Origin: Neisseria sp. Marseille-Q6792
Lineage (GTDB): Bacteria > Pseudomonadota > Gammaproteobacteria > Burkholderiales > Neisseriaceae
Length of the DNA: 64,000 nucleotides
Direction: 5' to 3'
Assembly: GCF_943181435.1 (NCBI RefSeq)
Contig: NZ_OW969598.1
Location: forward strand, 806,001-870,000
Part shown: piece by piece, positions 1 to 64,000 of the stretch
Layout of the letters: each line of letters opens with the position of its first letter
Numbering within the stretch: position 1 is the first letter of the stretch
Notes under the pieces: generated by a model
What the model was told of the DNA's origin: nothing
What the model saw: only the letters and a program-made list of their open reading frames with translations
Databases searched by the model: none
Made by a program: the position numbers and the translations under genes

Positions 1-282
1 TATGCAATGCACCAAGGCAAAGGGGCGGACTTGCAGGTGATGAAATACGCACAAGCCTTGCGCGCTCAAGGTTTCAATGTAATGCAGCATTCCGGCTATC
101 AAAGCCTGAAAGCGCAAATGAAAAAAGCCGACAACAGCGGCGCGCGCTTTGCCCTGATTGTCGCGCAAGACGAACTGGCGAACGGTACGGTTACGCTCAA
201 AGACATGAACGGCACACACGGTCAACAAACCGTCGCCACCGAGGATTTAACCCCTACTTTACAACAATGGAAGAACGCATAA
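1..282 (+). CDS. hisS: Histidyl-tRNA synthetase, C-terminal end (partial)
   Basis: Only the last 93 codons lie in the window; the frame is open from base 1. They encode the C-terminal anticodon-binding domain of class II histidyl-tRNA synthetase, which charges tRNA-His in the cytoplasm. The segment GARFALIVAQDEL, followed by a strand ending in the QQTVA stretch and a final helix, is typical of this domain. The catalytic core is upstream of the window. The stop codon abuts the next start (283) with no gap, so the two genes are probably co-transcribed, as hisS and yfgM are in many proteobacteria. Confidence 0.9.
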   Translation, partial: YAMHQGKGADLQVMKYAQALRAQGFNVMQHSGYQSLKAQMKKADNSGARFALIVAQDELANGTVTLKDMNGTHGQQTVATEDLTPTLQQWKNA

Positions 283-912
283 ATGGCAGCCCATCTCGAA
301 GAACAACAAGAGTTAGACAATTTTAAATATTTTTGGAAAACCACGGGCAAATGGCTGTTTGCCCTGCTGATTTTGGCAGCACTCGGCTACTTGGGATACA
401 CGGTTTACCAAAACCGTGCGGCTTCCCAAAATCAGGAAGCGGCGGCGGTGCTAGCAAACATCGTGGAAAAGGCGCAAAACAAAGCCCCGCAAAGCGAAAT
501 TAATGCCGAATTGACCAAACTCCAACAAAGCTACCCGCATTCCATTTCCGCCGCCCAAGCCACGCTGATGGCGGCGGCAACCGAATTTGACGCGCAGCGT
601 TACGATGTTGCCGAAGGCCATTTGAAATGGGTGTTGTCCAACCAAAAAGACAGCCTGATTCAGGCGTTGGCGGCGCAGCGTCTGGGCGTTGTGTTGTTGC
701 AACAAAAAAAATACGATGCCGCGCTTGCCGCACTCGACACGCCGGTTGAGGCGGACTTCGCCCCCCTGCTGATGGAAACTAAAGGCGATGTTTATGCCGC
801 ACAGGGAAAAAGCCAGGAAGCCTTAAAAAACTACGGTCAGGCTTTGGAAAAAATGCCTCAAGATTCTGTCGGTCGCGAATTGGTTCAAATGAAACTCGAT
901 TCGCTGAAATAA
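283..912 (+). CDS. YfgM-family TPR membrane protein (ancillary SecYEG subunit)
   Basis: A 209-residue protein. A short cytoplasmic N-terminus (about residues 1-22) is followed by one transmembrane helix (about 23-42, LFALLILAALGYLGYTVY) and a periplasmic domain with TPR-like helices. This is the layout of the YfgM family, known in E. coli as a PpiD partner at the Sec translocon with a role in trafficking periplasmic proteins. The placement directly after hisS is the usual one for yfgM. The family call rests on architecture, length and context; the exact role in Neisseria is inferred. An inverted uptake-sequence pair just after the stop probably ends the transcript. Confidence 0.8.
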   Translation: MAAHLEEQQELDNFKYFWKTTGKWLFALLILAALGYLGYTVYQNRAASQNQEAAAVLANIVEKAQNKAPQSEINAELTKLQQSYPHSISAAQATLMAAATEFDAQRYDVAEGHLKWVLSNQKDSLIQALAAQRLGVVLLQQKKYDAALAALDTPVEADFAPLLMETKGDVYAAQGKSQEALKNYGQALEKMPQDSVGRELVQMKLDSLK

Positions 913-951
913 ATGCCGTCTGAAATGCCGCCCTCTCTTCAGACGGCATTT
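912..951 (+). terminator. Inverted DUS pair after yfgM
   Basis: ATGCCGTCTGAA at about 913-924 and its reverse complement at about 939-950 flank a 14-base loop. This is the standard neisserial terminator made from two DNA uptake sequences. Confidence 0.75.
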
Positions 952-1061
952 CAGACAATACTATCCTACGGCGATTCTCGTAAAACCATCCGCCGTGTCC
1001 CAACGGACACCTGCTCGTGTTCAGTTCTACCGAACGGCACTTGACACAGAAAGACTCAATC

Positions 1062-2519
1062 ATGAAACCCACCATCGCGCTTGTCGGCCGCCCCAACGTC
1101 GGCAAATCTACCTTGTTCAACCGTTTGACGCGCACCAAAGACGCGCTCGTGCACGACCTGCCCGGTCTGACCCGCGACCGCCATTACGGACACGGCAAAG
1201 TCGGCAGCAAACCTTATTTGGTCATCGATACCGGCGGTTTTGAGCCGGTTGTGGATAGCGGCATTTTGCACGAAATGGCAAAACAAACCTTGCAGGCTGT
1301 CGATGAAGCCGATGCAGTTGTGTTTTTGGTGGACGGCCGTACCGGTTTAACACCGCAAGACAAGATTATTGCCGACCGTTTGCGCCAAAGCCCGCGCCCT
1401 GTTTATTTGGCTGTGAATAAAGGCGAAGGGGGCAATAGGGCCGTACTTGCCGCCGAGTTCTACGAGCTGGCATTGGGCGAGCCGCACGTTATTTCCGGCG
1501 CGCACGGCGACGGCGTGTATTATCTGATTGAAGATATTTTGGAAACCTTCCCTGAGCCTGAAAAGGAAGAGGAAGAAGCGAAACATCCTGTTTTTGCTGT
1601 AATCGGCCGTCCAAATGTCGGTAAATCGACCTTGGTAAACGCTATTCTCGGCGAAGAACGTGTGATTGCCTTCGATATGGCAGGTACGACGCGCGACAGT
1701 ATCCATATCGATTTCGAGCGCGAAGGCAAACCGTTTACCATCATCGATACCGCAGGCGTGCGCCGTCGCGGCAAAGTGGACGAAGCAGTGGAAAAGTTCT
1801 CCGTTATCAAAGCGATGCAGGCGGTTGAAGCGGCAAACGTCGCTGTTTTGGTGTTGGACGCGCAACAGGACATTGCTGACCAAGATGCCACGATTGCAGG
1901 TTTTGCCTTGGAAGCAGGACGCGCGCTGGTAGTTGCCGTCAACAAATGGGACGGCATCAGCGAAGAGCGGCGCGAGCAAGAGAAACGCGATATCAACCGC
2001 AAACTGTATTTCCTCGATTTTGCTAAGTTCCACTTTATTTCCGCGTTGAAAGAACGCGGCATAGACGGATTGTTCGACAGCATTCAAGCTGCCTACAATG
2101 CGGCAATGATTAAGATGCCGACGCCGAAAATCACGCGCGTCCTGCAAAGCGCGATCGAGCGTCAGCAACCGCCGCGTGCTGGCTTGGTGCGCCCGAAAAT
2201 GCGCTATGCCCACCAAGGCGGTATGAACCCACCCGTAATTGTGGTACACGGCAATTCGCTACACGCGATTTCCGACAGCTATACGCGCTATCTGACCCAA
2301 ACATTCCGCAAAGCCTTCAACCTGCAAGGCACGCCGTTGCGAATTCAATACAATGTTTCGGAAAACCCGTATGAAAATGCGGAAGACAAACCGAAGAAAA
2401 AACCGCTGCGCCGCGTCAGCCTGAGCAACCGTATTGAGAAACGCGAAGGCCGCAAGGAAGAGAAAAACCGCTTCAAGAAGAAAACCAAAGTCAGCGTGAA
2501 AAAACAATTCAGCAAATAA
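1062..2519 (+). CDS. der: Ribosome-assembly GTPase Der (EngA)
   Basis: A 485-residue cytoplasmic GTPase with two tandem G domains and a C-terminal KH-like domain, needed for maturation of the 50S subunit. The first P-loop is GRPNVGKST at the N-terminus with DTGG as its G3 motif and NKGE-type G4; the second P-loop, GRPNVGKST, starts near residue 185 with DTAG and NKWD. The C-terminus is lysine- and arginine-rich. The ATG at 1062 was chosen over an in-frame ATG at 1017 because the protein then begins [16 protein letters not shown], as the family does. It follows hisS and yfgM as in many beta- and gammaproteobacteria. Confidence 0.96.
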
Positions 2520-2549
2520 TTCCCGACATTTCAAACAATAGGAAACATT

Positions 2550-3449
2550 ATGTGGTTCAAGCAGATTAGTTTTTATCCGCTCAACAAAGAAAAGCTGCCT
2601 GAGGCGGACGTACTTGCCGACAAACTTGCTGAAGCTGAATTTACCCATTGCCAAGGCTTAGACTGGTTCAGCGAAGGCTTTACCGCACCGGTTTCATTCT
2701 CACCGGAACTCGTTTTCCCTGCCGACTTTACCTTGCGCGTCGCCCTGAAAAAAGAGGAAAAAGTCCTGCCCGCCGGCGTCATCCGCGATATTTTGGAAGA
2801 GAAGGTAGCGGAAATCCAAAACAATGAAGCCCGCAATGTCGGTCGCAAAGAAAAACAAGAGCTTAAAGAGCAAATTACAGACGACCTACTGCCCCGTGCA
2901 TTTACCCGCAGCAGCCGTACTGAAGCAGTGTTTAACACCCGCCACGGCTACCTGCTCGTCAATAACGCGGCTTCCGCCAAAGCGGAAAACATCCTGACCA
3001 AGCTGCGCGAAGCCTTGGGCGGTTTGGAAGCCTCACTGCCGAATACCAAGCAATCGCCCTCTTCCCTGATGACCGGCTGGCTGTTGCAAGGACATTGCGA
3101 AGGCGGTTTTGAATTAGACAGCGATTGCGAACTCAAAGGTACGGGCGATATTGTTCCCATCGTCAAAGTATCCAAACAAGATTTAACCGCCGACGAAGTG
3201 GTTCAACACGTCAAAAACGGTAAGACCGTAACCCAGCTCGGTTTGGTTTGGCGCGAACAAATCGCCTTTATCCTCACTCAAGACTTCACACTCAAGCGCA
3301 TCCAATACCTCGACGTATTGCAGGAAGAAGCCGAAAGCAACGGTGACGATGCCGCCAGTCTTGCCTTCGCCTCGCAAATCCTGATGGCGGAATCCGTCAG
3401 CACCATGTTGGAAGAGCTGGTTTCCTATTTGGGCGGCTGGCAAGATTGA
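2550..3449 (+). CDS. rdgC: Recombination-associated protein RdgC
   Basis: A 299-residue protein beginning MWFKQISFYPL, the usual RdgC N-terminus. RdgC forms a ring-shaped dimer that binds double-stranded DNA and limits RecA loading; in Neisseria it has been linked to efficient pilin antigenic variation. Length and end-to-end similarity fit the family. It starts 30 bases after der with a reasonable ribosome site (AGGAAAC) and may share its transcript. A single uptake sequence core (TTCAGACGGC) lies just after the stop. Nothing in the reading frame looks damaged. Confidence 0.93.
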   Translation: MWFKQISFYPLNKEKLPEADVLADKLAEAEFTHCQGLDWFSEGFTAPVSFSPELVFPADFTLRVALKKEEKVLPAGVIRDILEEKVAEIQNNEARNVGRKEKQELKEQITDDLLPRAFTRSSRTEAVFNTRHGYLLVNNAASAKAENILTKLREALGGLEASLPNTKQSPSSLMTGWLLQGHCEGGFELDSDCELKGTGDIVPIVKVSKQDLTADEVVQHVKNGKTVTQLGLVWREQIAFILTQDFTLKRIQYLDVLQEEAESNGDDAASLAFASQILMAESVSTMLEELVSYLGGWQD

Positions 3450-3510
3450 TTTTTCAGACGGCTTTTACACGACAAAATACCGTCAACCAAAATCCAATGG
3501 AATAACCCTT

Positions 3511-3927
3511 ATGCTTAAACATCTCGCATTCCTACTGCCCGCCATGATGTTCGCCCTCCCCACTTCGGCCGCCGTTCTGACTTCCTATCAAGAACCAGGC
3601 TGCACCTACGACGGCGATGTCGGCAAAGACGGTAAACCCGCCGGCAAAGGCACATGGCGCTGCCAAGACGGGCGCAACTATACCGGTTCGTTTAAAAACG
3701 GCAAGTTCGACGGACAAGGCGTTTATACCGTTGCCGCCAACCGCGAAATATTTATCGAACCGTTCAATTCCGACAGTACCAAATTCCGCAACATGGTACT
3801 CTCGGGCACATTCAAAAAAGGCTTGGCACACGGCAGATTTACCGTCTCGCAAAACGGCGAAACCCTCTTCATTATGAAATGCGAAAACGGCATGATTAAA
3901 GAAGTGAAACTGCCCAAAAACAAATAA
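3511..3927 (+). CDS. Secreted MORN-repeat-like hypothetical protein
   Basis: A 138-residue protein with a signal peptide (about residues 1-20, ending TSAA). The mature part has repeats of the MORN type: [29 protein letters not shown] and [13 protein letters not shown]. Two cysteines in the N-terminal part and one near the C-terminus could form disulfides in the periplasm. MORN modules are structural and do not name an activity, so the function is unknown. It lies between rdgC and dcd on the same strand, with 61 bases before it and 65 after. An uptake sequence (3936-3947) follows the stop. Confidence 0.7.
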
Positions 3928-3992
3928 GCCCCGTTTTCAGACGGCATCCCCGAATGCTTTGTCCGAACATCAAAAGAAACAAGGAAAACATT

Positions 3993-4559
3993 ATGAGCAT
4001 CAAGTCCGACAAATGGATACGCCGCATGAGCGAAGAATTCGGCATGATCGACCCCTTCGAGCCGAACCAAATCAAAGAAGCCGACGGCAAACGCATCATC
4101 TCCTACGGCACGTCCAGCTACGGCTACGATATCCGCTGTGCAAACGAATTTAAAATTTTTACCAACATCAACAGCACCATCGTCGATCCCAAAAACTTCG
4201 ATCCCAAAAACTTCGTTACCGTCGAAGACGACTGCTGCATCATCCCGCCCAATTCCTTCGCACTGGCGCGCACGGTCGAATATTTCCGCATCCCGCGCAA
4301 CGTCCTGACCGTCTGCTTGGGCAAATCCACCTACGCCCGCTGCGGCATCATCGTCAACGTTACCCCGTTCGAACCGGAATGGGAAGGCTACGTTACCCTC
4401 GAATTTTCCAACACCACCCCCCTGCCCGCCAAAATCTACGCCGGCGAAGGTGTGGCGCAAGTCCTCTTCTTCGAGAGCGACGAAATCTGTGAAACCTCAT
4501 ACAAAGACCGCAACGGCAAATATATGGGGCAAACCGGCGTTACCCTGCCTAAAGCCTGA
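3993..4559 (+). CDS. dcd: dCTP deaminase
   Basis: A 188-residue homotrimeric enzyme that deaminates dCTP to dUTP, feeding dTTP synthesis. Visible family motifs are [12 protein letters not shown] near the N-terminus, the catalytic stretch KSTYARCGI with the conserved Ser and Arg, and [14 protein letters not shown] with the catalytic Glu. The start at 3993 (MSIKSDKW) is preferred over the ATG at 3954 because of the ribosome site AAGGAAA and the family N-terminus. A 15-base direct repeat at about 4185-4214 encodes DPKNF twice. The gene ends in an inverted uptake-sequence pair shared with the convergent gene. Confidence 0.95.
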
Positions 4560-4566
4560 AATATAA

Positions 4567-4604
4567 ATGCCGTCTGAACCGTATCATCCGGTTTCAGACG
4601 GCAT
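4567..4604. terminator. Bidirectional inverted DUS pair between dcd and SIMPL gene
   Basis: ATGCCGTCTGAA (4567-4578) and TTCAGACGGCAT (4593-4604) form a hairpin between two convergent genes, so it can terminate both. Confidence 0.8.
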
Positions 4605-4622
4605 CTACCTGTTTATCCGTGG

Positions 4623-5327
4623 TTAGAACTGAACCGTTCCATTGACACTGATGCTGATTTCCTCCACACCCGGCGCGGCGGAATCCGTACCCTCCACGCC
4701 GTAACTTGCCGCCATCGGCATGGCACGAAGCATTTTTGCCTGAGCAGCTCCCCCACCCGCAATATGGCTGCCGATGTGTCCCAAATTTAATTTGACGATT
4801 TTATAACCGGACGTACCCAATATGCCCGACAACTTGTCGGCACGCGCCTTGAAACGCAAAATAGCATCTTTACTGACCTGATCGATAACCTCGTTTCGGC
4901 GTTCACGCGACACATAAAAATCCGTATATTCCAATGCGGCATCTGCCTGAACATCGGCAATAAAACGGTTTAACTCATCAAAATCCCTACCTTCGACCTT
5001 AAATTCCGCACGCTCCTCCCAACCTGTTTGAATGCGTCTGCCGTTGGTATATTGATAGCGCGGCATCGCACTGCGCGATACCAATTCGGTTTTAAAGCTA
5101 CCATTTTTTGATTTTCTGGTGAAATTGTTGAATTTTTTAACAAACTCGGCATTGACGGCATTTTTGTCCCGTCCTTCCGCCGTCACTTGGAAACGTGCGG
5201 ACATCGTATCCTGAGCCACCTCGACACCAGCCGATTCGGAAAATTCAACAATATTGTAATTCAATGCCTCAGCCGCCGTCGGAAAAGATACCGCCAATAG
5301 GGAAGCCGCCAAAATAGAACGCAACAT
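4623..5327 (-). CDS. Periplasmic SIMPL-domain (DUF541) protein
   Basis: A 234-residue protein with a clear signal peptide (MLRSILAASLLAVSFPTAAEA). The mature part matches the SIMPL/DUF541 fold: an early strand with VAQDTMSARFQV, the helix carrying NAEFVKKFNNF, and a C-terminal ISISVNGTVQF strand. SIMPL proteins (E. coli YggE, BP26) are periplasmic or outer-membrane associated and have been linked to oxidative stress and channel-like assemblies, but no enzymatic role is settled. It is transcribed toward dcd and shares the terminator with it. It is divergent from the glycosyltransferase gene, with 131 bases between the starts. Confidence 0.82.
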   Translation of the reverse strand: MLRSILAASLLAVSFPTAAEALNYNIVEFSESAGVEVAQDTMSARFQVTAEGRDKNAVNAEFVKKFNNFTRKSKNGSFKTELVSRSAMPRYQYTNGRRIQTGWEERAEFKVEGRDFDELNRFIADVQADAALEYTDFYVSRERRNEVIDQVSKDAILRFKARADKLSGILGTSGYKIVKLNLGHIGSHIAGGGAAQAKMLRAMPMAASYGVEGTDSAAPGVEEISISVNGTVQF

Positions 5328-5458
5328 ATCCGTATCCTCACTTATAAAACCGCCAATCTAGCATATCGGTATGCTAAATTGCGTTAGCGTAAGGCAACAA
5401 TTTAAATATTCGATCGGCCTGCCTTATAATAACCGTCTTTCCGATACGGAATCACATT

Positions 5459-6667
5459 ATGTCCGAACCGTTGCACGTCCTCGTCATCCCCTCATGGTAT
5501 CCGCAATCCGAACAGGATGTGGACGGAATATTTTTCCAAAATCAAGCACAGGCCCTCCAACGCAAAGGCATCAAAACCGCCGTGCTTGCACCGATGTTCC
5601 GCTACTTGCGCAAAGAACCGGCAAGCATCCTGACCGGCCCTTACGGTTTTACCCAATACCGGCAAAAAAGTTTGGACATCTATGCATGGCGCAGCATGTA
5701 TTTCTTCCCCCGTTTTCCGCTAATCGACATCGACCGCATCCGCTGGGTGCGAGCAGGATTAAAGGCCTTTGATCGCTATATCGGGGAAAACGGCATTCCC
5801 GACATCATCCATGCCCACTGTATGAACTATGCTGGCATACTTGCCTTCAAGATTTCCCAAAAATACGGCATCCCCTATGTCATCACGGAACACAGCAGCA
5901 CCATTACGCGCGGTTTGGTGCGCCCGCACCAATGGCAGCCTATGAAAAATGCGGCGGCACACGCCTCCGCACTGCTCGCTGTCAGCCGCCGTTTCGCCCA
6001 AGTCCTGCAACATCAATACGGCACTACATGGCAATATCTGCCTAACATTCTGGGTAACATCTTTACCCGAACCTTCAATCCCCCGCAAATCAACCGTCCG
6101 GACAAATATTTTACCTTCTGCACTGTCTCCCATCTGCGCCGACTAAAAGGACATGATGTCCTCCTGTCCGCCTTTGCCCGTGCTCTGGCAAAACACCCCA
6201 ACCTCCGTTTGAATATCGGCGGCAGCGGACAGGAAGAAACAAACCTGAAACGGCAGGCACGTCAGTTGGGAATTGCCCATGCCGTTACATTTTTAGGCGC
6301 ATTACAGCCCGAAGCAGTATTGGATTTGATGAGGAACAGCAACGCATTTGTCCTTGCCAGCCGCACAGAAACCTTCGGCGTGGTCTATATCGAAGCACTG
6401 TCCCAAGGATTGCCCGTCATTGCAACACGCTGCGGCGGTGCGGAATCTATTGTTTCAGACGGCAACGGATATTTGGTTCCTGTTGACGACGACGATGCCC
6501 TTGCCGACGCACTTATCAAAATGTATGAACACCACTCTGATTTTGAACCTGCCCGACTTAGGAAAAACTGTCTGAACGAATTTGGCGAAAATGCCGTTAT
6601 AGACAGGTTGATCGGCATTTTCCGACAGGCAATCGCAGAATACGGTAAGAAAATACCGATGAAATAG
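5459..6667 (+). CDS. GT4-family glycosyltransferase
   Basis: A 402-residue protein with the two-Rossmann GT-B layout of GT4 retaining glycosyltransferases. The N-terminal half opens with LHVLVIPSWYPQSEQD and carries HAHCMNYAG; the C-terminal half has VSHLRRLKGHD, GGSGQEE and the donor-binding E-x7-E motif in ASRTETFGVVYIEALSQG, followed by GGAESIVSDGNGYLVP. It likely transfers a sugar onto lipooligosaccharide, a capsule precursor or a protein-linked glycan, but the acceptor cannot be read from the sequence. No phase-variable homopolymer tract is visible, unlike lgtA or pglA. The phoH gene follows 38 bases later on the same strand. Confidence 0.85.
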   Translation: MSEPLHVLVIPSWYPQSEQDVDGIFFQNQAQALQRKGIKTAVLAPMFRYLRKEPASILTGPYGFTQYRQKSLDIYAWRSMYFFPRFPLIDIDRIRWVRAGLKAFDRYIGENGIPDIIHAHCMNYAGILAFKISQKYGIPYVITEHSSTITRGLVRPHQWQPMKNAAAHASALLAVSRRFAQVLQHQYGTTWQYLPNILGNIFTRTFNPPQINRPDKYFTFCTVSHLRRLKGHDVLLSAFARALAKHPNLRLNIGGSGQEETNLKRQARQLGIAHAVTFLGALQPEAVLDLMRNSNAFVLASRTETFGVVYIEALSQGLPVIATRCGGAESIVSDGNGYLVPVDDDDALADALIKMYEHHSDFEPARLRKNCLNEFGENAVIDRLIGIFRQAIAEYGKKIPMK

Positions 6668-6705
6668 ATTAAAATCACACAATATCCAACTATTCGGACC
6701 TTCAT

Positions 6706-7659
6706 ATGACACATACCGTCCACCTGCATTTAGAAGAAACCGACAACTTGGCGTTGCAGCGTCTGTGCGGTTCTTTTGACAACAACCTTGATTTACTTGC
6801 CAAAGCACTCGATATCCACATCAGCCGCCGTTTTGAACATTTCACTTTCAACGGCGCATTTGCACACGCCGGCAAACGCGCACTGCTCAAACTCTTGGAA
6901 ACGGCGCAGACGCGCGACCTAAACGACGGCGACATCAGGCTTGCCGCCGTCGAAGCCCAAACCGAAGATGCCGGTCATCAAGAAAAAAACCATGACCACG
7001 CCTATTATTTCCGCACCAAACGCGGCAGCATCGGCGGCAGGACACCCAGACAAAACGGCTATATCCGCGCCCTGCTCAACCACGATATCGTATTCGGGCT
7101 GGGGCCCGCAGGCACGGGGAAAACCTATCTTGCCGTCGCCGCCGCCGTTGACGCAATGGAAAAACACCAAATCGAACGCATCGTTTTAGTCCGGCCTGCC
7201 GTCGAAGCCGGTGAGAAACTGGGTTTTCTGCCCGGTGACCTGACCCAGAAAGTCGATCCCTACCTTCGTCCGCTTTATGATGCCCTCTATGACCTGATGG
7301 GCTTCGACCGTGTAACCAAGCTGATTGAAAAAGGTCTAATTGAGATTGCCCCGCTCGCCTATATGCGCGGTAGGACGCTCAACAGCGCATACATCATCCT
7401 CGACGAGGCACAAAATACCACGCCCGAACAAATGAAAATGTTCCTGACCCGCATCGGATTTGGTGCGAAAGCCGTCATTACCGGCGACATCAGCCAGATT
7501 GACCTGCCCAAAAACATCAAATCAGGATTGAAAGACGCACGTGAGAAACTGCACGATGTAGAAGGCCTGTATTTCCACACCTTTACCAGTGAAGACGTCG
7601 TCCGGCATCCTTTAGTGCAAAAAATCGTCGAAGCCTACGAATCAGCAGAACACTGCTGA
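6706..7659 (+). CDS. PhoH-family ATPase (YbeZ-like)
   Basis: A 317-residue cytoplasmic P-loop ATPase. The Walker A motif is GPAGTGKT near residue 131 and the Walker B is AYIILDEAQN; RPAVEAGEKLGFLPGDL and TGDISQIDLP are diagnostic of PhoH-like proteins. The E. coli homologue YbeZ works with YbeY in rRNA maturation; whether the Neisseria protein does so is inferred. In many bacteria ybeY follows directly, but here it does not: a strong terminator and non-coding DNA come next. The N-terminal 100 residues are the usual accessory region of this family. Confidence 0.88.
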   Translation: MTHTVHLHLEETDNLALQRLCGSFDNNLDLLAKALDIHISRRFEHFTFNGAFAHAGKRALLKLLETAQTRDLNDGDIRLAAVEAQTEDAGHQEKNHDHAYYFRTKRGSIGGRTPRQNGYIRALLNHDIVFGLGPAGTGKTYLAVAAAVDAMEKHQIERIVLVRPAVEAGEKLGFLPGDLTQKVDPYLRPLYDALYDLMGFDRVTKLIEKGLIEIAPLAYMRGRTLNSAYIILDEAQNTTPEQMKMFLTRIGFGAKAVITGDISQIDLPKNIKSGLKDAREKLHDVEGLYFHTFTSEDVVRHPLVQKIVEAYESAEHC

Positions 7660-7704
7660 TACGGATGCCGTCTGAACCTTGATGCACAATCAACCGCACA
7701 AACA

Positions 7705-7740
7705 AAAACGGATACGGAAGCAGGATTCCGTATCCGTTTT
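7705..7740 (+). terminator. Rho-independent terminator after phoH
   Basis: AAAACGGATACGGA (7705-7718) pairs with TCCGTATCCGTTTT (7727-7740) around an 8-base loop and ends in T residues. An uptake sequence (about 7666) precedes it. Confidence 0.8.
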
Positions 7741-8208
7741 ATCTGACTACCCTTATCTGCCCGATTATCCTTCTTGCACCTGATTACTCCGCCCATGCAA
7801 AATATCGCCGAAATTTCACAATTGCGCACCAACCTCACTTTCTCCACAGACGACACGCTCGCCTTGTGCGCCATCACATTTAACGGCGGCATCGGCTATT
7901 AAACTTGTACAACCCAAACCGCTGGACGGCAAATCCAATGCGCCCGCAACGAAAAAATAGAAAATGCCGTCTGAAAAAATCAGACGGCATCCGTTTTATT
8001 GGCTCAAGAGATTAAAAACCAATCAATCATACAATTCTAATCGGCTGCTCAAACGCCTACCAAAATAAAACAACGCTGCACACAGGGAAAAATTTATTAA
8101 ACAGCCTGATTCTAAAGAATTTATACCGTTTCCAAGATAGGGGCATATGCGGTCGGAAACCTTTCCGGCATTACTCCCCGTCCGTTAACCATTATTGTTG
8201 ATTCGCGC
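7741..8208. other. Gap between phoH and pcnB
   Basis: This stretch has no convincing full gene. A 35-codon frame at 7795-7902 on the plus strand (starting MQNIAEISQLRTNLTF) may be a gene remnant, but I do not recognise it. An inverted uptake-sequence pair follows at 7964-7990. The rest (7991-8208) is AT-rich with no feature I can name. Confidence 0.5.
7964..7990. terminator. Inverted DUS pair
   Basis: ATGCCGTCTGAA (7964-7975) and TCAGACGGCAT (7980-7990) form a tight hairpin with a short loop, after the possible small remnant ORF. Confidence 0.6.
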
Positions 8209-9558
8209 CTACAGAACCTGATCAGGTTTACGCCTTCTGCGGCGGCGTTTTTTAGCCTGCCCTTCATTCTTGCCGTATCGGACAGACGGTTGATTTTTGG
8301 TCATCTCGGCCCGCTGCTCAGGTGATGCCGTCTGAAACGCCGTCCACCAATCGACAAGTGTACGGTCCGCATCGCCGACTGCCGCACGCAGTATCAGAAA
8401 ATCATAAGCGGCACGGAAACGCGCTTGTGCAAACAGTTTATGCGGCCTTGTCCCCCTCCTGTTTTCAAACTGCGGCTGAAACAACCAAATTTCACGCATA
8501 GTGGCAGAAAAACGCTGGGGAACGCCCCAACCACGCTCCACCGTATCGCGCAAGGTATTCATCGCCTCCGACAAGGCGTGTGAAGGTTTCAAACCCTGTT
8601 GCAGGTTTACTTTCCAATGGCGGTTTAATTCCGGCCACATTAATGCCGCCAACACGAAGCCGACCGAAACCGATTTGTCGGCGCGCAAGCGTTCGTCGGT
8701 ATTTTTAAGGGCAAGGCCTATCATTTTCCCATCCATGCCGTCTGAAATGTTCAGTGCATTAAACAGGGGATGGATATCATCAGGAACATCAAATTCTTTC
8801 AAACGCTTCAAGCATTCTCGCGCGTGTCCTGAAAACAACAACTTCATAATCTCATCAAACAGCCTTGCCACCGGCTCGTGTTTCAGACGGCCTATTGATT
8901 CGGCAATAGGTCCGGCGGTCGCTTGCGACAATTCGAATCCCAATTTCCCCGACAGGCGGATTGCCCTTAAAATCCTGACAGGGTCTTCCTGATACCGTTC
9001 GGCGGCATTACCGATCATCACCAGCTTCCGTTCGGCAATATCGTCCATGCCGTTGTGGAAATCCAAAATTTCTTCTTTTTCCGGATCGTAATACAACGCG
9101 TTGCAGGTAAAGTCGCGCCTCATGGCATCTTCTTCGATACTGCCGTAGGTATTGTCTTTCATAATCCTGCCGCGTGCATTCTGATGTACTTTCGCACCGC
9201 CCCGAAAAGTCGTTACCTCAATCACTTCCGCACCGTTCATCACATGAACGATTTGGAAACGCCTGCCGATGATGCGGCTGCGGCGGAAAAGTTTGTGCAC
9301 CTGTTCCGGCGTGGCATCGGTCGCCACATCAAAATCTTTAGGCTCGATACCGAGCAGCAAATCCCTAACCGCCCCCCCGACAACATAAGCCTGGAAGCCT
9401 GCCTCCTTCAGACGGCATATGACTTTCTCAGCGGCAAAACTCAACATTTCGGCACGGATGTTGTGCCTTTCCAAAGGTATGACCGTTTTACCTTCCACTT
9501 TTTTGCCACCGCGCCCGGAAGGAAGTATTTTATTCAACCATTTTTTCAACATAAACAC
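8209..9558 (-). CDS. pcnB: Poly(A) polymerase I
   Basis: A 449-residue class II nucleotidyltransferase that adds 3' poly(A) tails to RNA and promotes its decay. The N-terminal catalytic motif is [12 protein letters not shown] with [12 protein letters not shown] supplying the metal-binding aspartates, then [16 protein letters not shown] and [29 protein letters not shown] marks the poly(A) polymerase/CCA-adding family; the long, highly basic C-terminus ([12 protein letters not shown]) marks PcnB and not a CCA-adding enzyme. An uptake core in its coding sequence (about 8885) is of the AG type. The start at 9558 or two codons downstream is equally plausible. Confidence 0.92.
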
Positions 9559-9684
9559 TCTGACCCGGAAGGCAGCGTCCCCTCGGGCAACCGTTTTCAG
9601 ACGGCATCAAACAGCAATAATGCAGGATACCGAAAAAATACATACAAAAGGCGTAGAAACTACGCCGTCCGATTTACCGCTTTA

Positions 9685-9841
9685 TATAGTGGATTAAATT
9701 TAAATCAGGACAAGGCGACGAAGCCGCAGACAGTACAAATAGTACGGAACCGATTCACTTGGTGCTTCAGCACCTTAGAGAATCGTTCTCTTTGAGCTAA
9801 GGCGAGACAACGCTGTACTGGTTTAAATTTAATCCACTATA
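9685..9841. repeat. Correia repeat (CREE), full-length type
   Basis: The inverted termini TATAGTGGATTAAATTT (from 9685) and AAATTTAATCCACTATA (to 9841) bound a 157-base element. The interior has the typical Correia block ACAAGGCGACGAAGCCGCAGACAGTACAAATAGTACGG. Correia elements are non-autonomous repeats that can carry promoters, IHF sites and RNase III sites. This one sits just upstream of pcnB (on its 5' side) and 65 bases from the IS copy, at the left edge of the TPS island. Confidence 0.9.
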
Positions 9842-9906
9842 CATGCGGAAATGCGTCATTATAGCAGATTGCTTATCAAAAAAATCAGACCCTGCCGTTA
9901 CCGGCA

Positions 9907-11122
9907 GAGACCTTTGCAAAATTCCCCAAAATCCCCTAAATTCCCACCAAGACATTTAGGGGATTTCTCATGAGCACCTTCTTCCAGCAAACCGCACAAG
10001 CCATGATTGCCAAACATATCGACCGTTTTCCACTATTGAAGTTGGATCAAGTGATTGATTGGCAGCCGATCGAACAGTACCTGAATCGTCAAAGAACCCG
10101 TTACCTTCGAGACCACCGCGGCCGTCCCGCCTATCCCCTGTTGTCCATGTTCAAAGCCGTCCTGCTCGGACAATGGCACAGTCTCTCCGATCCCGAACTC
10201 GAACACAGCCTCATTACCTGCATCGACTTCAACCTGTTTTGCCGTTTTGACGAACTGAGCATCCCCGATTACAGCACCTTATGCCGCTACCGCAACTGGC
10301 TGGCGCAAGACAATACCCTGTCCGAATTGCTGGAACTGATCAACCGACAACTGACCGAAAAAGGCCTAAAAATAGAGAAAGCATCCGCCGCTGTCGTTGA
10401 CGCCACCATTATTCAGACTGCCAGCACAAACAGCGTCAGGCTATAGAAGTCGATGAAGAAGGACAAGTCAGCAGCCAAACCACACCGAGTAAAGACAGCG
10501 ATGCCCGTTGGACAAAGAAAAACGGTCTCTACAAACTCGGTTACAAACAACATACCGTACCGATGAGGAAGGCTATATCGAGAAACTGCACATTACCCCC
10601 GCCAATGCCCATGAGTGCAAACACCTGTCGCCTTTGCTGGAAGGGATAGCCGAAGGTACGGCCGTCTATGCCGACAAAGGCTATGACAGTGCGGAAAACC
10701 GGCAACATCTGGAAGAGCATCAGTTGTTGGACGGTATTATGCGCAAAGCCCACCGCAACCGTCCGCTGGCGGAAACGCAAACCAAACGCAACCGATATTT
10801 ATCAAAGACCCGTTATGTGGTCGAACAAAGCTTCGGTACGCTGCACCGTAAATTCTGCTATGCGCGGGCAGCCTATTTTGGTTTGCTCAAAGTGAGTGCG
10901 CAAAGCCATCTGAAGGCGATGTGTTTGAACCTGTTGAAAGCGGCTAACAGGCTAAGCGCGCCTGTTGCTGCCTAAAAGGCGGTTGGATGCCTGATTATCG
11001 GGTGTCCGGGGAGGATTAAGGGGGCATTTGGGTAAAATCAGGAGGTATTGGGGGAGAGAAACAGCCGAAAACCTGTGTTTGGGTTTCGGTTGTCGAGGGA
11101 AGGGCTTTTTTGCAAAGGTCTC
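9907..11122 (+). mobile_element. IS5-family insertion sequence, IS1106-like, copy 1
   Basis: A 1216-base element with terminal inverted repeats GAGACCTTTGCAAAA at the left end and TTTTGCAAAGGTCTC at the right. It carries one DDE transposase gene, here broken by two frameshifts. The protein sequence is what I recall as the IS1106-type transposase common in meningococci; the exact IS name should be confirmed. No clear target duplication is visible. A second copy in opposite orientation lies at 27781-28999, so the pair brackets the TPS island. Confidence 0.85.
9970..10975 (+). pseudogene. IS5-family (IS1106-like) transposase, frameshifted twice
   Basis: The reading frame is split into 9970-10446 and 10508-10975. 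Conserved DDE positions survive in separate pieces: the Asp of VVDATI in the first, the Asp of VYADKGYDS and the Glu of VVEQSFGTLHRKF in the second. The first shift, a net one-base loss near 10425 in the sequence coding for ASTNS, turns the frame into a TAG. The second, a one-base loss near 10555 at CATACCGTACC, is unique to this copy; copy 2 reads CATACCCGTACC there. The product is very unlikely to be active. Confidence 0.88.
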
Positions 11123-11348
11123 TAACAGTGTTTTACACAACAGCTTAAGAAAAATACGCCGGCAACATCTCAAACACCGCAACCCTTTCAGGCTGCCATA
11201 AGGCTTCACAGTATCATTCTTGAAATCTTCAGATACTGTAAACAGCGCCAGATATCTATAGATAAAGTTAAGAAATTGACATTTTATCAATGATTTTGTA
11301 AAACTTAGTGAATTTATTTTCAAGTAAAAATATACTGGGTTTAACATT
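11123..11348 (+). promoter_or_regulatory. Presumed promoter region of tpsB/tpsA
   Basis: A 226-base non-coding stretch between the IS end and the tpsB start. It is AT-rich from about 11200 on. No unambiguous -35/-10 pair stands out, but the tpsBA promoter should be here or in the IS end. It also holds TTCAGGCTGCC at about 11190, close to a Kingella-type uptake word. Confidence 0.4.
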
Positions 11349-13094
11349 ATGTCCGCCATACACACCCATCTGAGTTTAGCTATTTTGGCAGCCTTTTCTT
11401 TTCAGGCTGCACTTGCCGATACCATTGAAGAAAGCGAATCCAGACGTCAGGAAATGCGACGCCGGCAGCAGGAGCAGCAGCTGCAGCGCGAAGTCAATGT
11501 GCGTTTGGACGATACGCGGCAAAGTACGCTTACTCCGTCTGCGGCCGAATCGGCCGAATCCCCCTGTTTCCCCATTCATACCGTTACCCTGACCGGCGAT
11601 GCTGCCGGCCGTTTTCAGTTTGCACTTAAAAAAGCCTTGAAAGAAACCGGCTTCCAATCCGGACAATGTTTGGGTGTGCAAGGCATCAACCGCATTATGG
11701 TTGCGGCACAAAACGCCGTTATCGGCCGCGGCTATACCACTACCCGTATTTTGGCCGCACCGCAGGATTTAAACAGCGGAACTTTGGAATTAACCGTTTT
11801 GCCCGGCAAAGTGCGCTCGGTTCGCACTGATACTTCGCACAACGACCAAACCCGTGCCGCGCGCATTGCCGCCTTTCAAAACGAAATTCCGTTGAAAGGC
11901 GGCAATATTCTGAATCTGCGCCGTATCGAGCAGGGGCTGGAAAATCTCAAGCGCGTACCCACCGCGGAAGCCGATATTCAAATCGTTCCCGCCGATGCAC
12001 CCGATGAAAGCGACATCATTGTTGCCTGGCGGCAGCGGCTGCTGCCCTACCGCCTGTCGCTCGGTGTGGACGACTCCGGCAGCAAAACCACCGGCAAATA
12101 CCAAGGCAGCCTGACTTTCTCTGCCGACAACCCTTTCGGCTTAAGCGATCTGTTTTATCTGTCCTACGGCCGCCATCTGGGCCATACCGACACCCGTACC
12201 GACTCCGAGGGCAAAAAAACCGCCGGTGGCACCCAAAGCTACGCCTTTCACTATTCCGTTCCTGCGGGCAACTGGCTGTGGAGCTGGAACCACAACTACT
12301 ACCGCTACCACCAAGCCGTGGCGGGTATCAATGAAGTGTACGACTACAACGGCAAAAGCCGTGGCAGCGACATCGGATTTACCCGCCTGCTGTACCGTGA
12401 TGCGCGGCGCAAGAGCCATATCGGCTTCAAACTGTGGCAGAAAGAAAACCAAAGTTTTATCGATGATGCCGAAGTCAAAGTACAGCACCGTAAAACCGCC
12501 GGTTGGCAGTTGAGCCTAAAACACAAGGAATACATCGGCCGCAGCACTTTGGATATCGGCCTTGGCTACAAGCGCGGCACCGGCATGGCCGATGCCATTG
12601 CCGCCCCTGAAGAGGTGTTTGATGAAGGCACTTCGAGAATGAAGGTGATCACTGCCGACATCAGCTATAACCATCCCTTCCAAATCGGCCGGCAGCACTT
12701 CGTATATGACACCGCCCTGCATGCCCAGTGGAATAAAACCCCGCTGACGCCTTTGGACAAAATCGCCATCGGCGGTCGCTACACCGTGCGCGGCTTCGAC
12801 GGCGAAAGCTCACTGTCGGCCGAGCGCGGCTGGTACTGGCGCAACGAAGCCGGCTGGTATTTTCAGGCTGCCCACCAGTTTTATTTGGCGCTAGACGGCG
12901 GCCATGTTTCCGGCGACTCGGCGCAATACCTGCTCGGCCAAACCCTAATCGGCGCCGCCGCCGGCCTGCGCGGCCAGTTCAAAGCAGGCGGCAGCCTGAA
13001 TTACGACCTGTTTGTCGGCAAACCGATTAAAAAACCGCAAGGCTTTAGCAAACGTACCGCCGTCTTCGGCTTCAACCTAAACTATTCGTTTTAA
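11349..13094 (+). CDS. tpsB: Two-partner secretion transporter TpsB (FhaC/ShlB/HecB family)
   Basis: A 581-residue outer-membrane Omp85-superfamily pore that exports its TpsA partner. A signal peptide (about residues 1-23) is followed by a coiled, Gln/Arg-rich linker (RRQEMRRRQQEQQLQ), typical of the plug helix and linker region. Two POTRA domains follow (about residues 70-220), then a 16-strand barrel ending in aromatic NLNYSF. The L6-loop motif of the family is seen as GGRYTVRGFDGE. The gene lies 68 bases upstream of tpsA in the usual order. Called hrpB or hecB in some meningococcal papers. It appears intact. Confidence 0.93.
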   Translation: MSAIHTHLSLAILAAFSFQAALADTIEESESRRQEMRRRQQEQQLQREVNVRLDDTRQSTLTPSAAESAESPCFPIHTVTLTGDAAGRFQFALKKALKETGFQSGQCLGVQGINRIMVAAQNAVIGRGYTTTRILAAPQDLNSGTLELTVLPGKVRSVRTDTSHNDQTRAARIAAFQNEIPLKGGNILNLRRIEQGLENLKRVPTAEADIQIVPADAPDESDIIVAWRQRLLPYRLSLGVDDSGSKTTGKYQGSLTFSADNPFGLSDLFYLSYGRHLGHTDTRTDSEGKKTAGGTQSYAFHYSVPAGNWLWSWNHNYYRYHQAVAGINEVYDYNGKSRGSDIGFTRLLYRDARRKSHIGFKLWQKENQSFIDDAEVKVQHRKTAGWQLSLKHKEYIGRSTLDIGLGYKRGTGMADAIAAPEEVFDEGTSRMKVITADISYNHPFQIGRQHFVYDTALHAQWNKTPLTPLDKIAIGGRYTVRGFDGESSLSAERGWYWRNEAGWYFQAAHQFYLALDGGHVSGDSAQYLLGQTLIGAAAGLRGQFKAGGSLNYDLFVGKPIKKPQGFSKRTAVFGFNLNYSF

Positions 13095-13162
13095 CCGGAG
13101 AAAACACGGGCACCACCTGCATTTGGGCTGCCTGTTTCCCATTTCCACACGGATGCAAGAAC

Positions 13163-16100
13163 ATGAACAAACACCGCCATAAAACCGTCTTCAACCGCAC
13201 CCGCGGCATCCTGATGGCCGTAGCCGAGACTGCCATCGGGCAGGGCAAAAGTCCCGGCGAGCGCTCAGGCGGAGAAACCGGTGGCGGTGACGACAGCCTA
13301 AAAACCCGTTCAGGCTGCCGTTTGCATTTGGGCACGCTGACTTTCAGCCTGCTGCTCGGTTTCGGTTCGGCCCTGATTGTGCCCGCCGCCGCTGCCGACA
13401 TCCAAGCCGACAAATCCGCCCCCAAATCCCAGCAGCCCGTCATCCTGCAAACCGGCAACGGACTGCCGCAGGTCAATATCCAAACCCCCACCGCCCACGG
13501 CGTATCCGTCAACCAATACCGCCGTTTCGATGTCGACACGCGCGGCACCATTCTCAACAACAGCCATAAAAGCGTATCCACCCGCCAGGCCGGCTGGATA
13601 CAGGGCAACCCCTTTCTCGCCCGCGGCGAAGCCCGTGTAATCGTCAACCAAATCAACAGCAGCGACCCGAGCCGGCTGAACGGCTATATCGAAATCGCCG
13701 GCCGCCGCGCCGAAGTGGTAATGGCCAACCCCGCCGGCATCCGCGTCGACGGCGGCGGCTTTATCAACAGCGCAGGCGCCACCCTCACTACCGGCCGTCC
13801 CATCCTGGCAGACGGCCGTTTCGACGGTTTGGACATCGGCAGCGGCCGCATCGAAATCGGCGCTCAGGGTCTTGACGGGCGCGATGCCGACTACACCCGC
13901 ATTCTCAGCCGTGCCGCCAAGATTGACGGCGGCATTTGGGGGCAGGACGTCCAAGTGATTGCCGCCGGCGGCCAAACCGACGCCGCAGGCAGCCTGAAAG
14001 ACGCCGCCGCACCCCGCGCCCCGTCTTCATCCGCCCCCGTCTTTGCCATCGACACCGGTGCCCTTGGCGGCATGTATGCCGGCAAAATCACCCTGATTGC
14101 CGCCGACAACGGCAGCGGCATCCGCAATGCCGGCAAGATTTACGCCGGTGCCGGCGGCGTGACCCTCAGTGCCGACGGAACACTGGCCAACAGCGGCATG
14201 GTTGCCGCCCAAGACGGCGGCGCCCTGCGTCTTAACGCCGGCCAAACCGACAACAGCGGCACCCTTTACGCCCACGGCCAAAGCAGCATCGACAGCACAA
14301 GCAGCCTGAACAACAGCGGCCGCATTCTCAGCACCTCAGAAACCCGCATCCGCAGCACCCATATCGGCAACAGCGGCCAAATCGACGGCGGCCGTCTCGA
14401 CATCGCCGCCCCCGTATTGGACAACAGCGGCCGCATCAGCCAAAGCGGCAGTCAGGATCTGGCCGTCGATACCGCCCACCTGGCCAACAGCGGCCGCATC
14501 GGCCTGCCGGAAAACAACAACGGCAACAGTGGAAACAGTAGCGGCAACAACGGCGGAAACGGCAACAACAACGGTTCCCACTCCGGCAACAAGCGGCCGC
14601 CCGCCAATAACGGCAACGGCAATAGCGGCAACAGTCACGGCGGCCATACCCAAGTTCCCACTCCTGCCGACGGCCACATCAGCGTCTCCGACCGTTTGGA
14701 CAACAGCGGCACCATCGAAGCGGGCGGCCGCACCGATCTGAACATACACAGCGAACTGGCCAACAGCGGCCGCCTCACCCTCGGCAGCCTGAAAGCAGAC
14801 GGCAGCCGTTTCGACAACCGCCAAGGCGACATTCTCGCCCACAGCGCCGACATTCACAGCAGCCACAGCGACAACCGCGGCGGCGCCCTGGCCGCAGGCA
14901 GCCTGAAACTGGATGGCACCCGACTCGACAACCGCCAAGGCACCATCCGCAGCAACAGCCAAAGCGACATCCGCCTTTCAGACGGCCTGAACAACCAGCA
15001 AGGCGAAATCACCACTGCCGGCAGCCTGAAACTGGCCGCCGACAACATCACCAACCAAGACGGCAGCATCTTGGCCGGCCAGGACATCGGACTGGATGCC
15101 CGGGTACTGAACGGCAGCGGCACCCTGGCCGCCGGCCGCGACGCCGCCCTCAAACTCAGCGCCGACTTTGACAGCAGCGGCAACATCGAAGCCGGCCGCA
15201 AACTCAGCATCGAAAGCGGCGGCAGCATCCGCAACCGCCACCGTTTGGCCGGCGGCGCAGCCCTCGACATCCGTGCCCGGCACATCGACAACCGCGCCGA
15301 AGGCAAACTGGTTTCCGGCAGCAATACCCGTATTGGCGCCGACACCGTGGACAACCGCGGCCTGATCAACAGCAACGGCCTGACCCGCATTGATGCCGCG
15401 ACTGCCCTGAACAACATCGGCAGCGGCCGCATCTACGGCAGCCGTCTCGTCCTGGGCGGCGGCGGCCTGAACAACCGCGAAGAAGCAAGCGCAGACGGCA
15501 AAAATCAAGCCCCCGTGATTGCCGCCCGCGAACGACTGGACATCGGCATGCGCAGCATAAGCAACACCGGCAGCGGCTTTGGCCGGATTGAAAACGGCCA
15601 AGTACAAACCGGCAGCGTCTCCAGCCTGATCAGCAGCGAAGGCACACTGCATATCGGCGGCCGTTTGAACGAGCGCCATCAGGCCGAAGGCAGGGCCGAG
15701 CGACTGGAAAACCGCGGCGGCCGCATCGAAGCGGCCGGGGACGGCGTATGGTCGGTTGCCAAAATCCATAACAGCAACAGCCGCTGGGAAGTCAATCACA
15801 AAGTTGCCGTCGGCCAAGCCGAACACCGGCACAGCTACAGCCAACCCGGCAATCCCGAATGGTGGCAGGTTGGCAAAGACGGCTCATGGCGGCAGACTGC
15901 CAATCATGCCAAAGGCGAGTTTACCTTTAACGACGGCCGTGCTCCGGTTCGCCAATCCAGCTGGAACGAAAAACGCGTCACCATACAACGCCACGAAGAC
16001 CAAATCGCCCACTCCCAACCCGGGCAAATTGCCATCGGCGGCAACTTTACTGCCGACACCCAAGAGCTGGCCAACCAAAACGGCCAAATTCTGATCGGCG

Positions 16101-19100
16101 GTGTCTGGCAGGGCAGCGAAAAAGACAGCGTATTAAAAAATCTAAGCGATCTGGCCGGCGTTTACGAAATCGAGTCCGGCATCTTCGAAAACAGCTATGC
16201 CCGCAAAAGCAAATCTAGACAAAGGTGGGGACGCCGCACCGGTTACAGTGCCCCCATACACAACGAAACCCTGCTTGAGCGCCGCAAATTTGCCAACCAC
16301 ATCAGCTATCAGGATCAGGCAGGCAGCCTGAACCCTCCTGCCGGCCATGCCGTCGCGGCCGATGCCGCCACCGCGGCCGTTGCCCCGCCGCGCATTAAAA
16401 GTCCCGACGGCAGCTTCAGTCTGCCCGAAAGCAGCCTGTACACCGTCCGTCCCGACCGCCCCGGCTATCTGGTGGAAACCGATCCTGCCTATGCCGACTA
16501 CCGCACCTGGCTGGGCAGCGACTACATGCTCAAAGCCCTGCAAACCGATCCCAACCGCACCCACAAACGGCTGGGCGACGGCTATTACGAGCAACGCCTG
16601 ATCAACGAACAGATTGCCCGTCTGACCGGCTACCGCCGTCTGGACGGCTACCCGAACGACGAAGCCCAATTCCAAGCCCTGATGGACGCCGGCATCAGCT
16701 TCGCCCGCGCCCAGCAGCTGACCACCGGCATCGCCCTGTCCCCCGAGCAGGTTGCCCGGCTGACCAGCGACATCGTCTGGCTTGAAAGCCAGACCGTTAC
16801 CCTGGCCGACGGCAGCAGCCAAAGCGTACTCGTACCCAAAGTCTACGTACTCGCCCGCCCCGGCGATCTCAACAGCGCCGGCGGACTCATCAGCGCCGAC
16901 GCCCTGCAGCTGGAAGCCGGCCGCATCGACAACCGCGGCACCCTGGCCGGCCGGCGCATCGTCGATCTGGCTGCCGGCGACATCAGTAACAGCGGCCGCA
17001 TCCAAGGGCGGCAAACCCTGCTGGAAGCACAAAACCAAATCACCCTGCAAGGCGGCAGCATCGAAGCCGAACGGCTGCTCAGCCTCAAAGCCGACAACAT
17101 CACCCTCCAAAGCAGCACCGCCCAAAGCGGCGATTTGCACAACGGCCGCACCACCGTTGACCGTGTGGCCGGACTGTATGTCAGCGGCACAGAAGACGGC
17201 CAAGGCCTGCTCAGCCTCGAAGCAGGGCACGACATCAAACTGAACGGTGCCCGCCTGGCCAACCGCGCCCGCGACGGCCACAGCCAAATGATTGCCCGCG
17301 AAGGCAGCGTCACACTCGGCACCGTCCGCACCGAAAACCACGAAAGCTACGGCGCGGCAAACGACAAAAACCATCGCCACGTCCACCAAAGCACCGAAGC
17401 AGGCAGCCGTATCGAAGCGCTTGGCAACATCACCGTATCCGCCGGCAAAGACCTGAACATCCGCCAAGGCCAAATCGACAGCCAAAACGGCCGCACCACC
17501 CTGGCCGCCCGCGGCAATATCGACATCAGCGAAGGCCACCGCACCCTGGATCTGGACGAATCGACCTACAGCAAAGAGCGCGGTTTGGTCGGCAGCAAAA
17601 GCCGGCTGGACCAATACCGGCGCCAACACGACGAAGCAGCCGGCAGCGTGATTACCGGCCGCGAAGTCAGAACGGCCTCCGGCGGCGACACCCGCATCCG
17701 CGGCAGCCAAGTCATCAGCGACGAACAGACCCTGGTGACCGCCGCCGGCGGAGTGCGCATCGACGCTGCAGACAACCGCTACCAAGATTGGGAAAACCAC
17801 GAGCGCAAAAAGTCCGGCCTGATGGGCAGTGGCGGTATCGGTTTCTTTATCGGCAACAAAACCCAAGCCCAAGAAAGCGACGGCACCGCCGTTTCAGCCA
17901 GCGGCAGCACCGTAGGCAGCCTGAAAGGCGATACGCTGATAGCCGCAAAACGTTACAGCCAAACCGGTTCTATCGTTTCATCGCCCGAAGGAAACGTACT
18001 GGTTGAAGCCGAAAAGATCGACATTCAGGCCGCCGACGAACGCTACCGGCAAACCCAACGCACCCGCTTTGAACAAAAAGGGCTGACCGTTGCCGTCAAT
18101 ATTCCCGTAGTCGATGCCGCCATCGGTTTGACCAATGCCGCCAAATCCGCCAAACAGATACACGGCAGCAACAGCCGGGTGAACCTGATGGCTGCTGCCA
18201 ATGCCGCACGGCAGGGGTTTAACGCCGGCAAGACACTTGCCTCCGTTGCCCAAAACCCCAAAAGCGCCGGCCAAGGCATCAGCGTCTCGATAACCTACGG
18301 CGAGCAGAAAAACACCAGCGAAACCCAAACCGCCGGCAACCGCGCCCAAGCAGCCCGCATGGAAGCCGGCAAAGCCGTGATACTCAAAGCGCACGGCGCC
18401 GGCAAAGATTCCGACATCCTTATCCGCGGCGCCGATATCGGCGGCCAACAGGCCACCTATCTGAGCGCAGAAAACCGCGTCGATATCCGTTCTGCCGAGC
18501 AGCAGCACCAAGAGCGCAGCAAAAACCGCCAAAGCGGTTGGAATGCCGGCGTTGCCCTTGCTTTCAATAACGGCGTCAGCCTCGGCTTTACCGCCGGCGG
18601 TAACTACGGCAAAGGCTACGGCAACGGCGACGAAGCCACCCACCTGCACAGCCATATCGGCAGCCGCAGCGGCCAGACCTTTGTACACAGCGGCGGCGAC
18701 ACCACCCTGAAGGGTGCGCAGCTGATCGGCAAAGGCGTACAGCTTGATGCCGCCAATCTCAATATCGAAAGCGTACAGGACACCGCCACTTTCCGCGGCA
18801 AACAGGAAAACATGTCCGCACAGATTACCGTAGGCTACGGCTTTAGTGCCGGCGGCAGCTACAGCCGCAGCAAGAGCAGCGCCGACCATGCCAGCGTAGG
18901 CGAGCAGAGCGGTATTTTTGCCGGGGAAGACGGATATCAGGTTCGCACCGGCACGCTCAGCCTGACCGGCGCAGCCCTTTCCTCAACAGCCGCAGCCGAG
19001 CGCAACCGCTTGGATGCGCAAACCGTGGTCAGCCGCGACATTCACAACTACTCCCGTGCCGATGCCAGCGCCATCGGATTCTCCGGCGGCATGTCGTTCA

Positions 19101-20671
19101 GCCCCAAATCGAAAAGCGGGCAAAACTCCACCAAAGAAGCCGCCGAAATCGGCTCTTCCGGCAAAGTGCGGCTGATGCGGTTTGACCAGGTTTCCGCCCA
19201 AGACGATGCCGACAACGACAAATACCGCCATGAAAAACTCGCGCGCGGCGAAACCTTCTACGATGCCAGTCTCAACCAAACCCGTTCTTCCCCGTTCAAG
19301 TTCGGGCTTAACCAAAACGACATGCACGGTACCGGCAGCTATGCCCTTGCCAAGCTCGGGCTGCTCAACCTGTTCGGCAACAACAAACAGCGTGCCGCCG
19401 AAGGCAGCGACACCCGCAGCAGCATCACCCAAGGCAGCCTGAACATTGCCGATGCCGTAGGCCGCAACACCGCCGCCGCCCTACAGCAGGTGGAAAACGG
19501 CCACACCCCGCTGGCCAAAATCGACCGCGAAGGGATGCTGCAAAAGGCCGAGCGCCGACGCGATGTCAGCAAAGACTTTATCCGCGACACCCTGCTGCCC
19601 TTTACCGATGAAGCCTACCGGACGGAAATCGTTGCCGAACACCGCTTGTTTAAATTTATAACCGATGAAAACGGTAAACCGATAGAAGATAAGGAATTAA
19701 AGGAACAAATGAGAAAAGGCTTCAAACCATCCAAAGAGTATAAAAAATTTGAAACCTACTGGGCAGACTACCAAAAGATGGGCGGCAATATCTACAAATT
19801 TGAAGAACTGTCAGACCAAGAGCGCAAAAACCTGCAGACGGCCGAATTTACCGACCCAAAAACCGGCCAAACCCGCCGTGCCGTTATTGTCGGGGTCAAC
19901 GGTATTTTCAATGATGCCCAAGATGCCGCCAAATTTGCGCCGCAGCTCTATGCCGTACGCCAAAATCCTGCAACCGGAAAATATGAACGGGTATATAAAA
20001 ACGTTCATTTCCTGAGCAATCCCCAAACCGGCAATTTCCTGTCCGAGCTGATGGTGGCGGGCTATCATAAGTTTCTAGAAGGCAATGTTGCCGGATTAAG
20101 CAATTCCGCCTTGGGCCTGGAAAAACTGGTAAACAGGTATGCACGGGAAAACCAAGCAGGTCTGTATCTCGGCTCGCACAGCCGCGGCACCATGGTGGTA
20201 TACAATCTGATGCGCAAATTGGAACACGAAAACAAAGCGGGCGAATATCCGAATTTGGATGTCGATATGCTCGGCGCGGCCGCCAATTTGCAAAAATCAG
20301 ACCGCCGCCTCAGCCATCTGCAAGGCTTAGAGCGGAACGAAAGCAATAAAAACCGCTCTATCGGCACAGAAATCGCCGCCCGCGATATCGTCGGCACTTG
20401 GGTAGGGCGTAATCGTTCCACCATCGATACCAATACCCAAAATAGAGGCTGGATACGGACGATTGTGGACATCTTTGTTGGCAAATCCTCTTCCCACAAC
20501 TGCACGGGTGTCGGCACAAAGCAATGTGTCGATGACGGTTACCGGACAAAAGGAAAAGGCGAAAAAGGAAATGATATTAATACCATTCACCGTATCAGCG
20601 TTTATGATTTGCTCGAACAGCAAAACCACCGTACCAATCCCAATCATCCCCAATCAGGAGACCCCAAATGA
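13163..20671 (+). CDS. tpsA: TpsA/HrpA filamentous haemagglutinin-like CDI exoprotein with lipase-like C-terminus
   Basis: A 2502-residue secreted exoprotein, the cargo of TpsB. It begins with an extended signal peptide region (MNKHRHKTVFNRTRGILMAVAE) and a hydrophobic core ending near residue 75. The TPS domain (about 80-300) contains NPFL and NPAGI in place of the canonical NPNL and NPNGI. A long beta-helical repeat region follows, interrupted near residues 450-500 by an Asn/Gly/Ser-rich stretch. The last about 350 residues form a distinct domain: NGIFNDAQDAAKF, then LGSHSRGTMV, a nucleophile elbow with Ser2340 as the likely catalytic serine of an alpha/beta hydrolase. No VENN motif is present before this tip. 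The stop overlaps the next gene by four bases (ATGA), as expected for toxin-immunity pairs. Toxin activity is inferred. Confidence 0.92.
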   Translation: MNKHRHKTVFNRTRGILMAVAETAIGQGKSPGERSGGETGGGDDSLKTRSGCRLHLGTLTFSLLLGFGSALIVPAAAADIQADKSAPKSQQPVILQTGNGLPQVNIQTPTAHGVSVNQYRRFDVDTRGTILNNSHKSVSTRQAGWIQGNPFLARGEARVIVNQINSSDPSRLNGYIEIAGRRAEVVMANPAGIRVDGGGFINSAGATLTTGRPILADGRFDGLDIGSGRIEIGAQGLDGRDADYTRILSRAAKIDGGIWGQDVQVIAAGGQTDAAGSLKDAAAPRAPSSSAPVFAIDTGALGGMYAGKITLIAADNGSGIRNAGKIYAGAGGVTLSADGTLANSGMVAAQDGGALRLNAGQTDNSGTLYAHGQSSIDSTSSLNNSGRILSTSETRIRSTHIGNSGQIDGGRLDIAAPVLDNSGRISQSGSQDLAVDTAHLANSGRIGLPENNNGNSGNSSGNNGGNGNNNGSHSGNKRPPANNGNGNSGNSHGGHTQVPTPADGHISVSDRLDNSGTIEAGGRTDLNIHSELANSGRLTLGSLKADGSRFDNRQGDILAHSADIHSSHSDNRGGALAAGSLKLDGTRLDNRQGTIRSNSQSDIRLSDGLNNQQGEITTAGSLKLAADNITNQDGSILAGQDIGLDARVLNGSGTLAAGRDAALKLSADFDSSGNIEAGRKLSIESGGSIRNRHRLAGGAALDIRARHIDNRAEGKLVSGSNTRIGADTVDNRGLINSNGLTRIDAATALNNIGSGRIYGSRLVLGGGGLNNREEASADGKNQAPVIAARERLDIGMRSISNTGSGFGRIENGQVQTGSVSSLISSEGTLHIGGRLNERHQAEGRAERLENRGGRIEAAGDGVWSVAKIHNSNSRWEVNHKVAVGQAEHRHSYSQPGNPEWWQVGKDGSWRQTANHAKGEFTFNDGRAPVRQSSWNEKRVTIQRHEDQIAHSQPGQIAIGGNFTADTQELANQNGQILIGGVWQGSEKDSVLKNLSDLAGVYEIESGIFENSYARKSKSRQRWGRRTGYSAPIHNETLLERRKFANHISYQDQAGSLNPPAGHAVAADAATAAVAPPRIKSPDGSFSLPESSLYTVRPDRPGYLVETDPAYADYRTWLGSDYMLKALQTDPNRTHKRLGDGYYEQRLINEQIARLTGYRRLDGYPNDEAQFQALMDAGISFARAQQLTTGIALSPEQVARLTSDIVWLESQTVTLADGSSQSVLVPKVYVLARPGDLNSAGGLISADALQLEAGRIDNRGTLAGRRIVDLAAGDISNSGRIQGRQTLLEAQNQITLQGGSIEAERLLSLKADNITLQSSTAQSGDLHNGRTTVDRVAGLYVSGTEDGQGLLSLEAGHDIKLNGARLANRARDGHSQMIAREGSVTLGTVRTENHESYGAANDKNHRHVHQSTEAGSRIEALGNITVSAGKDLNIRQGQIDSQNGRTTLAARGNIDISEGHRTLDLDESTYSKERGLVGSKSRLDQYRRQHDEAAGSVITGREVRTASGGDTRIRGSQVISDEQTLVTAAGGVRIDAADNRYQDWENHERKKSGLMGSGGIGFFIGNKTQAQESDGTAVSASGSTVGSLKGDTLIAAKRYSQTGSIVSSPEGNVLVEAEKIDIQAADERYRQTQRTRFEQKGLTVAVNIPVVDAAIGLTNAAKSAKQIHGSNSRVNLMAAANAARQGFNAGKTLASVAQNPKSAGQGISVSITYGEQKNTSETQTAGNRAQAARMEAGKAVILKAHGAGKDSDILIRGADIGGQQATYLSAENRVDIRSAEQQHQERSKNRQSGWNAGVALAFNNGVSLGFTAGGNYGKGYGNGDEATHLHSHIGSRSGQTFVHSGGDTTLKGAQLIGKGVQLDAANLNIESVQDTATFRGKQENMSAQITVGYGFSAGGSYSRSKSSADHASVGEQSGIFAGEDGYQVRTGTLSLTGAALSSTAAAERNRLDAQTVVSRDIHNYSRADASAIGFSGGMSFSPKSKSGQNSTKEAAEIGSSGKVRLMRFDQVSAQDDADNDKYRHEKLARGETFYDASLNQTRSSPFKFGLNQNDMHGTGSYALAKLGLLNLFGNNKQRAAEGSDTRSSITQGSLNIADAVGRNTAAALQQVENGHTPLAKIDREGMLQKAERRRDVSKDFIRDTLLPFTDEAYRTEIVAEHRLFKFITDENGKPIEDKELKEQMRKGFKPSKEYKKFETYWADYQKMGGNIYKFEELSDQERKNLQTAEFTDPKTGQTRRAVIVGVNGIFNDAQDAAKFAPQLYAVRQNPATGKYERVYKNVHFLSNPQTGNFLSELMVAGYHKFLEGNVAGLSNSALGLEKLVNRYARENQAGLYLGSHSRGTMVVYNLMRKLEHENKAGEYPNLDVDMLGAAANLQKSDRRLSHLQGLERNESNKNRSIGTEIAARDIVGTWVGRNRSTIDTNTQNRGWIRTIVDIFVGKSSSHNCTGVGTKQCVDDGYRTKGKGEKGNDINTIHRISVYDLLEQQNHRTNPNHPQSGDPK

Positions 20672-21027
20672 ACAAACTGATACCGTCCCTTATGCTCTGC
20701 GTCCTGCTTTCAGGCTGCCTGAACATCGGCAGCGGCTTTCGTGTGCCGCCCGATGCGTCGGGCTGGTGGGAGCTGTGTAATAAAGAAAAGCTGTATCCTG
20801 CCATAGGCACCCTACCGGATGCTCCTGAAGAACAACAAGCTGAAATGATCCGGCAGATGAATGTGTACGGTCAGCGAAAGCTCGACGATATGTTTTCCTG
20901 CGGCTATGACCCGATTGGCGGCGGAGACAGTGAGCAAGATGCCTGCGTGCGCAAGAAAGGCTGGTACTATTCGGGCAAAGATACCTATCCCGAAAATAAA
21001 ATCTACGAGCAGTGCCAGCACGACTAG
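20668..21027 (+). CDS. Small lipoprotein, probable immunity to the TpsA lipase-like toxin
   Basis: A 119-residue predicted lipoprotein with lipobox LLSGC at residues 13-17. Four further cysteines (WELC, FSC, DAC, EQC) suggest two disulfides in the periplasm. It overlaps the tpsA stop by four bases, so it is translationally coupled. A homologue lies at 21202-21555. I recognise no named family. Its position directly after a toxin tip is that of an immunity gene, and a lipoprotein would fit a toxin that acts in the envelope, as with type VI lipase effectors and their periplasmic immunity lipoproteins. Confidence 0.75.
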   Translation: MNKLIPSLMLCVLLSGCLNIGSGFRVPPDASGWWELCNKEKLYPAIGTLPDAPEEQQAEMIRQMNVYGQRKLDDMFSCGYDPIGGGDSEQDACVRKKGWYYSGKDTYPENKIYEQCQHD

Positions 21028-21040
21028 GCTTGTTCTCCGT

Positions 21041-21072
21041 ATTTCAGGCTACCTGCAAAGGCAGCCTGAAAT
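21041..21072 (+). terminator. Hairpin with Kingella-type uptake word AGGCAGCCTGAA
   Basis: ATTTCAGGCT (21041-21050) pairs with AGCCTGAAAT (21063-21072). AGGCAGCCTGAA lies at 21059-21070. It follows the first immunity lipoprotein and works like the inverted DUS terminators elsewhere in the window, but uses a different dialect. Confidence 0.6.
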
Positions 21073-21079
21073 ACGGTAT

Positions 21080-21205
21080 ACCGGCCGAAAACAATGTGTG
21101 AAAGACGGCTACCGTACTAAAGAAGATGTCGGCATCATGCCTGAAACCAAACGCATTTACGGCTACCCCCATTCGCAACCCACCGAACAGGAGAAACAAC
21201 CATGA
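21080..21205 (+). pseudogene. Displaced 3' fragment of a tpsA toxin domain
   Basis: About 40 codons in one frame, with no start, reading KQCVKDGYRTKEDVG and ending QPTEQEKQP. It matches the end of TpsA (KQCVDDGYRTKGKGEKG near 20520-20560). Its TGA overlaps the ATG of the next lipoprotein in the same ATGA arrangement used at the end of tpsA. It is the tail of a second toxin whose body is gone, kept with its immunity gene. Confidence 0.72.
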
Positions 21206-21555
21206 TAAAAACCGTATTGGCCTTAAGCTTATCCGCCCTAGTGGCAGGCTGCACTTTTGAAGGGTTCAGACTACCGCCTGATGCCGCCCTAGACTGGAAA
21301 TTGTGCAACGAAAGAACCATCTATCCGGCAATTCATACTCCGCCCACGGCCAGTGATGAAGAGCAGCGGGAAATGCTGAAGCAAATGGGGCTAAGGGATA
21401 AAAGAAAACGCGATGACATGCGTTCCTGCGGCTACAATTTTATTGCCGGCGGAGGCCGGGAAGCCGATGCCTGTGTGCGCAAAAAAGGCTGGTATGTGTG
21501 GCGGAACGATATTTTTCCCGAAAACAAAATCTACGAGCAATGCCAGCACGATTAG
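21202..21555 (+). CDS. Second small lipoprotein, paralogous immunity candidate
   Basis: A 117-residue lipoprotein (lipobox LVAGC) paralogous to the product of 20668-21027. Both share FR(V/L)PPDA, CGY, DACVRKKGWY and the identical C-terminus YPENKIYEQCQHD or FPENKIYEQCQHD. The cysteine pattern is conserved. The differences lie mostly in residues 25-80, which may set toxin specificity. It is coupled by an ATGA overlap to the displaced toxin fragment before it. The probable role is immunity against a sibling variant of the TpsA toxin; this is inferred from position and homology. Confidence 0.7.
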   Translation: MIKTVLALSLSALVAGCTFEGFRLPPDAALDWKLCNERTIYPAIHTPPTASDEEQREMLKQMGLRDKRKRDDMRSCGYNFIAGGGREADACVRKKGWYVWRNDIFPENKIYEQCQHD

Positions 21556-21569
21556 CCCGGCTTTACCGC

Positions 21570-21599
21570 TTTCAGGCTGCCTTAACCGGCAGCCTGAAA
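21570..21599 (+). terminator. Hairpin with inverted Kingella-type uptake words
   Basis: TTTCAGGCTGCC (21570-21581) pairs with GGCAGCCTGAAA (21588-21599) after the second lipoprotein. The first arm is the reverse complement of AGGCAGCCTGAA. Confidence 0.65.
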
Positions 21600-21602
21600 A
21601 TT

Positions 21603-21708
21603 TATAGTGAGTCAAAATAAAAAAGATACAAGGCAGCGAGCCGCAGACAGTACAAGTAGTACGGCAAGGCGAGATAACGCCGTATATTTTTTATTTGGGC
21701 TCACTATA
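21603..21708. repeat. Short Correia-type element with divergent ends
   Basis: TATAGTGAGTCAAAATAAAA at 21603 and TTTTATTTGGGCTCACTATA ending at 21708 enclose 106 bases with the Correia core GCCGCAGACAGTACAAGTAGTACGGCAAGGCGAGATAACGCCGTA. This is the short form lacking the internal IHF block. It lies at the 5' boundary of the first silent tpsA cassette, whose open frame begins at 21711. Confidence 0.82.
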
Positions 21709-21872
21709 CTGACCGCAGCAGCGCCGTTGCCACCTACAGCAGCAACAAAGCCCAAACCGCAGCACAAGAGCAGGCAAAACAACAAGCCGCCCACGAAGGC
21801 CGTCTGAAAGAACAAAACGACGGCAGCTACGAACACTATCTCAGCCTAAGCGACGCACAACGGCAGCAGGAG

Positions 21873-23537
21873 ATGCTGGCCCATTCCCCCGCCTACGCCC
21901 AAGCTTACCAAGAAGCCCGAAGCTGGGGCGTAGGCGGCAGCAAAAGCCGTGCGCTTACCGCTGCCGAAACCCTGATTACCGGAGCATTGGGCGGCCAGGG
22001 GGATCTGCAGCTGGCGGCCAATACGTTGGCGCCGTATGCTGCAGCCGCCATCGGCAAGCGCTTCGGCCACGGTGAACACAAAAACGAAGCCGCGCAAGCA
22101 ATCGGCCACTTTATGCTCGGTGCCGCCTTGGCCTACGCCAACGGCGCCGACCCGCTGGCCGGCGGCAGCGCCGCCGTTGCCGCCGAACGTGCGGCCGGGT
22201 ATCTGGCCAAACAATACGACGACGGCCATACCGCGATTGACCCGATAACGGGGAAATTCAATCCCAACCTTCTGCCCGAGCACATCAAAGAAGAGATCAA
22301 AGCGCAGACTGGCGTAATCGCTTCGGTGGTCGGCGCCGCCGGAGGCAGCCTGAAAGGGGGGAGCAAAAGCAGCACCAACGGCACCAACATCAATGCCCTG
22401 TTCAATGCGCAGGTAGGGGGCGTGTTGGGGCAGAATGCGGTGGAGAATAATGCCCTAAACCGTTTGGACGGATTCACACCCGGCGAACGAAGCCTGAGAG
22501 CCAGAGCAGATAAGATCTACCAAAACAATCCAAAGGGCAAAGACCTTTACATCCGCTCTTACGAAGCCTATGAATTAGAAGCATCCTATCTGGCAGCCAA
22601 AGAGATTGTTGTAGGCACATGGGAGGGCATACGCCACCCGTGGGACAATACCATTGTTCCATTGGCCGAAGCCGTTTCCAGTCCCGTGCAAACAGTCAAC
22701 AAAGTTGTGATGTCCTACGAAAACTGGAAAGCGGTTCGCGACGAAGCATATATCAACAATCCGCAACTTGCAGGCAGAATGGACGCAATGTTTGATGCCC
22801 GGATTGGAACCAATGCAGCATTTATGGTTGTCAGCGGCGGGACGGCATCTGCCATTGTCCGCTCGCGTGCCGCCGCAAAGGTAGTGAAGAGTGCCGGGAA
22901 TTTAAGCAAAAACGGCAAACTCAAATTCGGGCCAAGCAGTCTGTCGTCTTCGGCATTGAAAGTGCCTGTTCCTGTTGTTAGGGAAATAGGAGATATCTCT
23001 CAAAAAGTTATGACTCCTATTGGTTCCGATGCTACATACACAGCTAAACAAGTAATGGATAATTCGGGAAAATTTATTAAGAGAACGAATACTCGCGGAG
23101 GAGTGCTTGTTCAACCTAATCAGTCAGTAACTTGTGGACAACATTCATGTGGTATGCTTTTAAACACACTAAAACGAAACGTTCCTTTATATGATTTATT
23201 AAAGATATATCCGCCAGATGTTCTAGGAAAAGGAAGTTCCCCTGCGCTATTGCAAAGAATTTTAAAAGATAATGGTATAAAATCTTCCTATAATAGAAAT
23301 GTAAATATTGAGCATACTGCCAAATGGTTTAGTCATGGAAAGCCCGCTATTGCAATAGTCAAAACCTCTCCTGTGGAGAGACATGCTGTTGTTATTGATG
23401 GAATCACTCAAAGGGGAGGAAAAACTGTAGTGGCAATCCGTGATCCTGCAGGTTATCCCAATGGTGGATTGTATTATGAAACTATTCAGTCATTTAAAAA
23501 TAGATTTACTGGCGAAATAATTAGGATTACAGAATGA
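21873..23537 (+). CDS. Silent tpsA 3' cassette 1 with papain-like cysteine protease toxin end
   Basis: 554 residues from the first ATG, but the frame is open from 21711 just after the Correia element, so this is a 5'-truncated cassette and not a start-to-stop gene. It has no signal peptide. The first about 170 residues match cassette 2 almost exactly (AQAYQEARSWGVGGSKSR). VENN at about residue 191 is the pretoxin motif of CdiA proteins. The C-terminal about 150 residues are AT-rich and read as a papain-fold domain: catalytic Cys in VTCGQHSCGM (codon 23133, Cys421), His in ERHAVVIDG and Asp in AIRDPAGY, in C39-peptidase order. The immunity gene overlaps the stop by four bases. Expression as it stands is doubtful; it may serve as a recombination donor. 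Confidence 0.78.
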   Translation: MLAHSPAYAQAYQEARSWGVGGSKSRALTAAETLITGALGGQGDLQLAANTLAPYAAAAIGKRFGHGEHKNEAAQAIGHFMLGAALAYANGADPLAGGSAAVAAERAAGYLAKQYDDGHTAIDPITGKFNPNLLPEHIKEEIKAQTGVIASVVGAAGGSLKGGSKSSTNGTNINALFNAQVGGVLGQNAVENNALNRLDGFTPGERSLRARADKIYQNNPKGKDLYIRSYEAYELEASYLAAKEIVVGTWEGIRHPWDNTIVPLAEAVSSPVQTVNKVVMSYENWKAVRDEAYINNPQLAGRMDAMFDARIGTNAAFMVVSGGTASAIVRSRAAAKVVKSAGNLSKNGKLKFGPSSLSSSALKVPVPVVREIGDISQKVMTPIGSDATYTAKQVMDNSGKFIKRTNTRGGVLVQPNQSVTCGQHSCGMLLNTLKRNVPLYDLLKIYPPDVLGKGSSPALLQRILKDNGIKSSYNRNVNIEHTAKWFSHGKPAIAIVKTSPVERHAVVIDGITQRGGKTVVAIRDPAGYPNGGLYYETIQSFKNRFTGEIIRITE

Positions 23538-23833
23538 AAAAAGAATATATTCTATCAATAAAACATGATATGAATGAAGTGCTTGTTTATTCATCCTTCA
23601 ATGAGAAAGAGGTATTATTTTCTGGGAATGAAGAGCAGGCATTACGATTATCTAATTATTTAGCTCACGTTATAGGAAGTGATGAATACTGTATTTGGTA
23701 TCAATGCGAAGTTTCAAAACTAAATAATTTTATGGTAATAACTATACAGGATGGAATAGGGTTGGACACGAGAGTTCAAATTGAGATTCAAGAAACATCA
23801 ATTAGAAAAATTGTAACTGAGTGGATTGAATAA
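23534..23833 (+). CDS. Probable immunity protein for the papain-like toxin
   Basis: A 99-residue, acidic protein without signal peptide or membrane segment, so probably cytoplasmic. It starts within the stop of the toxin cassette (ATGA overlap). It is strongly AT-rich, like the toxin end before it and unlike the GC-rich cassettes on both sides. I recognise no named family. Position, size and overlap are those of an immunity gene. A cytoplasmic location would imply that the protease toxin acts in the cytoplasm. Confidence 0.65.
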   Translation: MKKEYILSIKHDMNEVLVYSSFNEKEVLFSGNEEQALRLSNYLAHVIGSDEYCIWYQCEVSKLNNFMVITIQDGIGLDTRVQIEIQETSIRKIVTEWIE

Positions 23834-23862
23834 GCAAGTCTAGCCAACAAGGCGCCGTCCTC

Positions 23863-26556
23863 TTGTCCGTCGAAGCCGGCTTCGGCTTTAAAACCGCCGG
23901 CAAGGAACAAAACCAAAACTACCGCCAAAGCCGGCAAAGCAGCCTGAAAGCCGGCGGCGACATCAATATCCGCAGCCGCGAGGGCGACATTACCGTCCAA
24001 GGCAGCAACATTACTGCGGGCGACACCATCCGCCTCGATTCCGCGCGCGACATCCGGCTGCTCTCCGCCCAAGACAGCCAACATCAGGACGGCAAAAACC
24101 GCAATGCCGGCGTACAAGTCGGCGTCGGGGTTTCCGTCGGTGCGCAAACCGGTGTCTATATCTATGCCGAAGCGGCCTACGGCAAAGGCAAAAACCGCAC
24201 CGACAGCCAAACCCATCAAAACACCCTGCTGCAATCGGACAAACTGCAGCTCAGCAGCAAGGGCAATACCGTGTTGAACGGTGCCCAAGCCCATGCCCGA
24301 CGCATCGACGCCGATGTCGGCGGCACCCTTTATATCGAAAGCCCGCAGGACACTGTCGAACAGGAGAGCAAACAAAGCGGCGGCGGCATCCGCGCCCAAG
24401 TCGCGCTCGGTACCGCATGGAGCGTATCCGGCAACTACAACCAAAGCAAAGCCAGCGGCCACAGCCGCAGCGTCAGCAGCCAAAGCGGTCTCTTTGCCGG
24501 CGAAGGCGGCTACCACATCACAGCCGACAGCGTCCGGCTCAAAGGCGGTGCCATCGCTTCTGCCGCAGACAAAGACCACAACGAACTGACCGCCCGCAGT
24601 TTCAGCTTTGAAGACCTCCGCAACGAAAGCAGCTACAGCGCCAGCAGCATGGGCATCGGTGCCGGTTATGGCGGCAGCCTGAAAGGCAGCGACGGCTTCA
24701 ATCAAAGTGCCTTCGGCCGTGCGTCCCAAACCGCCGGCCAGAACATGAATAAAGGCTTCAACTACAGCCCCACCCTGCCGCAACATGAAAGCGGCAACAG
24801 CCAAGGCTATACTCGCTCCGTACTCAGCGAAGGCAACATCACCATCGGCGGCAAAAAAACCAGTGCCCGCGCCCTCGGCATCCATACCGATTCGGCCACT
24901 GCCCATCACGGTGCCGACAGCGTTCCCGATCTGCAAAACCTACTCGACAAACAGCAAACCATTGCCCAATCGACTGCCGCCATCCACAGTGCCGTCGGCA
25001 CCTATAGGGGCAACCGTGCCAAAGCGGCAGCCGAAGAGCTGGAAAAACAACAGGCCGCTTACGAAGGCCGTCTGAAAGAACAAAACGACGGCAGTTATGA
25101 GCAATATGCCGGTAAAAGCGACAGCGAACGGCTGGCCATGAGGCTGGGGAACGCGAAGTATGCCCAAGCTTACCAAGAAGCCCGAAGCTGGGGCGTAGGC
25201 GGCAGCAAAAGCCGTGCGCTTAGCGCCGCCGAAACCCTGATTACCGGCGCATTGGGCGGCCAGGGGGATCTGCAGCTGGCGGCCAATACGTTGGCGCCGT
25301 ATGCCGCAGCCGCCATCGGCAAGCGCTTCGGCCACGGTGAAAACAAAAACGAAGCCGCGCAAGCAATCGGCCACTTTATGCTCGGCGCGGCCTTGGCCTA
25401 CGCCAACGGCGCCGACCCGCTTGCCGGCGGCAGCGCCGCCGTTGCCACCGAACGCGCAGCCGAATACCTGGCCAAACAATACGACGATGGCCGCACTGCC
25501 ATCGACCCGATAACGGGGAAATTCAATCCCAACCTGTTACCCGAACACATCAAAGAAGAGATCAAAGCGCAGACCGGTGCGGTTGCTTCGGTGGTGGGTG
25601 CGGCGGGTGGCAGCCTGAAAGGCACGAACAGCAGCAACGGAGCGTTGTTTGATGCGCAGGTTGCCGGGACGGTCGGGCAGAATGCGGTGGAGAATAATGC
25701 TGCGGGGAATAGTACTTCTGCTGTTACACGGATGCAGAGTAGAGCCGCAACATTAGAAAACTCAGTCTATGCAATGGATTTTTTTGGTCTCCTTTGGGGA
25801 AATGTCCCAGCTATTGCTGCCGAAGCCCAAAAAGTATCCAGAGCAAGGATGGATCATTGGAATGAAGAAGCCCGCAAATACCTGCTTAAAGAACATGGTA
25901 TCAATGTTCCATTGATAGAAGTAATGGAAAATGTCAATGGAGTGGGGGTCATACGTCAAGATACCGAACGAAATTATAAAAATCTTCGGGCAGCGCTGGA
26001 TAAAGCCAATAGACTGAAAAAAAATACTCAAGCTGCCACTTCTGCAACCCCCACCAACCGTGGGCGTATAGGCAGCAAACTCATTGGAAACGGGATTTCA
26101 TTAGATGCGCCCAAATCACAGCAGAAAACGGTGGATAAGATCAAACAGGGTTTGGATAAAGACGGAAAGCTGACCGAGCAAGTGGTTAACGCTTGGGCAA
26201 AAGAAATGGGCTGGCAGGTCATTCCCGGCGGCAAATACGGCAGCAACAACGGCTTTGACCATGTTTTTGTCACACCCACCGGACAGGTTGTTTTGGGGGA
26301 CAGCAAACAGATCGTGAAAAATGCCATGCATCTGATCCCCAGTGCGGCAGGCGGGCATATGCAAATGAGTGACAATTGGGTAAGAACCGTTATTGGTAAA
26401 TTGCCAAAAAATGACCCGACTATACCTATTTTAAAAGAAGCACTGCAAAATCGTACATTGTATAGGAGTGCTGTGGGCATAGACAGGAATACAGGAAAAA
26501 TTACTCTTGTTCCCTTATACTTCCCCACTCAACAAATAAACAAACCGAAGAGGTAA
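23863..26556 (+). CDS. Silent tpsA 3' cassette 2 with nuclease-like toxin end
   Basis: 897 residues from a TTG at 23863; the frame opens at 23830 after a stop and has no ATG at its 5' end, so this looks like a silent cassette. Residues 1-280 are beta-helix repeats similar to TpsA (for example SGLFAGEGGY against SGIFAGEDGY). Residues about 440-600 are the block shared with cassette 1, ending in VENN. The last about 130 residues form the toxin: NNGFDHVFVTPTGQVVLGDSKQ, where Asp, then Asp-Ser-Lys, resembles the PD-(D/E)xK core of restriction-endonuclease-like nuclease toxins. The immunity gene follows after 6 bases. The nuclease call is inference from a short motif. Confidence 0.72.
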   Translation: MSVEAGFGFKTAGKEQNQNYRQSRQSSLKAGGDINIRSREGDITVQGSNITAGDTIRLDSARDIRLLSAQDSQHQDGKNRNAGVQVGVGVSVGAQTGVYIYAEAAYGKGKNRTDSQTHQNTLLQSDKLQLSSKGNTVLNGAQAHARRIDADVGGTLYIESPQDTVEQESKQSGGGIRAQVALGTAWSVSGNYNQSKASGHSRSVSSQSGLFAGEGGYHITADSVRLKGGAIASAADKDHNELTARSFSFEDLRNESSYSASSMGIGAGYGGSLKGSDGFNQSAFGRASQTAGQNMNKGFNYSPTLPQHESGNSQGYTRSVLSEGNITIGGKKTSARALGIHTDSATAHHGADSVPDLQNLLDKQQTIAQSTAAIHSAVGTYRGNRAKAAAEELEKQQAAYEGRLKEQNDGSYEQYAGKSDSERLAMRLGNAKYAQAYQEARSWGVGGSKSRALSAAETLITGALGGQGDLQLAANTLAPYAAAAIGKRFGHGENKNEAAQAIGHFMLGAALAYANGADPLAGGSAAVATERAAEYLAKQYDDGRTAIDPITGKFNPNLLPEHIKEEIKAQTGAVASVVGAAGGSLKGTNSSNGALFDAQVAGTVGQNAVENNAAGNSTSAVTRMQSRAATLENSVYAMDFFGLLWGNVPAIAAEAQKVSRARMDHWNEEARKYLLKEHGINVPLIEVMENVNGVGVIRQDTERNYKNLRAALDKANRLKKNTQAATSATPTNRGRIGSKLIGNGISLDAPKSQQKTVDKIKQGLDKDGKLTEQVVNAWAKEMGWQVIPGGKYGSNNGFDHVFVTPTGQVVLGDSKQIVKNAMHLIPSAAGGHMQMSDNWVRTVIGKLPKNDPTIPILKEALQNRTLYRSAVGIDRNTGKITLVPLYFPTQQINKPKR

Positions 26557-26562
26557 ACCAGC

Positions 26563-27519
26563 ATGAGTTTTATGTGCAGTAAAAAATGGTACGACCATAT
26601 CAGCAGCATCGTTATCGAGTACGCCGAAAGTTTCAACCAATACCTTTCGGGTAAAGGCGATCCTGATATTGCAAACAGTCTTTCATATATTGACGAGCGC
26701 AAAGGCTCCCCCTTTGCAGCCATGTCGATTCTGAAACAGCCGGTGGATGCGGCCTGCGCCCACGCATTGTGGGCGGAGCGCGACCTGCCCAAATTCAAGC
26801 GCTATGCCTACCAGCTGGGCAAGCTCGAAATCTTAAGCAGTATGGGCTGGAGTTATCCTGAGCCGTTTTTCCTGTGTGCCGAAACCCCCAATGTGGCCAA
26901 CCCGCTGTTTGTGATGCTGATGAGCGACAGCCCCAAAATCCGCTCCTTCCTGCTGCGCAATATCGATTTAATCAGCAACGATACCGAAGAGTTTGCCGAC
27001 CGCTACGATTTGAACCGCCAGTTGAAGTACAACACCCTGCTGATGCTGGAAGGCACGCAGTTGGAACGCTTGGAACGGCGCAGCCTGAATGTGCTCGAAA
27101 ACCAACAGCAAAGCAAATGGCTGCAACTGCGGTGCGAAGACTTCCTCTTCTTCTTGGCCTTCGCCCGCCAAGATCCTGCTGCTATGCGGCAGGCGCTCGA
27201 TCCTTTGTTTGAAAAAAAACGCGCCCGTCAGGCAGCCAAAGAAACCCTCAGCTATTTCGATTTCTTCTTGCAGCCGCAAATCGTGATGTACGCCAAAATT
27301 GCCGCAATTCACGGCTTTGATCTGGGTATTGACCATGAAATCGCCCCCAAAGAAGCCATTGCCTATGCGCCGCTGCCTGAAGGCGAATACCAAGATCCCT
27401 TCGACTTTATGCGTGCCTACGATTTGGACTTCCCTTACGAATACCTGCAAAACTGGGTGGATTACTACACCGGCCAAACAGATACTTTGGGTTTGCCGCC
27501 GCTTGCGAATGACGAATAG
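26563..27519 (+). CDS. Probable immunity protein, Imm49-like
   Basis: A 318-residue, mostly alpha-helical soluble protein with no signal peptide. It starts 6 bases after toxin cassette 2 with GAGGTAAA as ribosome site. Length, helical repeat character and the position behind a polymorphic toxin suggest the Imm49 family of immunity proteins; I recall similar genes in other meningococcal TPS islands. I cannot confirm the family by search. Its GC content is near that of the core genome, unlike the AT-rich immunity gene at 23534. Confidence 0.62.
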   Translation: MSFMCSKKWYDHISSIVIEYAESFNQYLSGKGDPDIANSLSYIDERKGSPFAAMSILKQPVDAACAHALWAERDLPKFKRYAYQLGKLEILSSMGWSYPEPFFLCAETPNVANPLFVMLMSDSPKIRSFLLRNIDLISNDTEEFADRYDLNRQLKYNTLLMLEGTQLERLERRSLNVLENQQQSKWLQLRCEDFLFFLAFARQDPAAMRQALDPLFEKKRARQAAKETLSYFDFFLQPQIVMYAKIAAIHGFDLGIDHEIAPKEAIAYAPLPEGEYQDPFDFMRAYDLDFPYEYLQNWVDYYTGQTDTLGLPPLANDE

Positions 27520-27626
27520 AGTTTAGGATTAAGTTGCTGTGTGTTTACATCGCAGGCAGCCTGCCCCCTTTTCCCGTTTTCAGGCTGCCTTTCCCCGCCC
27601 CCGCACACACTACGGATACCCCCGCC

Positions 27627-27780
27627 ATGAACGAACACCGCCATAAAACCGTCTTCAACCGCACCTGCGGCATCCTGATGGCCGTAGCCGAGACTGCCAT
27701 CGGGCAGGGCAAAAGTTCCGGCGAGCGCTCAAGCGGAGAAGCCGGTGGCGGTAACGGCAGCCTAAAAACCCATTCAGGCA
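27627..27780 (+). pseudogene. Truncated second tpsA 5' end
   Basis: Starting MNEHRHKTVFNRTCGILMA, this is nearly identical to the first 50 residues of TpsA (extended signal peptide region), and stops at SLKTHSG where the second IS copy begins. The same stretch in tpsA (from 13163) continues into the signal peptide core. The remaining codons (into the IS) are non-homologous. It is the remnant of a second tpsA gene cut off by the IS or by a deletion at it. AGGCTGCC words lie just before the start. Confidence 0.85.
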
Positions 27781-28999
27781 GAGACCTTTGCAAAAAAGCC
27801 CTTCCCTCGACAACCGAAACCCAAACACAGGTTTTCGGCTGTTTCCCCCCAAAAATCACTCCTGATTCTACCCAAATACCCCCTTAATCCTCCCCAGATA
27901 CCCGATAATCAGGCATCCAACCGCCTTTTAGGCAGCAACAGGCACACTTAGCCTGTTGGCGGCTTTCAACAGGTTCAAACACATCGCCTTCAGATGGCTT
28001 TGCGCACTCACTTTAATCAGCCCAAAATAGGCTGCCCGCGCATAGCGGAATTTACGGTGCAGCGTACCGAAGCTTTGTTCGACCACATAACGGGTCTTCG
28101 ATAAATACCGGTTGCGTTTGGTTTGCGTTTCCGTCAGCGGACGGTTGCGGTGGGCTTTGCGCATAATACCGTCTAACAACTGATGCTCTTCCAGATGTTG
28201 CCGGTTTTCCTCGCTGTCATAGCCTTTGTCGGCATAGACGGTCGTACCTTCGGGCAGTCCTTCCAACAAAGGCGACAGGTGTTTGCACTCATGGGCATTG
28301 GCGGGGGTAATGTGCAGTTTCTCGATATAGCCTTCCGCATCGGTACGGGTATGTTGTTTGTAACCGAGTTTGTAGAGGCCGTTTTTCTTTATCCAACGGG
28401 CATCTTTGTCCTTACTCGGTGTGGTTTGGCCGCTGACTTGGCCTTCTTCATCGACTTCTATAGCCTGACGCTGTTTGTGCTGGCAGTCTGAATAATGGTG
28501 GCATCAACGACAGCAGCGGATGCTTTCTCTATTTTTAAACCTTTTTCGGTCAGTTGGCGGTTAATCAGTTTGAGCAGTTCGGACGGGGTGTTGTCTTGCG
28601 CCAGCCAGTTACGGTAACGGCATAAGGTGCTGTAATCGGGAATGCTCAGTTCGTTAAAACGGCAAAACAGGTTGAAGTCGATGCAGGTAATGAGGCTGTG
28701 TTCGAGTTCGGGATCGGAGAGGCTGTGCCATTGTCCGAGCAGGACGGCTTTGAACATGGATAGCAGTGGATAGGCGGGACGGCCGCGGTGGTCTCGAAGG
28801 TAACGGGTTTTTTGACGATTTAGGTACTGTTCGATCGGTTGCCAATCAATCACCTGATCCAACTTCAATAGTGGGAAGCGGTCGATGTGTTTGGCAATCA
28901 TGGCTTGTGCGGTTTGCCGGAAGAAGGTGCTTATGAGAAATCCCCTAAATGTCTTGGTGGGAATTTAGGGGATTTTTGGGGGGATTTTGCAAAGGTCTC
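27781..28999 (-). mobile_element. IS5-family insertion sequence, IS1106-like, copy 2
   Basis: A 1219-base element ending in GAGACCTTTGCAAAA (from 27781) and TTTTGCAAAGGTCTC (to 28999), in opposite orientation to copy 1. It interrupts the truncated tpsA remnant on the left. The DNA on its right is not the continuation of tpsA, so sequence was lost or rearranged at the insertion. The element carries the same transposase gene, also inactive. Confidence 0.85.
27928..28934 (-). pseudogene. IS5-family (IS1106-like) transposase, frameshifted and without its start codon
   Basis: Minus-strand transposase in two frames (28901-28458 and then to 27928). It shares with copy 1 the identical one-base loss at the codons for ASTNS. 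In addition the ATG that opens copy 1 is ATA here (28934-28932), so translation could only begin at an internal methionine (MIAKHIDR). The second frameshift of copy 1 is absent. The catalytic Asp, Asp and Glu positions remain. Confidence 0.87.
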
Positions 29000-29048
29000 A
29001 GCCTGCACCATTCAAGGCTACCTGAAAATTCATTTCTAAAATAAAAGC

Positions 29049-29709
29049 TCATTGGTTCAATGCCGCCAATCTCGCCCGAACTTTTGCAGCCGCATCTACC
29101 GTGCTGTTACCAACGATAACGTTTTGCTTGTCGTCGAAATACTGCACGGCAGGGAGGTCGCGCAGGAAGCCGTCAATATCCTGTACTGTCAGGGAACGGC
29201 CGTGCATATCCCAGCCGACATTGAGGGCGCGTCCTTTGACGGCAGCCATGCGGTCGTGCAGATGGCCGTAGAGGTGGTATAGGCCGTGGTGGATGCCGTC
29301 CCATTCATATAAGGGATAGTGGCACAAAATCGCGGTATTGCCGATTTCGGGCAGTTTGAGCCGCAGGTATATAGATGGCGGACGAGAGCAACGGATGGCC
29401 GTCGGCTTTGCGCGTGTTGAGGAAATGTGCTTCGTTTTGCCGAATCAGGTAGTCGTGGTTGCCGTAGATCAAATGGCGTTGCCCGTTAAGCCGTTGCAGC
29501 ACGGCTTCGATGTGTGCGGGCTTTTTGGCAAAGCAGACATCGCCGAGGTTGTACACAGTGTCTTGCGGGGTAACGACGCAGTTCCAGCAGTCGATCAGGT
29601 ATTCGTTCAGCTCCTCGGCGTTATCGCTTTGCAAGCGGAATTGCGGGCAGTATCGGGCGATGTTAGGATGGGAGAAGTGCCAGTCGGCTGTGAAATAGGT
29701 TTGAGGCAT
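29049..29709 (-). pseudogene. Metallophosphoesterase, frameshifted
   Basis: Two overlapping minus-strand frames (29709-29305 and 29327-29049) make one calcineurin-like phosphoesterase. The first carries FTADWHFSH, LGDVCFAKK and YGNHDYLI, the metal-binding Asp, Asn and His motifs; the second carries LCHYPLYEWDG and YGHLHDRM. The join is a one-base gain or loss in the TATATA run near 29372. The intact protein would have been about 220 residues of the YfcE-like or phage-type group. A hairpin with Kingella-type uptake words lies just upstream of its start. Confidence 0.82.
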
Positions 29710-29750
29710 GGGATATTCGGTTTCTGGTCATCTGACAATGAAAAATAAGG

Positions 29751-29808
29751 TGCAGGCTGCTTTAGAGGCCGTCTGAAACGGGGTTGGCGCGATAAAAAGC
29801 AGCCTGCA
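29751..29808. terminator. Inverted pair of AAGCAGCCTGCA words with an AG-DUS in the loop
   Basis: TGCAGGCTGCTT (29751-29762) and AAGCAGCCTGCA (29797-29808) pair across a loop that contains AGGCCGTCTGAA (29766-29777). It separates two minus-strand genes. The arms correspond to the uptake dialect I recall for Kingella. Confidence 0.65.
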
Positions 29809-29820
29809 CTTTTTGCCTAC

Positions 29821-30702
29821 CTATCTGCCGGTCAATACCAACCGTCGGCAGAAGGCTTCCCAATCGGCAAGGGGTACAACGCGTGTGCCGTCTGCCAACG
29901 GGTGTACATCGGAAGCGCAGGCAGTGCGCCAATAGATGTAAAACGGAAGTTTGGCGATGTCGGCTTCCGATACGGCAGGGGCATTATCCTATTCTGGCAT
30001 ATGCACAATCGGCAGGCCGAAATAACTGTATTGGCCGTCTACGGCTTGGTTGTCTGTGTGGTCGGTTTGGCAGCGGTGTTTACCGGTACGGACAAACCGG
30101 CGGCAGAAGGCGTTCCAATCGTGCAGGAAAATGGCGGCTTGTCCGTCTATCAGGCTTTGGGCGGAACCGATGCTGCTGTCCCGCCAAAACGGGTAAAACG
30201 GCAATTCGGCGATGTGGCGCTCCATGACGACTGGGCAATCGCCCTGTCCTGCCGGCCGCATTACCGGAACGCCGAAACAAGCGGTTTCAGGCAAGGCATG
30301 TGCAGGCTGCATGAAGGCGTTTTGCAGGATAACGGCCGCTTCGGCAGGTTCGATACCCAAACTATCTATGGCAGGCTGTAAGGTTGCAGGCAGGTCGCAA
30401 AAGCAGCCTGCACCTTCCGGCAGGCAATACACCGAGTTGTGCGTATGGGCCAGTGGTACCGCCCATCGGGTAACGGGCGAAGTGCGGATTCGGCTGCCTG
30501 CGGCAAAGCGCCTCGACCCGTCTTGGGCGACCGTGCCGTACACCACAGCATACTCGGATTTACCGGGCGTGTGGTAGCGCGTGAAGGTCCAACCAGCCAG
30601 TACGCAAGTGGATATCGTACAGTCGTAGACATGTGTTGATTGGATGATATGAGCGGGGGTGTTTGGCATGGGTTCATTCCTGAAATGGCGAGGGTTAGAC
30701 AA
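29821..30702 (-). pseudogene. Hypothetical gene with internal repeat, split by an in-frame amber codon
   Basis: The open part (30702-29989) encodes 237 residues of unknown function with no signal peptide. A TAG at 29991-29989 stops it, but the same frame continues open to a TAG at 29821-29823. The region after the first stop (ADIAKLPFYIYWRT ... DWEAFCRRLVLTG) repeats the region before it (RHIAELPFYPFWRD ... DWNAFCRRFVRTG), with YFGLPIVHMPE matching CFGVPVMRPAG. So the original protein probably had two tandem copies of a module of about 65 residues, and a point mutation truncated the second. The ATG at 30669 is an alternative start. An AAGCAGCCTGCA word lies inside (30401-30412). I do not recognise the family. 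Confidence 0.7.
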
Positions 30703-31167
30703 CCACAGTCATTGCGGGGTATGCAGATTGCCTGAAATTTCGCGTTACACTTCAATCGCGCTCCTGTTCCGATAATCAGTTTGGACAATTATTTTTTTGG
30801 AATACCTTTGGGATTAATGATCATGCAGCAGTCTTAAATTTTTGCATACATGGCCGCGTGCTTATCTCCTGCAAGACGTGAGCGAGGCTGAGCAAATCCA
30901 TATTGTTAACAAAATAAAGATTTAGTGGAGACTACTGCAAGTTGGGGTGTGGGCTTGAGCAGAAAGTAGTTCAGTACAATAGTGTTTGACGCGCCATTAA
31001 ACTGCTATATCTCTCCGGCCAGAAGAAGTAGATGTTGACGAAAATTGTTTTCTACTCTACCCATCAAGAAGTTTAATAGGTATGAAGAGATTGTCTGAAA
31101 ATTGATTTTCAGACGATCTTTTGTAGAGACTACTATAGTAAAAATAATTTACCTTACATCCTATAAA
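30703..31167. other. Non-coding stretch before the recombinase element
   Basis: No credible gene. It contains a hairpin at 31093-31114 and otherwise unremarkable, increasingly AT-rich sequence. The left edge of the recombinase element probably lies within it, but I can see no defined end. Confidence 0.5.
31093..31114. terminator. Hairpin with partial uptake core
   Basis: GTCTGAAAAT (31093-31102) pairs with ATTTTCAGAC (31105-31114) with a two-base loop, followed by GATCTTTTG. It could end the minus-strand recombinase operon. Confidence 0.55.
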
Positions 31168-31578
31168 TTACCTACGTTGACGGTTAACAGCAATAAGAGG
31201 TTTATTTAGTGTATCTTGTGTCATCCCATGCATATATGCATTATATTGCCATACAATAAATTGCTGTTTATATCGCTCATTAATTTCTTCCAAGCGTTGT
31301 ACCTGAGCTTTTAAATTCTTAACTTGCTTTTGCAGATAATCCATTGTTACATTCGGTTCTGGGTTAGCTTTTGCTTTTTCTTTAAGCTTTTGTTTTTGTT
31401 TGCTAAATGTCTCTTGTATATCTGGATAATTAGCTAGTGATTGTCTTTCAATGCTTTTAACATTCAATAATTCTGAAACTTTAGAACAAAGTAAATCCCA
31501 TGTTAGTTTATCTTCCCAAGTCTTAATCATCATGATGATATCTTCTAAATTTTCTTCTGTAACAAGAATTTTTGGCAT
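31168..31578 (-). CDS. Small coiled-coil protein, third gene of a recombinase trio
   Basis: A 136-residue AT-rich gene. The protein has a central coiled coil (about residues 55-110, with KQKQKLKEKAKA and KNLKAQVQRLEEINERY). Its start lies one base after the stop of the middle gene of the trio, so the genes are coupled. Such small coiled-coil proteins are the third member of three-gene tyrosine-recombinase elements (Tn554 tnpC-like or GmtX-like). The exact family is not confirmed. It looks intact although its partner is destroyed. Confidence 0.6.
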   Translation of the reverse strand: MPKILVTEENLEDIIMMIKTWEDKLTWDLLCSKVSELLNVKSIERQSLANYPDIQETFSKQKQKLKEKAKANPEPNVTMDYLQKQVKNLKAQVQRLEEINERYKQQFIVWQYNAYMHGMTQDTLNKPLIAVNRQRR

Positions 31579-31849
31579 ACTATAACTCCATTAGTCTATA
31601 TAACTCATCGTCTAATTTAGCTGTTTCTGGTTTTTGAATATCTATATCCATTCCTTTTTCTTGTAAAGCTAATTTAACTGGAGAAGGGTCATACTCATCA
31701 GGCATTCGTAATAACGATCCATTTGGGATTTCACTATTTTCTAAGAATTTAATTTTAGTTTTTATATGTGTTAATCTCCACCATAGGTTACTTATCCAAC
31801 GATCTGCTCCAAAAACACCTATTCTATGGTGTTCTTTCGCTTTACTTAA

Positions 31850-32564
31850 GGGGCTGTACTAGATTAGCAGATATGTTACCCTCAAAGTATGAAGATAACA
31901 CACTGCAAATTAAAGAAAAAAGTACAGAAAGAACTGCTCCGTTTTTTTGTGCTGGAAGTTACCGCCCGTTCTGCCGCCGATATTTTGGGTATCCATCCCA
32001 ATTCGGCAGCACTGTTCTACCGTAAAATCCGCACGGTTATCAATTATCATTTGGCCTTGGCTGCCGATGAGGTTTTTGGAGGGCTCTATTGAGCTGGACG
32101 AAAGCTATTTCGGCGGACGACGTAAAGGTAGACGTGGTCGCGGTGCAGCAGGAAAAGTGGTTGTCTTCGGCATTCTGAAACTCAACGGACGGGTCTATAC
32201 TGTTGTCGTAGATAATGCCAAGTCTGAAACGTTACTCCCTGTCATCAAAAAGAAAATCATGCCGGACAGTATTGTTTATACCGATAGTCTGAGCAGCTAC
32301 GACAAGTTGGACGTGAGCGGTTTTATTCATTACCGCATCAACCATTCCAAGGAATTTGCAGACCGTCAAAACCACATTAACGGCATTGAGAACTTTTAGA
32401 ATCAGGCAAAACGCGTCTTGCGAAAATACAACGGAATCGATCGCAAATCTTTCCCGCTGTTCTTGAAAGAATGCGAATTTCGATTTAACTTCGGCACACC
32501 GTCTCAACAGCTTAAAATCCTGCGGGATTGGTGTGGAATTTAGGGATAATCTAGTACAGCCCCT
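31850..32564 (+). mobile_element. IS1016-like insertion sequence (IS1595 family)
   Basis: A 715-base element with ends GGGGCTGTACTAGATTA (31850) and TAATCTAGTACAGCCCC (32564). It lies inside the middle gene of the recombinase trio. No 8-base target duplication is seen; instead the flanks GCTTTACTTAA and TAAGGTAAAGC form an imperfect inverted extension. The transposase is a pseudogene. Confidence 0.82.
31889..32541 (+). pseudogene. IS1016-like (ISXO2-type) transposase, frameshifted with a nonsense codon
   Basis: The first frame (MKITHCKLKKKVQKELL ... DEVFGG) stops at TGA 32090; the second continues IELDESYFGGRRKGRRGRGAAGK, with the conserved DDE-type Asp and the YTDSLSSYDKLDV and RINHSKEFADRQNHINGIENF stretches. 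An extra base near 32080 causes the shift. Then TGG in the conserved GIENFWNQAKR has become TAG (32397-32399). After it the frame goes on to FGTPSQQLKILRDWCGI. Two independent lesions make the copy inert. Confidence 0.83.
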
Positions 32565-32953
32565 AAGGTAAAGCTTTCTAGCAGCAATGCAACTGATTTA
32601 TCAACTCCATAATAACCATACTCATGCCATGAGAGCAAAAAACCTTTTAGTGCACCTAAATACCATTCATGATCTTTTCCTAATTTATTTTTCCAATCCA
32701 AGATTATTGGCACGTTAATATTTTCCAATCTAGTTGAAATTACTAATCGTTGGAACTGTTGGTACATGTGAGATACGTGATAACTTGAATATTTTTCGGC
32801 ATATATTGCTAATGTCTTTCTAAACCCTTCTAATGTTTTTTATTAATTCCTAATATATGTTTAGAAAAATTAATCTTTATTTCTTTGCTTATATGCCAAG
32901 AATTTTCCCTTTCATCAAATACATATCCATCTCTAGATTGTCTAATAATTTTA

Positions 32954-34231
32954 TTATGATTCATAATCATCAACCTTTTTCTGAAACTCAATTTGAAGTT
33001 CTAATAATATCTTGTTAGCTTTTTCTCTAATATAACGTTGATTATAGAAATTACCTGATTTTTCTGACGTATGCCCCATGAGATGCTGTCTTATCTTTGC
33101 CTCTTTTTCAGAGGAGATAAAATCTTTATGGGAAGAATCATGATTTAAATTTTTATTATTCTTATCCACTTTTCGTGAAAAATATAAGTTCCATTCATGA
33201 CGAAAAATATGCGGATGAATAATCGAGAATCTTGGATCTACCTTTTTCATCATTGGTACAATAACGTTATCAAAAGAACTTGTACTAATTGGACTCCCTT
33301 GAGTTTTTCCTTTTCGATGAGTTACAAACAAATATGGATGTGTATTCGCATTGGGAACTTTAGAACGATAATTCATAATATAATCATTAAGGAGTTGAGC
33401 TATCTTTTGTGATATTGGCAAGCGCCTTTCTTTAGTTTTACTAACTGCCTGAATTTTTCTTGTATCAAATTTATCATCATGCGTTCGCTTTATTGTAACT
33501 GATGGTTTAGCAGTCCCTATATCGATAAATGGTATTTTAAGTGATAATAGTTCTCCCCTTCTAATTTCTAATTCTTTCAGTAAGATAAACATTAAATGGT
33601 TTCTTTTTCTTATTCCGATATCTTGAAACGGATTATTAGGATTTGAAAAGTTTGCAATAGACATAAACTCATCTAACAATCCATCGGGTAACTCACTTTC
33701 TGGTTTTATAGATAATGCTTTATGATTCTTAGGTCTTACTCCTTTAATTAGCATAAGTAATTTTTTTAATTTCTCAACATATTCGTTAGATGTACTTATT
33801 ACTTTAGATAGAAATAAAATGTATTCTGAAAACGTTGTTAACCTATTGTATTGGTGACTAAGGGATACAGACGGGTAAATATCAATAAATTGAGTTCGAC
33901 CTTTCATTAACACACTTTTTTTCGTACTAATTACATTCTTTTGCTTTTTTACATTTAGTCTCATATGTTGAATAAGCGATTCTAATTGATTTTCTGTTAA
34001 GAGTATCTCTTTATGAATTAGATCACTAATAACAAGATTATTCTCTTTTTCCCAGCTCATTAACCATTGTATGATTCCTAGTTTATTTCTAATGGTATTT
34101 ACTGCGGATTGATTACGTAGTTCTACTGTCACCCATAGGGTTGAATAAAAATCAGGTATACCAGTTTTCTCATTAACTAACAGAGAAAAGCGTTCTCCAT
34201 TTGAAAACAGGATTGTTTCTAGTCTATACAT
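32954..34231 (-). CDS. Tyrosine recombinase/integrase, first gene of the trio
   Basis: A 425-residue AT-rich gene. The C-terminal catalytic domain has the tyrosine-recombinase set: Arg in EIRRGELLSL, HPHIFRHEWN (His-x-x-Arg), the HLMGHTSEKSGNFY block with its His, and the Tyr nine residues after it (NFYNQ). The N-terminal part is a core-binding domain. It overlaps the next gene by 11 bases. Long N-terminal extension and operon structure fit the recombinase trio elements (Tn554 TnpA or GmtY type) better than a phage integrase. It looks intact. Base composition differs sharply from the neighbouring ssb. Confidence 0.8.
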   Translation of the reverse strand: MYRLETILFSNGERFSLLVNEKTGIPDFYSTLWVTVELRNQSAVNTIRNKLGIIQWLMSWEKENNLVISDLIHKEILLTENQLESLIQHMRLNVKKQKNVISTKKSVLMKGRTQFIDIYPSVSLSHQYNRLTTFSEYILFLSKVISTSNEYVEKLKKLLMLIKGVRPKNHKALSIKPESELPDGLLDEFMSIANFSNPNNPFQDIGIRKRNHLMFILLKELEIRRGELLSLKIPFIDIGTAKPSVTIKRTHDDKFDTRKIQAVSKTKERRLPISQKIAQLLNDYIMNYRSKVPNANTHPYLFVTHRKGKTQGSPISTSSFDNVIVPMMKKVDPRFSIIHPHIFRHEWNLYFSRKVDKNNKNLNHDSSHKDFISSEKEAKIRQHLMGHTSEKSGNFYNQRYIREKANKILLELQIEFQKKVDDYES

Positions 34232-34300
34232 ATCTACTAAATTTACAGAGTTTATATATAAATACTAACAAATAAGATAACAAACGTTAAAATAAGTGTA

Positions 34301-34333
34301 AAAAAAGAGAAACCTTGTTATATAAGGTTTCTC
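34301..34333 (-). terminator. Rho-independent terminator after ssb
   Basis: On the minus strand GAGAAACCTT (34333-34324) pairs with AAGGTTTCTC (34316-34307) with a six-base loop, followed by TTTTTT (34306-34301). It lies downstream of ssb. Confidence 0.8.
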
Positions 34334-34378
34334 TAGGTTTTAATAATTTATTTTTTACAAAATTCAAGTATATAGAAT

Positions 34379-34921
34379 TCAGAACGGGATATCGTCGTCA
34401 ATATCCTCAACCGGTATGGCATGGGCTGCGGGAGCCGGTTGGCGGCGCGGCGCGGCAGGTGTTTCTTCGGGTGTTTCTTGGGGATAAGACGGGGCAGCAG
34501 GAGAAGCTTGCTGCCTTTGCGGCGCAGAACGTTGGTAGCCCTCCTGACTCTGACCATAACCTTCCTCGTAAGGCGCGCCGCCGCTGTTTTCATTGCGCCC
34601 GCCCAACATTTTCATTTCGTTGGCGACAATATCGTAAGCGGTGCGTTCGATGCCGTCTTTGCCTTGGTATTTGCGGCTTTGGATTTTGCCTTCCAAATAA
34701 ACCAGCCCGCCTTTTTTGAGGTATTGGCCGGCAATTTCCGCCAGTTTGCGGTACATCGTGATGTTGTGCCACTCAGTACGCTCTACACGTTGGCCGTTGC
34801 GGTCGTTCCATGTTTCGCTGGTAGCGACTGAAAAATTGCAGACGGCTTCGCCGTTGGGCATATAGCGCACTTCGGGATCGCGTCCGAGGCGGCCGATAAG
34901 GATGACTTTGTTCAATGACAT
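34379..34921 (-). CDS. ssb: Single-stranded DNA-binding protein
   Basis: A 180-residue protein. The N-terminal OB fold ([20 protein letters not shown], then [21 protein letters not shown]) is followed by a Gln/Pro/Ala-rich linker and an acidic tip DIDDDIPF that recruits partner proteins. It protects ssDNA in replication, repair and recombination, and in Neisseria during transformation. The gene ends 147 bases from the recombinase element and starts three bases after the stop of the upstream MFS gene, so the two share a transcript. Confidence 0.96.
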
Positions 34922-34924
34922 TTT

Positions 34925-36307
34925 TTAAACTCCTGTGATGATTTTTTCAGCGGCAGCCTGATCGAAACCCTTCTGCAACACTTTGAGATAGACGGTCTGC
35001 CTGTCGAAACTGAAACCGATGTCTTCCACGCCTTCGAGTTGCGACAAGGCGCATTGCAAACCGTCCTGATTGCCCTGCCACACGCCGCCGACAGGGTAAC
35101 TGAGGTTTTTGACGGGCTTGGGCGCGGGCGATAAAACGGCAATTACCAGCCACAGCAGCATCAATATGCTGCAAAAGGCAAACACGCCGGAAAAGCCGTA
35201 TTTTTGAAACAGCAAGCCGCCTGCCGCGCCGCCGGCAAACAGTCCGAGCGACTGCATCGTGTTATACACACCCATCGCCGTACCCTTCAGGTCGGACGGC
35301 GCGATTTTGGAAACCATAGACGGCAGGCTCGCTTCCAACACATTAAAACCGATAAAGTAAACAACCAAATAAGCGGTAATCAAGCCTACCGAGCGCATAC
35401 CGGACAGCAAACCGAGCTGCGCCGCCGCGATGCAGACGATGCCCAAAACAAAAACCTGTTTGAGCTTGTTGCGCGTCTCTCCGACGATAATCAGTGGAAC
35501 CATCACCACCAAGCCCGTAATGGTCGAGGGCAGATAGACTTTCCAATGCTGTATTTTTTCCAAACCGAGCTGGGTCATCGCGAAAGGCAGCGCGGTAAAC
35601 AATGCCATTTGCGCGGCGTGCAGGGCGAAAATGCCGAAATCGAGCGTCAGCAGCCTACGGTTTTTCAAAACTTCGCCTATGCGCGAAGGCTGCGCCTGCG
35701 TATCTTCGTGCAGCTTGGAAACCTCCGGGTCGGGAGTCATCCACGCCACCACGCCGATACTGGCGACGGTTAACATACCGGTCAGCAGAAACAAGCCGCG
35801 TACGCCCACCGCGTCGGCAATCACAGGGGCAACGACGAGGCTGACCGAAAACGTCAGACCGATACTCAAACCGATCATCGCCATTGCGCGGGTACGCACG
35901 CCGTCGCGTGTCAAATCCGCCAGCAGCGCGGTAACCGCCGCACTGACCGCTCCCGCACCCTGTATGGCGCGTGCGGCGACCAGCATGGGCAGCGTATCGG
36001 CGGCGGCGGCAAGGAAGCTGCCCGCCGCAAACACAATCAGCCCGACATAAATGGTTTTCTTGCGCCCGAATTTGTCGGAGGCGATACCCAAAGGCAGTTG
36101 CAGCAATGCCTGCGTCAGCCCGTAAATGCCCATTGCCAGCCCGACCAGCGTTTTGTTGCCTTCCGCGCCGGGCAGCGAGGCGGCATACACCGCCAATACG
36201 GGCAGCACGAGGAACATACCCAGCATACGCAGCGCGTACACGCCGGAAAGCGTCGTACTGGCGCGCCATTCGTGCGGAAACATTTGGATGCGGTTGTCTC
36301 TTGCCAT
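34925..36307 (-). CDS. MFS transporter
   Basis: A 460-residue inner-membrane protein of the major facilitator superfamily with about 12 transmembrane segments; the first loop motif is GIASDKFGRKKTIYVG and the drug-type TM5 region carries AARAIQGAGAVSAAV. The C-terminus has an extra soluble domain of about 60 residues (GGVWQGNQDGLQC to IITGV), like the YajR group of MFS proteins, which have a ferredoxin-like domain there. The start was set at 36307 (MARDNRIQMFP) because the longer frame reads through an uptake sequence (ATGCCGTCTGAA gives MPSE). The substrate is unknown. Confidence 0.85.
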   Translation of the reverse strand: MARDNRIQMFPHEWRASTTLSGVYALRMLGMFLVLPVLAVYAASLPGAEGNKTLVGLAMGIYGLTQALLQLPLGIASDKFGRKKTIYVGLIVFAAGSFLAAAADTLPMLVAARAIQGAGAVSAAVTALLADLTRDGVRTRAMAMIGLSIGLTFSVSLVVAPVIADAVGVRGLFLLTGMLTVASIGVVAWMTPDPEVSKLHEDTQAQPSRIGEVLKNRRLLTLDFGIFALHAAQMALFTALPFAMTQLGLEKIQHWKVYLPSTITGLVVMVPLIIVGETRNKLKQVFVLGIVCIAAAQLGLLSGMRSVGLITAYLVVYFIGFNVLEASLPSMVSKIAPSDLKGTAMGVYNTMQSLGLFAGGAAGGLLFQKYGFSGVFAFCSILMLLWLVIAVLSPAPKPVKNLSYPVGGVWQGNQDGLQCALSQLEGVEDIGFSFDRQTVYLKVLQKGFDQAAAEKIITGV

Positions 36308-36316
36308 AAATAATTT

Positions 36317-36351
36317 TTCAGACGGCATTAACAGTTGCAATGCCGTCTGAA
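36317..36351. repeat. DUS pair, diverging orientation
   Basis: TTCAGACGGCAT (36317-36328) and ATGCCGTCTGAA (36340-36351) lie between the lytic transglycosylase and the MFS gene. The pair can terminate transcription from the transglycosylase gene. Confidence 0.7.
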
Positions 36352-36417
36352 TTTCCAATAAACAGATTTCGGATTATACAGGATTCGCTACGTTTCGGTT
36401 GCAGCCCGGATTCAAAA

Positions 36418-37041
36418 TCAGTGCCACTGCCAGCGGTTGCGCCATGCACCCAAAACGGCATTCGGATACTTATTGCTGCCGAGGCTGCCATTAAAACGGG
36501 CAAGTGCGCGAACGATGTTGCCTTTTTCAAGGTTCTGGTAATGGCGCAAAATCGTGCAGCCGTAACGCAGGTTGGTACGGATGTCGAACAGATTGTGCGC
36601 CGGTTTGCCGATGTAGTTTTTCCAAAACGGCATAACCTGCATCAGGCCGCGCGCACCGACTCCACTGATTGCATACTGGCGGAACGCGCTTTCCACCTCA
36701 ATCAGCCCCAACACAATCTGCGTATCCAAACCGGCGCGGCTGCTTTCATACTGGATATTGACCAGCAGCCTGCGCCGCTCCTCCTCGTCGGGGACGAACC
36801 TTGCCAAACGTGCCGACATCGCGGACAACCAACGTTCGCCCTCTTTCGGATTGTCGAACACCAGCCTCGGCGGATTGACGCTGCCGACGGAACTCCTCAT
36901 CACGGAAGCCACATCGTCGGCAAGCGTTTCTTCACGTTGCGCGCCGGCTTGTGCCAGCGGGCTGAGCAACAGCGCGCCGGCGGCACACAGCAGGCGGCGT
37001 CGGTACGTGTTGACGGATAAATTATCGGTCGTTTTGTTCAT
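36418..37041 (-). CDS. Lytic transglycosylase (SLT family)
   Basis: A 207-residue exported enzyme that cleaves peptidoglycan to 1,6-anhydromuropeptides. The signal region (RRRLLCAAGALLLSPLAQA) includes a twin-arginine-like start. The SLT domain has the catalytic Glu in LIEVESAFR, then GARGLMQVMPFWKNY and LRYGCTILRHYQ, and ALARFNGS. The start at 37041 (MNKTTDNLS) is preferred; the longer frame begins within an uptake sequence. It is short for the family, close to the single-domain transglycosylases. Confidence 0.85.
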   Translation of the reverse strand: MNKTTDNLSVNTYRRRLLCAAGALLLSPLAQAGAQREETLADDVASVMRSSVGSVNPPRLVFDNPKEGERWLSAMSARLARFVPDEEERRRLLVNIQYESSRAGLDTQIVLGLIEVESAFRQYAISGVGARGLMQVMPFWKNYIGKPAHNLFDIRTNLRYGCTILRHYQNLEKGNIVRALARFNGSLGSNKYPNAVLGAWRNRWQWH

Positions 37042-37246
37042 AGGGAATGGGGCGCGTCCGGACGTTTCAGACGGCATTAAATATTCAAACAGACATGATT
37101 GCTTTCAACGCGAAAAACCGCGCGCAAAATCTAAGCACGGCATATCGCCCTGCCCTTTTCAGGCAAATCTCGATTTTACCGCTCTCAAGAACGCTTGTCC
37201 AAACAGGCACAGGCAACACCGCCCGGGCATTTCCCGTTTTCACCGG

Positions 37247-37615
37247 CTATCTGTCGTCCGGATTGTGCAGCAGCACCATCAGCGCATCACGCTTTTCGGG
37301 CGGCAGCAGGCGGAAATATTTCAACAGCAGAGCTTCTTGCGGCGAAGCCGCACCTTCCGTTCCGGAGAGCCTGCCGTGGCGCAGCCATTCCGCGCTGGTA
37401 TCCAGCCATTTTGCCAGTGTCTCGATTTTATCCGGAGTCGGAATCGACCTGCCGACCAGCCAATGGTGGAACGCCTGCGTACTGACAGGCTGATTGGGAT
37501 GGCGCAGGTTGAAGCGGTTGGCGAGGCTGGCATTGGACAGCTCGTCCAAACCCGCGAGGCGTATTGCTGTTTTCAAACGTTCACTGAAATCGGTTTTATC
37601 TTGTTCGGTATGCAT
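37247..37615 (-). CDS. XRE-family transcriptional regulator
   Basis: A 122-residue cytoplasmic protein with a helix-turn-helix at about residues 25-75 (ASLANRFNLRH ... VSTQAFHHWLVGRSIPTPDKIETLAKWL), typical of phage-repressor-like regulators. The C-terminal helices may dimerise. It is divergent from the surface lipoprotein gene with 157 bases between the starts, so it could regulate that gene; this is inference from position. Confidence 0.82.
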   Translation of the reverse strand: MHTEQDKTDFSERLKTAIRLAGLDELSNASLANRFNLRHPNQPVSTQAFHHWLVGRSIPTPDKIETLAKWLDTSAEWLRHGRLSGTEGAASPQEALLLKYFRLLPPEKRDALMVLLHNPDDR

Positions 37616-37684
37616 AATGGCGGATTATGAATAGCCGACTGTTGCCTTATTTAAACAGAATAATTGATAGTATTAACAATTTAG

Positions 37685-37713
37685 TTGTCAGTAAAAGTAA
37701 ATATGGGCATAAT
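37685..37713 (+). promoter_or_regulatory. Candidate sigma-70 promoter of the lipoprotein gene
   Basis: TTGTCA (37685-37690), 17 bases, CATAAT (37708-37713), about 60 bases upstream of the start codon. It lies in the shared region with the divergent regulator gene. Confidence 0.5.
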
Positions 37714-37772
37714 AGGAAGCGGTTTACACAACCATAAATTTATTTACTTAATTTCTGAAATTTTGGGGATTT

Positions 37773-38630
37773 ATGATGACTTTGAACAAAGTTTTCGCAT
37801 TGAGCATGATTGCCTTGAGCTTAGCGGCTTGCAGCAGCAACGGTACTGCCAACAACGGCAACAACTCTTTAGTTTCCGGTCCGGGCGTGGCAACACAAGG
37901 CGCGGTTGTTACTTCTTTTTACAGCGTAAAAGAGGATGTAAGGAAAGATGTCAACAGTTGGGCAACCCAAAAGGGGTTCAAACCTGGAGAGGTTGAGTTG
38001 GCATCAGTTACCCTGCAGGTTGGCAGCGTCTCCTCCAAGGGCAGCAATATCAATTTGTTTGATGTCGTACCGGCACAAAACAAGGTTCAAAAAGTAGATA
38101 CTGTAACCACGGCACGTGTTAAAGCCGGCGGGGACAATTACGAGCTGATTTCAAAAGGTCGGGCACATATCTACCGTCAAAATTATTCTTTGATTGCCGG
38201 TCTTTCCGAACGGGAAAGAATCGAAAAAGACCCATCCGGTATCGAGAGAAGCTTGCGTGCCGATAAGGACGTTGATTTGGTTGTGAAAGGTTCTGCTACC
38301 AAAATCCTGCCAGCTGCGGGCAAATTTAGCTACGCAGGTATTGCAACCGATGGCGAAAAACAAGGTGCTTTGTCTTATATAGTTGATTTCGAGAAAAAAA
38401 ACGGCAAAGGCGAAATTACCGGAATCGGCGAAACCGACATCACTCTGAGTGAAGCGCCTATCAAAGAATTCAGCCATACCAACGAATTCGATAACACAGT
38501 AATTAAGGGACAGGGCATCGAAGGTTCTAATTACAAACTCGGCTTCTTCGGTCCTAACGCAGAAGAAATCGTCGGTGCGGTTACTCAGGGTACAAATAGC
38601 ATCGGCTTTGCCGGCTCCCGTTCGCATTAA
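37773..38630 (+). CDS. Surface lipoprotein with factor H-binding-protein-like barrel (probable Slam client)
   Basis: A 285-residue lipoprotein (lipobox LAAC near residue 20; either of two adjacent ATGs could start it). The C-terminal about 100 residues resemble the fHbp/TbpB-type eight-stranded barrel: YIVDFEKKNGKGEITGI against fHbp YTIDFAAKQGNGKIEHL, and YKLGFFGPNAEEIVGAV against YSLGIFGGKAQEVAGSA (fHbp sequences from memory). Such proteins are exported to the cell surface by Slam translocators, and a Slam gene follows 113 bases downstream. The N-terminal domain is not recognised. The ligand is unknown. It is not fHbp itself, which differs in the N-terminal half. Confidence 0.75.
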   Translation: MMTLNKVFALSMIALSLAACSSNGTANNGNNSLVSGPGVATQGAVVTSFYSVKEDVRKDVNSWATQKGFKPGEVELASVTLQVGSVSSKGSNINLFDVVPAQNKVQKVDTVTTARVKAGGDNYELISKGRAHIYRQNYSLIAGLSERERIEKDPSGIERSLRADKDVDLVVKGSATKILPAAGKFSYAGIATDGEKQGALSYIVDFEKKNGKGEITGIGETDITLSEAPIKEFSHTNEFDNTVIKGQGIEGSNYKLGFFGPNAEEIVGAVTQGTNSIGFAGSRSH

Positions 38631-38645
38631 TCCCGCCTGATACAA

Positions 38646-38683
38646 ATGCCGTCTGAAACCGGAAACGGTCTTTCAGACGGCAT
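38646..38683 (+). terminator. Inverted DUS pair after the surface lipoprotein
   Basis: ATGCCGTCTGAA (38646-38657) and TTCAGACGGCAT (38672-38683) between the lipoprotein and the Slam gene; transcription may partly read through. Confidence 0.75.
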
Positions 38684-38743
38684 TTCGACCATTTGACTGC
38701 GCGGTTTGCCCGTCCGGTCCCTTGCCCTGAAACTGTTTGACTT

Positions 38744-40411
38744 ATGAAAAAATTTGCTTTGCTTCTTTTGTCCGTACCGGCGGCGGCCGTTGCCGAAACG
38801 TCCGTTTTACCTATACCCGTGTCGAAACAGGTGTTCGTGGACGGCAAATTCGACGATAGGATAGTGCCTGCCGAAAGGCTTGAAAGGGCTGACGAAACGG
38901 AAATTCCGGTTCTGCCGCTTGCTTCCTATGCCCCATCTTTTGACGAACAGATCGACAATGCCTTCCGCCTGTTGCAGCGTGCCGCGCCGAAGCGGGCTGC
39001 CGCGCCTGTTATTGCGTCTGTCGGCAAGGCAGAAGAGACCGAAATCAAGCCTGTGGCAACACATAAGAAGTTTTCCAACGAGGCGGCTTTCGGTACGGGT
39101 GCGTCCGTGCCGTCTGAAACCGTTGCAGCCGGAGAAGCCGCCGAAGCCGTTTCAGACGGCAATGCCTCTCTTGCGGGTTTGGAAGAGCAGATCAACCGCG
39201 CCGTCGTCGCCCGAGATTGGGACACGCTGCAAACGCTGTTGGAAAGCTATCGCGCCCTGCCGGATTTCAATCCGGTTCTGCACGATTACGCACTGGGCGG
39301 TTTGCGCCGCAGCCAGTTGCGCCATAACGAGGCGGTGGCTTTGTATCGCGGCATTTTGGCGCAACAGCCCGATTTGGCGTATCCGCGTTTCGATTTGGGT
39401 GTGATGCTGTTTGAAAACAAACAGTACCGCGAGGCGAAGGCGGAATTGGAGCGGGCGAAACCCGATTTGCAGCCACCGATGCAGCAGCTTGCCGACCGCT
39501 ATCTTGCCGCCATAGACAAGGCTCAAGGCTGGAAGCCCGATGTGTCGCTGCAATACGAGCAGACGGACAATGTGAACAACGCTTCGTCCGAAAAAACGAT
39601 TGAATTTGCAGGAAAAAGCTGGACAAAAACCGTCGACAGCCTACCGCAAAAGGCACACGGTTTGCGCTACGGCTTGGGCGTGTCGCGCGAAATCAATGCG
39701 GGCGGGCATCATTTCCTCTACGGCGACATCAGCGGCGGCGGCGTGCACTATTGGGATAACAAAGATTTCAGCGAACAGAGCCTGCGCCTGTCGCTCGGCT
39801 ATAAAAACCGTTCAGTAACGCGCTCGTTCGGCATCGTGCCGTTTATCGAGCAAAACCTCTTAGGCGGCAGCCGATACAATTTCGTCGGCGGCTTCAATGC
39901 CGATTTCTCCCAACGCTTGAGCGAACGCTGGCGGCTGACACTAAACGCGGGCAATATGTGGAAGCGTTATCAGGAAGACCGCACAGCCGCCCGATACGAC
40001 AGCCATATGCCGCTGGCGGGTGCGACGCTAATGTATTCCGCGCCGAAAGACTGGCTGCTTTACGGCGGTGCGGACTGGTCGCACGACATGACGAAAGAGG
40101 CGGAACAGGCTTCCGTCCGCAAGGGTTTGCGTGTCGGCGCGGTCAAAACGTTCGACGGCGGCTTGGGTCTGCGGGCAAACCTGCGCTATACACGCAGGAC
40201 GTTTGACGCACCCGGGACCATTGTGTACCGCTTCCCGCGTAAAGACCACGAATATCAGGCAAACCTGTCGTTGTGGCACGACAAAATCTCTTGGAAGGGA
40301 TTTACGCCGCAACTCAATTTCCGCTATCTGAAAATCGACAGCAATATGAAAAGTTTTTACACACGCAAAAACATGCAGATTTTCATGAGCGTGGAAAAGG
40401 ATTTCAAATAA
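38744..40411 (+). CDS. Surface lipoprotein assembly modulator (Slam), outer membrane
   Basis: A 555-residue outer-membrane protein with a signal peptide (MKKFALLLLSVPAAAVAE), an N-terminal periplasmic part with TPR helices (about residues 140-260; NEAVALYRGILAQQPDLAYPRFDLG) and a C-terminal DUF560 beta-barrel of about 14 strands, ending in an aromatic-rich strand (MQIFMSVEKDFK). This is the Slam layout. Slams move TbpB-like lipoproteins to the surface; the meningococcal copy at this genomic site is, from memory, Slam2 (NMB1466), linked to HpuA display. Two uptake sequences lie in its coding region, where they encode PSET and SDGN. The neighbouring lipoprotein is a likely client. Confidence 0.85.
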   Translation: MKKFALLLLSVPAAAVAETSVLPIPVSKQVFVDGKFDDRIVPAERLERADETEIPVLPLASYAPSFDEQIDNAFRLLQRAAPKRAAAPVIASVGKAEETEIKPVATHKKFSNEAAFGTGASVPSETVAAGEAAEAVSDGNASLAGLEEQINRAVVARDWDTLQTLLESYRALPDFNPVLHDYALGGLRRSQLRHNEAVALYRGILAQQPDLAYPRFDLGVMLFENKQYREAKAELERAKPDLQPPMQQLADRYLAAIDKAQGWKPDVSLQYEQTDNVNNASSEKTIEFAGKSWTKTVDSLPQKAHGLRYGLGVSREINAGGHHFLYGDISGGGVHYWDNKDFSEQSLRLSLGYKNRSVTRSFGIVPFIEQNLLGGSRYNFVGGFNADFSQRLSERWRLTLNAGNMWKRYQEDRTAARYDSHMPLAGATLMYSAPKDWLLYGGADWSHDMTKEAEQASVRKGLRVGAVKTFDGGLGLRANLRYTRRTFDAPGTIVYRFPRKDHEYQANLSLWHDKISWKGFTPQLNFRYLKIDSNMKSFYTRKNMQIFMSVEKDFK

Positions 40412-40419
40412 GCGCAAAA

Positions 40420-40453
40420 ATGCCGTCCGACCGTTTTTCAGACGGCATTTTTT
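40420..40453 (+). terminator. Inverted DUS pair after Slam, one arm imperfect
   Basis: TGCCGTCCGA (40420-40429) and TTTCAGACGGCATTTTT (40437-40453) with a T run; the first arm has one mismatch to the uptake sequence. Confidence 0.7.
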
Positions 40454-40571
40454 GCTGTCGGAAATATACCGTCGGCAACATCTGTGAGCAGAATCAAAAA
40501 CAGCGCATCATTTATTGTCAACGCCCGCGCCGTCAGAGTAACATTGCGTTTTTCCCCCACCGGTATCCGCC

Positions 40572-42080
40572 ATGACCACCAATCCCGCAAACGTCCTTGC
40601 CTCCGTCGATTTGGGTTCTAACAGTTTCCGCCTCCAGATTTGCGAAAACAACAACGGACAGTTGAAAGTCATCGATTCCTTCAAACAGATGGTGCGCTTC
40701 GCCGCCGGACTGGACGAACAGAAAAACCTGAGTGCCGCCTCCCAAGAACAGGCTTTGGACTGTCTGGCAAAATTCGGCGAACGCCTGCGCGGCTTCCGTC
40801 CCGAGCAGGTGCGCGCCGTGGCAACCAACACATTCCGCGTTGCCAAAAACATCGCGGGCTTCCTGCCCCGTGCCGAAGCGGCATTAGGTTTCCCCATCGA
40901 AATCATCGCCGGGCGCGAAGAGGCGCGGCTGATTTATACCGGCGTGATCCACACCCTTCCCCCCGGCGGCGGCAAAATGCTGGTTATCGACATCGGCGGC
41001 GGTTCGACAGAATTTGTCATCGGTTCGACGCTGAATCCCGACATTACCGAAAGCCTGCCCTTGGGCTGCGTAACCTACAGCCTGCGCTTCTTCCAAAACA
41101 AAATCACCGCCAAAGACTTCCAAGCCGCCATTTCCGCCGCCCGCAACGAAATCCAGCGCATCAGCAAAAATATGAGGCGCAAAGGTTGGGATTTCGCCGT
41201 CGGCACATCGGGTTCGGCAAAATCCATCCGTGATGTGCTTGCCGCCGAAATGCCCCAAGAGGCGGACATTACCTACAAAGGAATGCGCGCCCTCGCCGAA
41301 CGCATCATCGAAGCCGGTTCGGTCAAAAAAGCCAAATTTGAAAACCTGAAACCGGAACGCATCGAAGTTTTTGCCGGCGGACTTGCCGTGATGATGGCGG
41401 CGTTTGAGGAAATGAAACTCGACAGGATGACCGTAACCGAAGCCGCCCTACGCGACGGCGTGTTTTACGATTTGATCGGGCGCGGTTTAAACGAAGATAT
41501 GCGCGGACAAACGGTTGCCGAGTTCCAACACCGCTACCACGTCAGCCTCAATCAGGCGAAACGCACCGCCGAAACCGCGCAAACCTTTATGGACAGCCTC
41601 TGCCACGCCAAAAACGTTACAGTTCAAGAGCTTGCCTTGTGGCAACAGTATCTCGGACGCGCCGCTGCGCTGCATGAAATCGGTTTGGACATCGCCCACA
41701 CCGGCTATCACAAGCATTCCGCCTACATCCTCGAAAACGCCGATATGCCGGGCTTTTCACGCAAAGAACAGACCATACTTGCCCAACTGGTCATCGGTCA
41801 TCGCGGCGATATGAAAAAAATGGGCGGCATTATCGGCACCAACGAAATGTTGTGGTATGCCGTTTTGTCCCTGCGCCTTGCCGCCCTGTTCTGCCGTTCG
41901 CGCCAAGACCTGTCTTTCCCGAAAAATATGCAGTTGCGCACGGATACGGAAAGCCACGGCTTCATCCTGCGTATTGACAGTGAATGGCTGGAACACCACC
42001 CCCTGATTGCCGACGCATTGGAATATGAAAGCGTCCAATGGCAAAAAGTCAATATGCCGTTTAAAGTTGAAGCCGTCTGA
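40572..42080 (+). CDS. ppx: Exopolyphosphatase (Ppx/GppA family)
   Basis: A 502-residue cytoplasmic enzyme that removes terminal phosphates from polyphosphate or from pppGpp. The N-terminal actin-like fold has DLGSNSFRL (phosphate 1), AGREEARLIYTGV, and DIGGGSTEF (phosphate 2); the C-terminal domain has the HD-like ALHEIGLDIAHTGYHKHSAYI. The length fits Ppx/GppA proteins. In meningococcus a Ppx lies beside Slam2. The protein is intact, and an inverted uptake-sequence pair follows. Confidence 0.92.
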   Translation: MTTNPANVLASVDLGSNSFRLQICENNNGQLKVIDSFKQMVRFAAGLDEQKNLSAASQEQALDCLAKFGERLRGFRPEQVRAVATNTFRVAKNIAGFLPRAEAALGFPIEIIAGREEARLIYTGVIHTLPPGGGKMLVIDIGGGSTEFVIGSTLNPDITESLPLGCVTYSLRFFQNKITAKDFQAAISAARNEIQRISKNMRRKGWDFAVGTSGSAKSIRDVLAAEMPQEADITYKGMRALAERIIEAGSVKKAKFENLKPERIEVFAGGLAVMMAAFEEMKLDRMTVTEAALRDGVFYDLIGRGLNEDMRGQTVAEFQHRYHVSLNQAKRTAETAQTFMDSLCHAKNVTVQELALWQQYLGRAAALHEIGLDIAHTGYHKHSAYILENADMPGFSRKEQTILAQLVIGHRGDMKKMGGIIGTNEMLWYAVLSLRLAALFCRSRQDLSFPKNMQLRTDTESHGFILRIDSEWLEHHPLIADALEYESVQWQKVNMPFKVEAV

Positions 42081-42093
42081 CCTTTACAAACCA

Positions 42094-42123
42094 AATGCCG
42101 TCTGAATGATGTTCAGACGGCAT
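42094..42123 (+). terminator. Inverted DUS pair after ppx
   Basis: ATGCCGTCTGAA (42094-42105) and TTCAGACGGCAT (42112-42123) with a 6-base loop. Confidence 0.8.
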
Positions 42124-42296
42124 TTCCCTATCCACAACACCCAAAAAAACCGACTGCCTTGTATCTACGACAGCAGACGGGTCGATTTGCCACTCCAAAC
42201 AAAAACCTTATATATTGCACCCCAGTTAAGGGAGTGTAAAATTTGATTGAAATCCCTTGACAAATTCGATTAACCGATATTTAAGAGGGGTCTAAA

Positions 42297-43262
42297 ATGT
42301 CATTCCAGCAGGAACTTCAAATAAACCAGACGGCAGACGCGAAGCGTCCGCCGCTTCCTTGTCTAAATAGTAACAACTGCATTGACACAGAAAACCCTAA
42401 TCAAAACAACACCAAACAAACCCCCGCTTTTTACGAAAAATTCGCCAAAACAGACCAAAATCTAAACGAGTTTTCTACCTCGTACAAAAAATCTTCACAT
42501 GCCTTAGAGCTAAACGTAAAACAGTTCATTGAAACGTTTGGAATCGAAAAGTGCGGATTCCTTACACTCACTTTCGCCGACGACGTGCAAGACGTTAAAG
42601 AGGCGAGCCGCCGCTTTCACAGCCTCCGTACAAACTTTCTTAAAAAGCATTTTGAAAACTATATTTGCGTATACGAACGCATGAAAAGCGGTCGTATACA
42701 TTTTCATCTCATCGTAAACACACGCCAAGACATCCGCCGTGGTCTGAATTTCAGACAAATCCAAGCCCGTAATTACACAAGTGCCAACAAAAACCTGAGC
42801 CAACTATGGCAAGTTCTTCGGGAAAACATGGAAAAGTACGGTTTCGGGCGTTCCGAACTGCTGCCAGTCAAAACCAACAGCAAAGGACTTGCGCGATATG
42901 TCGGCAAGTACATTGCAAAACACATTAACAGCCGTCTGCCCGAAGACAAAGGCTACCGCCTTATCCGTACAACAATCGGCAAAAAACAATTGTGGAAGAT
43001 TGCGACAAGCAATTTTTCGTTTGTATCGGAGGGTTCGCGCAAATGGCGCGAAAACCTCAAAAATTGGGTTTACTGCATTGAGCCGCTGATTAAAGCGCAT
43101 GTAGAACTTTTTTACGGAATCCAACTGAAACCCATGAACGAAGAGAACTACTTATATGCGCGGCAAATTCAGCCGACCCGAATAAGACCGAGCAAGTCTT
43201 TCCATAACCCGCGTACATGGTGCAAACCATCCCGTCAAAGCAGAGCAGGACTTAAGGCATAG
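42297..43262 (+). CDS. Solitary HUH-type rolling-circle replication initiator-like protein
   Basis: A 321-residue protein. FLTLTFADDVQDV is motif 1 and GRIHFHLIVN contains the His-hydrophobic-His (HUH) metal motif; the catalytic Tyr is likely in ARYVGKYIAKH. These are features of replication initiators of filamentous phages (G2P-like) and rolling-circle plasmids. The protein is lysine- and asparagine-rich and its codon use is less GC-biased than that of its neighbours. No other phage or plasmid gene lies beside it. It has its own TTGACA element (42257-42262) and terminator, so it could be a single-gene remnant or a small satellite. Confidence 0.75.
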   Translation: MSFQQELQINQTADAKRPPLPCLNSNNCIDTENPNQNNTKQTPAFYEKFAKTDQNLNEFSTSYKKSSHALELNVKQFIETFGIEKCGFLTLTFADDVQDVKEASRRFHSLRTNFLKKHFENYICVYERMKSGRIHFHLIVNTRQDIRRGLNFRQIQARNYTSANKNLSQLWQVLRENMEKYGFGRSELLPVKTNSKGLARYVGKYIAKHINSRLPEDKGYRLIRTTIGKKQLWKIATSNFSFVSEGSRKWRENLKNWVYCIEPLIKAHVELFYGIQLKPMNEENYLYARQIQPTRIRPSKSFHNPRTWCKPSRQSRAGLKA

Positions 43263-43266
43263 ATAA

Positions 43267-43295
43267 AGCGGCAACCGGATGGCTGCCGCTTTTTT
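43267..43295 (+). terminator. Rho-independent terminator after the HUH gene
   Basis: AGCGGCA (43267-43273) pairs with TGCCGCT (43284-43290) and is followed by TTTTT, ending the rep-like gene just after its stop. Confidence 0.8.
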
Positions 43296-43478
43296 GTAAA
43301 GATGATCGGTACCGATTCACTCATTCTTACATCAGAATCACAATACATATGGAGCACCTAAATCCCCTATTTCTGCAAACAATTCCCCGACCATCTCCAT
43401 CAGGACAGAAAACTTGTTGCAGCCACCTTCCTGAAAGGGCTTGGAAAACTCAAATGCATTATGGGATTTTTGAATACC

Positions 43479-44024
43479 TCAATAATGGCGGCGGCGGAAA
43501 TAAAACATCCCCTCACTGTCGATTTCCAGCACATAGCGTCCGTTCTGCACGGCGGCATATCCGCTTTTCCCCGTCTGGTAAGGTTGCAGTGCGGCATGCG
43601 AGACCAGGTAATCCGTCAGCTTCCCGCCGTCTTGCGCGACATTGTCCACCAGCTTGGCAAACAAGGTATGACACACGCCGTTTGCCGCCCAACCTGCCGG
43701 ACCGCCCTTATCGTCGGTTTCCATGCATTTGCCGCTGATGACTTCCAAGTCGTTGGGATGCTTGCCGATCAGTTGCAACACATTCTGTTCCGACAAGCCC
43801 TCAATCGGATAAGTCAGCTGTTTTTTGCCTTCAGCCGTTTTTCCTTCTTGCACCCCGCCCAGAGCCAAACCGGCAATCGCCGTATTGTCGATATATTTGA
43901 CTTTGAAAACCGGTTTCGGCGCACCCTGCACTGCATTTTGCGGCTGTTCCGCCGTATTTTCGGATTTACCGCAGGCGGCAAGCAGCAGGCAGCCGCTTAA
44001 CACGACAAAAGATGTTTTAAGCAT
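43479..44024 (-). CDS. Hypothetical lipoprotein
   Basis: A 181-residue lipoprotein (lipobox LLAAC at about residues 14-18). The mature part starts with a Gln/Asn/Pro-rich linker and has no domain I recognise; one Cys pair (SGKC, NGVC) may form a disulfide. The ORF ends in a Tyr/Phe/Arg-rich tail (EGMFYFRRRHY). It lies next to trpS on the same strand and may be co-transcribed in part. The function is unknown. Confidence 0.72.
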   Translation of the reverse strand: MLKTSFVVLSGCLLLAACGKSENTAEQPQNAVQGAPKPVFKVKYIDNTAIAGLALGGVQEGKTAEGKKQLTYPIEGLSEQNVLQLIGKHPNDLEVISGKCMETDDKGGPAGWAANGVCHTLFAKLVDNVAQDGGKLTDYLVSHAALQPYQTGKSGYAAVQNGRYVLEIDSEGMFYFRRRHY

Positions 44025-44047
44025 TCCACACTCCTGATGGTTTCAAA

Positions 44048-44087
44048 ATGCCGTCTGAAACACGGACAATGGATGTTCAGACGGCAT
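44048..44087. terminator. Inverted DUS pair between lipoprotein and trpS
   Basis: ATGCCGTCTGAA (44048-44059) and TTCAGACGGCAT (44076-44087). It lies after the trpS stop, on the 5' side of the lipoprotein gene. Confidence 0.75.
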
Positions 44088-44091
44088 GGGT

Positions 44092-45102
44092 TTATTTCAA
44101 AGGACGGATACCGACCGCATCACGTACCTTATTCAAAAGTTCGCGCGCTTCTTTGCGCGCTTTGGCCGCGCCTGCCTGCAGGATGTCTTCGATTTGCGAA
44201 GGATTGGCGGTCAGCTCGTTGTAGCGTTCGCGCGGTTCTGCCAGCTCGGCGTTGATTTTCGCCGCCAAAAGTTTTTTGGCTTCGCCCCATGCCAGGCCTT
44301 CGGCCAGCATTTGTGTGAACGCTGCTGTTTCAGACGGCATGGAGAAGGCCTTGTAGATTTCAAACAAAGGGCTTTCGTCAGGCTGTTTCGGCTCGCCCGG
44401 CTCTTTCATGTTGGTGATGATTTTGTTGACCGATTTTTGGGTTTTCTTGTCGTTTTCCCAAAGCGGAATGGTGTTGCCGTAGGATTTGGACATTTTGCGT
44501 CCGTCCAAGCCGACCAAGAGTTCGACGTTTTCGTCGATTTTCACTTCGGGCAGGGTGAAGAGTTCTTGGAAGCGGTGGTTGAAGCGGCCGGCAATGTCGC
44601 GCGCCATTTCGACATGTTGGATTTGGTCGCGTCCGACGGGAACTTCGTTGGCGTTGAACATGAGGATGTCGGCAGTCATCAGAATCGGATAACTGAACAA
44701 ACCCATTTCCACACCGAAATCAGGATCTTCCTGATTGTTTTCTGCATTTGCCTGTACAGCGGCTTTGTAGGCATGGGCGCGGTTCATCAAACCCTTGGCG
44801 GTGATGCAGGTCAGAATCCAGTTCAATTCCATCACTTCGGGAATGTCGCTTTGGCGGTAGAAGGTGGTGCGCTCGGGGTCGAGTCCGCAGGCGAGCCATG
44901 TGGCGGCAACGGCTTGGGTGGATTGGTGAATCATCTCCGGCTCGTGGCATTTGATGATGCCGTGGTAATCGGCGAGGAAAAGGAAGGATTCGGTATCTGG
45001 GTTTTGCGCCGCGCGGACGGCGGGGCGGATGGCGCCGACGTAGTTGCCCAGATGCGGGATGCCGGTGGTAGTTACGCCGGTCAGAACTCGTTTTTTGCTC
45101 AT
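44092..45102 (-). CDS. trpS: Tryptophanyl-tRNA synthetase
   Basis: A 336-residue class I aminoacyl-tRNA synthetase that charges tRNA-Trp in the cytoplasm. The Rossmann signature is [16 protein letters not shown] (HIGH motif variant HLGN) near residue 12, and the KMSKS loop is [14 protein letters not shown] near residue 205. Length and order fit the family. The C-terminal helical domain ends near [12 protein letters not shown]. Confidence 0.96.
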
Positions 45103-45298
45103 AAAAATGTCCTTACGGCATCAATGCCGTCTGAAAGGGAATAAAGATGCGCCGATTATACCCGATTCACAATATTTGTTCAGACGGCATCGGACGCTTC
45201 CCTATTGGAGAGATTAAGTTATACACACAAATTAAAAAATTTATTTCAATCATATTCAACAAGATAAGCAATTAAATCTGAAAAGTTAAAATCTGACG

Positions 45299-45327
45299 CT
45301 TGAGTTATCCACAATTATGCACATATA
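45299..45327 (+). promoter_or_regulatory. Candidate heat-shock (sigma-32) promoter of clpB
   Basis: CTTGAG (45299-45304), 15 bases, CACATATA (45320-45327) about 36 bases before the clpB start. The sigma-32 consensus is CTTGAA and CCCCATNT, so the match is fair and not perfect. Confidence 0.45.
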
Positions 45328-45363
45328 GGCTTCGACAGCGGACATTTTGAAAAGGAAACGAAA

Positions 45364-47937
45364 ATGCGATACGACAAATTAACCGCCAAATTCCAACAAG
45401 CCCTTGCAGAAGCTCAGAGTTTGGCGTTGGCTGCGGACAGCAGCTATCTGGAAGCGGGCTTTGTACTGAAAGCCCTGCTTGACGACCAAAACAGCGGAGC
45501 CGCCGCGCTCTTGGCTCATGCGGGCGTGAACGTGCCGCAGGTGAAACAGCGTTTGCAACAACATTTAAGCAGCTTGCCGAAAGTATCCGGTCAGGGCGGC
45601 GACATTCTGCCCAGCCGCGAATTGCAGGCGGTGTTGAACCTGATGGATAAAGCCGCAACCAAACGCGGTGATGCCTATATCGCCAGCGAACTTTTCCTGC
45701 TTGCCTTGGTGCAGCAGAACGATGCGACCGGCAAAATCCTGAAAGAAGCCGGCGCGACCGAACAAAACATTAATGCCGCGATTGACGCGGTACGAGGAGG
45801 ACAAAACGTGAACGATGCCAATGCCGAAGACCAACGCGATGCTCTGAAAAAATACACGCTCGATCTGACCCAGCGCGCCCGCGACGGCAAACTCGACCCT
45901 GTTATCGGTCGCGACGACGAAATCCGCCGCGCGATTCAGGTATTGCAACGCCGTACCAAAAACAACCCCGTGCTGATTGGCGAACCCGGTGTGGGTAAAA
46001 CCGCCATTGTCGAAGGTTTGGCGCAACGCATCGTCAACGGCGAAGTACCCGAATCCCTGCGTAACAAACGCCTTTTGGTTCTGGATTTGGCGGCATTGAT
46101 TGCCGGTGCGAAATACCGCGGCGAATTTGAAGAACGCTTGAAAGGCGTGTTGAACGACTTAGCAAAAGACGACGGCAACACCCTGATTTTCATTGACGAA
46201 ATCCATACTTTGGTCGGCGCGGGCAAAACCGACGGCGCGATGGACGCGGGCAATATGCTGAAACCGGCTTTGGCACGCGGCGAATTGCACTGCATCGGTG
46301 CGACTACTTTGGACGAATATCGTCAGTACATCGAGAAAGATGCGGCACTCGAACGCCGTTTCCAAAAAGTATTGGTCGGCGAGCCAAGTGTAGAAGATAC
46401 CATCGCTATTTTGCGCGGTTTGCAAGAGCGTTATGAAATCCACCACGGCATCGACATCACCGACCCTGCTATCGTTGCCGCAGCGGAGTTGAGCGACCGC
46501 TACATTACCGACCGCTTCCTGCCTGACAAAGCGATTGATTTGATTGACGAAGCTGCCAGCCGCATCAAAATGGAGCTGGACAGCAAACCTGAGCAAATGG
46601 ATAAACTTGACCGTCGCATTATCCAGCTCAAAATGGAAAAAATGCACGTTGCCAAAGAAACCGATGATGCCAGCAAAAAACGTTTGGAACTGATAGACGA
46701 AGAAATCGACGGTTTGCAAAAAGAATACGCCGATTTGGACGAAATCTGGAAAGCAGAAAAAGCCGCCTCGTCCAGCACCGCCGACATCAAGAAACAGATG
46801 GACGACATCAAAGTCAAAATCGAACAAGCCAAACGCCAAGGCGATTTTGCCCGCGCATCTGAGCTTGAATACGGCGAGTTGCCGAAATTGGGCGCGCAGT
46901 TGCAGGCGGCGGAAAGCAACCCCGACGGCAAAAAACAAAACAAACTCTTCCGTACCGAAGTCGGCGCGGACGAAGTGGCCGAAATCGTATCGCGTATGAC
47001 CGGCATCCCCGTATCCAAAATGATGGAAGGCGAACGCGACAAACTGTTGAAAATGGAAGAAGTATTGCACCGCCGCGTGGTCGGACAGGACGAAGCCGTG
47101 CGTGCCGTGTCCGATGCCATCCGCCGCAGCCGCTCCGGTTTGTCCGATCCGAACAAACCTTACGGCAGCTTCCTGTTCCTAGGCCCGACCGGTGTGGGTA
47201 AGACCGAATTGTGTAAGGCATTGGCAGGCTTCCTATTTGACAGCGAAGATCATCTGATTCGTATCGATATGTCCGAATACATGGAAAAACACGCCGTTGC
47301 CCGCCTCATCGGCGCGCCTCCGGGCTATGTCGGCTACGAAGAAGGCGGCTACCTGACTGAGCAAGTGCGCCGCAAACCGTACAGCGTGATTCTTTTGGAC
47401 GAAGTGGAAAAAGCCCATCCCGACGTGTTCAATATCCTGCTGCAAGTATTGGATGACGGCCGTTTGACCGACGGACAAGGTCGAACTGTGGACTTCAAAA
47501 ATACCGTCATCGTCATGACTTCCAACATCGGCAGCCAGCACATCCAACAAATGGGCACGCAGGACTACGAAGCCGTGAAAGAAGTTGTGATGGAGGATGT
47601 GAAAGAGCATTTCCGTCCTGAAATGATCAACCGTATCGACGAAGTGGTCGTGTTCCACGGACTGGATCAGGCCAATATCCGCAGCATTGCCAAAATCCAG
47701 CTTAAAGGTTTGGAAAAACGTTTGGAAAAACAAAACCTGCGCCTGACTGTTTCAGATGCCGCTCTGGACATCATCGCCCAAGCCGGTTTTGACCCGATTT
47801 ACGGCGCACGTCCGCTCAAACGCGCCATCCAGTCGGAAATCGAAAACCCGCTGGCAAAAGCTCTGCTTGCCGGAAACTATGCGCCCGAAAGCGAAATCAG
47901 GGTGGAAGCCGACGGCGACAGACTGAAATTTGCCTGA
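45364..47937 (+). CDS. clpB: Protein disaggregase ClpB
   Basis: An 857-residue cytoplasmic AAA+ disaggregase that works with DnaK/DnaJ/GrpE to resolubilise aggregates. It has the Clp N domain (1-145), NBD1 with Walker A GEPGVGKT and DEIHTL, the long coiled-coil middle domain (about 400-525) typical of ClpB, and NBD2 with [10 protein letters not shown] and [12 protein letters not shown]. Sensor and box regions are present ([24 protein letters not shown]). Length is usual. It has an inverted uptake-sequence terminator shared with the convergent aminotransferase gene. Confidence 0.97.
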
Positions 47938-47956
47938 TTCGTTCCTGCTGTTGAAA

Positions 47957-47994
47957 ATGCCGTCTGAAACGGGTATCTCCGTTTCAGACGGCAT
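47957..47994. terminator. Inverted DUS pair between clpB and the aminotransferase gene
   Basis: ATGCCGTCTGAA (47957-47968) and TTCAGACGGCAT (47983-47994), followed by T residues; serves both convergent genes. Confidence 0.8.
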
Positions 47995-48008
47995 TTTTTA
48001 TCAGAATC

Positions 48009-49223
48009 CTACTGATGGTAGGTTTGCAGGAATCTTGCCAGCCTGCCCACCGCCTCTTCAATCTGATGGACGTAAGGCAGCGTGACAATGCGGAAATGGT
48101 CGGGTTTGATCCAATTAAACCCCGTTCCCTGTACCAGCAGGACTTTTTCGCGCACCAGCAAATCGTAAACGAATTTCATATCATCGTGGATACGGTACAT
48201 TTCGGTATCGATTTTTGGGAACATATACATCGCGCCCATCGGTTTGACGCAGGACACTCCAGGTATCTGGTTGACCAATTCCCACGCCCTGTTACGCTGT
48301 TCCAAAAGCCGCCCGCCGGGCAAGATGAATTCGTTAATGCTCTGATAGCCGCCCAATGCCGTCTGAATCGCATGCTGCATCGGCGTATTGGCACACAAGC
48401 GCATGGACGAGAGCATATCCAAACCCTCGATGTAACCTTTTGCGTGATGTTTCGGCCCGTTGAGCACCATCCAGCCTTGGCGGAATCCGGCTACACGGTA
48501 GGCTTTGGACAAACCGTTGAACGTTACCGTCAAAAGGTCGGGGGCAAGCGCGGCGATGTGGTGGTGAACCGCGCCGTCATAAAGGATTTTGTCGTAAATC
48601 TCGTCGGCAAAGATAATCAGACCGTGTTTGCGCGCCAGTTCGGCGATTTCCAACAAGATTTCCCTGCTGTACACCGCGCCTGTCGGGTTATTGGGGTTGA
48701 TGACGACGAGGGCTTTGGTTTTGGGCGTGATTTTGGCTTCCATATCGGCAAGGTTGGGAAACCAGCCGTTTTCTTCGTCGCACAGATAATGGCGTACCGT
48801 ACCGCCCGCAAGCGTTGCCGCCGCCGTCCACAAGGGGTAGTCGGGCGCGGGAATCAGGATTTCGTCGCCGTCGTCGAGCAACGCCTGCATAGACATCGTA
48901 ATCAGCTCGGACACGCCGTTGCCGATATAGACATCGTTTACCGTAATATCGCGCAAACCTTTGGTCTGATAGTAGTGAACAATGGCTTTGCGGGCGGAAT
49001 ACAGCCCTTTGGAATCGCAATAGCCTTGCGAAGTCGGCAGGTTGCGGATGACATCGACTAAGATTTCATCAGGCGCTTCGAAGCCGAACGGCGCAGGGTT
49101 GCCGATATTGAGCTTGAGGATTTTATTGCCCTCCTCTTCAAGCTGAAGGGCTTTTTTATGTACAGGTCCCCGAATGTCGTAACAGACGTGATCGAGTTTT
49201 GCAGACTTGGGAAATTTATCCAT
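48009..49223 (-). CDS. alaA: PLP-dependent aminotransferase, alanine transaminase (AlaA-like)
   Basis: A 404-residue fold-type I aminotransferase that converts pyruvate and glutamate to alanine and 2-oxoglutarate. Visible features are NIGNPAPFGFEAPD, the substrate loop YIGNGVSELI, NPNNPTGAVY, and the PLP lysine in TFNGLSKAYRVAGFRQGW. These match the AlaA/AlaC type over the aspartate type. The gene is divergent from nothing: the tautomerase gene lies upstream on the same strand. The gene name is my best guess. Confidence 0.85.
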   Translation of the reverse strand: MDKFPKSAKLDHVCYDIRGPVHKKALQLEEEGNKILKLNIGNPAPFGFEAPDEILVDVIRNLPTSQGYCDSKGLYSARKAIVHYYQTKGLRDITVNDVYIGNGVSELITMSMQALLDDGDEILIPAPDYPLWTAAATLAGGTVRHYLCDEENGWFPNLADMEAKITPKTKALVVINPNNPTGAVYSREILLEIAELARKHGLIIFADEIYDKILYDGAVHHHIAALAPDLLTVTFNGLSKAYRVAGFRQGWMVLNGPKHHAKGYIEGLDMLSSMRLCANTPMQHAIQTALGGYQSINEFILPGGRLLEQRNRAWELVNQIPGVSCVKPMGAMYMFPKIDTEMYRIHDDMKFVYDLLVREKVLLVQGTGFNWIKPDHFRIVTLPYVHQIEEAVGRLARFLQTYHQ

Positions 49224-49310
49224 GATGTGTTCCGTTATTTTTGGTGATGGATGGAAATGTACTCTTTTTAACTTCGAATTTAAAGCATCAAACCGAGATT
49301 TTCAGGCTTT

Positions 49311-49520
49311 TCACCTGCCCTCTTTGCGCCGTTCGCTGACACTTTTCCCGCCTATGCCCCAGTTATCGGTATCCACTTCGTCAATCACGACAACCGTTGT
49401 TTCGGGATTTTTACCCAATACACGACCCAACAATTCCGTTACACCTTGTATCAGCTCCGCCTTCTGCTCCGTACTCGGCGCTTCCTTACCACCGGTTACT
49501 TTAATATTGACATAGGGCAT
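49311..49520 (-). CDS. 4-oxalocrotonate tautomerase-family protein
   Basis: A 69-residue protein with Pro right after the initiator Met (MPYVNIKVTG), so Pro1 is the catalytic base after Met removal. The pattern GVTELLGRVLGKNPETTVVVIDEV is the family core. The family includes 4-OT and YusQ-like enzymes that isomerise unsaturated keto acids. No substrate or pathway partner is visible nearby. It probably assembles as a hexamer or trimer. Confidence 0.85.
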   Translation of the reverse strand: MPYVNIKVTGGKEAPSTEQKAELIQGVTELLGRVLGKNPETTVVVIDEVDTDNWGIGGKSVSERRKEGR

Positions 49521-49621
49521 CTTTTCTCTCCATTCAAAAAATTTGCCATCTTATCAGACAAGCCCGTTACACCCAACCGGCTTTTTAATTTCTCAAAAAC
49601 CATATATCAGACAATAAGTTA

Positions 49622-49840
49622 TTTATCAGCACCGAAGCCCAAGCCTTCTCCGACACCACCGACGGCAAAGGCGAAGTGGACATCATCCCCTTGCGCCAAG
49701 GCTTCTGGAAAGCCAATGTCGAACACAAAGCCGACTTCCCCGATCAAAGCGTGTGCCAAAAACAGGCGAACTACTCGACTTTAACCTTCCAAATCGGCCA
49801 TTCTCACCATTCATTCCGCCCGCACAAAAATGCCGTCTGA
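49622..49840 (+). pseudogene. 3' remnant of a DUF4198-like gene
   Basis: A plus-strand open stretch without start, reading ISTEAQAFSDTTDGKGEVDIIP, then LRQGFWKANVEHKADF and YSTLTFQIGHSHHS. Its end resembles that of periplasmic DUF4198 (nickel uptake-type) proteins, which close with a strand of this form and a His-rich tail. The first 70 percent of such a gene is missing. The stop falls within an uptake sequence (49830-49841). Family assignment from memory of the ending, so moderate. Confidence 0.5.
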
Positions 49841-49856
49841 AGGCTTCAGACGGCAT
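49830..49856. terminator. Inverted DUS pair
   Basis: ATGCCGTCTGAA (49830-49841) and TTCAGACGGCAT (49845-49856) with a three-base loop; terminates the glutamate dehydrogenase gene from the right and the remnant from the left. Confidence 0.8.
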
Positions 49857-49870
49857 CCTTTGTTCAAACA

Positions 49871-51136
49871 TCAATACCAACCGCGCAGCTTCATCGCTTT
49901 TTCAACACGACGGATACTCATCATATAAGACGCGGTTCGCAAATCGACATCATACTCTTGCGCCAAGTTCCAAATATCGCGGAACGCACGGCGCAGGACA
50001 ACGGTTTCTTTCTCTTGAACTTCGTCAAACTCCCAGTAGTAACCTTGCAGATTCTGTACCCATTCAAAATAAGATACCACCACGCCGCCGCAGTTCGCCA
50101 AAATATCGGGCACGACCAATACGCCGTTTTGACGCAGGATAACGTCGGCTTCGGGCGTAGTCGGGCCGTTTGCGCCTTCAACCACGATTTTCGCGCGGAC
50201 TTTACCAGCGTTTTCGGAAGTTAGTTGGTTTTCCAGCGCGCAAGGGGCGAGTACGTCCACATCCAAAGCCAAAAGTTCGGCGTTGGTAATTTCTTTGCCG
50301 TAACCGGCTTCGTTGGTGATGAAACCTTTTTCTTGGAACTCTTTAAACAGAGCTTCCATATCCAAGCCGTTTTCATTGTAGATAGCAACGTCAACAGTAG
50401 ATACGGCAACGACTTTCGCGCCGGATTGATGCGCGTAATAACCTGTGTGATAACCGACATTACCGAAACCTTGAATGGCGTAAGTGGCACCCTTCACGTC
50501 TTTGCCCAGTTTTTCCAAAGCTTGGACGGCGGCGAGGTTCACGCCGTAACCGGTAGCCTCGGTACGCGCCAAAGAGCCGCCGAACTCAACCGGTTTGCCG
50601 GTAAATACGCCCGGTGCAGAATGTTTCACCACGTTTTCATAGGCATCCACCATCCAAGACATGATTTTGCCGTTGGTGTTCACATCAGGTGCGGGAATAT
50701 CGATTTTCTCGCCAATCAGCGGAGAAATGGCTTCGGAATAAGCGCGTGCGATACGTTCCAGTTCCGCTTCGGAATAATCGCGCGGATCCAAGGTAATGCC
50801 GCCTTTGCCGCCGCCGTAAGGAATACCGGCCACGCAGCATTTGATGGTCATCCAAATCGACAGAGCTTTGACTTCGTCCAAATTCACACCGGGATGGAAG
50901 CGCACGCCGCCTTTATAGGGGCCGACGGCGTTGTTGTGTTGCGAACGGTAACCGGTAAAGGTTTTAACCGTGCCATTGTCGAGTTTGACAGGAAAGGTAA
51001 CTTCCAAAACGCGCTTCGGACTTTTCAGGATTTCATAAACAGCCGGATCGGTTTTCAGTTGGTCACAGGCGGTTTTCACCTGTTTGCGGGCGATTTCAAA
51101 CGGATTGAGGGTTTCTTTTACAGCAGCATGAGACAT
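49871..51136 (-). CDS. gluD: NAD-type glutamate dehydrogenase
   Basis: A 421-residue enzyme that interconverts glutamate and 2-oxoglutarate plus ammonia. The active-site Lys is in PYGGGKGGI, with PYKGGVRFHPGV before it. The nucleotide site QGFGNVGYHTG (GxGNVG) is followed by VAVSTVDVAIY. It lacks the features of the NADP-specific gdhA type. Meningococci have a separate gdhA elsewhere. The start of the protein is MSHAAVKETLNPFEIARKQV. Probably catabolic. Regulation is not visible, except for a possible hairpin in the leader. Confidence 0.92.
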   Translation of the reverse strand: MSHAAVKETLNPFEIARKQVKTACDQLKTDPAVYEILKSPKRVLEVTFPVKLDNGTVKTFTGYRSQHNNAVGPYKGGVRFHPGVNLDEVKALSIWMTIKCCVAGIPYGGGKGGITLDPRDYSEAELERIARAYSEAISPLIGEKIDIPAPDVNTNGKIMSWMVDAYENVVKHSAPGVFTGKPVEFGGSLARTEATGYGVNLAAVQALEKLGKDVKGATYAIQGFGNVGYHTGYYAHQSGAKVVAVSTVDVAIYNENGLDMEALFKEFQEKGFITNEAGYGKEITNAELLALDVDVLAPCALENQLTSENAGKVRAKIVVEGANGPTTPEADVILRQNGVLVVPDILANCGGVVVSYFEWVQNLQGYYWEFDEVQEKETVVLRRAFRDIWNLAQEYDVDLRTASYMMSIRRVEKAMKLRGWY

Positions 51137-51536
51137 TTTGCTTCCTTTTCACAAAGAGAGGTTCGGAATGGAACAAGCCATCAGGTTCGCAACTATAACC
51201 AATTTCCCGACAAAATGTAATAGCGTGTAGTCGGAATCAGCCCGATTTGATTAATCTATATATGATTTTATTTCCCAAGCCGCACGGAATCCGTCTGAAA
51301 AAAGCAGCACACGCACCCGAAAAGCAAATGTCCAATTAAATAAAGATATAAACATCCTTTTATTTTTTAAAAATTTAATTGGAACATCGACGGGATTTGC
51401 ACACCTTATCCGACTCCGTTCCGAAATCCGAAAACACCGCCTGCAAAACCTATTGCGATTGTTAACAATCCATACATTAGAAGCTCTGTGCAAACAATGT
51501 TAAAATAAACTATTGCAATCTACAGAAAGCCAAACT
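51137..51536. promoter_or_regulatory. Divergent regulatory region of gluD and gph
   Basis: 400 bases without a gene. An AT-rich inverted repeat (TCCAATTAAAT at 51331-51341 and ATTTAATTGGA at 51373-51383) and a perfect 14-base palindrome GATTGTTAACAATC (51457-51470) stand out. A TAAAAT-like -10 is plausible near 51500 for gph. Confidence 0.45.
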
Positions 51537-52244
51537 ATGAATGCTGCCATCGAACATGTCCAAGCTGTTGCCTTTGACTTGGACGGCACACTGTGCGATT
51601 CCGTCCCCGACCTTGCCGCCGCCGCAGAAGCGATGTTGGAACACCTCGGTATGAAACCGCTGCCTGCAAAAGTGGTCGAAAGCTATGTGGGCGACGGCAT
51701 CGGCAAACTGGTTCACCGCGTCCTCACCAACGACCGCGACCGCGAAGCCGATTCCGAACTGTGGGAAAAAGGTTTCGTGTTCTATATGAAATACTACCGC
51801 GACCATTTGAGCGTCTTCACCCGCCCCTATCCCGAAACCGAAGCCGGGCTGGCATTGCTCAAATCTTTAGGCATCCCGCTCGCCGTCGTTACCAACAAAA
51901 ACGAAATCCTTGCCGCCGAGCTTCTAAAACAACTGGGACTCGCCGACTATTTCAGCCTGATACTCGGCGGCGACAGCCTGCCCGAAAAAAAACCCAGCCC
52001 GCTGCCGCTGCGGCACGCTGCCGAAGTGTTGGGCATCGATACTGCCAATATGATTATGGTCGGCGACTCGCGCAACGACATCATCGCTGCCAAAGCCGCC
52101 GGCTGCCTGAGCGTCGGCGTTACCTTCGGTTACGGCGATATGACGCTGCTCTCGCAAGATGATGCGACCCGTCCCGACTGGATTATCGGCTCGCTGCCCG
52201 AAATTTACGAAAACCTGCAACCGCAGGAAAATAAAGAAGAGTAG
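51537..52244 (+). CDS. gph: Phosphoglycolate phosphatase (HAD family)
   Basis: A 235-residue HAD hydrolase that dephosphorylates 2-phosphoglycolate. Motif I is FDLDGTLCDS, motif II is VVTNKN, and motif III/IV is KKPSPLPLRHA with VGDSRNDIIAAKAAG. The start at 51537 (MNAAIEHVQ) is chosen over a TTG eight codons upstream. recX follows 56 bases later on the same strand; an uptake sequence lies between the two. Confidence 0.9.
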   Translation: MNAAIEHVQAVAFDLDGTLCDSVPDLAAAAEAMLEHLGMKPLPAKVVESYVGDGIGKLVHRVLTNDRDREADSELWEKGFVFYMKYYRDHLSVFTRPYPETEAGLALLKSLGIPLAVVTNKNEILAAELLKQLGLADYFSLILGGDSLPEKKPSPLPLRHAAEVLGIDTANMIMVGDSRNDIIAAKAAGCLSVGVTFGYGDMTLLSQDDATRPDWIIGSLPEIYENLQPQENKEE

Positions 52245-52300
52245 GCATTCGGACGGCACGCTATGCCGTCTGAAACCTGCCGTACGCCGAAACCGCCGCC

Positions 52301-52762
52301 ATGAAACCGCAAAAATCCCTACGCGCCCGCGCGATGGACATCCTCTCGCGCCAAGAAGTCAGTCGCCTCGGGCTGCAGCGCAAGCTCGCCCCCCATGCCG
52401 AAAGCGAAGAAGAGTTGGAAAACGTCTTGAACGAATTTTCCGAACGCAACTGGCAGTCGGATTTACGCTATGCAGAAGCCTATATCCACAGCAAAAGCCG
52501 CAAACACGGCTCCCTGCGCCTGAAACAAGCCCTGGCTCAACAGGGCATAGACGAAGAGACAAGCCGAAAGCTGCTTCCGGACAGGTTGAGTGAAAAACAA
52601 ACCGCCATGGACGTGTTGCGTAAAAAATTCAAACATCCGGCCGCCGACCTTAAAGAAAAACAAAAACAGGCACGCTTCCTCGCCTATCGCGGTTTTGATG
52701 CCGATACCGTTCAGACGGCATTGAAACATGCCTGGGATGACGGCTGGGAGGAAGACTGCTGA
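52301..52762 (+). CDS. recX: Recombination regulator RecX
   Basis: A 153-residue protein with three-helix repeats, which inhibits or modulates RecA filaments; in Neisseria it supports pilin variation and transformation. Family features are ARAMDILSRQEVSRLGLQRKL, RNWQSDLRYAEAYIHSKS and FLAYRGFDADTVQTAL. It is likely in one transcript with gph. A DUS core is embedded near its 3' end (TTCAGACGGCATT at about 52711-52723). Confidence 0.92.
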   Translation: MKPQKSLRARAMDILSRQEVSRLGLQRKLAPHAESEEELENVLNEFSERNWQSDLRYAEAYIHSKSRKHGSLRLKQALAQQGIDEETSRKLLPDRLSEKQTAMDVLRKKFKHPAADLKEKQKQARFLAYRGFDADTVQTALKHAWDDGWEEDC

Positions 52763-52835
52763 ACTGAATCCTTGAATCTTTTTACATGACGGCGTAACCT
52801 TACCTCCATTTCCAACTTTTCCGATTGAGAATAAA

Positions 52836-52997
52836 ATGTCCGAACAATCCGAGAAAAATCACAACCCACTTCTTGAAGATGAACGCAAAAACCCAGTTTA
52901 CCGTATGGGTCAGGCAGTTGCCGGATTCATGCTCGTCGTTTGGGCCGCCGTATTGGCACTTGTGTTTTTCCTGGTCTTCCGTTTTTGGCTTTCCTAA
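52836..52997 (+). CDS. Small single-pass membrane protein
   Basis: A 53-residue protein with a polar N-terminus (MSEQSEKNHNPLLEDE) and one transmembrane helix near its C-terminus (AVAGFMLVVWAAVLALVFFLVFRFW). ATG at 52836 is preceded by an A-rich leader without a strong ribosome site. I recognise no named family, though such 50-residue DUF-type proteins are widespread in Neisseria. It lies between recX and the thioesterase gene on the same strand and is closed by a DUS pair. Confidence 0.65.
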   Translation: MSEQSEKNHNPLLEDERKNPVYRMGQAVAGFMLVVWAAVLALVFFLVFRFWLS

Positions 52998-53002
52998 ACA
53001 AA

Positions 53003-53029
53003 ATGCCGTCTGAAACCTTCAGACGGCAT
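53003..53029 (+). terminator. Inverted DUS pair after the small membrane protein
   Basis: ATGCCGTCTGAA (53003-53014) and TTCAGACGGCAT (53018-53029), three-base loop. Confidence 0.8.
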
Positions 53030-53149
53030 CGGCAGCCCATTTCGGCAGGCTATCCCATCATAGCTTTTTTTAGCTTGAATTCCACTTTCCCATTCCCTAA
53101 AATTTTTCCACACCCATTTCAAAATACCCTTTCTTAAAACAGGTACACT

Positions 53150-53632
53150 ATGACACAACAACGCCAACTGCCTTCCCACGAACTCATTATGTCCGAACTG
53201 ATGATGCCGGACACCGCCAATTTCAGCGGCAACGTACACGGCGGCGAACTCCTGCTCCTGCTCGACCAGGTTGCCTATTCCTGTGCCAGCCGTTACAGCG
53301 GCAACTATTGCGTAACCCTTTCAGTAGACAAAGTCCTGTTTAAAGAACCTATCCATGTCGGCGACCTGGTTACTTTCTACGCCAGCGTAAACTACACGGG
53401 GCGTACCTCTATGGAAATCGGCATCCGTGTCGAAGCACAAAACATCCGTACGGGAGAAATCCGCCATACCAACAGCTGCTACTTCACCATGGTTGCAGTC
53501 AAAGACGGCAAACCCGTTCCCGTACCGCCACTGGAAATCCTGACCGACCGTCAACGCTGCCGCTACGAAAAAGCCAAAAAACGTAAAAACATCAGCCTGC
53601 AAGCCTCTGAAGACATGTCCTGCGGCTGCTGA
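53150..53632 (+). CDS. Acyl-CoA thioesterase (hot-dog fold)
   Basis: A 160-residue cytoplasmic enzyme that hydrolyses acyl-CoA. Its catalytic region reads DTANFSGNVHGGE (Asn24) and LLLLLDQVAYSCA (Asp39), matching hexameric YciA/Acot-type hot-dog thioesterases; I recall a solved meningococcal structure of this protein with Asn24 and Asp39 as the catalytic pair. The C-terminus ends in DMSCGC. Its physiological substrate chain length is not evident from sequence. Confidence 0.9.
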   Translation: MTQQRQLPSHELIMSELMMPDTANFSGNVHGGELLLLLDQVAYSCASRYSGNYCVTLSVDKVLFKEPIHVGDLVTFYASVNYTGRTSMEIGIRVEAQNIRTGEIRHTNSCYFTMVAVKDGKPVPVPPLEILTDRQRCRYEKAKKRKNISLQASEDMSCGC

Positions 53633-53697
53633 CGGCGGCATCCGAAACAGGCATATAGGCTGGTTATCGCCGTCAACCCAAATTATCCTCAAATAAA

Positions 53698-53726
53698 ATG
53701 CCGTCTGAAAAGCTTTCAGACGGCAT
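53698..53726. terminator. Inverted DUS pair between thioesterase and nlpD genes
   Basis: ATGCCGTCTGAA (53698-53709) and TTCAGACGGCAT (53715-53726) with a T run; serves both convergent genes. Confidence 0.8.
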
Positions 53727-53751
53727 TTTTAGCCTGATTTCAAACAGAAAG

Positions 53752-54765
53752 TCAGAACGCGATATAGCTGTTCGGGTTAACCGGCTTACCGTTTTGCCGA
53801 ACCTCGAAATGAAGCTGTGTTCTGGAAGCATCGGTATTGCCCATCAAGGCAACCTGCTGCCCGCGTTTAACCTGCTGACCCTCTCCGACCAGCAATTTTT
53901 GGTTGTGTCCGTATGCGGTCAGGAAAGAAGAATTATGCTGAACGATAACCAGGTTTCCATACCCCCTCAAACCGGAACCGGCATAAACTACTTTGCCGTC
54001 TGCCGCCGCCAAAACAGGCTGTCCCGCATTTCCTGCAATATCAACACCCTTGTTGCTGCCTCCGAAATCGGCAATCACTTTGCCTTGCGTCGGACGCTGC
54101 CAAACAATGCCGCCGACCGAACGCGTACCGGATGACGAAGAGGCAGAAGCCTGTGAAACAGCTGGCGCAGGAGCAGAAACTGCTTTATTTTCTACAACAG
54201 GAGCGGCAGATTGCGTCGCTGTTTGTACGACAGGTTGCGCAGCAGGCTTCACTGTCGGCTGTGCAGCGACTTGTGCGGCGGGCCTACTTTCTGCGACGGC
54301 GGTTTTTGGTGCGGTATATCCTGCCGGTTTGACCTTTACGACCTGACCGATGCTGAGCGTATTATCCGCCATACCGTTCCACGCACGGAAATCGTCTTGA
54401 GAGATATGGTAGCGTTTGGAAATGTTGTACACCGTGTCGCCGCGCACAATAGTGTGCGTCGCCGCGTTGATGTCGACGGGTGCATAAGAAGGAATATATG
54501 CACCCGAAACCGCCGGAGAAGGCGGCACATAAGCAGGAGGCGTATAAACCGGCGTACTTTGCACCGGCGGCACATAAGGTGCATCGTTGGCAGGAGCAGG
54601 ACTGTACGGCGTTGCGCCATAAGGGTTGTTGTAAACCGCCGCAGACTGTACAGCCTGCATTCCTGAATTTCCTGCAATGACGGGGGCAGGCTGTTGGGTG
54701 GCACAACCGCCCAACAGTGCGGCAACGGAGGCACAAGCTGCCAAAAGTGTCGTTTGTTTCAACAT
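53752..54765 (-). CDS. nlpD: NlpD-type lipoprotein (LysM plus degenerate LytM)
   Basis: A 337-residue outer-membrane lipoprotein (lipobox LGGC at about residues 17-20). A LysM peptidoglycan-binding domain (THTIVRGDTVYNISKRYHIS) is followed by an Ala/Pro/Val-rich linker and a LytM/M23 domain. The latter reads NKGVDIAGNAGQ, with Asn where active enzymes have His, so it is catalytically degenerate as in E. coli NlpD and probably activates an amidase for cell separation. The start at 54765 (MLKQTTLLAA) fits the signal peptide; the longer frame to 54849 lacks one. Confidence 0.92.
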   Translation of the reverse strand: MLKQTTLLAACASVAALLGGCATQQPAPVIAGNSGMQAVQSAAVYNNPYGATPYSPAPANDAPYVPPVQSTPVYTPPAYVPPSPAVSGAYIPSYAPVDINAATHTIVRGDTVYNISKRYHISQDDFRAWNGMADNTLSIGQVVKVKPAGYTAPKTAVAESRPAAQVAAQPTVKPAAQPVVQTATQSAAPVVENKAVSAPAPAVSQASASSSSGTRSVGGIVWQRPTQGKVIADFGGSNKGVDIAGNAGQPVLAAADGKVVYAGSGLRGYGNLVIVQHNSSFLTAYGHNQKLLVGEGQQVKRGQQVALMGNTDASRTQLHFEVRQNGKPVNPNSYIAF

Positions 54766-54867
54766 AAGATAACCTTCATGTTCCGATATATAGCCTGAAT
54801 GCGCTATATCATAATAAAAATGCGCGTTCTTCTCAAGCGCAAAGCCCATCCGCCTTTGAAGAAAGGA

Positions 54868-55614
54868 TTAGTCCGCATGCCAAAAAGCCACCGTATCCGC
54901 CATCTCCGAATAAGCGGTCAGGTCAATTTGCAGTGGCGTTATGCTGATAAAGCCTGCCGCGCATTCTCCGAAATCCGTTCCCTCTTCATTATCGGAAACC
55001 CTGCCGACCGGACCTATCCAGTAAATCTGCTCACCACGCGGATTTCGCGACGGTACAATACTCTGCTCGTGATGCCGCCTGCCCAAACGGGTAATCTTAA
55101 TTCCCCTGATTTCATCCGGGGCGACGGCAGGAATATTGATATTCCACAAAACCGGCGAGGAAGGCGGATTCTTGAAGAAATGCGCCAACACCGTCCACAC
55201 AGCCTTCTCTGCGGTTTCCCAATAGCGTCCCGAACTGTCATTCAAGGAAAAAGCCAATGCGGGAATACCCATCAGATAGGCTTCGGTTGCTGCAGCCACC
55301 GTTCCCGAATAAAGCGTGTCATCCCCCATATTCGCGCCACGGTTGATGCCTGAAAACACAACATCCGGCTTGAAGTCAGACAAGGCGGACTGACCGACAT
55401 GGATACAGTCGGTCGGCGTACCGTTGACATAGTAAAAACCGTTTTGCGCCTGCTTCATCTCCAAAGGCCGATCCAACGTCAGCGAATTGCTGACACCACT
55501 TCTGTCGCGCTCCGGCGCAACCACCCTGACATTGGAGAATTCTGCCGTTACACGCGCCAAAATGGCAATGCCTTCGGAAAGATAGCCGTCATCATTGGAA
55601 ATCAAAACATTCAT
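54868..55614 (-). CDS. surE: 5'-nucleotidase SurE
   Basis: A 248-residue metal-dependent phosphatase acting on nucleoside 5'-monophosphates. The N-terminal NDDGYLSEG with its Asp-Asp pair is the metal site; GVSNSLTLD and [27 protein letters not shown] complete the active region. surE and nlpD are neighbours in many bacteria and here lie on one strand about 100 bases apart. The TerC gene upstream ends 13 bases before its start, so all three may be co-transcribed. Confidence 0.95.
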
Positions 55615-55627
55615 TTCTTATCCTGAA

Positions 55628-57184
55628 TCATTCTTCGGAGAGTTTGGTAATCCTGACCCGTTCGATGCGCTGTCCTTCCTTCTCGACCACTTCAAACCGC
55701 CAGCCGTGAAAATCGGCAAAATCTCCGACATCGGGAATATTTTGCAGCTCTTCCATAATCAACCCTGCAACCGTATGGAAATCGGCATCTTCCTCCTGCT
55801 GCGGCAAATTAAGTTGAGGGGCAAGTTCGACATATTCTAACGAACCTTCCACCGTCAGGCTTTCGTCGGGATTTTCTTGAACGGACGGCTCTTCTTCCCG
55901 TTCGAATTCTTCAGGGAAATCGCCGGCAATGGTTTCAAGCAGGTCTTTCATGGTTGCCATACCCAATACTGCACCAAACTCGTCTACGATAAGGGCGTAA
56001 TCCGCACTGCTTTGCCTAAAGAGCTCGATTGCCCCCAGCGCAGTGGTACTGTCGGGCAATACGAGCGGTTGGCGCAATGCCGTCTGAATGTTGAGTTCCC
56101 CTGTTTCGAGCAGTTGGGCAAGCAGGTCTTTTTTATTGACATAACCCAACGGTTCGTCAACACCCGCCTTACCGACAACAAGCAGGCGGCTGTAAGGCGT
56201 ATTTTGCAGTTGGGCATACTGTTCTTCCCGGCTTTGGGAAATGTCCAGCCGCTCGATGTCGCGCCGAGGAATCATGATGCCCGGAATCGGACGCTCGGCA
56301 AGCGTTAAAACACTGCATATCATCGATTTTTCGTTTTCTTCAAAATGGGCGTCGTCTTCGGCTTCATTACCCGCTTTGGCCAGCACGCTCTCGCGTATAC
56401 CCATCATACCCAAGACATTTTCAGCAGTCCGTTTACGCCAAGAGCTGCTGATATAGTCGTTCTTACGGCTGTTCCTCTGTGAAATCTGGTTAAACAGTTC
56501 TATCAGGATGGAAAAACCGATAGCGGCATAGAGATAACCTTTAGGGATATGGAAATGGAACGCTTCTGCAATAAGACTGAAACCGATCATCAACAAAAAA
56601 CCAAGGCAAAGCATCACGACCGTAGGGTGTCTGTCGACAAATTCGGTCAAGAGTTTGCTGGCGGAAATCATTACAGCCATCGCGACGACCACCGCACCCA
56701 TCGCCACGACGATATGGTCAACCATCGCCACCGCAGTAATGACCGAATCAATGGAAAATACAGCATCCAGTATCAGGATTTGTACGACCACGCCCCAAAA
56801 CGACGCATGTTTTTTCTGGCTGTCGGCAACGGTAAAACGGTTATGCCCTTCAAGGCGTTCATGCAATTCGGTTGTGGCTTTGTACAGCAGGAAAATGCCG
56901 CCGGCAAACATAATCATGTCCTTACCGGAAACAGAAAGGCTGCCGACTTGGAACAGAGGCCGGGTCAGCGTGATGATATGTGCCATAAAGGCAAGCATGA
57001 TGGTGCGGATAACGACTGCCAACCCCAGGCCGGTAATCCGTGCACGATCCCGCTTTGCGGGTTTGACCTTATTTGCCAAAATCGCTACAAATACCAGATT
57101 GTCTATCCCAAGGACAACTTCCAAGACCAAAAGTGTGGCAAAACCTATCCAAGTATGCGGTTCTGCCAACCAACTGAAATCCAT
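55628..57184 (-). CDS. TerC-family membrane protein with CBS and CorC/HlyC domains
   Basis: A 518-residue inner-membrane protein. The N-terminal TerC domain (about residues 1-220) has seven transmembrane segments and the motif VVLGIDNLVFVAI; then a CBS pair (about 290-420, GIMIPRRDIERLD, DSTTALGAIELFRQS) and a CorC_HlyC domain end the protein. This is the YoaE/YegH type, implicated in metal ion (manganese) export. Start at 57184 (MDFSWLAEPHTW) is preferred. An AGGCAGCCTGAA word (57218-57229) and a GCTGCCTGA follow-up form a hairpin upstream, a rare non-AT dialect word in core DNA. Confidence 0.87.
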   Translation of the reverse strand: MDFSWLAEPHTWIGFATLLVLEVVLGIDNLVFVAILANKVKPAKRDRARITGLGLAVVIRTIMLAFMAHIITLTRPLFQVGSLSVSGKDMIMFAGGIFLLYKATTELHERLEGHNRFTVADSQKKHASFWGVVVQILILDAVFSIDSVITAVAMVDHIVVAMGAVVVAMAVMISASKLLTEFVDRHPTVVMLCLGFLLMIGFSLIAEAFHFHIPKGYLYAAIGFSILIELFNQISQRNSRKNDYISSSWRKRTAENVLGMMGIRESVLAKAGNEAEDDAHFEENEKSMICSVLTLAERPIPGIMIPRRDIERLDISQSREEQYAQLQNTPYSRLLVVGKAGVDEPLGYVNKKDLLAQLLETGELNIQTALRQPLVLPDSTTALGAIELFRQSSADYALIVDEFGAVLGMATMKDLLETIAGDFPEEFEREEEPSVQENPDESLTVEGSLEYVELAPQLNLPQQEEDADFHTVAGLIMEELQNIPDVGDFADFHGWRFEVVEKEGQRIERVRITKLSEE

Positions 57185-57376
57185 GATTTTTGTATTCCTT
57201 AATGTTCCAACGCAGAAAGGCAGCCTGAAACGTTCAAGCTGCCTGAACAAACTGCATACGCAAAAAACAGCAGACGGAACAGCCGCCCTGCCCGCAGTAT
57301 TTCATATATACGCATACCTTCCGTAAAAACGGGACGCACAGTTTAACATCTCATATATGCAACGGCAAAACAAGCC

Positions 57377-57405
57377 ATGCCGTCTGAATCGGATTCAGAC
57401 GGCAT
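57377..57405. terminator. Inverted DUS pair upstream of TerC gene
   Basis: ATGCCGTCTGAA (57377-57388) and TTCAGACGGCAT (57394-57405), after the stop of the pilin accessory gene. Confidence 0.75.
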
Positions 57406-57411
57406 GGGAAG

Positions 57412-58197
57412 CTACTTGGAAATAAAACCGTCTATCGGCGCATAACCTTGAGCATTTCCCTGCTCATCCATCACCACAATCCAATCTTTCTGCCTGCTGC
57501 TGGTAAAAGGCAGGTAATACCAATCTTTATCTTCAGAAATACCTGCCTGTTTCAAGATATGGGCGACCGTGGTCTTTCTTGCATAAGCCAGTTCTTTCAG
57601 GGGTTTCATCGCCTTACGTATCCTCTCCGCCTCTTGTTCGGAATAAGGCAGCCACTGATCCGGACGCATGCTCGGCTCTATGCCCTGCAACGACAACTCC
57701 AATGATTTGTTTTGCTCATCCGCATCGGAAGGTTCTTTCAGCGCAACCCGGCGGATGCCGGACAACGACAGGCTCTGCAGCCCTTCCGGTGCCTTGTGCA
57801 AATCCTCAACCACCACTTCGGCGGCGGTAACAATATTAATCCTGTCTTTTTCAAAAGCCTCTATCACAGGACGCGCCAAAGAAACGCTGTGCAAACCGTA
57901 TACCAATGCTGCAAACTGAATCATACCGATCAAAGAGAAATCAACCACGCGCTCTTTGATTTTCTTTTTCGGACTGGCCAATATCAGCGTCAACAGGGGT
58001 CCGCATACAATATCGACAGCCACCACCAGCTTATAAAGCGACAGTCCTCCCGTCAGCTCGGCATAAGGATAAGGATACCAAACCTTAAAAACCAGCAATG
58101 CCGCCAGCCCTGCAACCGATAGGCTGATTAAGAGGTGCCAGCCCGCACTTTTCAAGGCAAAACGCCATCTCGAGACTGTTTTTCCGTTTTCCATCAT
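57412..58197 (-). CDS. Type IV pilin accessory protein (TfpX/TfpZ family)
   Basis: A 261-residue membrane protein with about four transmembrane helices in the first 140 residues (WHLLISLSVAGLAALLVF; KLVVAVDIVCGPLLTLIL; LIGMIQFAALVYGL) and a soluble C-terminal part. Architecture and the motif VWYPYPYAELTGGLSLYKLVV fit TfpX/TfpZ, also called FimB, proteins that accompany type IV pilins. No pilin gene is next to it, so the partner is unknown. The protein is intact. Confidence 0.75.
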   Translation of the reverse strand: MMENGKTVSRWRFALKSAGWHLLISLSVAGLAALLVFKVWYPYPYAELTGGLSLYKLVVAVDIVCGPLLTLILASPKKKIKERVVDFSLIGMIQFAALVYGLHSVSLARPVIEAFEKDRINIVTAAEVVVEDLHKAPEGLQSLSLSGIRRVALKEPSDADEQNKSLELSLQGIEPSMRPDQWLPYSEQEAERIRKAMKPLKELAYARKTTVAHILKQAGISEDKDWYYLPFTSSRQKDWIVVMDEQGNAQGYAPIDGFISK

Positions 58198-58269
58198 ATC
58201 TTAATTCAAATCAAAAATAACCGTAAAAACAGGGCGCATTGTACAACAGATAAAGACTGCTTAAAATGC

Positions 58270-58303
58270 GGCACCGTCTGAAAACCTGCCGTTCAGACGG
58301 CAT
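58270..58303. terminator. Inverted DUS-like pair
   Basis: CACCGTCTGAA (about 58270) and TTCAGACGGCAT (to about 58303), between gabD end and the pilin accessory gene. Confidence 0.6.
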
Positions 58304-58306
58304 CCT

Positions 58307-59740
58307 TCACCCGACATCAATGCACAAATACTTCAATTCCAGATATTCGTCCGCACCGTATTTGCTGCCTTCACGTCCCAAACCGCTGCGTTTCACGCCG
58401 CCGAAGGGTGCCGCCTCATTGCTGATTAAGCCCGTATTGATGCCGACCATGCCGTATTCCAAGGCTTCGCCGACACGCCATTGACGGGCGGTGTCGGAGG
58501 TGAAAAGGTAAGCTGCCAAACCGTATTCCGTATTGTTCGCAGCCTCGATAACTTCGGCTTCGGTTTCAAAACGGAACACCGGACACAAAGGCCCGAAGGT
58601 TTCCTCGCGAGCTACCGCCATTTGCGCCGTAACTCCGCTTAAGACAGTCGGCTCAAAAAACGTTCCGCCCAAGGCACTGCGTTTGCCGCCGGTCAGGCAG
58701 CTTGCGCCTTTAGCGAGCGCGTCAGCAATGTGCTGCTCGACTTTTTCCACCGCTTTTTCCTCAATCAGCGGCCCTTGGTTCACGCCTTCATCCAAGCCGT
58801 TGCCCAATTTGAGCTCGGCTACTTTTTCACTCAATTTGCGGCAAAATTCGTCGTAAATGCCGGATTGAGCGTAAACGCGGTTGGTGCAGACGCAGGTCTG
58901 ACCGCTGTTGCGGAACTTGCTGGCGAGCGCACCTTCGACGGCTTTGTCCAAATCGGCATCGTCAAACACGATAAACGGCGCGTTGCCGCCCAGTTCCAAA
59001 CTGAGTTTTTTAATGTCCGCCGCGCTGTCGGCAAAAATTTTCGCACCGACTTCGGTTGAGCCGGTAAAGCTGATTTTGCGTACAGTCGGGTTCGTAGCAA
59101 ATTCATGGCTGATTTCCGAAGCACTGCCGCTGACAACAGGCAACAAATCCTGCGGTACGCCCGCTTCATAAGCCAGCACGGCCAACGCATACGCACTCAA
59201 AGGTGTGAGCGATGCAGGTTTGACAATCATCGCACAGCCCACCGCCAAAGCAGGTGCAGCCTTACGTGCAATCATCGCAGATGGGAAGTTCCACGGTGTA
59301 ATCGCCGCAGTAACACCGATAGGCTGTTTCAACACAACCAGTTTTTGCGACGCTTTCACACTCGTCAACACATCGCCGTCAATCCGCCGCGCCTCTTCCG
59401 CAAACCAGCGCACAAACGAAGCCGCATAATCAATTTCGCCGCGCGCCTCGGTCAGGCTTTTGCCCTGCTCCATCGTCATCAGGCGCGCCAGCTCTTCTTT
59501 GTTTTCCTTTATCAGAAAATACCAACGCCACAACACATCGGCGCGTTCCAACGCGGTTTTTGCCGCCCATAATTTTTGCGCTGCAGCTGCCTTTTGAATC
59601 AACAACTTGAGGCCGTCTGAACGGGTTGTGCGGACAAACGCCAAAGTCTCGCCCGTTGCTGGATTATCGACTTTGATGCCGTCTGAAACCGGGGAAAAGG
59701 AAATATCGGGATGCTTGATTAATTGGTAATATTCGTTCAT
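58307..59740 (-). CDS. gabD: NAD(P)-dependent succinate-semialdehyde dehydrogenase
   Basis: A 477-residue aldehyde dehydrogenase. The Glu and Cys catalytic regions are LELGGNAPFIVF and NSGQTCVCTNRVYAQ; ITPWNFPSAMIARKAAPALAVG and FTGSTEVGAKIF form the NAD site. It most resembles GabD-type succinate-semialdehyde dehydrogenase, oxidising the semialdehyde to succinate in GABA or arginine catabolism. The start at 59740 follows GGAGGACAC, a strong ribosome site, so the longer frame to 59776 is unlikely. No gabT-like partner is next to it. Confidence 0.87.
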   Translation of the reverse strand: MNEYYQLIKHPDISFSPVSDGIKVDNPATGETLAFVRTTRSDGLKLLIQKAAAAQKLWAAKTALERADVLWRWYFLIKENKEELARLMTMEQGKSLTEARGEIDYAASFVRWFAEEARRIDGDVLTSVKASQKLVVLKQPIGVTAAITPWNFPSAMIARKAAPALAVGCAMIVKPASLTPLSAYALAVLAYEAGVPQDLLPVVSGSASEISHEFATNPTVRKISFTGSTEVGAKIFADSAADIKKLSLELGGNAPFIVFDDADLDKAVEGALASKFRNSGQTCVCTNRVYAQSGIYDEFCRKLSEKVAELKLGNGLDEGVNQGPLIEEKAVEKVEQHIADALAKGASCLTGGKRSALGGTFFEPTVLSGVTAQMAVAREETFGPLCPVFRFETEAEVIEAANNTEYGLAAYLFTSDTARQWRVGEALEYGMVGINTGLISNEAAPFGGVKRSGLGREGSKYGADEYLELKYLCIDVG

Positions 59741-60072
59741 TTCGTGTCCTCCAGTATGCGGAATAACCGCTTTCAAATGCCGTCAATCTCGCGGACATTA
59801 TCATCTTCATATTCCAAAACTGCAAACCCTTCCGATGCCGTCTGAAGCATCCGACCGGGCAGCGCAACATCCGGTCGGTGTCTGAATATGGCGCGGGCGC
59901 AATCCCTGTCGTTTAAGAAAAATACTTTTTATACGATAGTAATCTTTAGAAAGAAAAGTAATGCAGCCCTTTGATGGGGTGCAATATATAAGGAGCAAAG
60001 ATTGCAGTTACAAGGTGTGGTAGAGTATGGTAAAAATCGAAACATTACAGTCAAAATTACGGAGATCAAATA
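59741..60072. other. Gap between gabD and the orphan CdiI gene
   Basis: 332 bases between divergent starts. It contains an uptake sequence (about 59836) and AT-rich DNA from 59900 on that should hold the promoter of the immunity gene. No toxin remnant is recognisable here. Confidence 0.5.
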
Positions 60073-60567
60073 ATGATTTTTAAACAGGATCAAAATTATT
60101 GGGCAGTTTTTGATGCTAATAAAGAAGCTCTGATTGTTCAAACATGTTCAGGTTTGGGGTTAACGGCAATAGACCACCTATATCCCCCCCATATCCTGCC
60201 ATTGGATACCGACAATGAAACTTTAGGCACGACGGTCTTGCAAGCGTTGGCAAACAGCAGGACTTTCGTTTATGACAGTCCAGAAGACCAAGATTTTTTT
60301 GATACCGAAAAATTTCGGCAACGCTATGAGGATTGGGTTGCCAAGCTATGCGGGAACTTGGGCTATAAAACCAGACGCGCCCTATTTAAAAACATGATGA
60401 GCGTGGATATTTGGCTGCACAACGGCCGCCTGAAAATCAGCCCGAGCCGCCATGTCAAGCTGGAAGCGTGGGATGCCATTGATGCAGACGATGTAATTTT
60501 ATCATTGGATAACAGCCCTGAAGAAATCGGAGCAGGTTTAAAGTTGGCATTGAGCCGCTGCCGATAG
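60073..60567 (+). CDS. Orphan CdiI-type (DUF1436) contact-dependent inhibition immunity protein
   Basis: A 164-residue soluble protein. YEDWVAKLCGNLGYKTRRALFKNM, then DIWLHNGRLKISPSRHVKLEAW, and SPEEIGAGLKLALSRCR match the DUF1436/CdiI family of immunity proteins (from memory of the pattern KTRxxLFKNM ... I.P..H.KLEAW ... LA.SRC). No toxin gene or tpsA cassette lies beside it; the neighbours are gabD and a lysozyme inhibitor. It therefore looks like an orphan immunity gene. A run of seven C lies in its coding sequence (60184-60190). Confidence 0.72.
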   Translation: MIFKQDQNYWAVFDANKEALIVQTCSGLGLTAIDHLYPPHILPLDTDNETLGTTVLQALANSRTFVYDSPEDQDFFDTEKFRQRYEDWVAKLCGNLGYKTRRALFKNMMSVDIWLHNGRLKISPSRHVKLEAWDAIDADDVILSLDNSPEEIGAGLKLALSRCR

Positions 60568-60655
60568 AATAAACCCGGAACAAAACGAAAAACAATCCGC
60601 CCCACCCGAAAACCGCCCGAAAAATCCGGACGGCGGTTCAAACAGGCTGCCCCGT

Positions 60656-61036
60656 TTAACGGATACGACAGGAGGTTTCAACAACATTGCCGTACGCATC
60701 TGCAAAGCCGAAAAAGGCTTCGCCACCTTTCTGATGCCACTCGGCCCCATGTCCGAACAGACCGTTTTCTGCAGTATAACGTTCACCTGATGCAGCAACG
60801 GCGGAAGACAAAACAGCACGTTTGTCATCCAAACGTAATTCAACCTTTCCGCTGCCTAGCTGACGGACATGTACGGACAAACCGTTCTCACATGAGAATA
60901 CCCCATCTGAAATCTGAGTAACCGTATGTTGAACAGGCTGCATAGAATCGTATCTGCCATGATGATGAAGTTCAGGCGCGGCACAAGCAGCAAGAAGTAA
61001 AACCGATACGGCCGGTGTAAAGAATTTGATATTCAT
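60656..61036 (-). CDS. sliC: C-type lysozyme inhibitor lipoprotein (MliC/SliC-like)
   Basis: A 126-residue lipoprotein (lipobox LLAAC at residues 14-18). The mature part fits the MliC fold: FSCENGLSVHVRQL, VELRLDDKRAVLSSAVAASGERY, AEWHQKGGEAFFGFADAYG, with the terminal Cys in ETSCRIR pairing with FSC. Such proteins bind and inhibit host c-type lysozyme; I recall a gonococcal homologue named SliC. The start at 61036 has a good AAGGAG-type environment (AGGAGTTTTC before the ATG on the minus strand). Confidence 0.72.
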   Translation of the reverse strand: MNIKFFTPAVSVLLLAACAAPELHHHGRYDSMQPVQHTVTQISDGVFSCENGLSVHVRQLGSGKVELRLDDKRAVLSSAVAASGERYTAENGLFGHGAEWHQKGGEAFFGFADAYGNVVETSCRIR

Positions 61037-61528
61037 GAAAACTCCTCAATAAGAAACAAAATATAAATTACCGCCCTGATTCCTTACCGACGGCTGCACC
61101 ATACTATAAACAGATTCTCTTCTAAACAAGCCGGATAACCCGAATTTACCCAAAGTCCATGAATATACAGATTATATAATCCATCTTTAACATTCTGATA
61201 TTACCATTCTGTCTGCCTATGCCTTCCGAATACGCAATCCCCCTCCCGTCACTCCGGCATAAATGTAAAATTCCCTCAAATAGCAGGTAAAAACTATTAT
61301 CACAGTGTCAACTTGCGTTAAAATTACCCACACTGTTCAGTGCTTTTGCACATATTTTCCCATTCCGTTTTTACGCGAAGGTAAGAATATATGCTCTGCT
61401 AAACCCACTGTCTCAGCCACTTTATCAATCAGTCAAACTCCGGTTTGTGTCGGCATCGGATTACGGGTAGACAACCGTTACCTGTCCGCTCCGACATATC
61501 CCGACAGTATGAGATAAGGATTAATTCC
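61037..61528. other. Gap upstream of cstA
   Basis: 492 bases with the divergent promoters of the lysozyme inhibitor and cstA genes. No riboswitch, tRNA or repeat stands out. The long distance suggests a long cstA leader or regulatory region. Confidence 0.45.
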
Positions 61529-63610
61529 ATGAAATCACTCAAAACGTTCCTCATTTGGGGTATTGTGGTTTTGGTCGGCGTAGCGTCCTTTACCACTTTA
61601 GCCCTCAGTCGGGGCGAGCAGGTCAGCGCGGTATGGATGGTTACCGCCGCCGTATCGGTGTACTGCATCGCTTACCGTTTTTACAGTCTCTACATCGCCA
61701 AATATGTGATGCAGCTTGATCCGAACCGCCTCACGCCCGCCGAGCGGCACAATGACGGTTTGGACTATGTGCCGACACACAAAGGCGTATTGTTCGGACA
61801 CCACTTTGCCGCGATTGCAGGCGCAGGCCCCTTGGTCGGCCCTGTACTGGCTGCGCAAATGGGTTACCTGCCGGGTACGCTGTGGATTATCTTCGGCGTA
61901 GTGTTCGCCGGTGCGGTACAAGACATGATGGTTTTATTCGTCTCCATGCGCCGCGACGGTAAGTCTTTGGGTGATATCGTCAAACAAGAACTCGGCACCG
62001 TGCCGGGTGTGATTGCGTCCATCGGTATTTTGATGATTATGGTCATCATCATGGCGGTGTTGGCGCTGATTGTGGTGAAAGCACTGGTTCACAGCCCTTG
62101 GGGTACGTTTACCATTGCAGCAACTATGCCGATTGCGCTGTTTATGGGTATTTACACCCGCTATATCCGTCCGGGCAAAATCGGCGAGATTTCCATCGTC
62201 GGCTTTATCCTGCTGATGCTGGCCGTAATTTACGGCGACAATGTGGCGCAAAGCTCCATCGGTCACTGGTTTGACCTTGACGGCATCCAGCTCACCTGGG
62301 CGATTATGATTTACGGTTTCGTGGCTTCCGTATTGCCGGTATGGCTGCTGCTGACTCCGCGCGACTATCTCTCTACCTTCCTGAAAATCGGTACGATTGT
62401 CGCACTCGCCATCGGTATCCTCATCGTAGGTCCTGCGCTGCAAATGCCTGCCGTAACCCACTTTATCGACGGTTCCGGCCCTGTATTCTCAGGCGCATTG
62501 TTCCCATTCTTGTTCATTACCATCGCCTGCGGTGCGGTTTCGGGCTTCCACGCGCTGATTTCCTCCGGCACTACGCCGAAAATGCTGGAAAACGAAACCC
62601 ACGTCCGCATGATCGGTTACGGCGGTATGTTGATGGAAAGTTTCGTAGCCATTATGGCACTTGCCGCTGCCGCATCGCTCGATCCCGGCGTGTACTTCGC
62701 CATGAACAGCCCAGCCGCCCTGATCGGTACGGATGCTAATACCGCCGCCGAAGTGATTACCACCAAGCTGCAATTTCCTGTCGATGCGGCAACCCTGTTG
62801 CACACCGCTAAGGAAGTGGGCGAAAACACCATCCTTTCCCGTGCAGGCGGTGCACCTACCCTCGCAGTCGGTATGGCGCACATTATGAGCCGCCTGATTC
62901 CGGGCGAAGCCATGATGGCGTTCTGGTATCACTTCGCCCTGTTGTTTGAAGCCTTGTTCATCCTGACCGCCGTCGATGCCGGTACGCGCGTCGCACGTTT
63001 TATGATTCAAGACTTGGGCAGCATCTTCTACAAACCTTTCGGCAACACCGACTCCATCCCCGCCAACCTGATTGCGACCTTCTTCGCCGTGGCATTGTGG
63101 GGCTACTTCCTCTACACCGGCGTAACCGACCCGCTGGGCGGCATCAACTCGCTCTGGCCTTTGTTCGGCATCGCCAACCAAATGCTGGCGGGCGTAGCCT
63201 TGATTATGTGCGCCGTGGTGCTGATTAAGATGAAACGCGACCGTTATGTTTGGGTGGCACTCGTTCCCGCCGTCGGCGTACTGTTTGTAACCTGTTACGC
63301 CGGTCTGCAAAAACTGTTCCACAGCGACCCGCGCGTCAGCTTCCTCGCTCATGCCGGCAAATACAGCGACGCATTGGCTAAAAACGAAGTCCTTGCACCC
63401 GCTAAAGACATCGGCGAAATGGCGCAAATCATCTTCAACGACCAAATTAATGCCGGTCTGACCATCCTCTTCTTGTCGGTTGTCGTGATTGTCGCCGCGT
63501 ACGGTTTGCGTACCGCCCTCAAAGCACGCAAAGTCGGCTGGCCGACCGCCAAAGAAATCCCGGCGGTGTACCGCGACGGCAAACAGCCGGAGGCACAAAG
63601 TGAAGCATAA
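61529..63610 (+). CDS. cstA: Carbon starvation protein A, peptide/pyruvate transporter
   Basis: A 693-residue inner-membrane protein with about 16-18 transmembrane helices. CstA proteins import peptides or pyruvate under carbon starvation. Family motifs are AAIAGAGPLVGPVLAAQMGYLPG near residue 90, GFHALISSGTTPKML and AFWYHFALLFEALFILTAVDAGTR. Start at 61529 (MKSLKTFLIWG) follows AAGGATTAATTCC; the longer frame to 61445 lacks a transmembrane start. The small YbdD-type gene overlaps its end. Confidence 0.95.
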   Translation: MKSLKTFLIWGIVVLVGVASFTTLALSRGEQVSAVWMVTAAVSVYCIAYRFYSLYIAKYVMQLDPNRLTPAERHNDGLDYVPTHKGVLFGHHFAAIAGAGPLVGPVLAAQMGYLPGTLWIIFGVVFAGAVQDMMVLFVSMRRDGKSLGDIVKQELGTVPGVIASIGILMIMVIIMAVLALIVVKALVHSPWGTFTIAATMPIALFMGIYTRYIRPGKIGEISIVGFILLMLAVIYGDNVAQSSIGHWFDLDGIQLTWAIMIYGFVASVLPVWLLLTPRDYLSTFLKIGTIVALAIGILIVGPALQMPAVTHFIDGSGPVFSGALFPFLFITIACGAVSGFHALISSGTTPKMLENETHVRMIGYGGMLMESFVAIMALAAAASLDPGVYFAMNSPAALIGTDANTAAEVITTKLQFPVDAATLLHTAKEVGENTILSRAGGAPTLAVGMAHIMSRLIPGEAMMAFWYHFALLFEALFILTAVDAGTRVARFMIQDLGSIFYKPFGNTDSIPANLIATFFAVALWGYFLYTGVTDPLGGINSLWPLFGIANQMLAGVALIMCAVVLIKMKRDRYVWVALVPAVGVLFVTCYAGLQKLFHSDPRVSFLAHAGKYSDALAKNEVLAPAKDIGEMAQIIFNDQINAGLTILFLSVVVIVAAYGLRTALKARKVGWPTAKEIPAVYRDGKQPEAQSEA

Positions 63611-63794
63611 GCTCGCGTCTTGGTGGAAAACCATCAAGCTGACGGCAAACTTGATGGCAGGCGTGCCCGATTATGAAAACTACGTTGCACAACAACGCAA
63701 ACATAATCCCAACGCCCCCGTGATGACCAAGCTGCAATTTCAAGACTACTGCCGCAAGCGCCGCTGCGGCGCAAACGGCGGACGCTGCTGTTAA
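63600..63794 (+). CDS. YbdD/YjiX-family small protein
   Basis: A 64-residue protein read from GTG at 63600, overlapping the end of cstA by 11 bases. Features are a basic N-terminus (KHKLASWWKTIKL), MAGVPDYENYVAQQRKHNPN and a Cys-rich end (RRCGANGGRCC). This is the YbdD/YjiX family encoded next to cstA (and btsT) in proteobacteria, required for transporter activity in E. coli. Start codon choice rests on the position of the family start. Confidence 0.85.
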   Translation: MKHKLASWWKTIKLTANLMAGVPDYENYVAQQRKHNPNAPVMTKLQFQDYCRKRRCGANGGRCC

Positions 63795-63809
63795 GCCTGC
63801 TTGAAACAA

Positions 63810-63839
63810 ATGCCGTCTGAACGCCACTTCAGACGGCAT
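63810..63839 (+). terminator. Inverted DUS pair after cstA operon
   Basis: ATGCCGTCTGAA (63810-63821) and TTCAGACGGCAT (63828-63839). The rest of the window (63840-64000) has no gene I can support. Confidence 0.8.
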
Positions 63840-64000
63840 TTTATGCTGAAATCCAGCCCCGCAAGCCAAACGATCGCCATATCGGGCAGGTTCGTCCGTC
63901 GGCAAACCGTGTTTTCTCCGCACAAAAATAACCATACGGCACAGTCAGTGTGTTGCCCCTTTCCGCCCCTCTGTTGCCGCCGCCCCGAAAGGCGGATTTG

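What the first reader, a model, noticed from the sequence alone, without database searches (positions are those of the whole stretch)
37773..40411. Factor H-binding-protein-like lipoprotein beside a Slam translocator
The lipoprotein has the C-terminal barrel pattern of fHbp/TbpB (YIVDFEKKNGKGEI; YKLGFFGPNAEEIV), and the next gene encodes a Slam with TPR and DUF560 parts. Genes next to Slams are often their clients. The protein would be surface-exposed and may bind a host ligand. An XRE regulator is divergent from it.
Basis: partly seen in the sequence, partly recalled or inferred. Interest (0 to 1): 0.78.

Follow-up and report, generated by a model that had tools for sequence, protein, structure and literature searches.

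The report
Commensal Neisseria fHbp-fold surface lipoprotein cassette
A harmless-type Neisseria carries a three-gene set: a surface lipoprotein shaped like the meningococcal vaccine antigen fHbp, its own export protein, and a switch gene; in two pathogen-like relatives the set is broken and a sticky surface gene (opa) sits in its place.

Summary

The divergent regulator (37247-37615, -) belongs to the unit: all 8 full-length copies in 46 Neisseria-genus genomes lie beside an LP-family gene. The unit behaves as a cassette: absent at this site in genome G015, and cut at identical breakpoints around an opa gene in a capsule-bearing and an opa-rich genome. This fits published MC58 data placing opaD beside NMB1466, the 'third Slam'.

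Surface display, export by this Slam and a host ligand are inferred; factor H is possible but not favoured. It is a new member of the Slam-dependent surface lipoproteins.

The parts
37088..40476 (.). Whole cassette (regulator, lipoprotein, Slam) as bounded by the genome that lacks it
   Evidence: DNA homology of G015 (L213) to the window stops at 37087 and resumes at 40477, with about 150 other bases between; exact 10-base uptake words lie at 37066-37075, just outside, and 40437-40446, just inside these ends
37247..37615 (-). Divergent XRE-type regulator, 122 aa, phage-repressor-like
   Evidence: PHROGs transcriptional repressor matches down to E 1.5e-7; 8 of 8 full-length copies in 46 Neisseria-genus genomes lie beside an LP-family gene
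37609..37633 (.). Candidate operator: inverted repeat TATGCATAAT-5-ATTATGAATA across the regulator start codon
   Evidence: the repeat finder I3, 10-nt arms 90% complementary; TGCAT and ATTAT invariant in 8 aligned loci including Ursidibacter, but four of the eight are near-identical and TGCAT is partly coding. Function inferred
37685..37713 (+). Promoter-like site for the lipoprotein gene (TTGTCA, 17, CATAAT)
   Evidence: 10 of 12 matches; 5 such sites in 3.7 kb against a mean of 2.5 in shuffles, so weak evidence
37773..38630 (+). fHbp-fold lipoprotein (LP), 285 aa; lipobox Cys20; handle about 45-175; C-terminal barrel about 176-285
38648..38681 (+). Inverted pair of uptake words between LP and Slam; possible terminator of the LP transcript
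   Evidence: Exact GCCGTCTGAA at 38648 (+) and 38672 (-); the terminator scan reports no + strand site here, so the role is inferred only
38744..40411 (+). Slam: signal peptide, about 125-aa variable linker, TPR, SlipAM barrel; 555 aa
   Evidence: PF04575 213 bits at 263-554; PF24575 78.7 bits at 146-234; groups with the N. polysaccharea, N. viridiae and G011 copies at 100/100
37320..39574 (.). Stretch replaced by an opa-bearing segment in genomes G025 and G021
   Evidence: blastn homology to the window ends at 37319 and resumes at 39575 in both genomes; opa between; in G021 the contigs break inside opa, so the middle is inferred

Best explanation
LP is a Slam-dependent surface lipoprotein of the fHbp fold. 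It is made under control of its own divergent phage-repressor-type regulator, lipidated at Cys20, carried to the outer membrane by Lol, and passed to the cell surface by the Slam encoded 113 bases downstream. There its variable N-terminal handle, presented by the conserved barrel, binds a soluble host factor. I think a complement regulator or nutrient carrier other than factor H is most likely, with factor H itself at about 13%. Regulator, LP and Slam form a three-gene cassette found at different sites in commensal Neisseria and in Pasteurellaceae, presumably spread by transformation. It once stood at the ppx site in an ancestor of the capsule-bearing and opa-rich genomes, where an opa-bearing segment replaced its middle. 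Shown: genes, domains, predicted fold, recurrent linkage, a replaced LP allele, presence/absence, shared breakpoints. Inferred: lipidation, export by this Slam, repression by the regulator, transfer route, ligand class.
For: Domains and cut-offs. Fold: model and PDB comparison. Profile search of PDB: 32 matches, all fHbp-type chains, TbpB or LbpB. LP and Slam lie on one strand, 113 bases between them, in the window, N. polysaccharea and N. viridiae. In the 22-row Slam clade holding the window's Slam (100/100), 13 of 22 have an LP-family gene in the fetched flank, against 0 of 31 in the opposite group (that group as a whole is weak, 77/64; its starred 25-row core has 0 of 25). Regulator linkage: 8 of 8 full-length copies in Neisseria. 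Joint loss at this site: regulator, LP and Slam all absent in G015; regulator and Slam cut and LP gone in G025, and by inference in G021. Allele replacement: in G011, DNA homology covers about the first 22 and last 34 LP codons, and the middle is a different allele.
Against: No test of lipidation, surface display or binding. LP misses NCBI's cut-off for 'Slam-dependent surface lipoprotein' (51.4 against 80). Nine of 22 Slams in the clade have no recognised LP next to them, two because the contig ends. The linkage is one-way: LP-Slam pairs without the regulator exist (N. weixii, G040, a second pair in G002, Moraxella, G036, G038), and G040 even shares flanking sequence with G013, which has the regulator. 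Of the five closest Pasteurellaceae regulators, two have LP but no Slam found in the region (G097, G147), one ends inside LP (G150), one has neither (G082). The same genomes have other Slams that might export LP. Some N. lactamica entries of LP look frame-shifted or truncated, and the G011 LP frame is interrupted.
Confidence: 0.8

Rival explanations
1. LP is a functional factor H-binding protein of commensals, a distant fHbp doing the same job by the same contacts.
Against: 40 bits against the 200-bit fHbp equivalog cut-off. 23-29% identity to fHbp entries in most full-length structural alignments. The place of fHbp Glu304, three residues after the aligned FGPNAEEIVG/FGGKAQEVAG block, is Thr here; in 68 aligned relatives it is N 41, T 20, D 4, E 1, Y 1, gap 1. 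Residue 250 is Q in 33 and E in 19 of 68. N. polysaccharea has a separate stronger FHBP_C match, although its open frame there is only 186 aa.
Confidence: 0.13
2. LP is a haem or haemoglobin capture protein (hemophilin/HpuA-like) serving iron supply.
Against: The best fHbp match is about 5 Z units higher. No ORF longer than 555 aa, so none of TonB-receptor size, in 34000-44500. Window Slam is only 26-27% identical to the other two full-length Slams of meningococcus-like G025, so it is not the published HpuA-specific Slam2 either way.
Confidence: 0.15
3. LP is exported by another Slam of the cell and the adjacent Slam serves a different client.
For: In N. meningitidis Slam1 serves TbpB, LbpB and fHbp, and for TbpB and LbpB the genes are not near Slam1 (PMC5449769, passages). 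The six close genomes hold 3-5 SlipAM matches each, fragments counted.
Against: LP-Slam pairing recurs in several chromosomal contexts, and the two are lost together at this site.
Confidence: 0.12
4. The locus is a decaying leftover with no present function.
For: Broken in G025 and G021 and, for LP, in G011; truncated N. lactamica entries.
Against: All three genes are intact and 91-98% identical at protein level between the window, N. polysaccharea and N. viridiae. Of the 120 listed relatives of LP, 43 are 281-289 aa at 90% identity or more over 99-100% of the query.
Confidence: 0.06

Closest known systems
Factor H binding protein (fHbp, GNA1870) of N. meningitidis
   Same: Lipoprotein, FHBP_C domain, same predicted overall fold; fHbp is a published Slam1 client
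   Different: 23-29% identity in most structural alignments; far under the equivalog cut-off; another locus, with its own Slam and regulator; Glu304 position not kept
Slam1/TbpB-LbpB-fHbp and Slam2/HpuA systems (type XI secretion)
   Same: TPR plus SlipAM outer-membrane protein with a barrel lipoprotein client
   Different: A separate Slam clade (G002 and G011 also hold another, 47-48% identical member of the wider clade), a linked divergent regulator, and a long variable linker before the TPR
NMB1466, called a third Slam of N. meningitidis MC58 (Grossman 2021, PMC8406197, passages)
   Same: Likely the remnant of this very Slam: reported adjacent to opaD in a paper that uses primers within ppx for that locus (PMC3521020, passages)
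   Different: In the meningococcus-like genome examined (G025) the Slam match starts at residue 276-277 and is split, with opa in place of LP. MC58 itself was not examined
PmSLP of Pasteurella multocida, which binds complement factor I (PMC12080921, abstract and passages)
   Same: Slam-dependent, Slam-adjacent surface lipoprotein
'fHbp-like' T11SS cargo group of the 2025 survey (PMC12282271, passages)
   Same: Lipoproteins grouped by the same C-terminal domain
   Different: Main text holds 0 occurrences of 'regulator', 'helix-turn-helix' and 'lactamica'; its supplements were not readable here

Membership tests
Factor H binding protein (NCBIfam NF041466) | Score over the curated equivalog cut-off | tested here: not met
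   40.3 bits against 200
Factor H binding protein (NCBIfam NF041466) | FHBP_C domain | tested here: met
   PF08794 73.9 bits, cut-off 28.1
Factor H binding protein (NCBIfam NF041466) | fHbp fold (handle and barrel) | tested here: met
Factor H binding protein (NCBIfam NF041466) | Factor H contact residue Glu304 (named in PDB title of 4aye; role recalled) | tested here: not met
   Thr271 at that place by sequence alignment
Factor H binding protein (NCBIfam NF041466) | Factor H contact residue Glu283 (named in PDB title of 4aye; role recalled) | tested here: inconclusive
   Ile249 or Glu250 depending on gap placement
Factor H binding protein (NCBIfam NF041466) | Binding of factor H | not testable with these tools
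   Needs purified protein
Slam-dependent surface lipoprotein | Signal peptide with lipobox | tested here: met
   LAAC at residues 17-20, read; no signal-peptide program was run
Slam-dependent surface lipoprotein | C-terminal eight-stranded barrel of TbpB/fHbp type | tested here: met
Slam-dependent surface lipoprotein | NCBIfam NF041636 cut-off | tested here: not met
   51.4 bits against 80, so named by fold and context, not by this model
Slam-dependent surface lipoprotein | Surface display lost without Slam | not testable with these tools
   Bench experiment
Slam / T11SS outer-membrane protein | SlipAM barrel and Slam TPR domain over cut-off | tested here: met
   213 against 22 bits; 78.7 against 35.2 bits
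Slam1 or Slam2 proper | Close to one of the two full-length Slams of meningococcus-like genome G025 | tested here: not met
   27% (residues 86-537) and 26% (residues 137-377) identity; the first (L077) falls in the opposite group of the tree, the second was not in the tree. Which is Slam1 and which Slam2 was not established
HpuA / hemophilin | Haem or haemoglobin binding | not testable with these tools

The most novel reading that the evidence does not exclude
A transferable three-gene surface cassette (phage-type repressor, fHbp-fold lipoprotein, its own third-type Slam) is ancestral at the ppx site in the human Neisseria group. It was overwritten by opaD, between Correia-type repeats, in the common ancestor of meningococcus and gonococcus. 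The meningococcal 'third Slam' NMB1466 is then a relic, and one difference between commensals and pathogens is a swap at one site of a complement- or nutrient-type lipoprotein for an adhesin.
Probability: 0.6. Interest if true: 0.62.

Novelty: new member of a known kind. Interest (0 to 1): 0.5.

Why it matters
N. lactamica is described as lacking fhbp (PMC5607398, PMC8265630, passages), yet it and its relatives carry this fHbp-fold lipoprotein, which databases already label 'factor H binding family protein'. It is a plausible surface antigen of commensals. The linked regulator offers a way to ask how a Slam and its client are switched together. The opa replacement would explain the unassigned third Slam of the meningococcus and gives a testable commensal/pathogen difference at one chromosomal site.

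Tried and rejected
Direct fHbp assignment: rejected on the equivalog score and the separate locus. Regulator as chance neighbour: rejected (8 of 8). Wider regulator relatives: of 33 Pasteurellaceae regions fetched around regulator matches (the match list is longer), 6 had LP beside the regulator, 3 of these with Slam; Ursidibacter (L006) is a further one with both. In 21 regions without LP that I looked at (20 of Pasteurellaceae and one of G038) the next genes are mostly unrelated.

Phase variation of LP: considered because of frame-shifted alleles; no repeat tract was shown to switch it, so not claimed.

Tree: 77 Slam ORFs of at least 400 aa were extracted; 14 copies cut by locus ends were dropped, leaving 63 rows. 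Adjacency labels are lower bounds because many loci hold only about 1.5 kb of flank. Three further LP-plus-regulator Slams (Pasteurellaceae G109, G115, G130) fall outside the 22-row clade. Flank comparison was noisy; from it I use only that G013 and G040 share flanking sequence. For the different contexts I rely, where the window's flanking genes (ssb, MFS, SLT, ppx, trpS) have no match around the sets of G013, G043, G007 and Ursidibacter.

Own-genome search failed: no genome is held for the window. The species is not settled; over 7 kb of flank the best match, and the only one over the full length, is N. polysaccharea ATCC 43768 at 94%.

Full report
WHAT IS THERE. The window has a lipoprotein gene (LP) at 37773-38630 and a Slam gene at 38744-40411, both on the + strand with 113 bases between, and a 122-aa regulator divergent at 37247-37615. 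To the left lie ssb, an MFS transporter and a lytic transglycosylase; to the right lie ppx, a phage-type replication protein, a small lipoprotein and trpS (ssb, MFS, ppx and trpS are my reading of the translations). The stretch is Neisseria: 53 exact copies of the uptake word GCCGTCTGAA against 0.11 expected. Over 7 kb of right flank the best of 46 genus genomes, and the only match over the full length, is N. polysaccharea ATCC 43768 at 94% (G001 is that genome). No genome is held for the window itself.

THE SLAM. SlipAM 213 bits and TPR_Slam 78.7 bits, with about 125 residues before the TPR; the G011 copy lacks about 90 of them. In a tree of 63 Slams it groups at 100/100 with the N. polysaccharea, N. 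viridiae and G011 copies, inside a 22-row clade (100/100) in which 13 rows have an LP-family gene in the fetched flank. That clade also holds a second Slam of G002 and of G011 (47-48% identical), the G002 one with its own LP. The opposite group of 31 rows (weak, 77/64; its starred 25-row core includes Slams of G025, G021, G011 and G002) has none. Three Pasteurellaceae Slams with LP and regulator fall outside the 22-row clade. Window Slam is 27% and 26% identical to the other two full-length Slams of G025. It is thus neither of those two, but a third neisserial type with its own relatives.

THE REGULATOR IS PART OF THE UNIT. Its protein matches in 11 of 46 genus genomes. Eight matches are full length at 57-98% identity (G001, G002, G011, G013, G016, G007, G043, G039; the G007 match holds one stop codon). 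In all eight the neighbouring divergent gene is of the LP family; in G011 its frame is interrupted, in G039 it is cut by the contig end, and in G016 the Slam is on another contig. The other three are a 41% relative in G038 without LP and C-terminal remnants in G025 and G021. In G013, G043, G007 and Ursidibacter arcticus the window's flanking genes are not around the set, so the genes recur together at different sites. The reverse does not hold: LP-Slam pairs without the regulator exist, in N. weixii, G040, a second pair in G002, Moraxella, G036 and G038. In 140 Pasteurellaceae genomes 46 have a regulator match. Of the five at 56-61%, Ursidibacter has LP and Slam, G097 and G147 have LP with no Slam found in the region, G150 ends inside LP, and G082 has neither. 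Three further genomes (G109, G115, G130) have regulator, LP and Slam at 39-40% regulator identity. The protein matches phage repressor families. A short inverted repeat spans its start codon and its core is kept in eight aligned loci, four of them near-identical; a repressor site is the natural guess, not shown.

A CASSETTE THAT COMES AND GOES. At the ppx site the cassette is intact in the window, N. polysaccharea and N. viridiae. In G011 LP is a different allele: DNA homology covers about the first 22 and last 34 codons, and its frame is interrupted. In G015 the cassette is absent: homology stops at 37087 and resumes at 40477, near uptake words; G015 has no regulator match at all. In G025 and in G021 homology stops at 37319 and resumes at 39575, the same base in both, leaving the regulator's C-terminal end and a cut, interrupted Slam. 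Between them G025 has an Opa-family gene (PF02462, E 1.3e-41) and a Y1-type transposase ORF (E 2.3e-5). In G021 the two contigs end inside opa, one on each side (C28:23040-23342 of 23344 bases, C26:3-173), in the same orientation as in G025, so a bridging opa gene is inferred. The junction sequences look like ends of Correia repeats (motif recalled).

WHAT IS IN PRINT. Hooda 2017 (PMC5449769; abstract and passages) established that Slam neighbours are often clients. Grossman 2021 (PMC8406197; passages) names NMB1466 as a third Slam of MC58. PMC3521020 (passages) states that nmb1466 is adjacent to opaD and that primers within ppx were used for that locus; PMC3029278 (one passage) gives NMB1465 as an opa gene; PMC2649163 (passages) reports a Correia element placed before NMB1465. 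That NMB1465 is opaD is my inference from the primer names. Put together, NMB1466 is most likely the relic of this Slam; MC58 sequence was not examined here. N. lactamica is said to lack fhbp (PMC5607398, PMC8265630; passages). The listings of searches (most of them capped) showed no paper that describes this locus, its regulator or the replacement; subscription papers are mostly not held and supplements were not readable.

MECHANISM AND CONFIDENCE. Regulator acts on the divergent promoter (inferred); LP is exported by Sec, lipidated at Cys20 and moved by Lol (family knowledge); this Slam passes it outward (inferred from linkage, 0.8); the variable handle meets a host factor (inferred). Ligand guesses: complement regulator or nutrient carrier other than factor H most likely, factor H 0.13, haem-type 0.15. 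The strongest results against the reading are the missed slam_lipo cut-off, LP-Slam pairs without regulator and regulator-LP sets without Slam, Slams of the same clade without LP, and broken LP alleles.

Noticed in passing
window 42297-43262 +: Filamentous-phage-type replication initiator (PF23343 E 1.2e-12; PHROG rolling-circle initiation E 1.6e-14) between ppx and trpS; only C-terminal scraps match at the same place in G002 and G011.
   Followed up: partly
window 43479-44024 -: A second lipoprotein gene (181 aa, lipobox LAAC) with no Pfam family, 82-97% identical beside trpS in the related genomes compared.
   Followed up: partly
window 32954-34231 -: Tyrosine recombinase of 425 aa (Phage_integrase, E 5.4e-9) just left of ssb; possibly the end of a mobile element.
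   Followed up: no
L005 6749-8843: A Moraxella MAG has two FHBP_C-type lipoprotein genes in tandem before one Slam.
   Followed up: partly
L116 5056-6501, L121 4864-6333, L129 7467-8879: LP relatives in other Neisseria-genus genomes are 470-489 aa, with long low-complexity stretches before the same barrel (HC2, extensin or HRP matches that I take as spurious).
   Followed up: partly
P0072, P0073, P0091 (database proteins): Some LP entries (two of the three named N. lactamica) seem out of frame with the signal peptide or lack it, so the gene may be naturally broken in part of the population.
   Followed up: partly
L114 6807-8342: In the capsule-bearing genome G025 ppx itself is split into two overlapping frames next to the cut Slam.
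   Followed up: no
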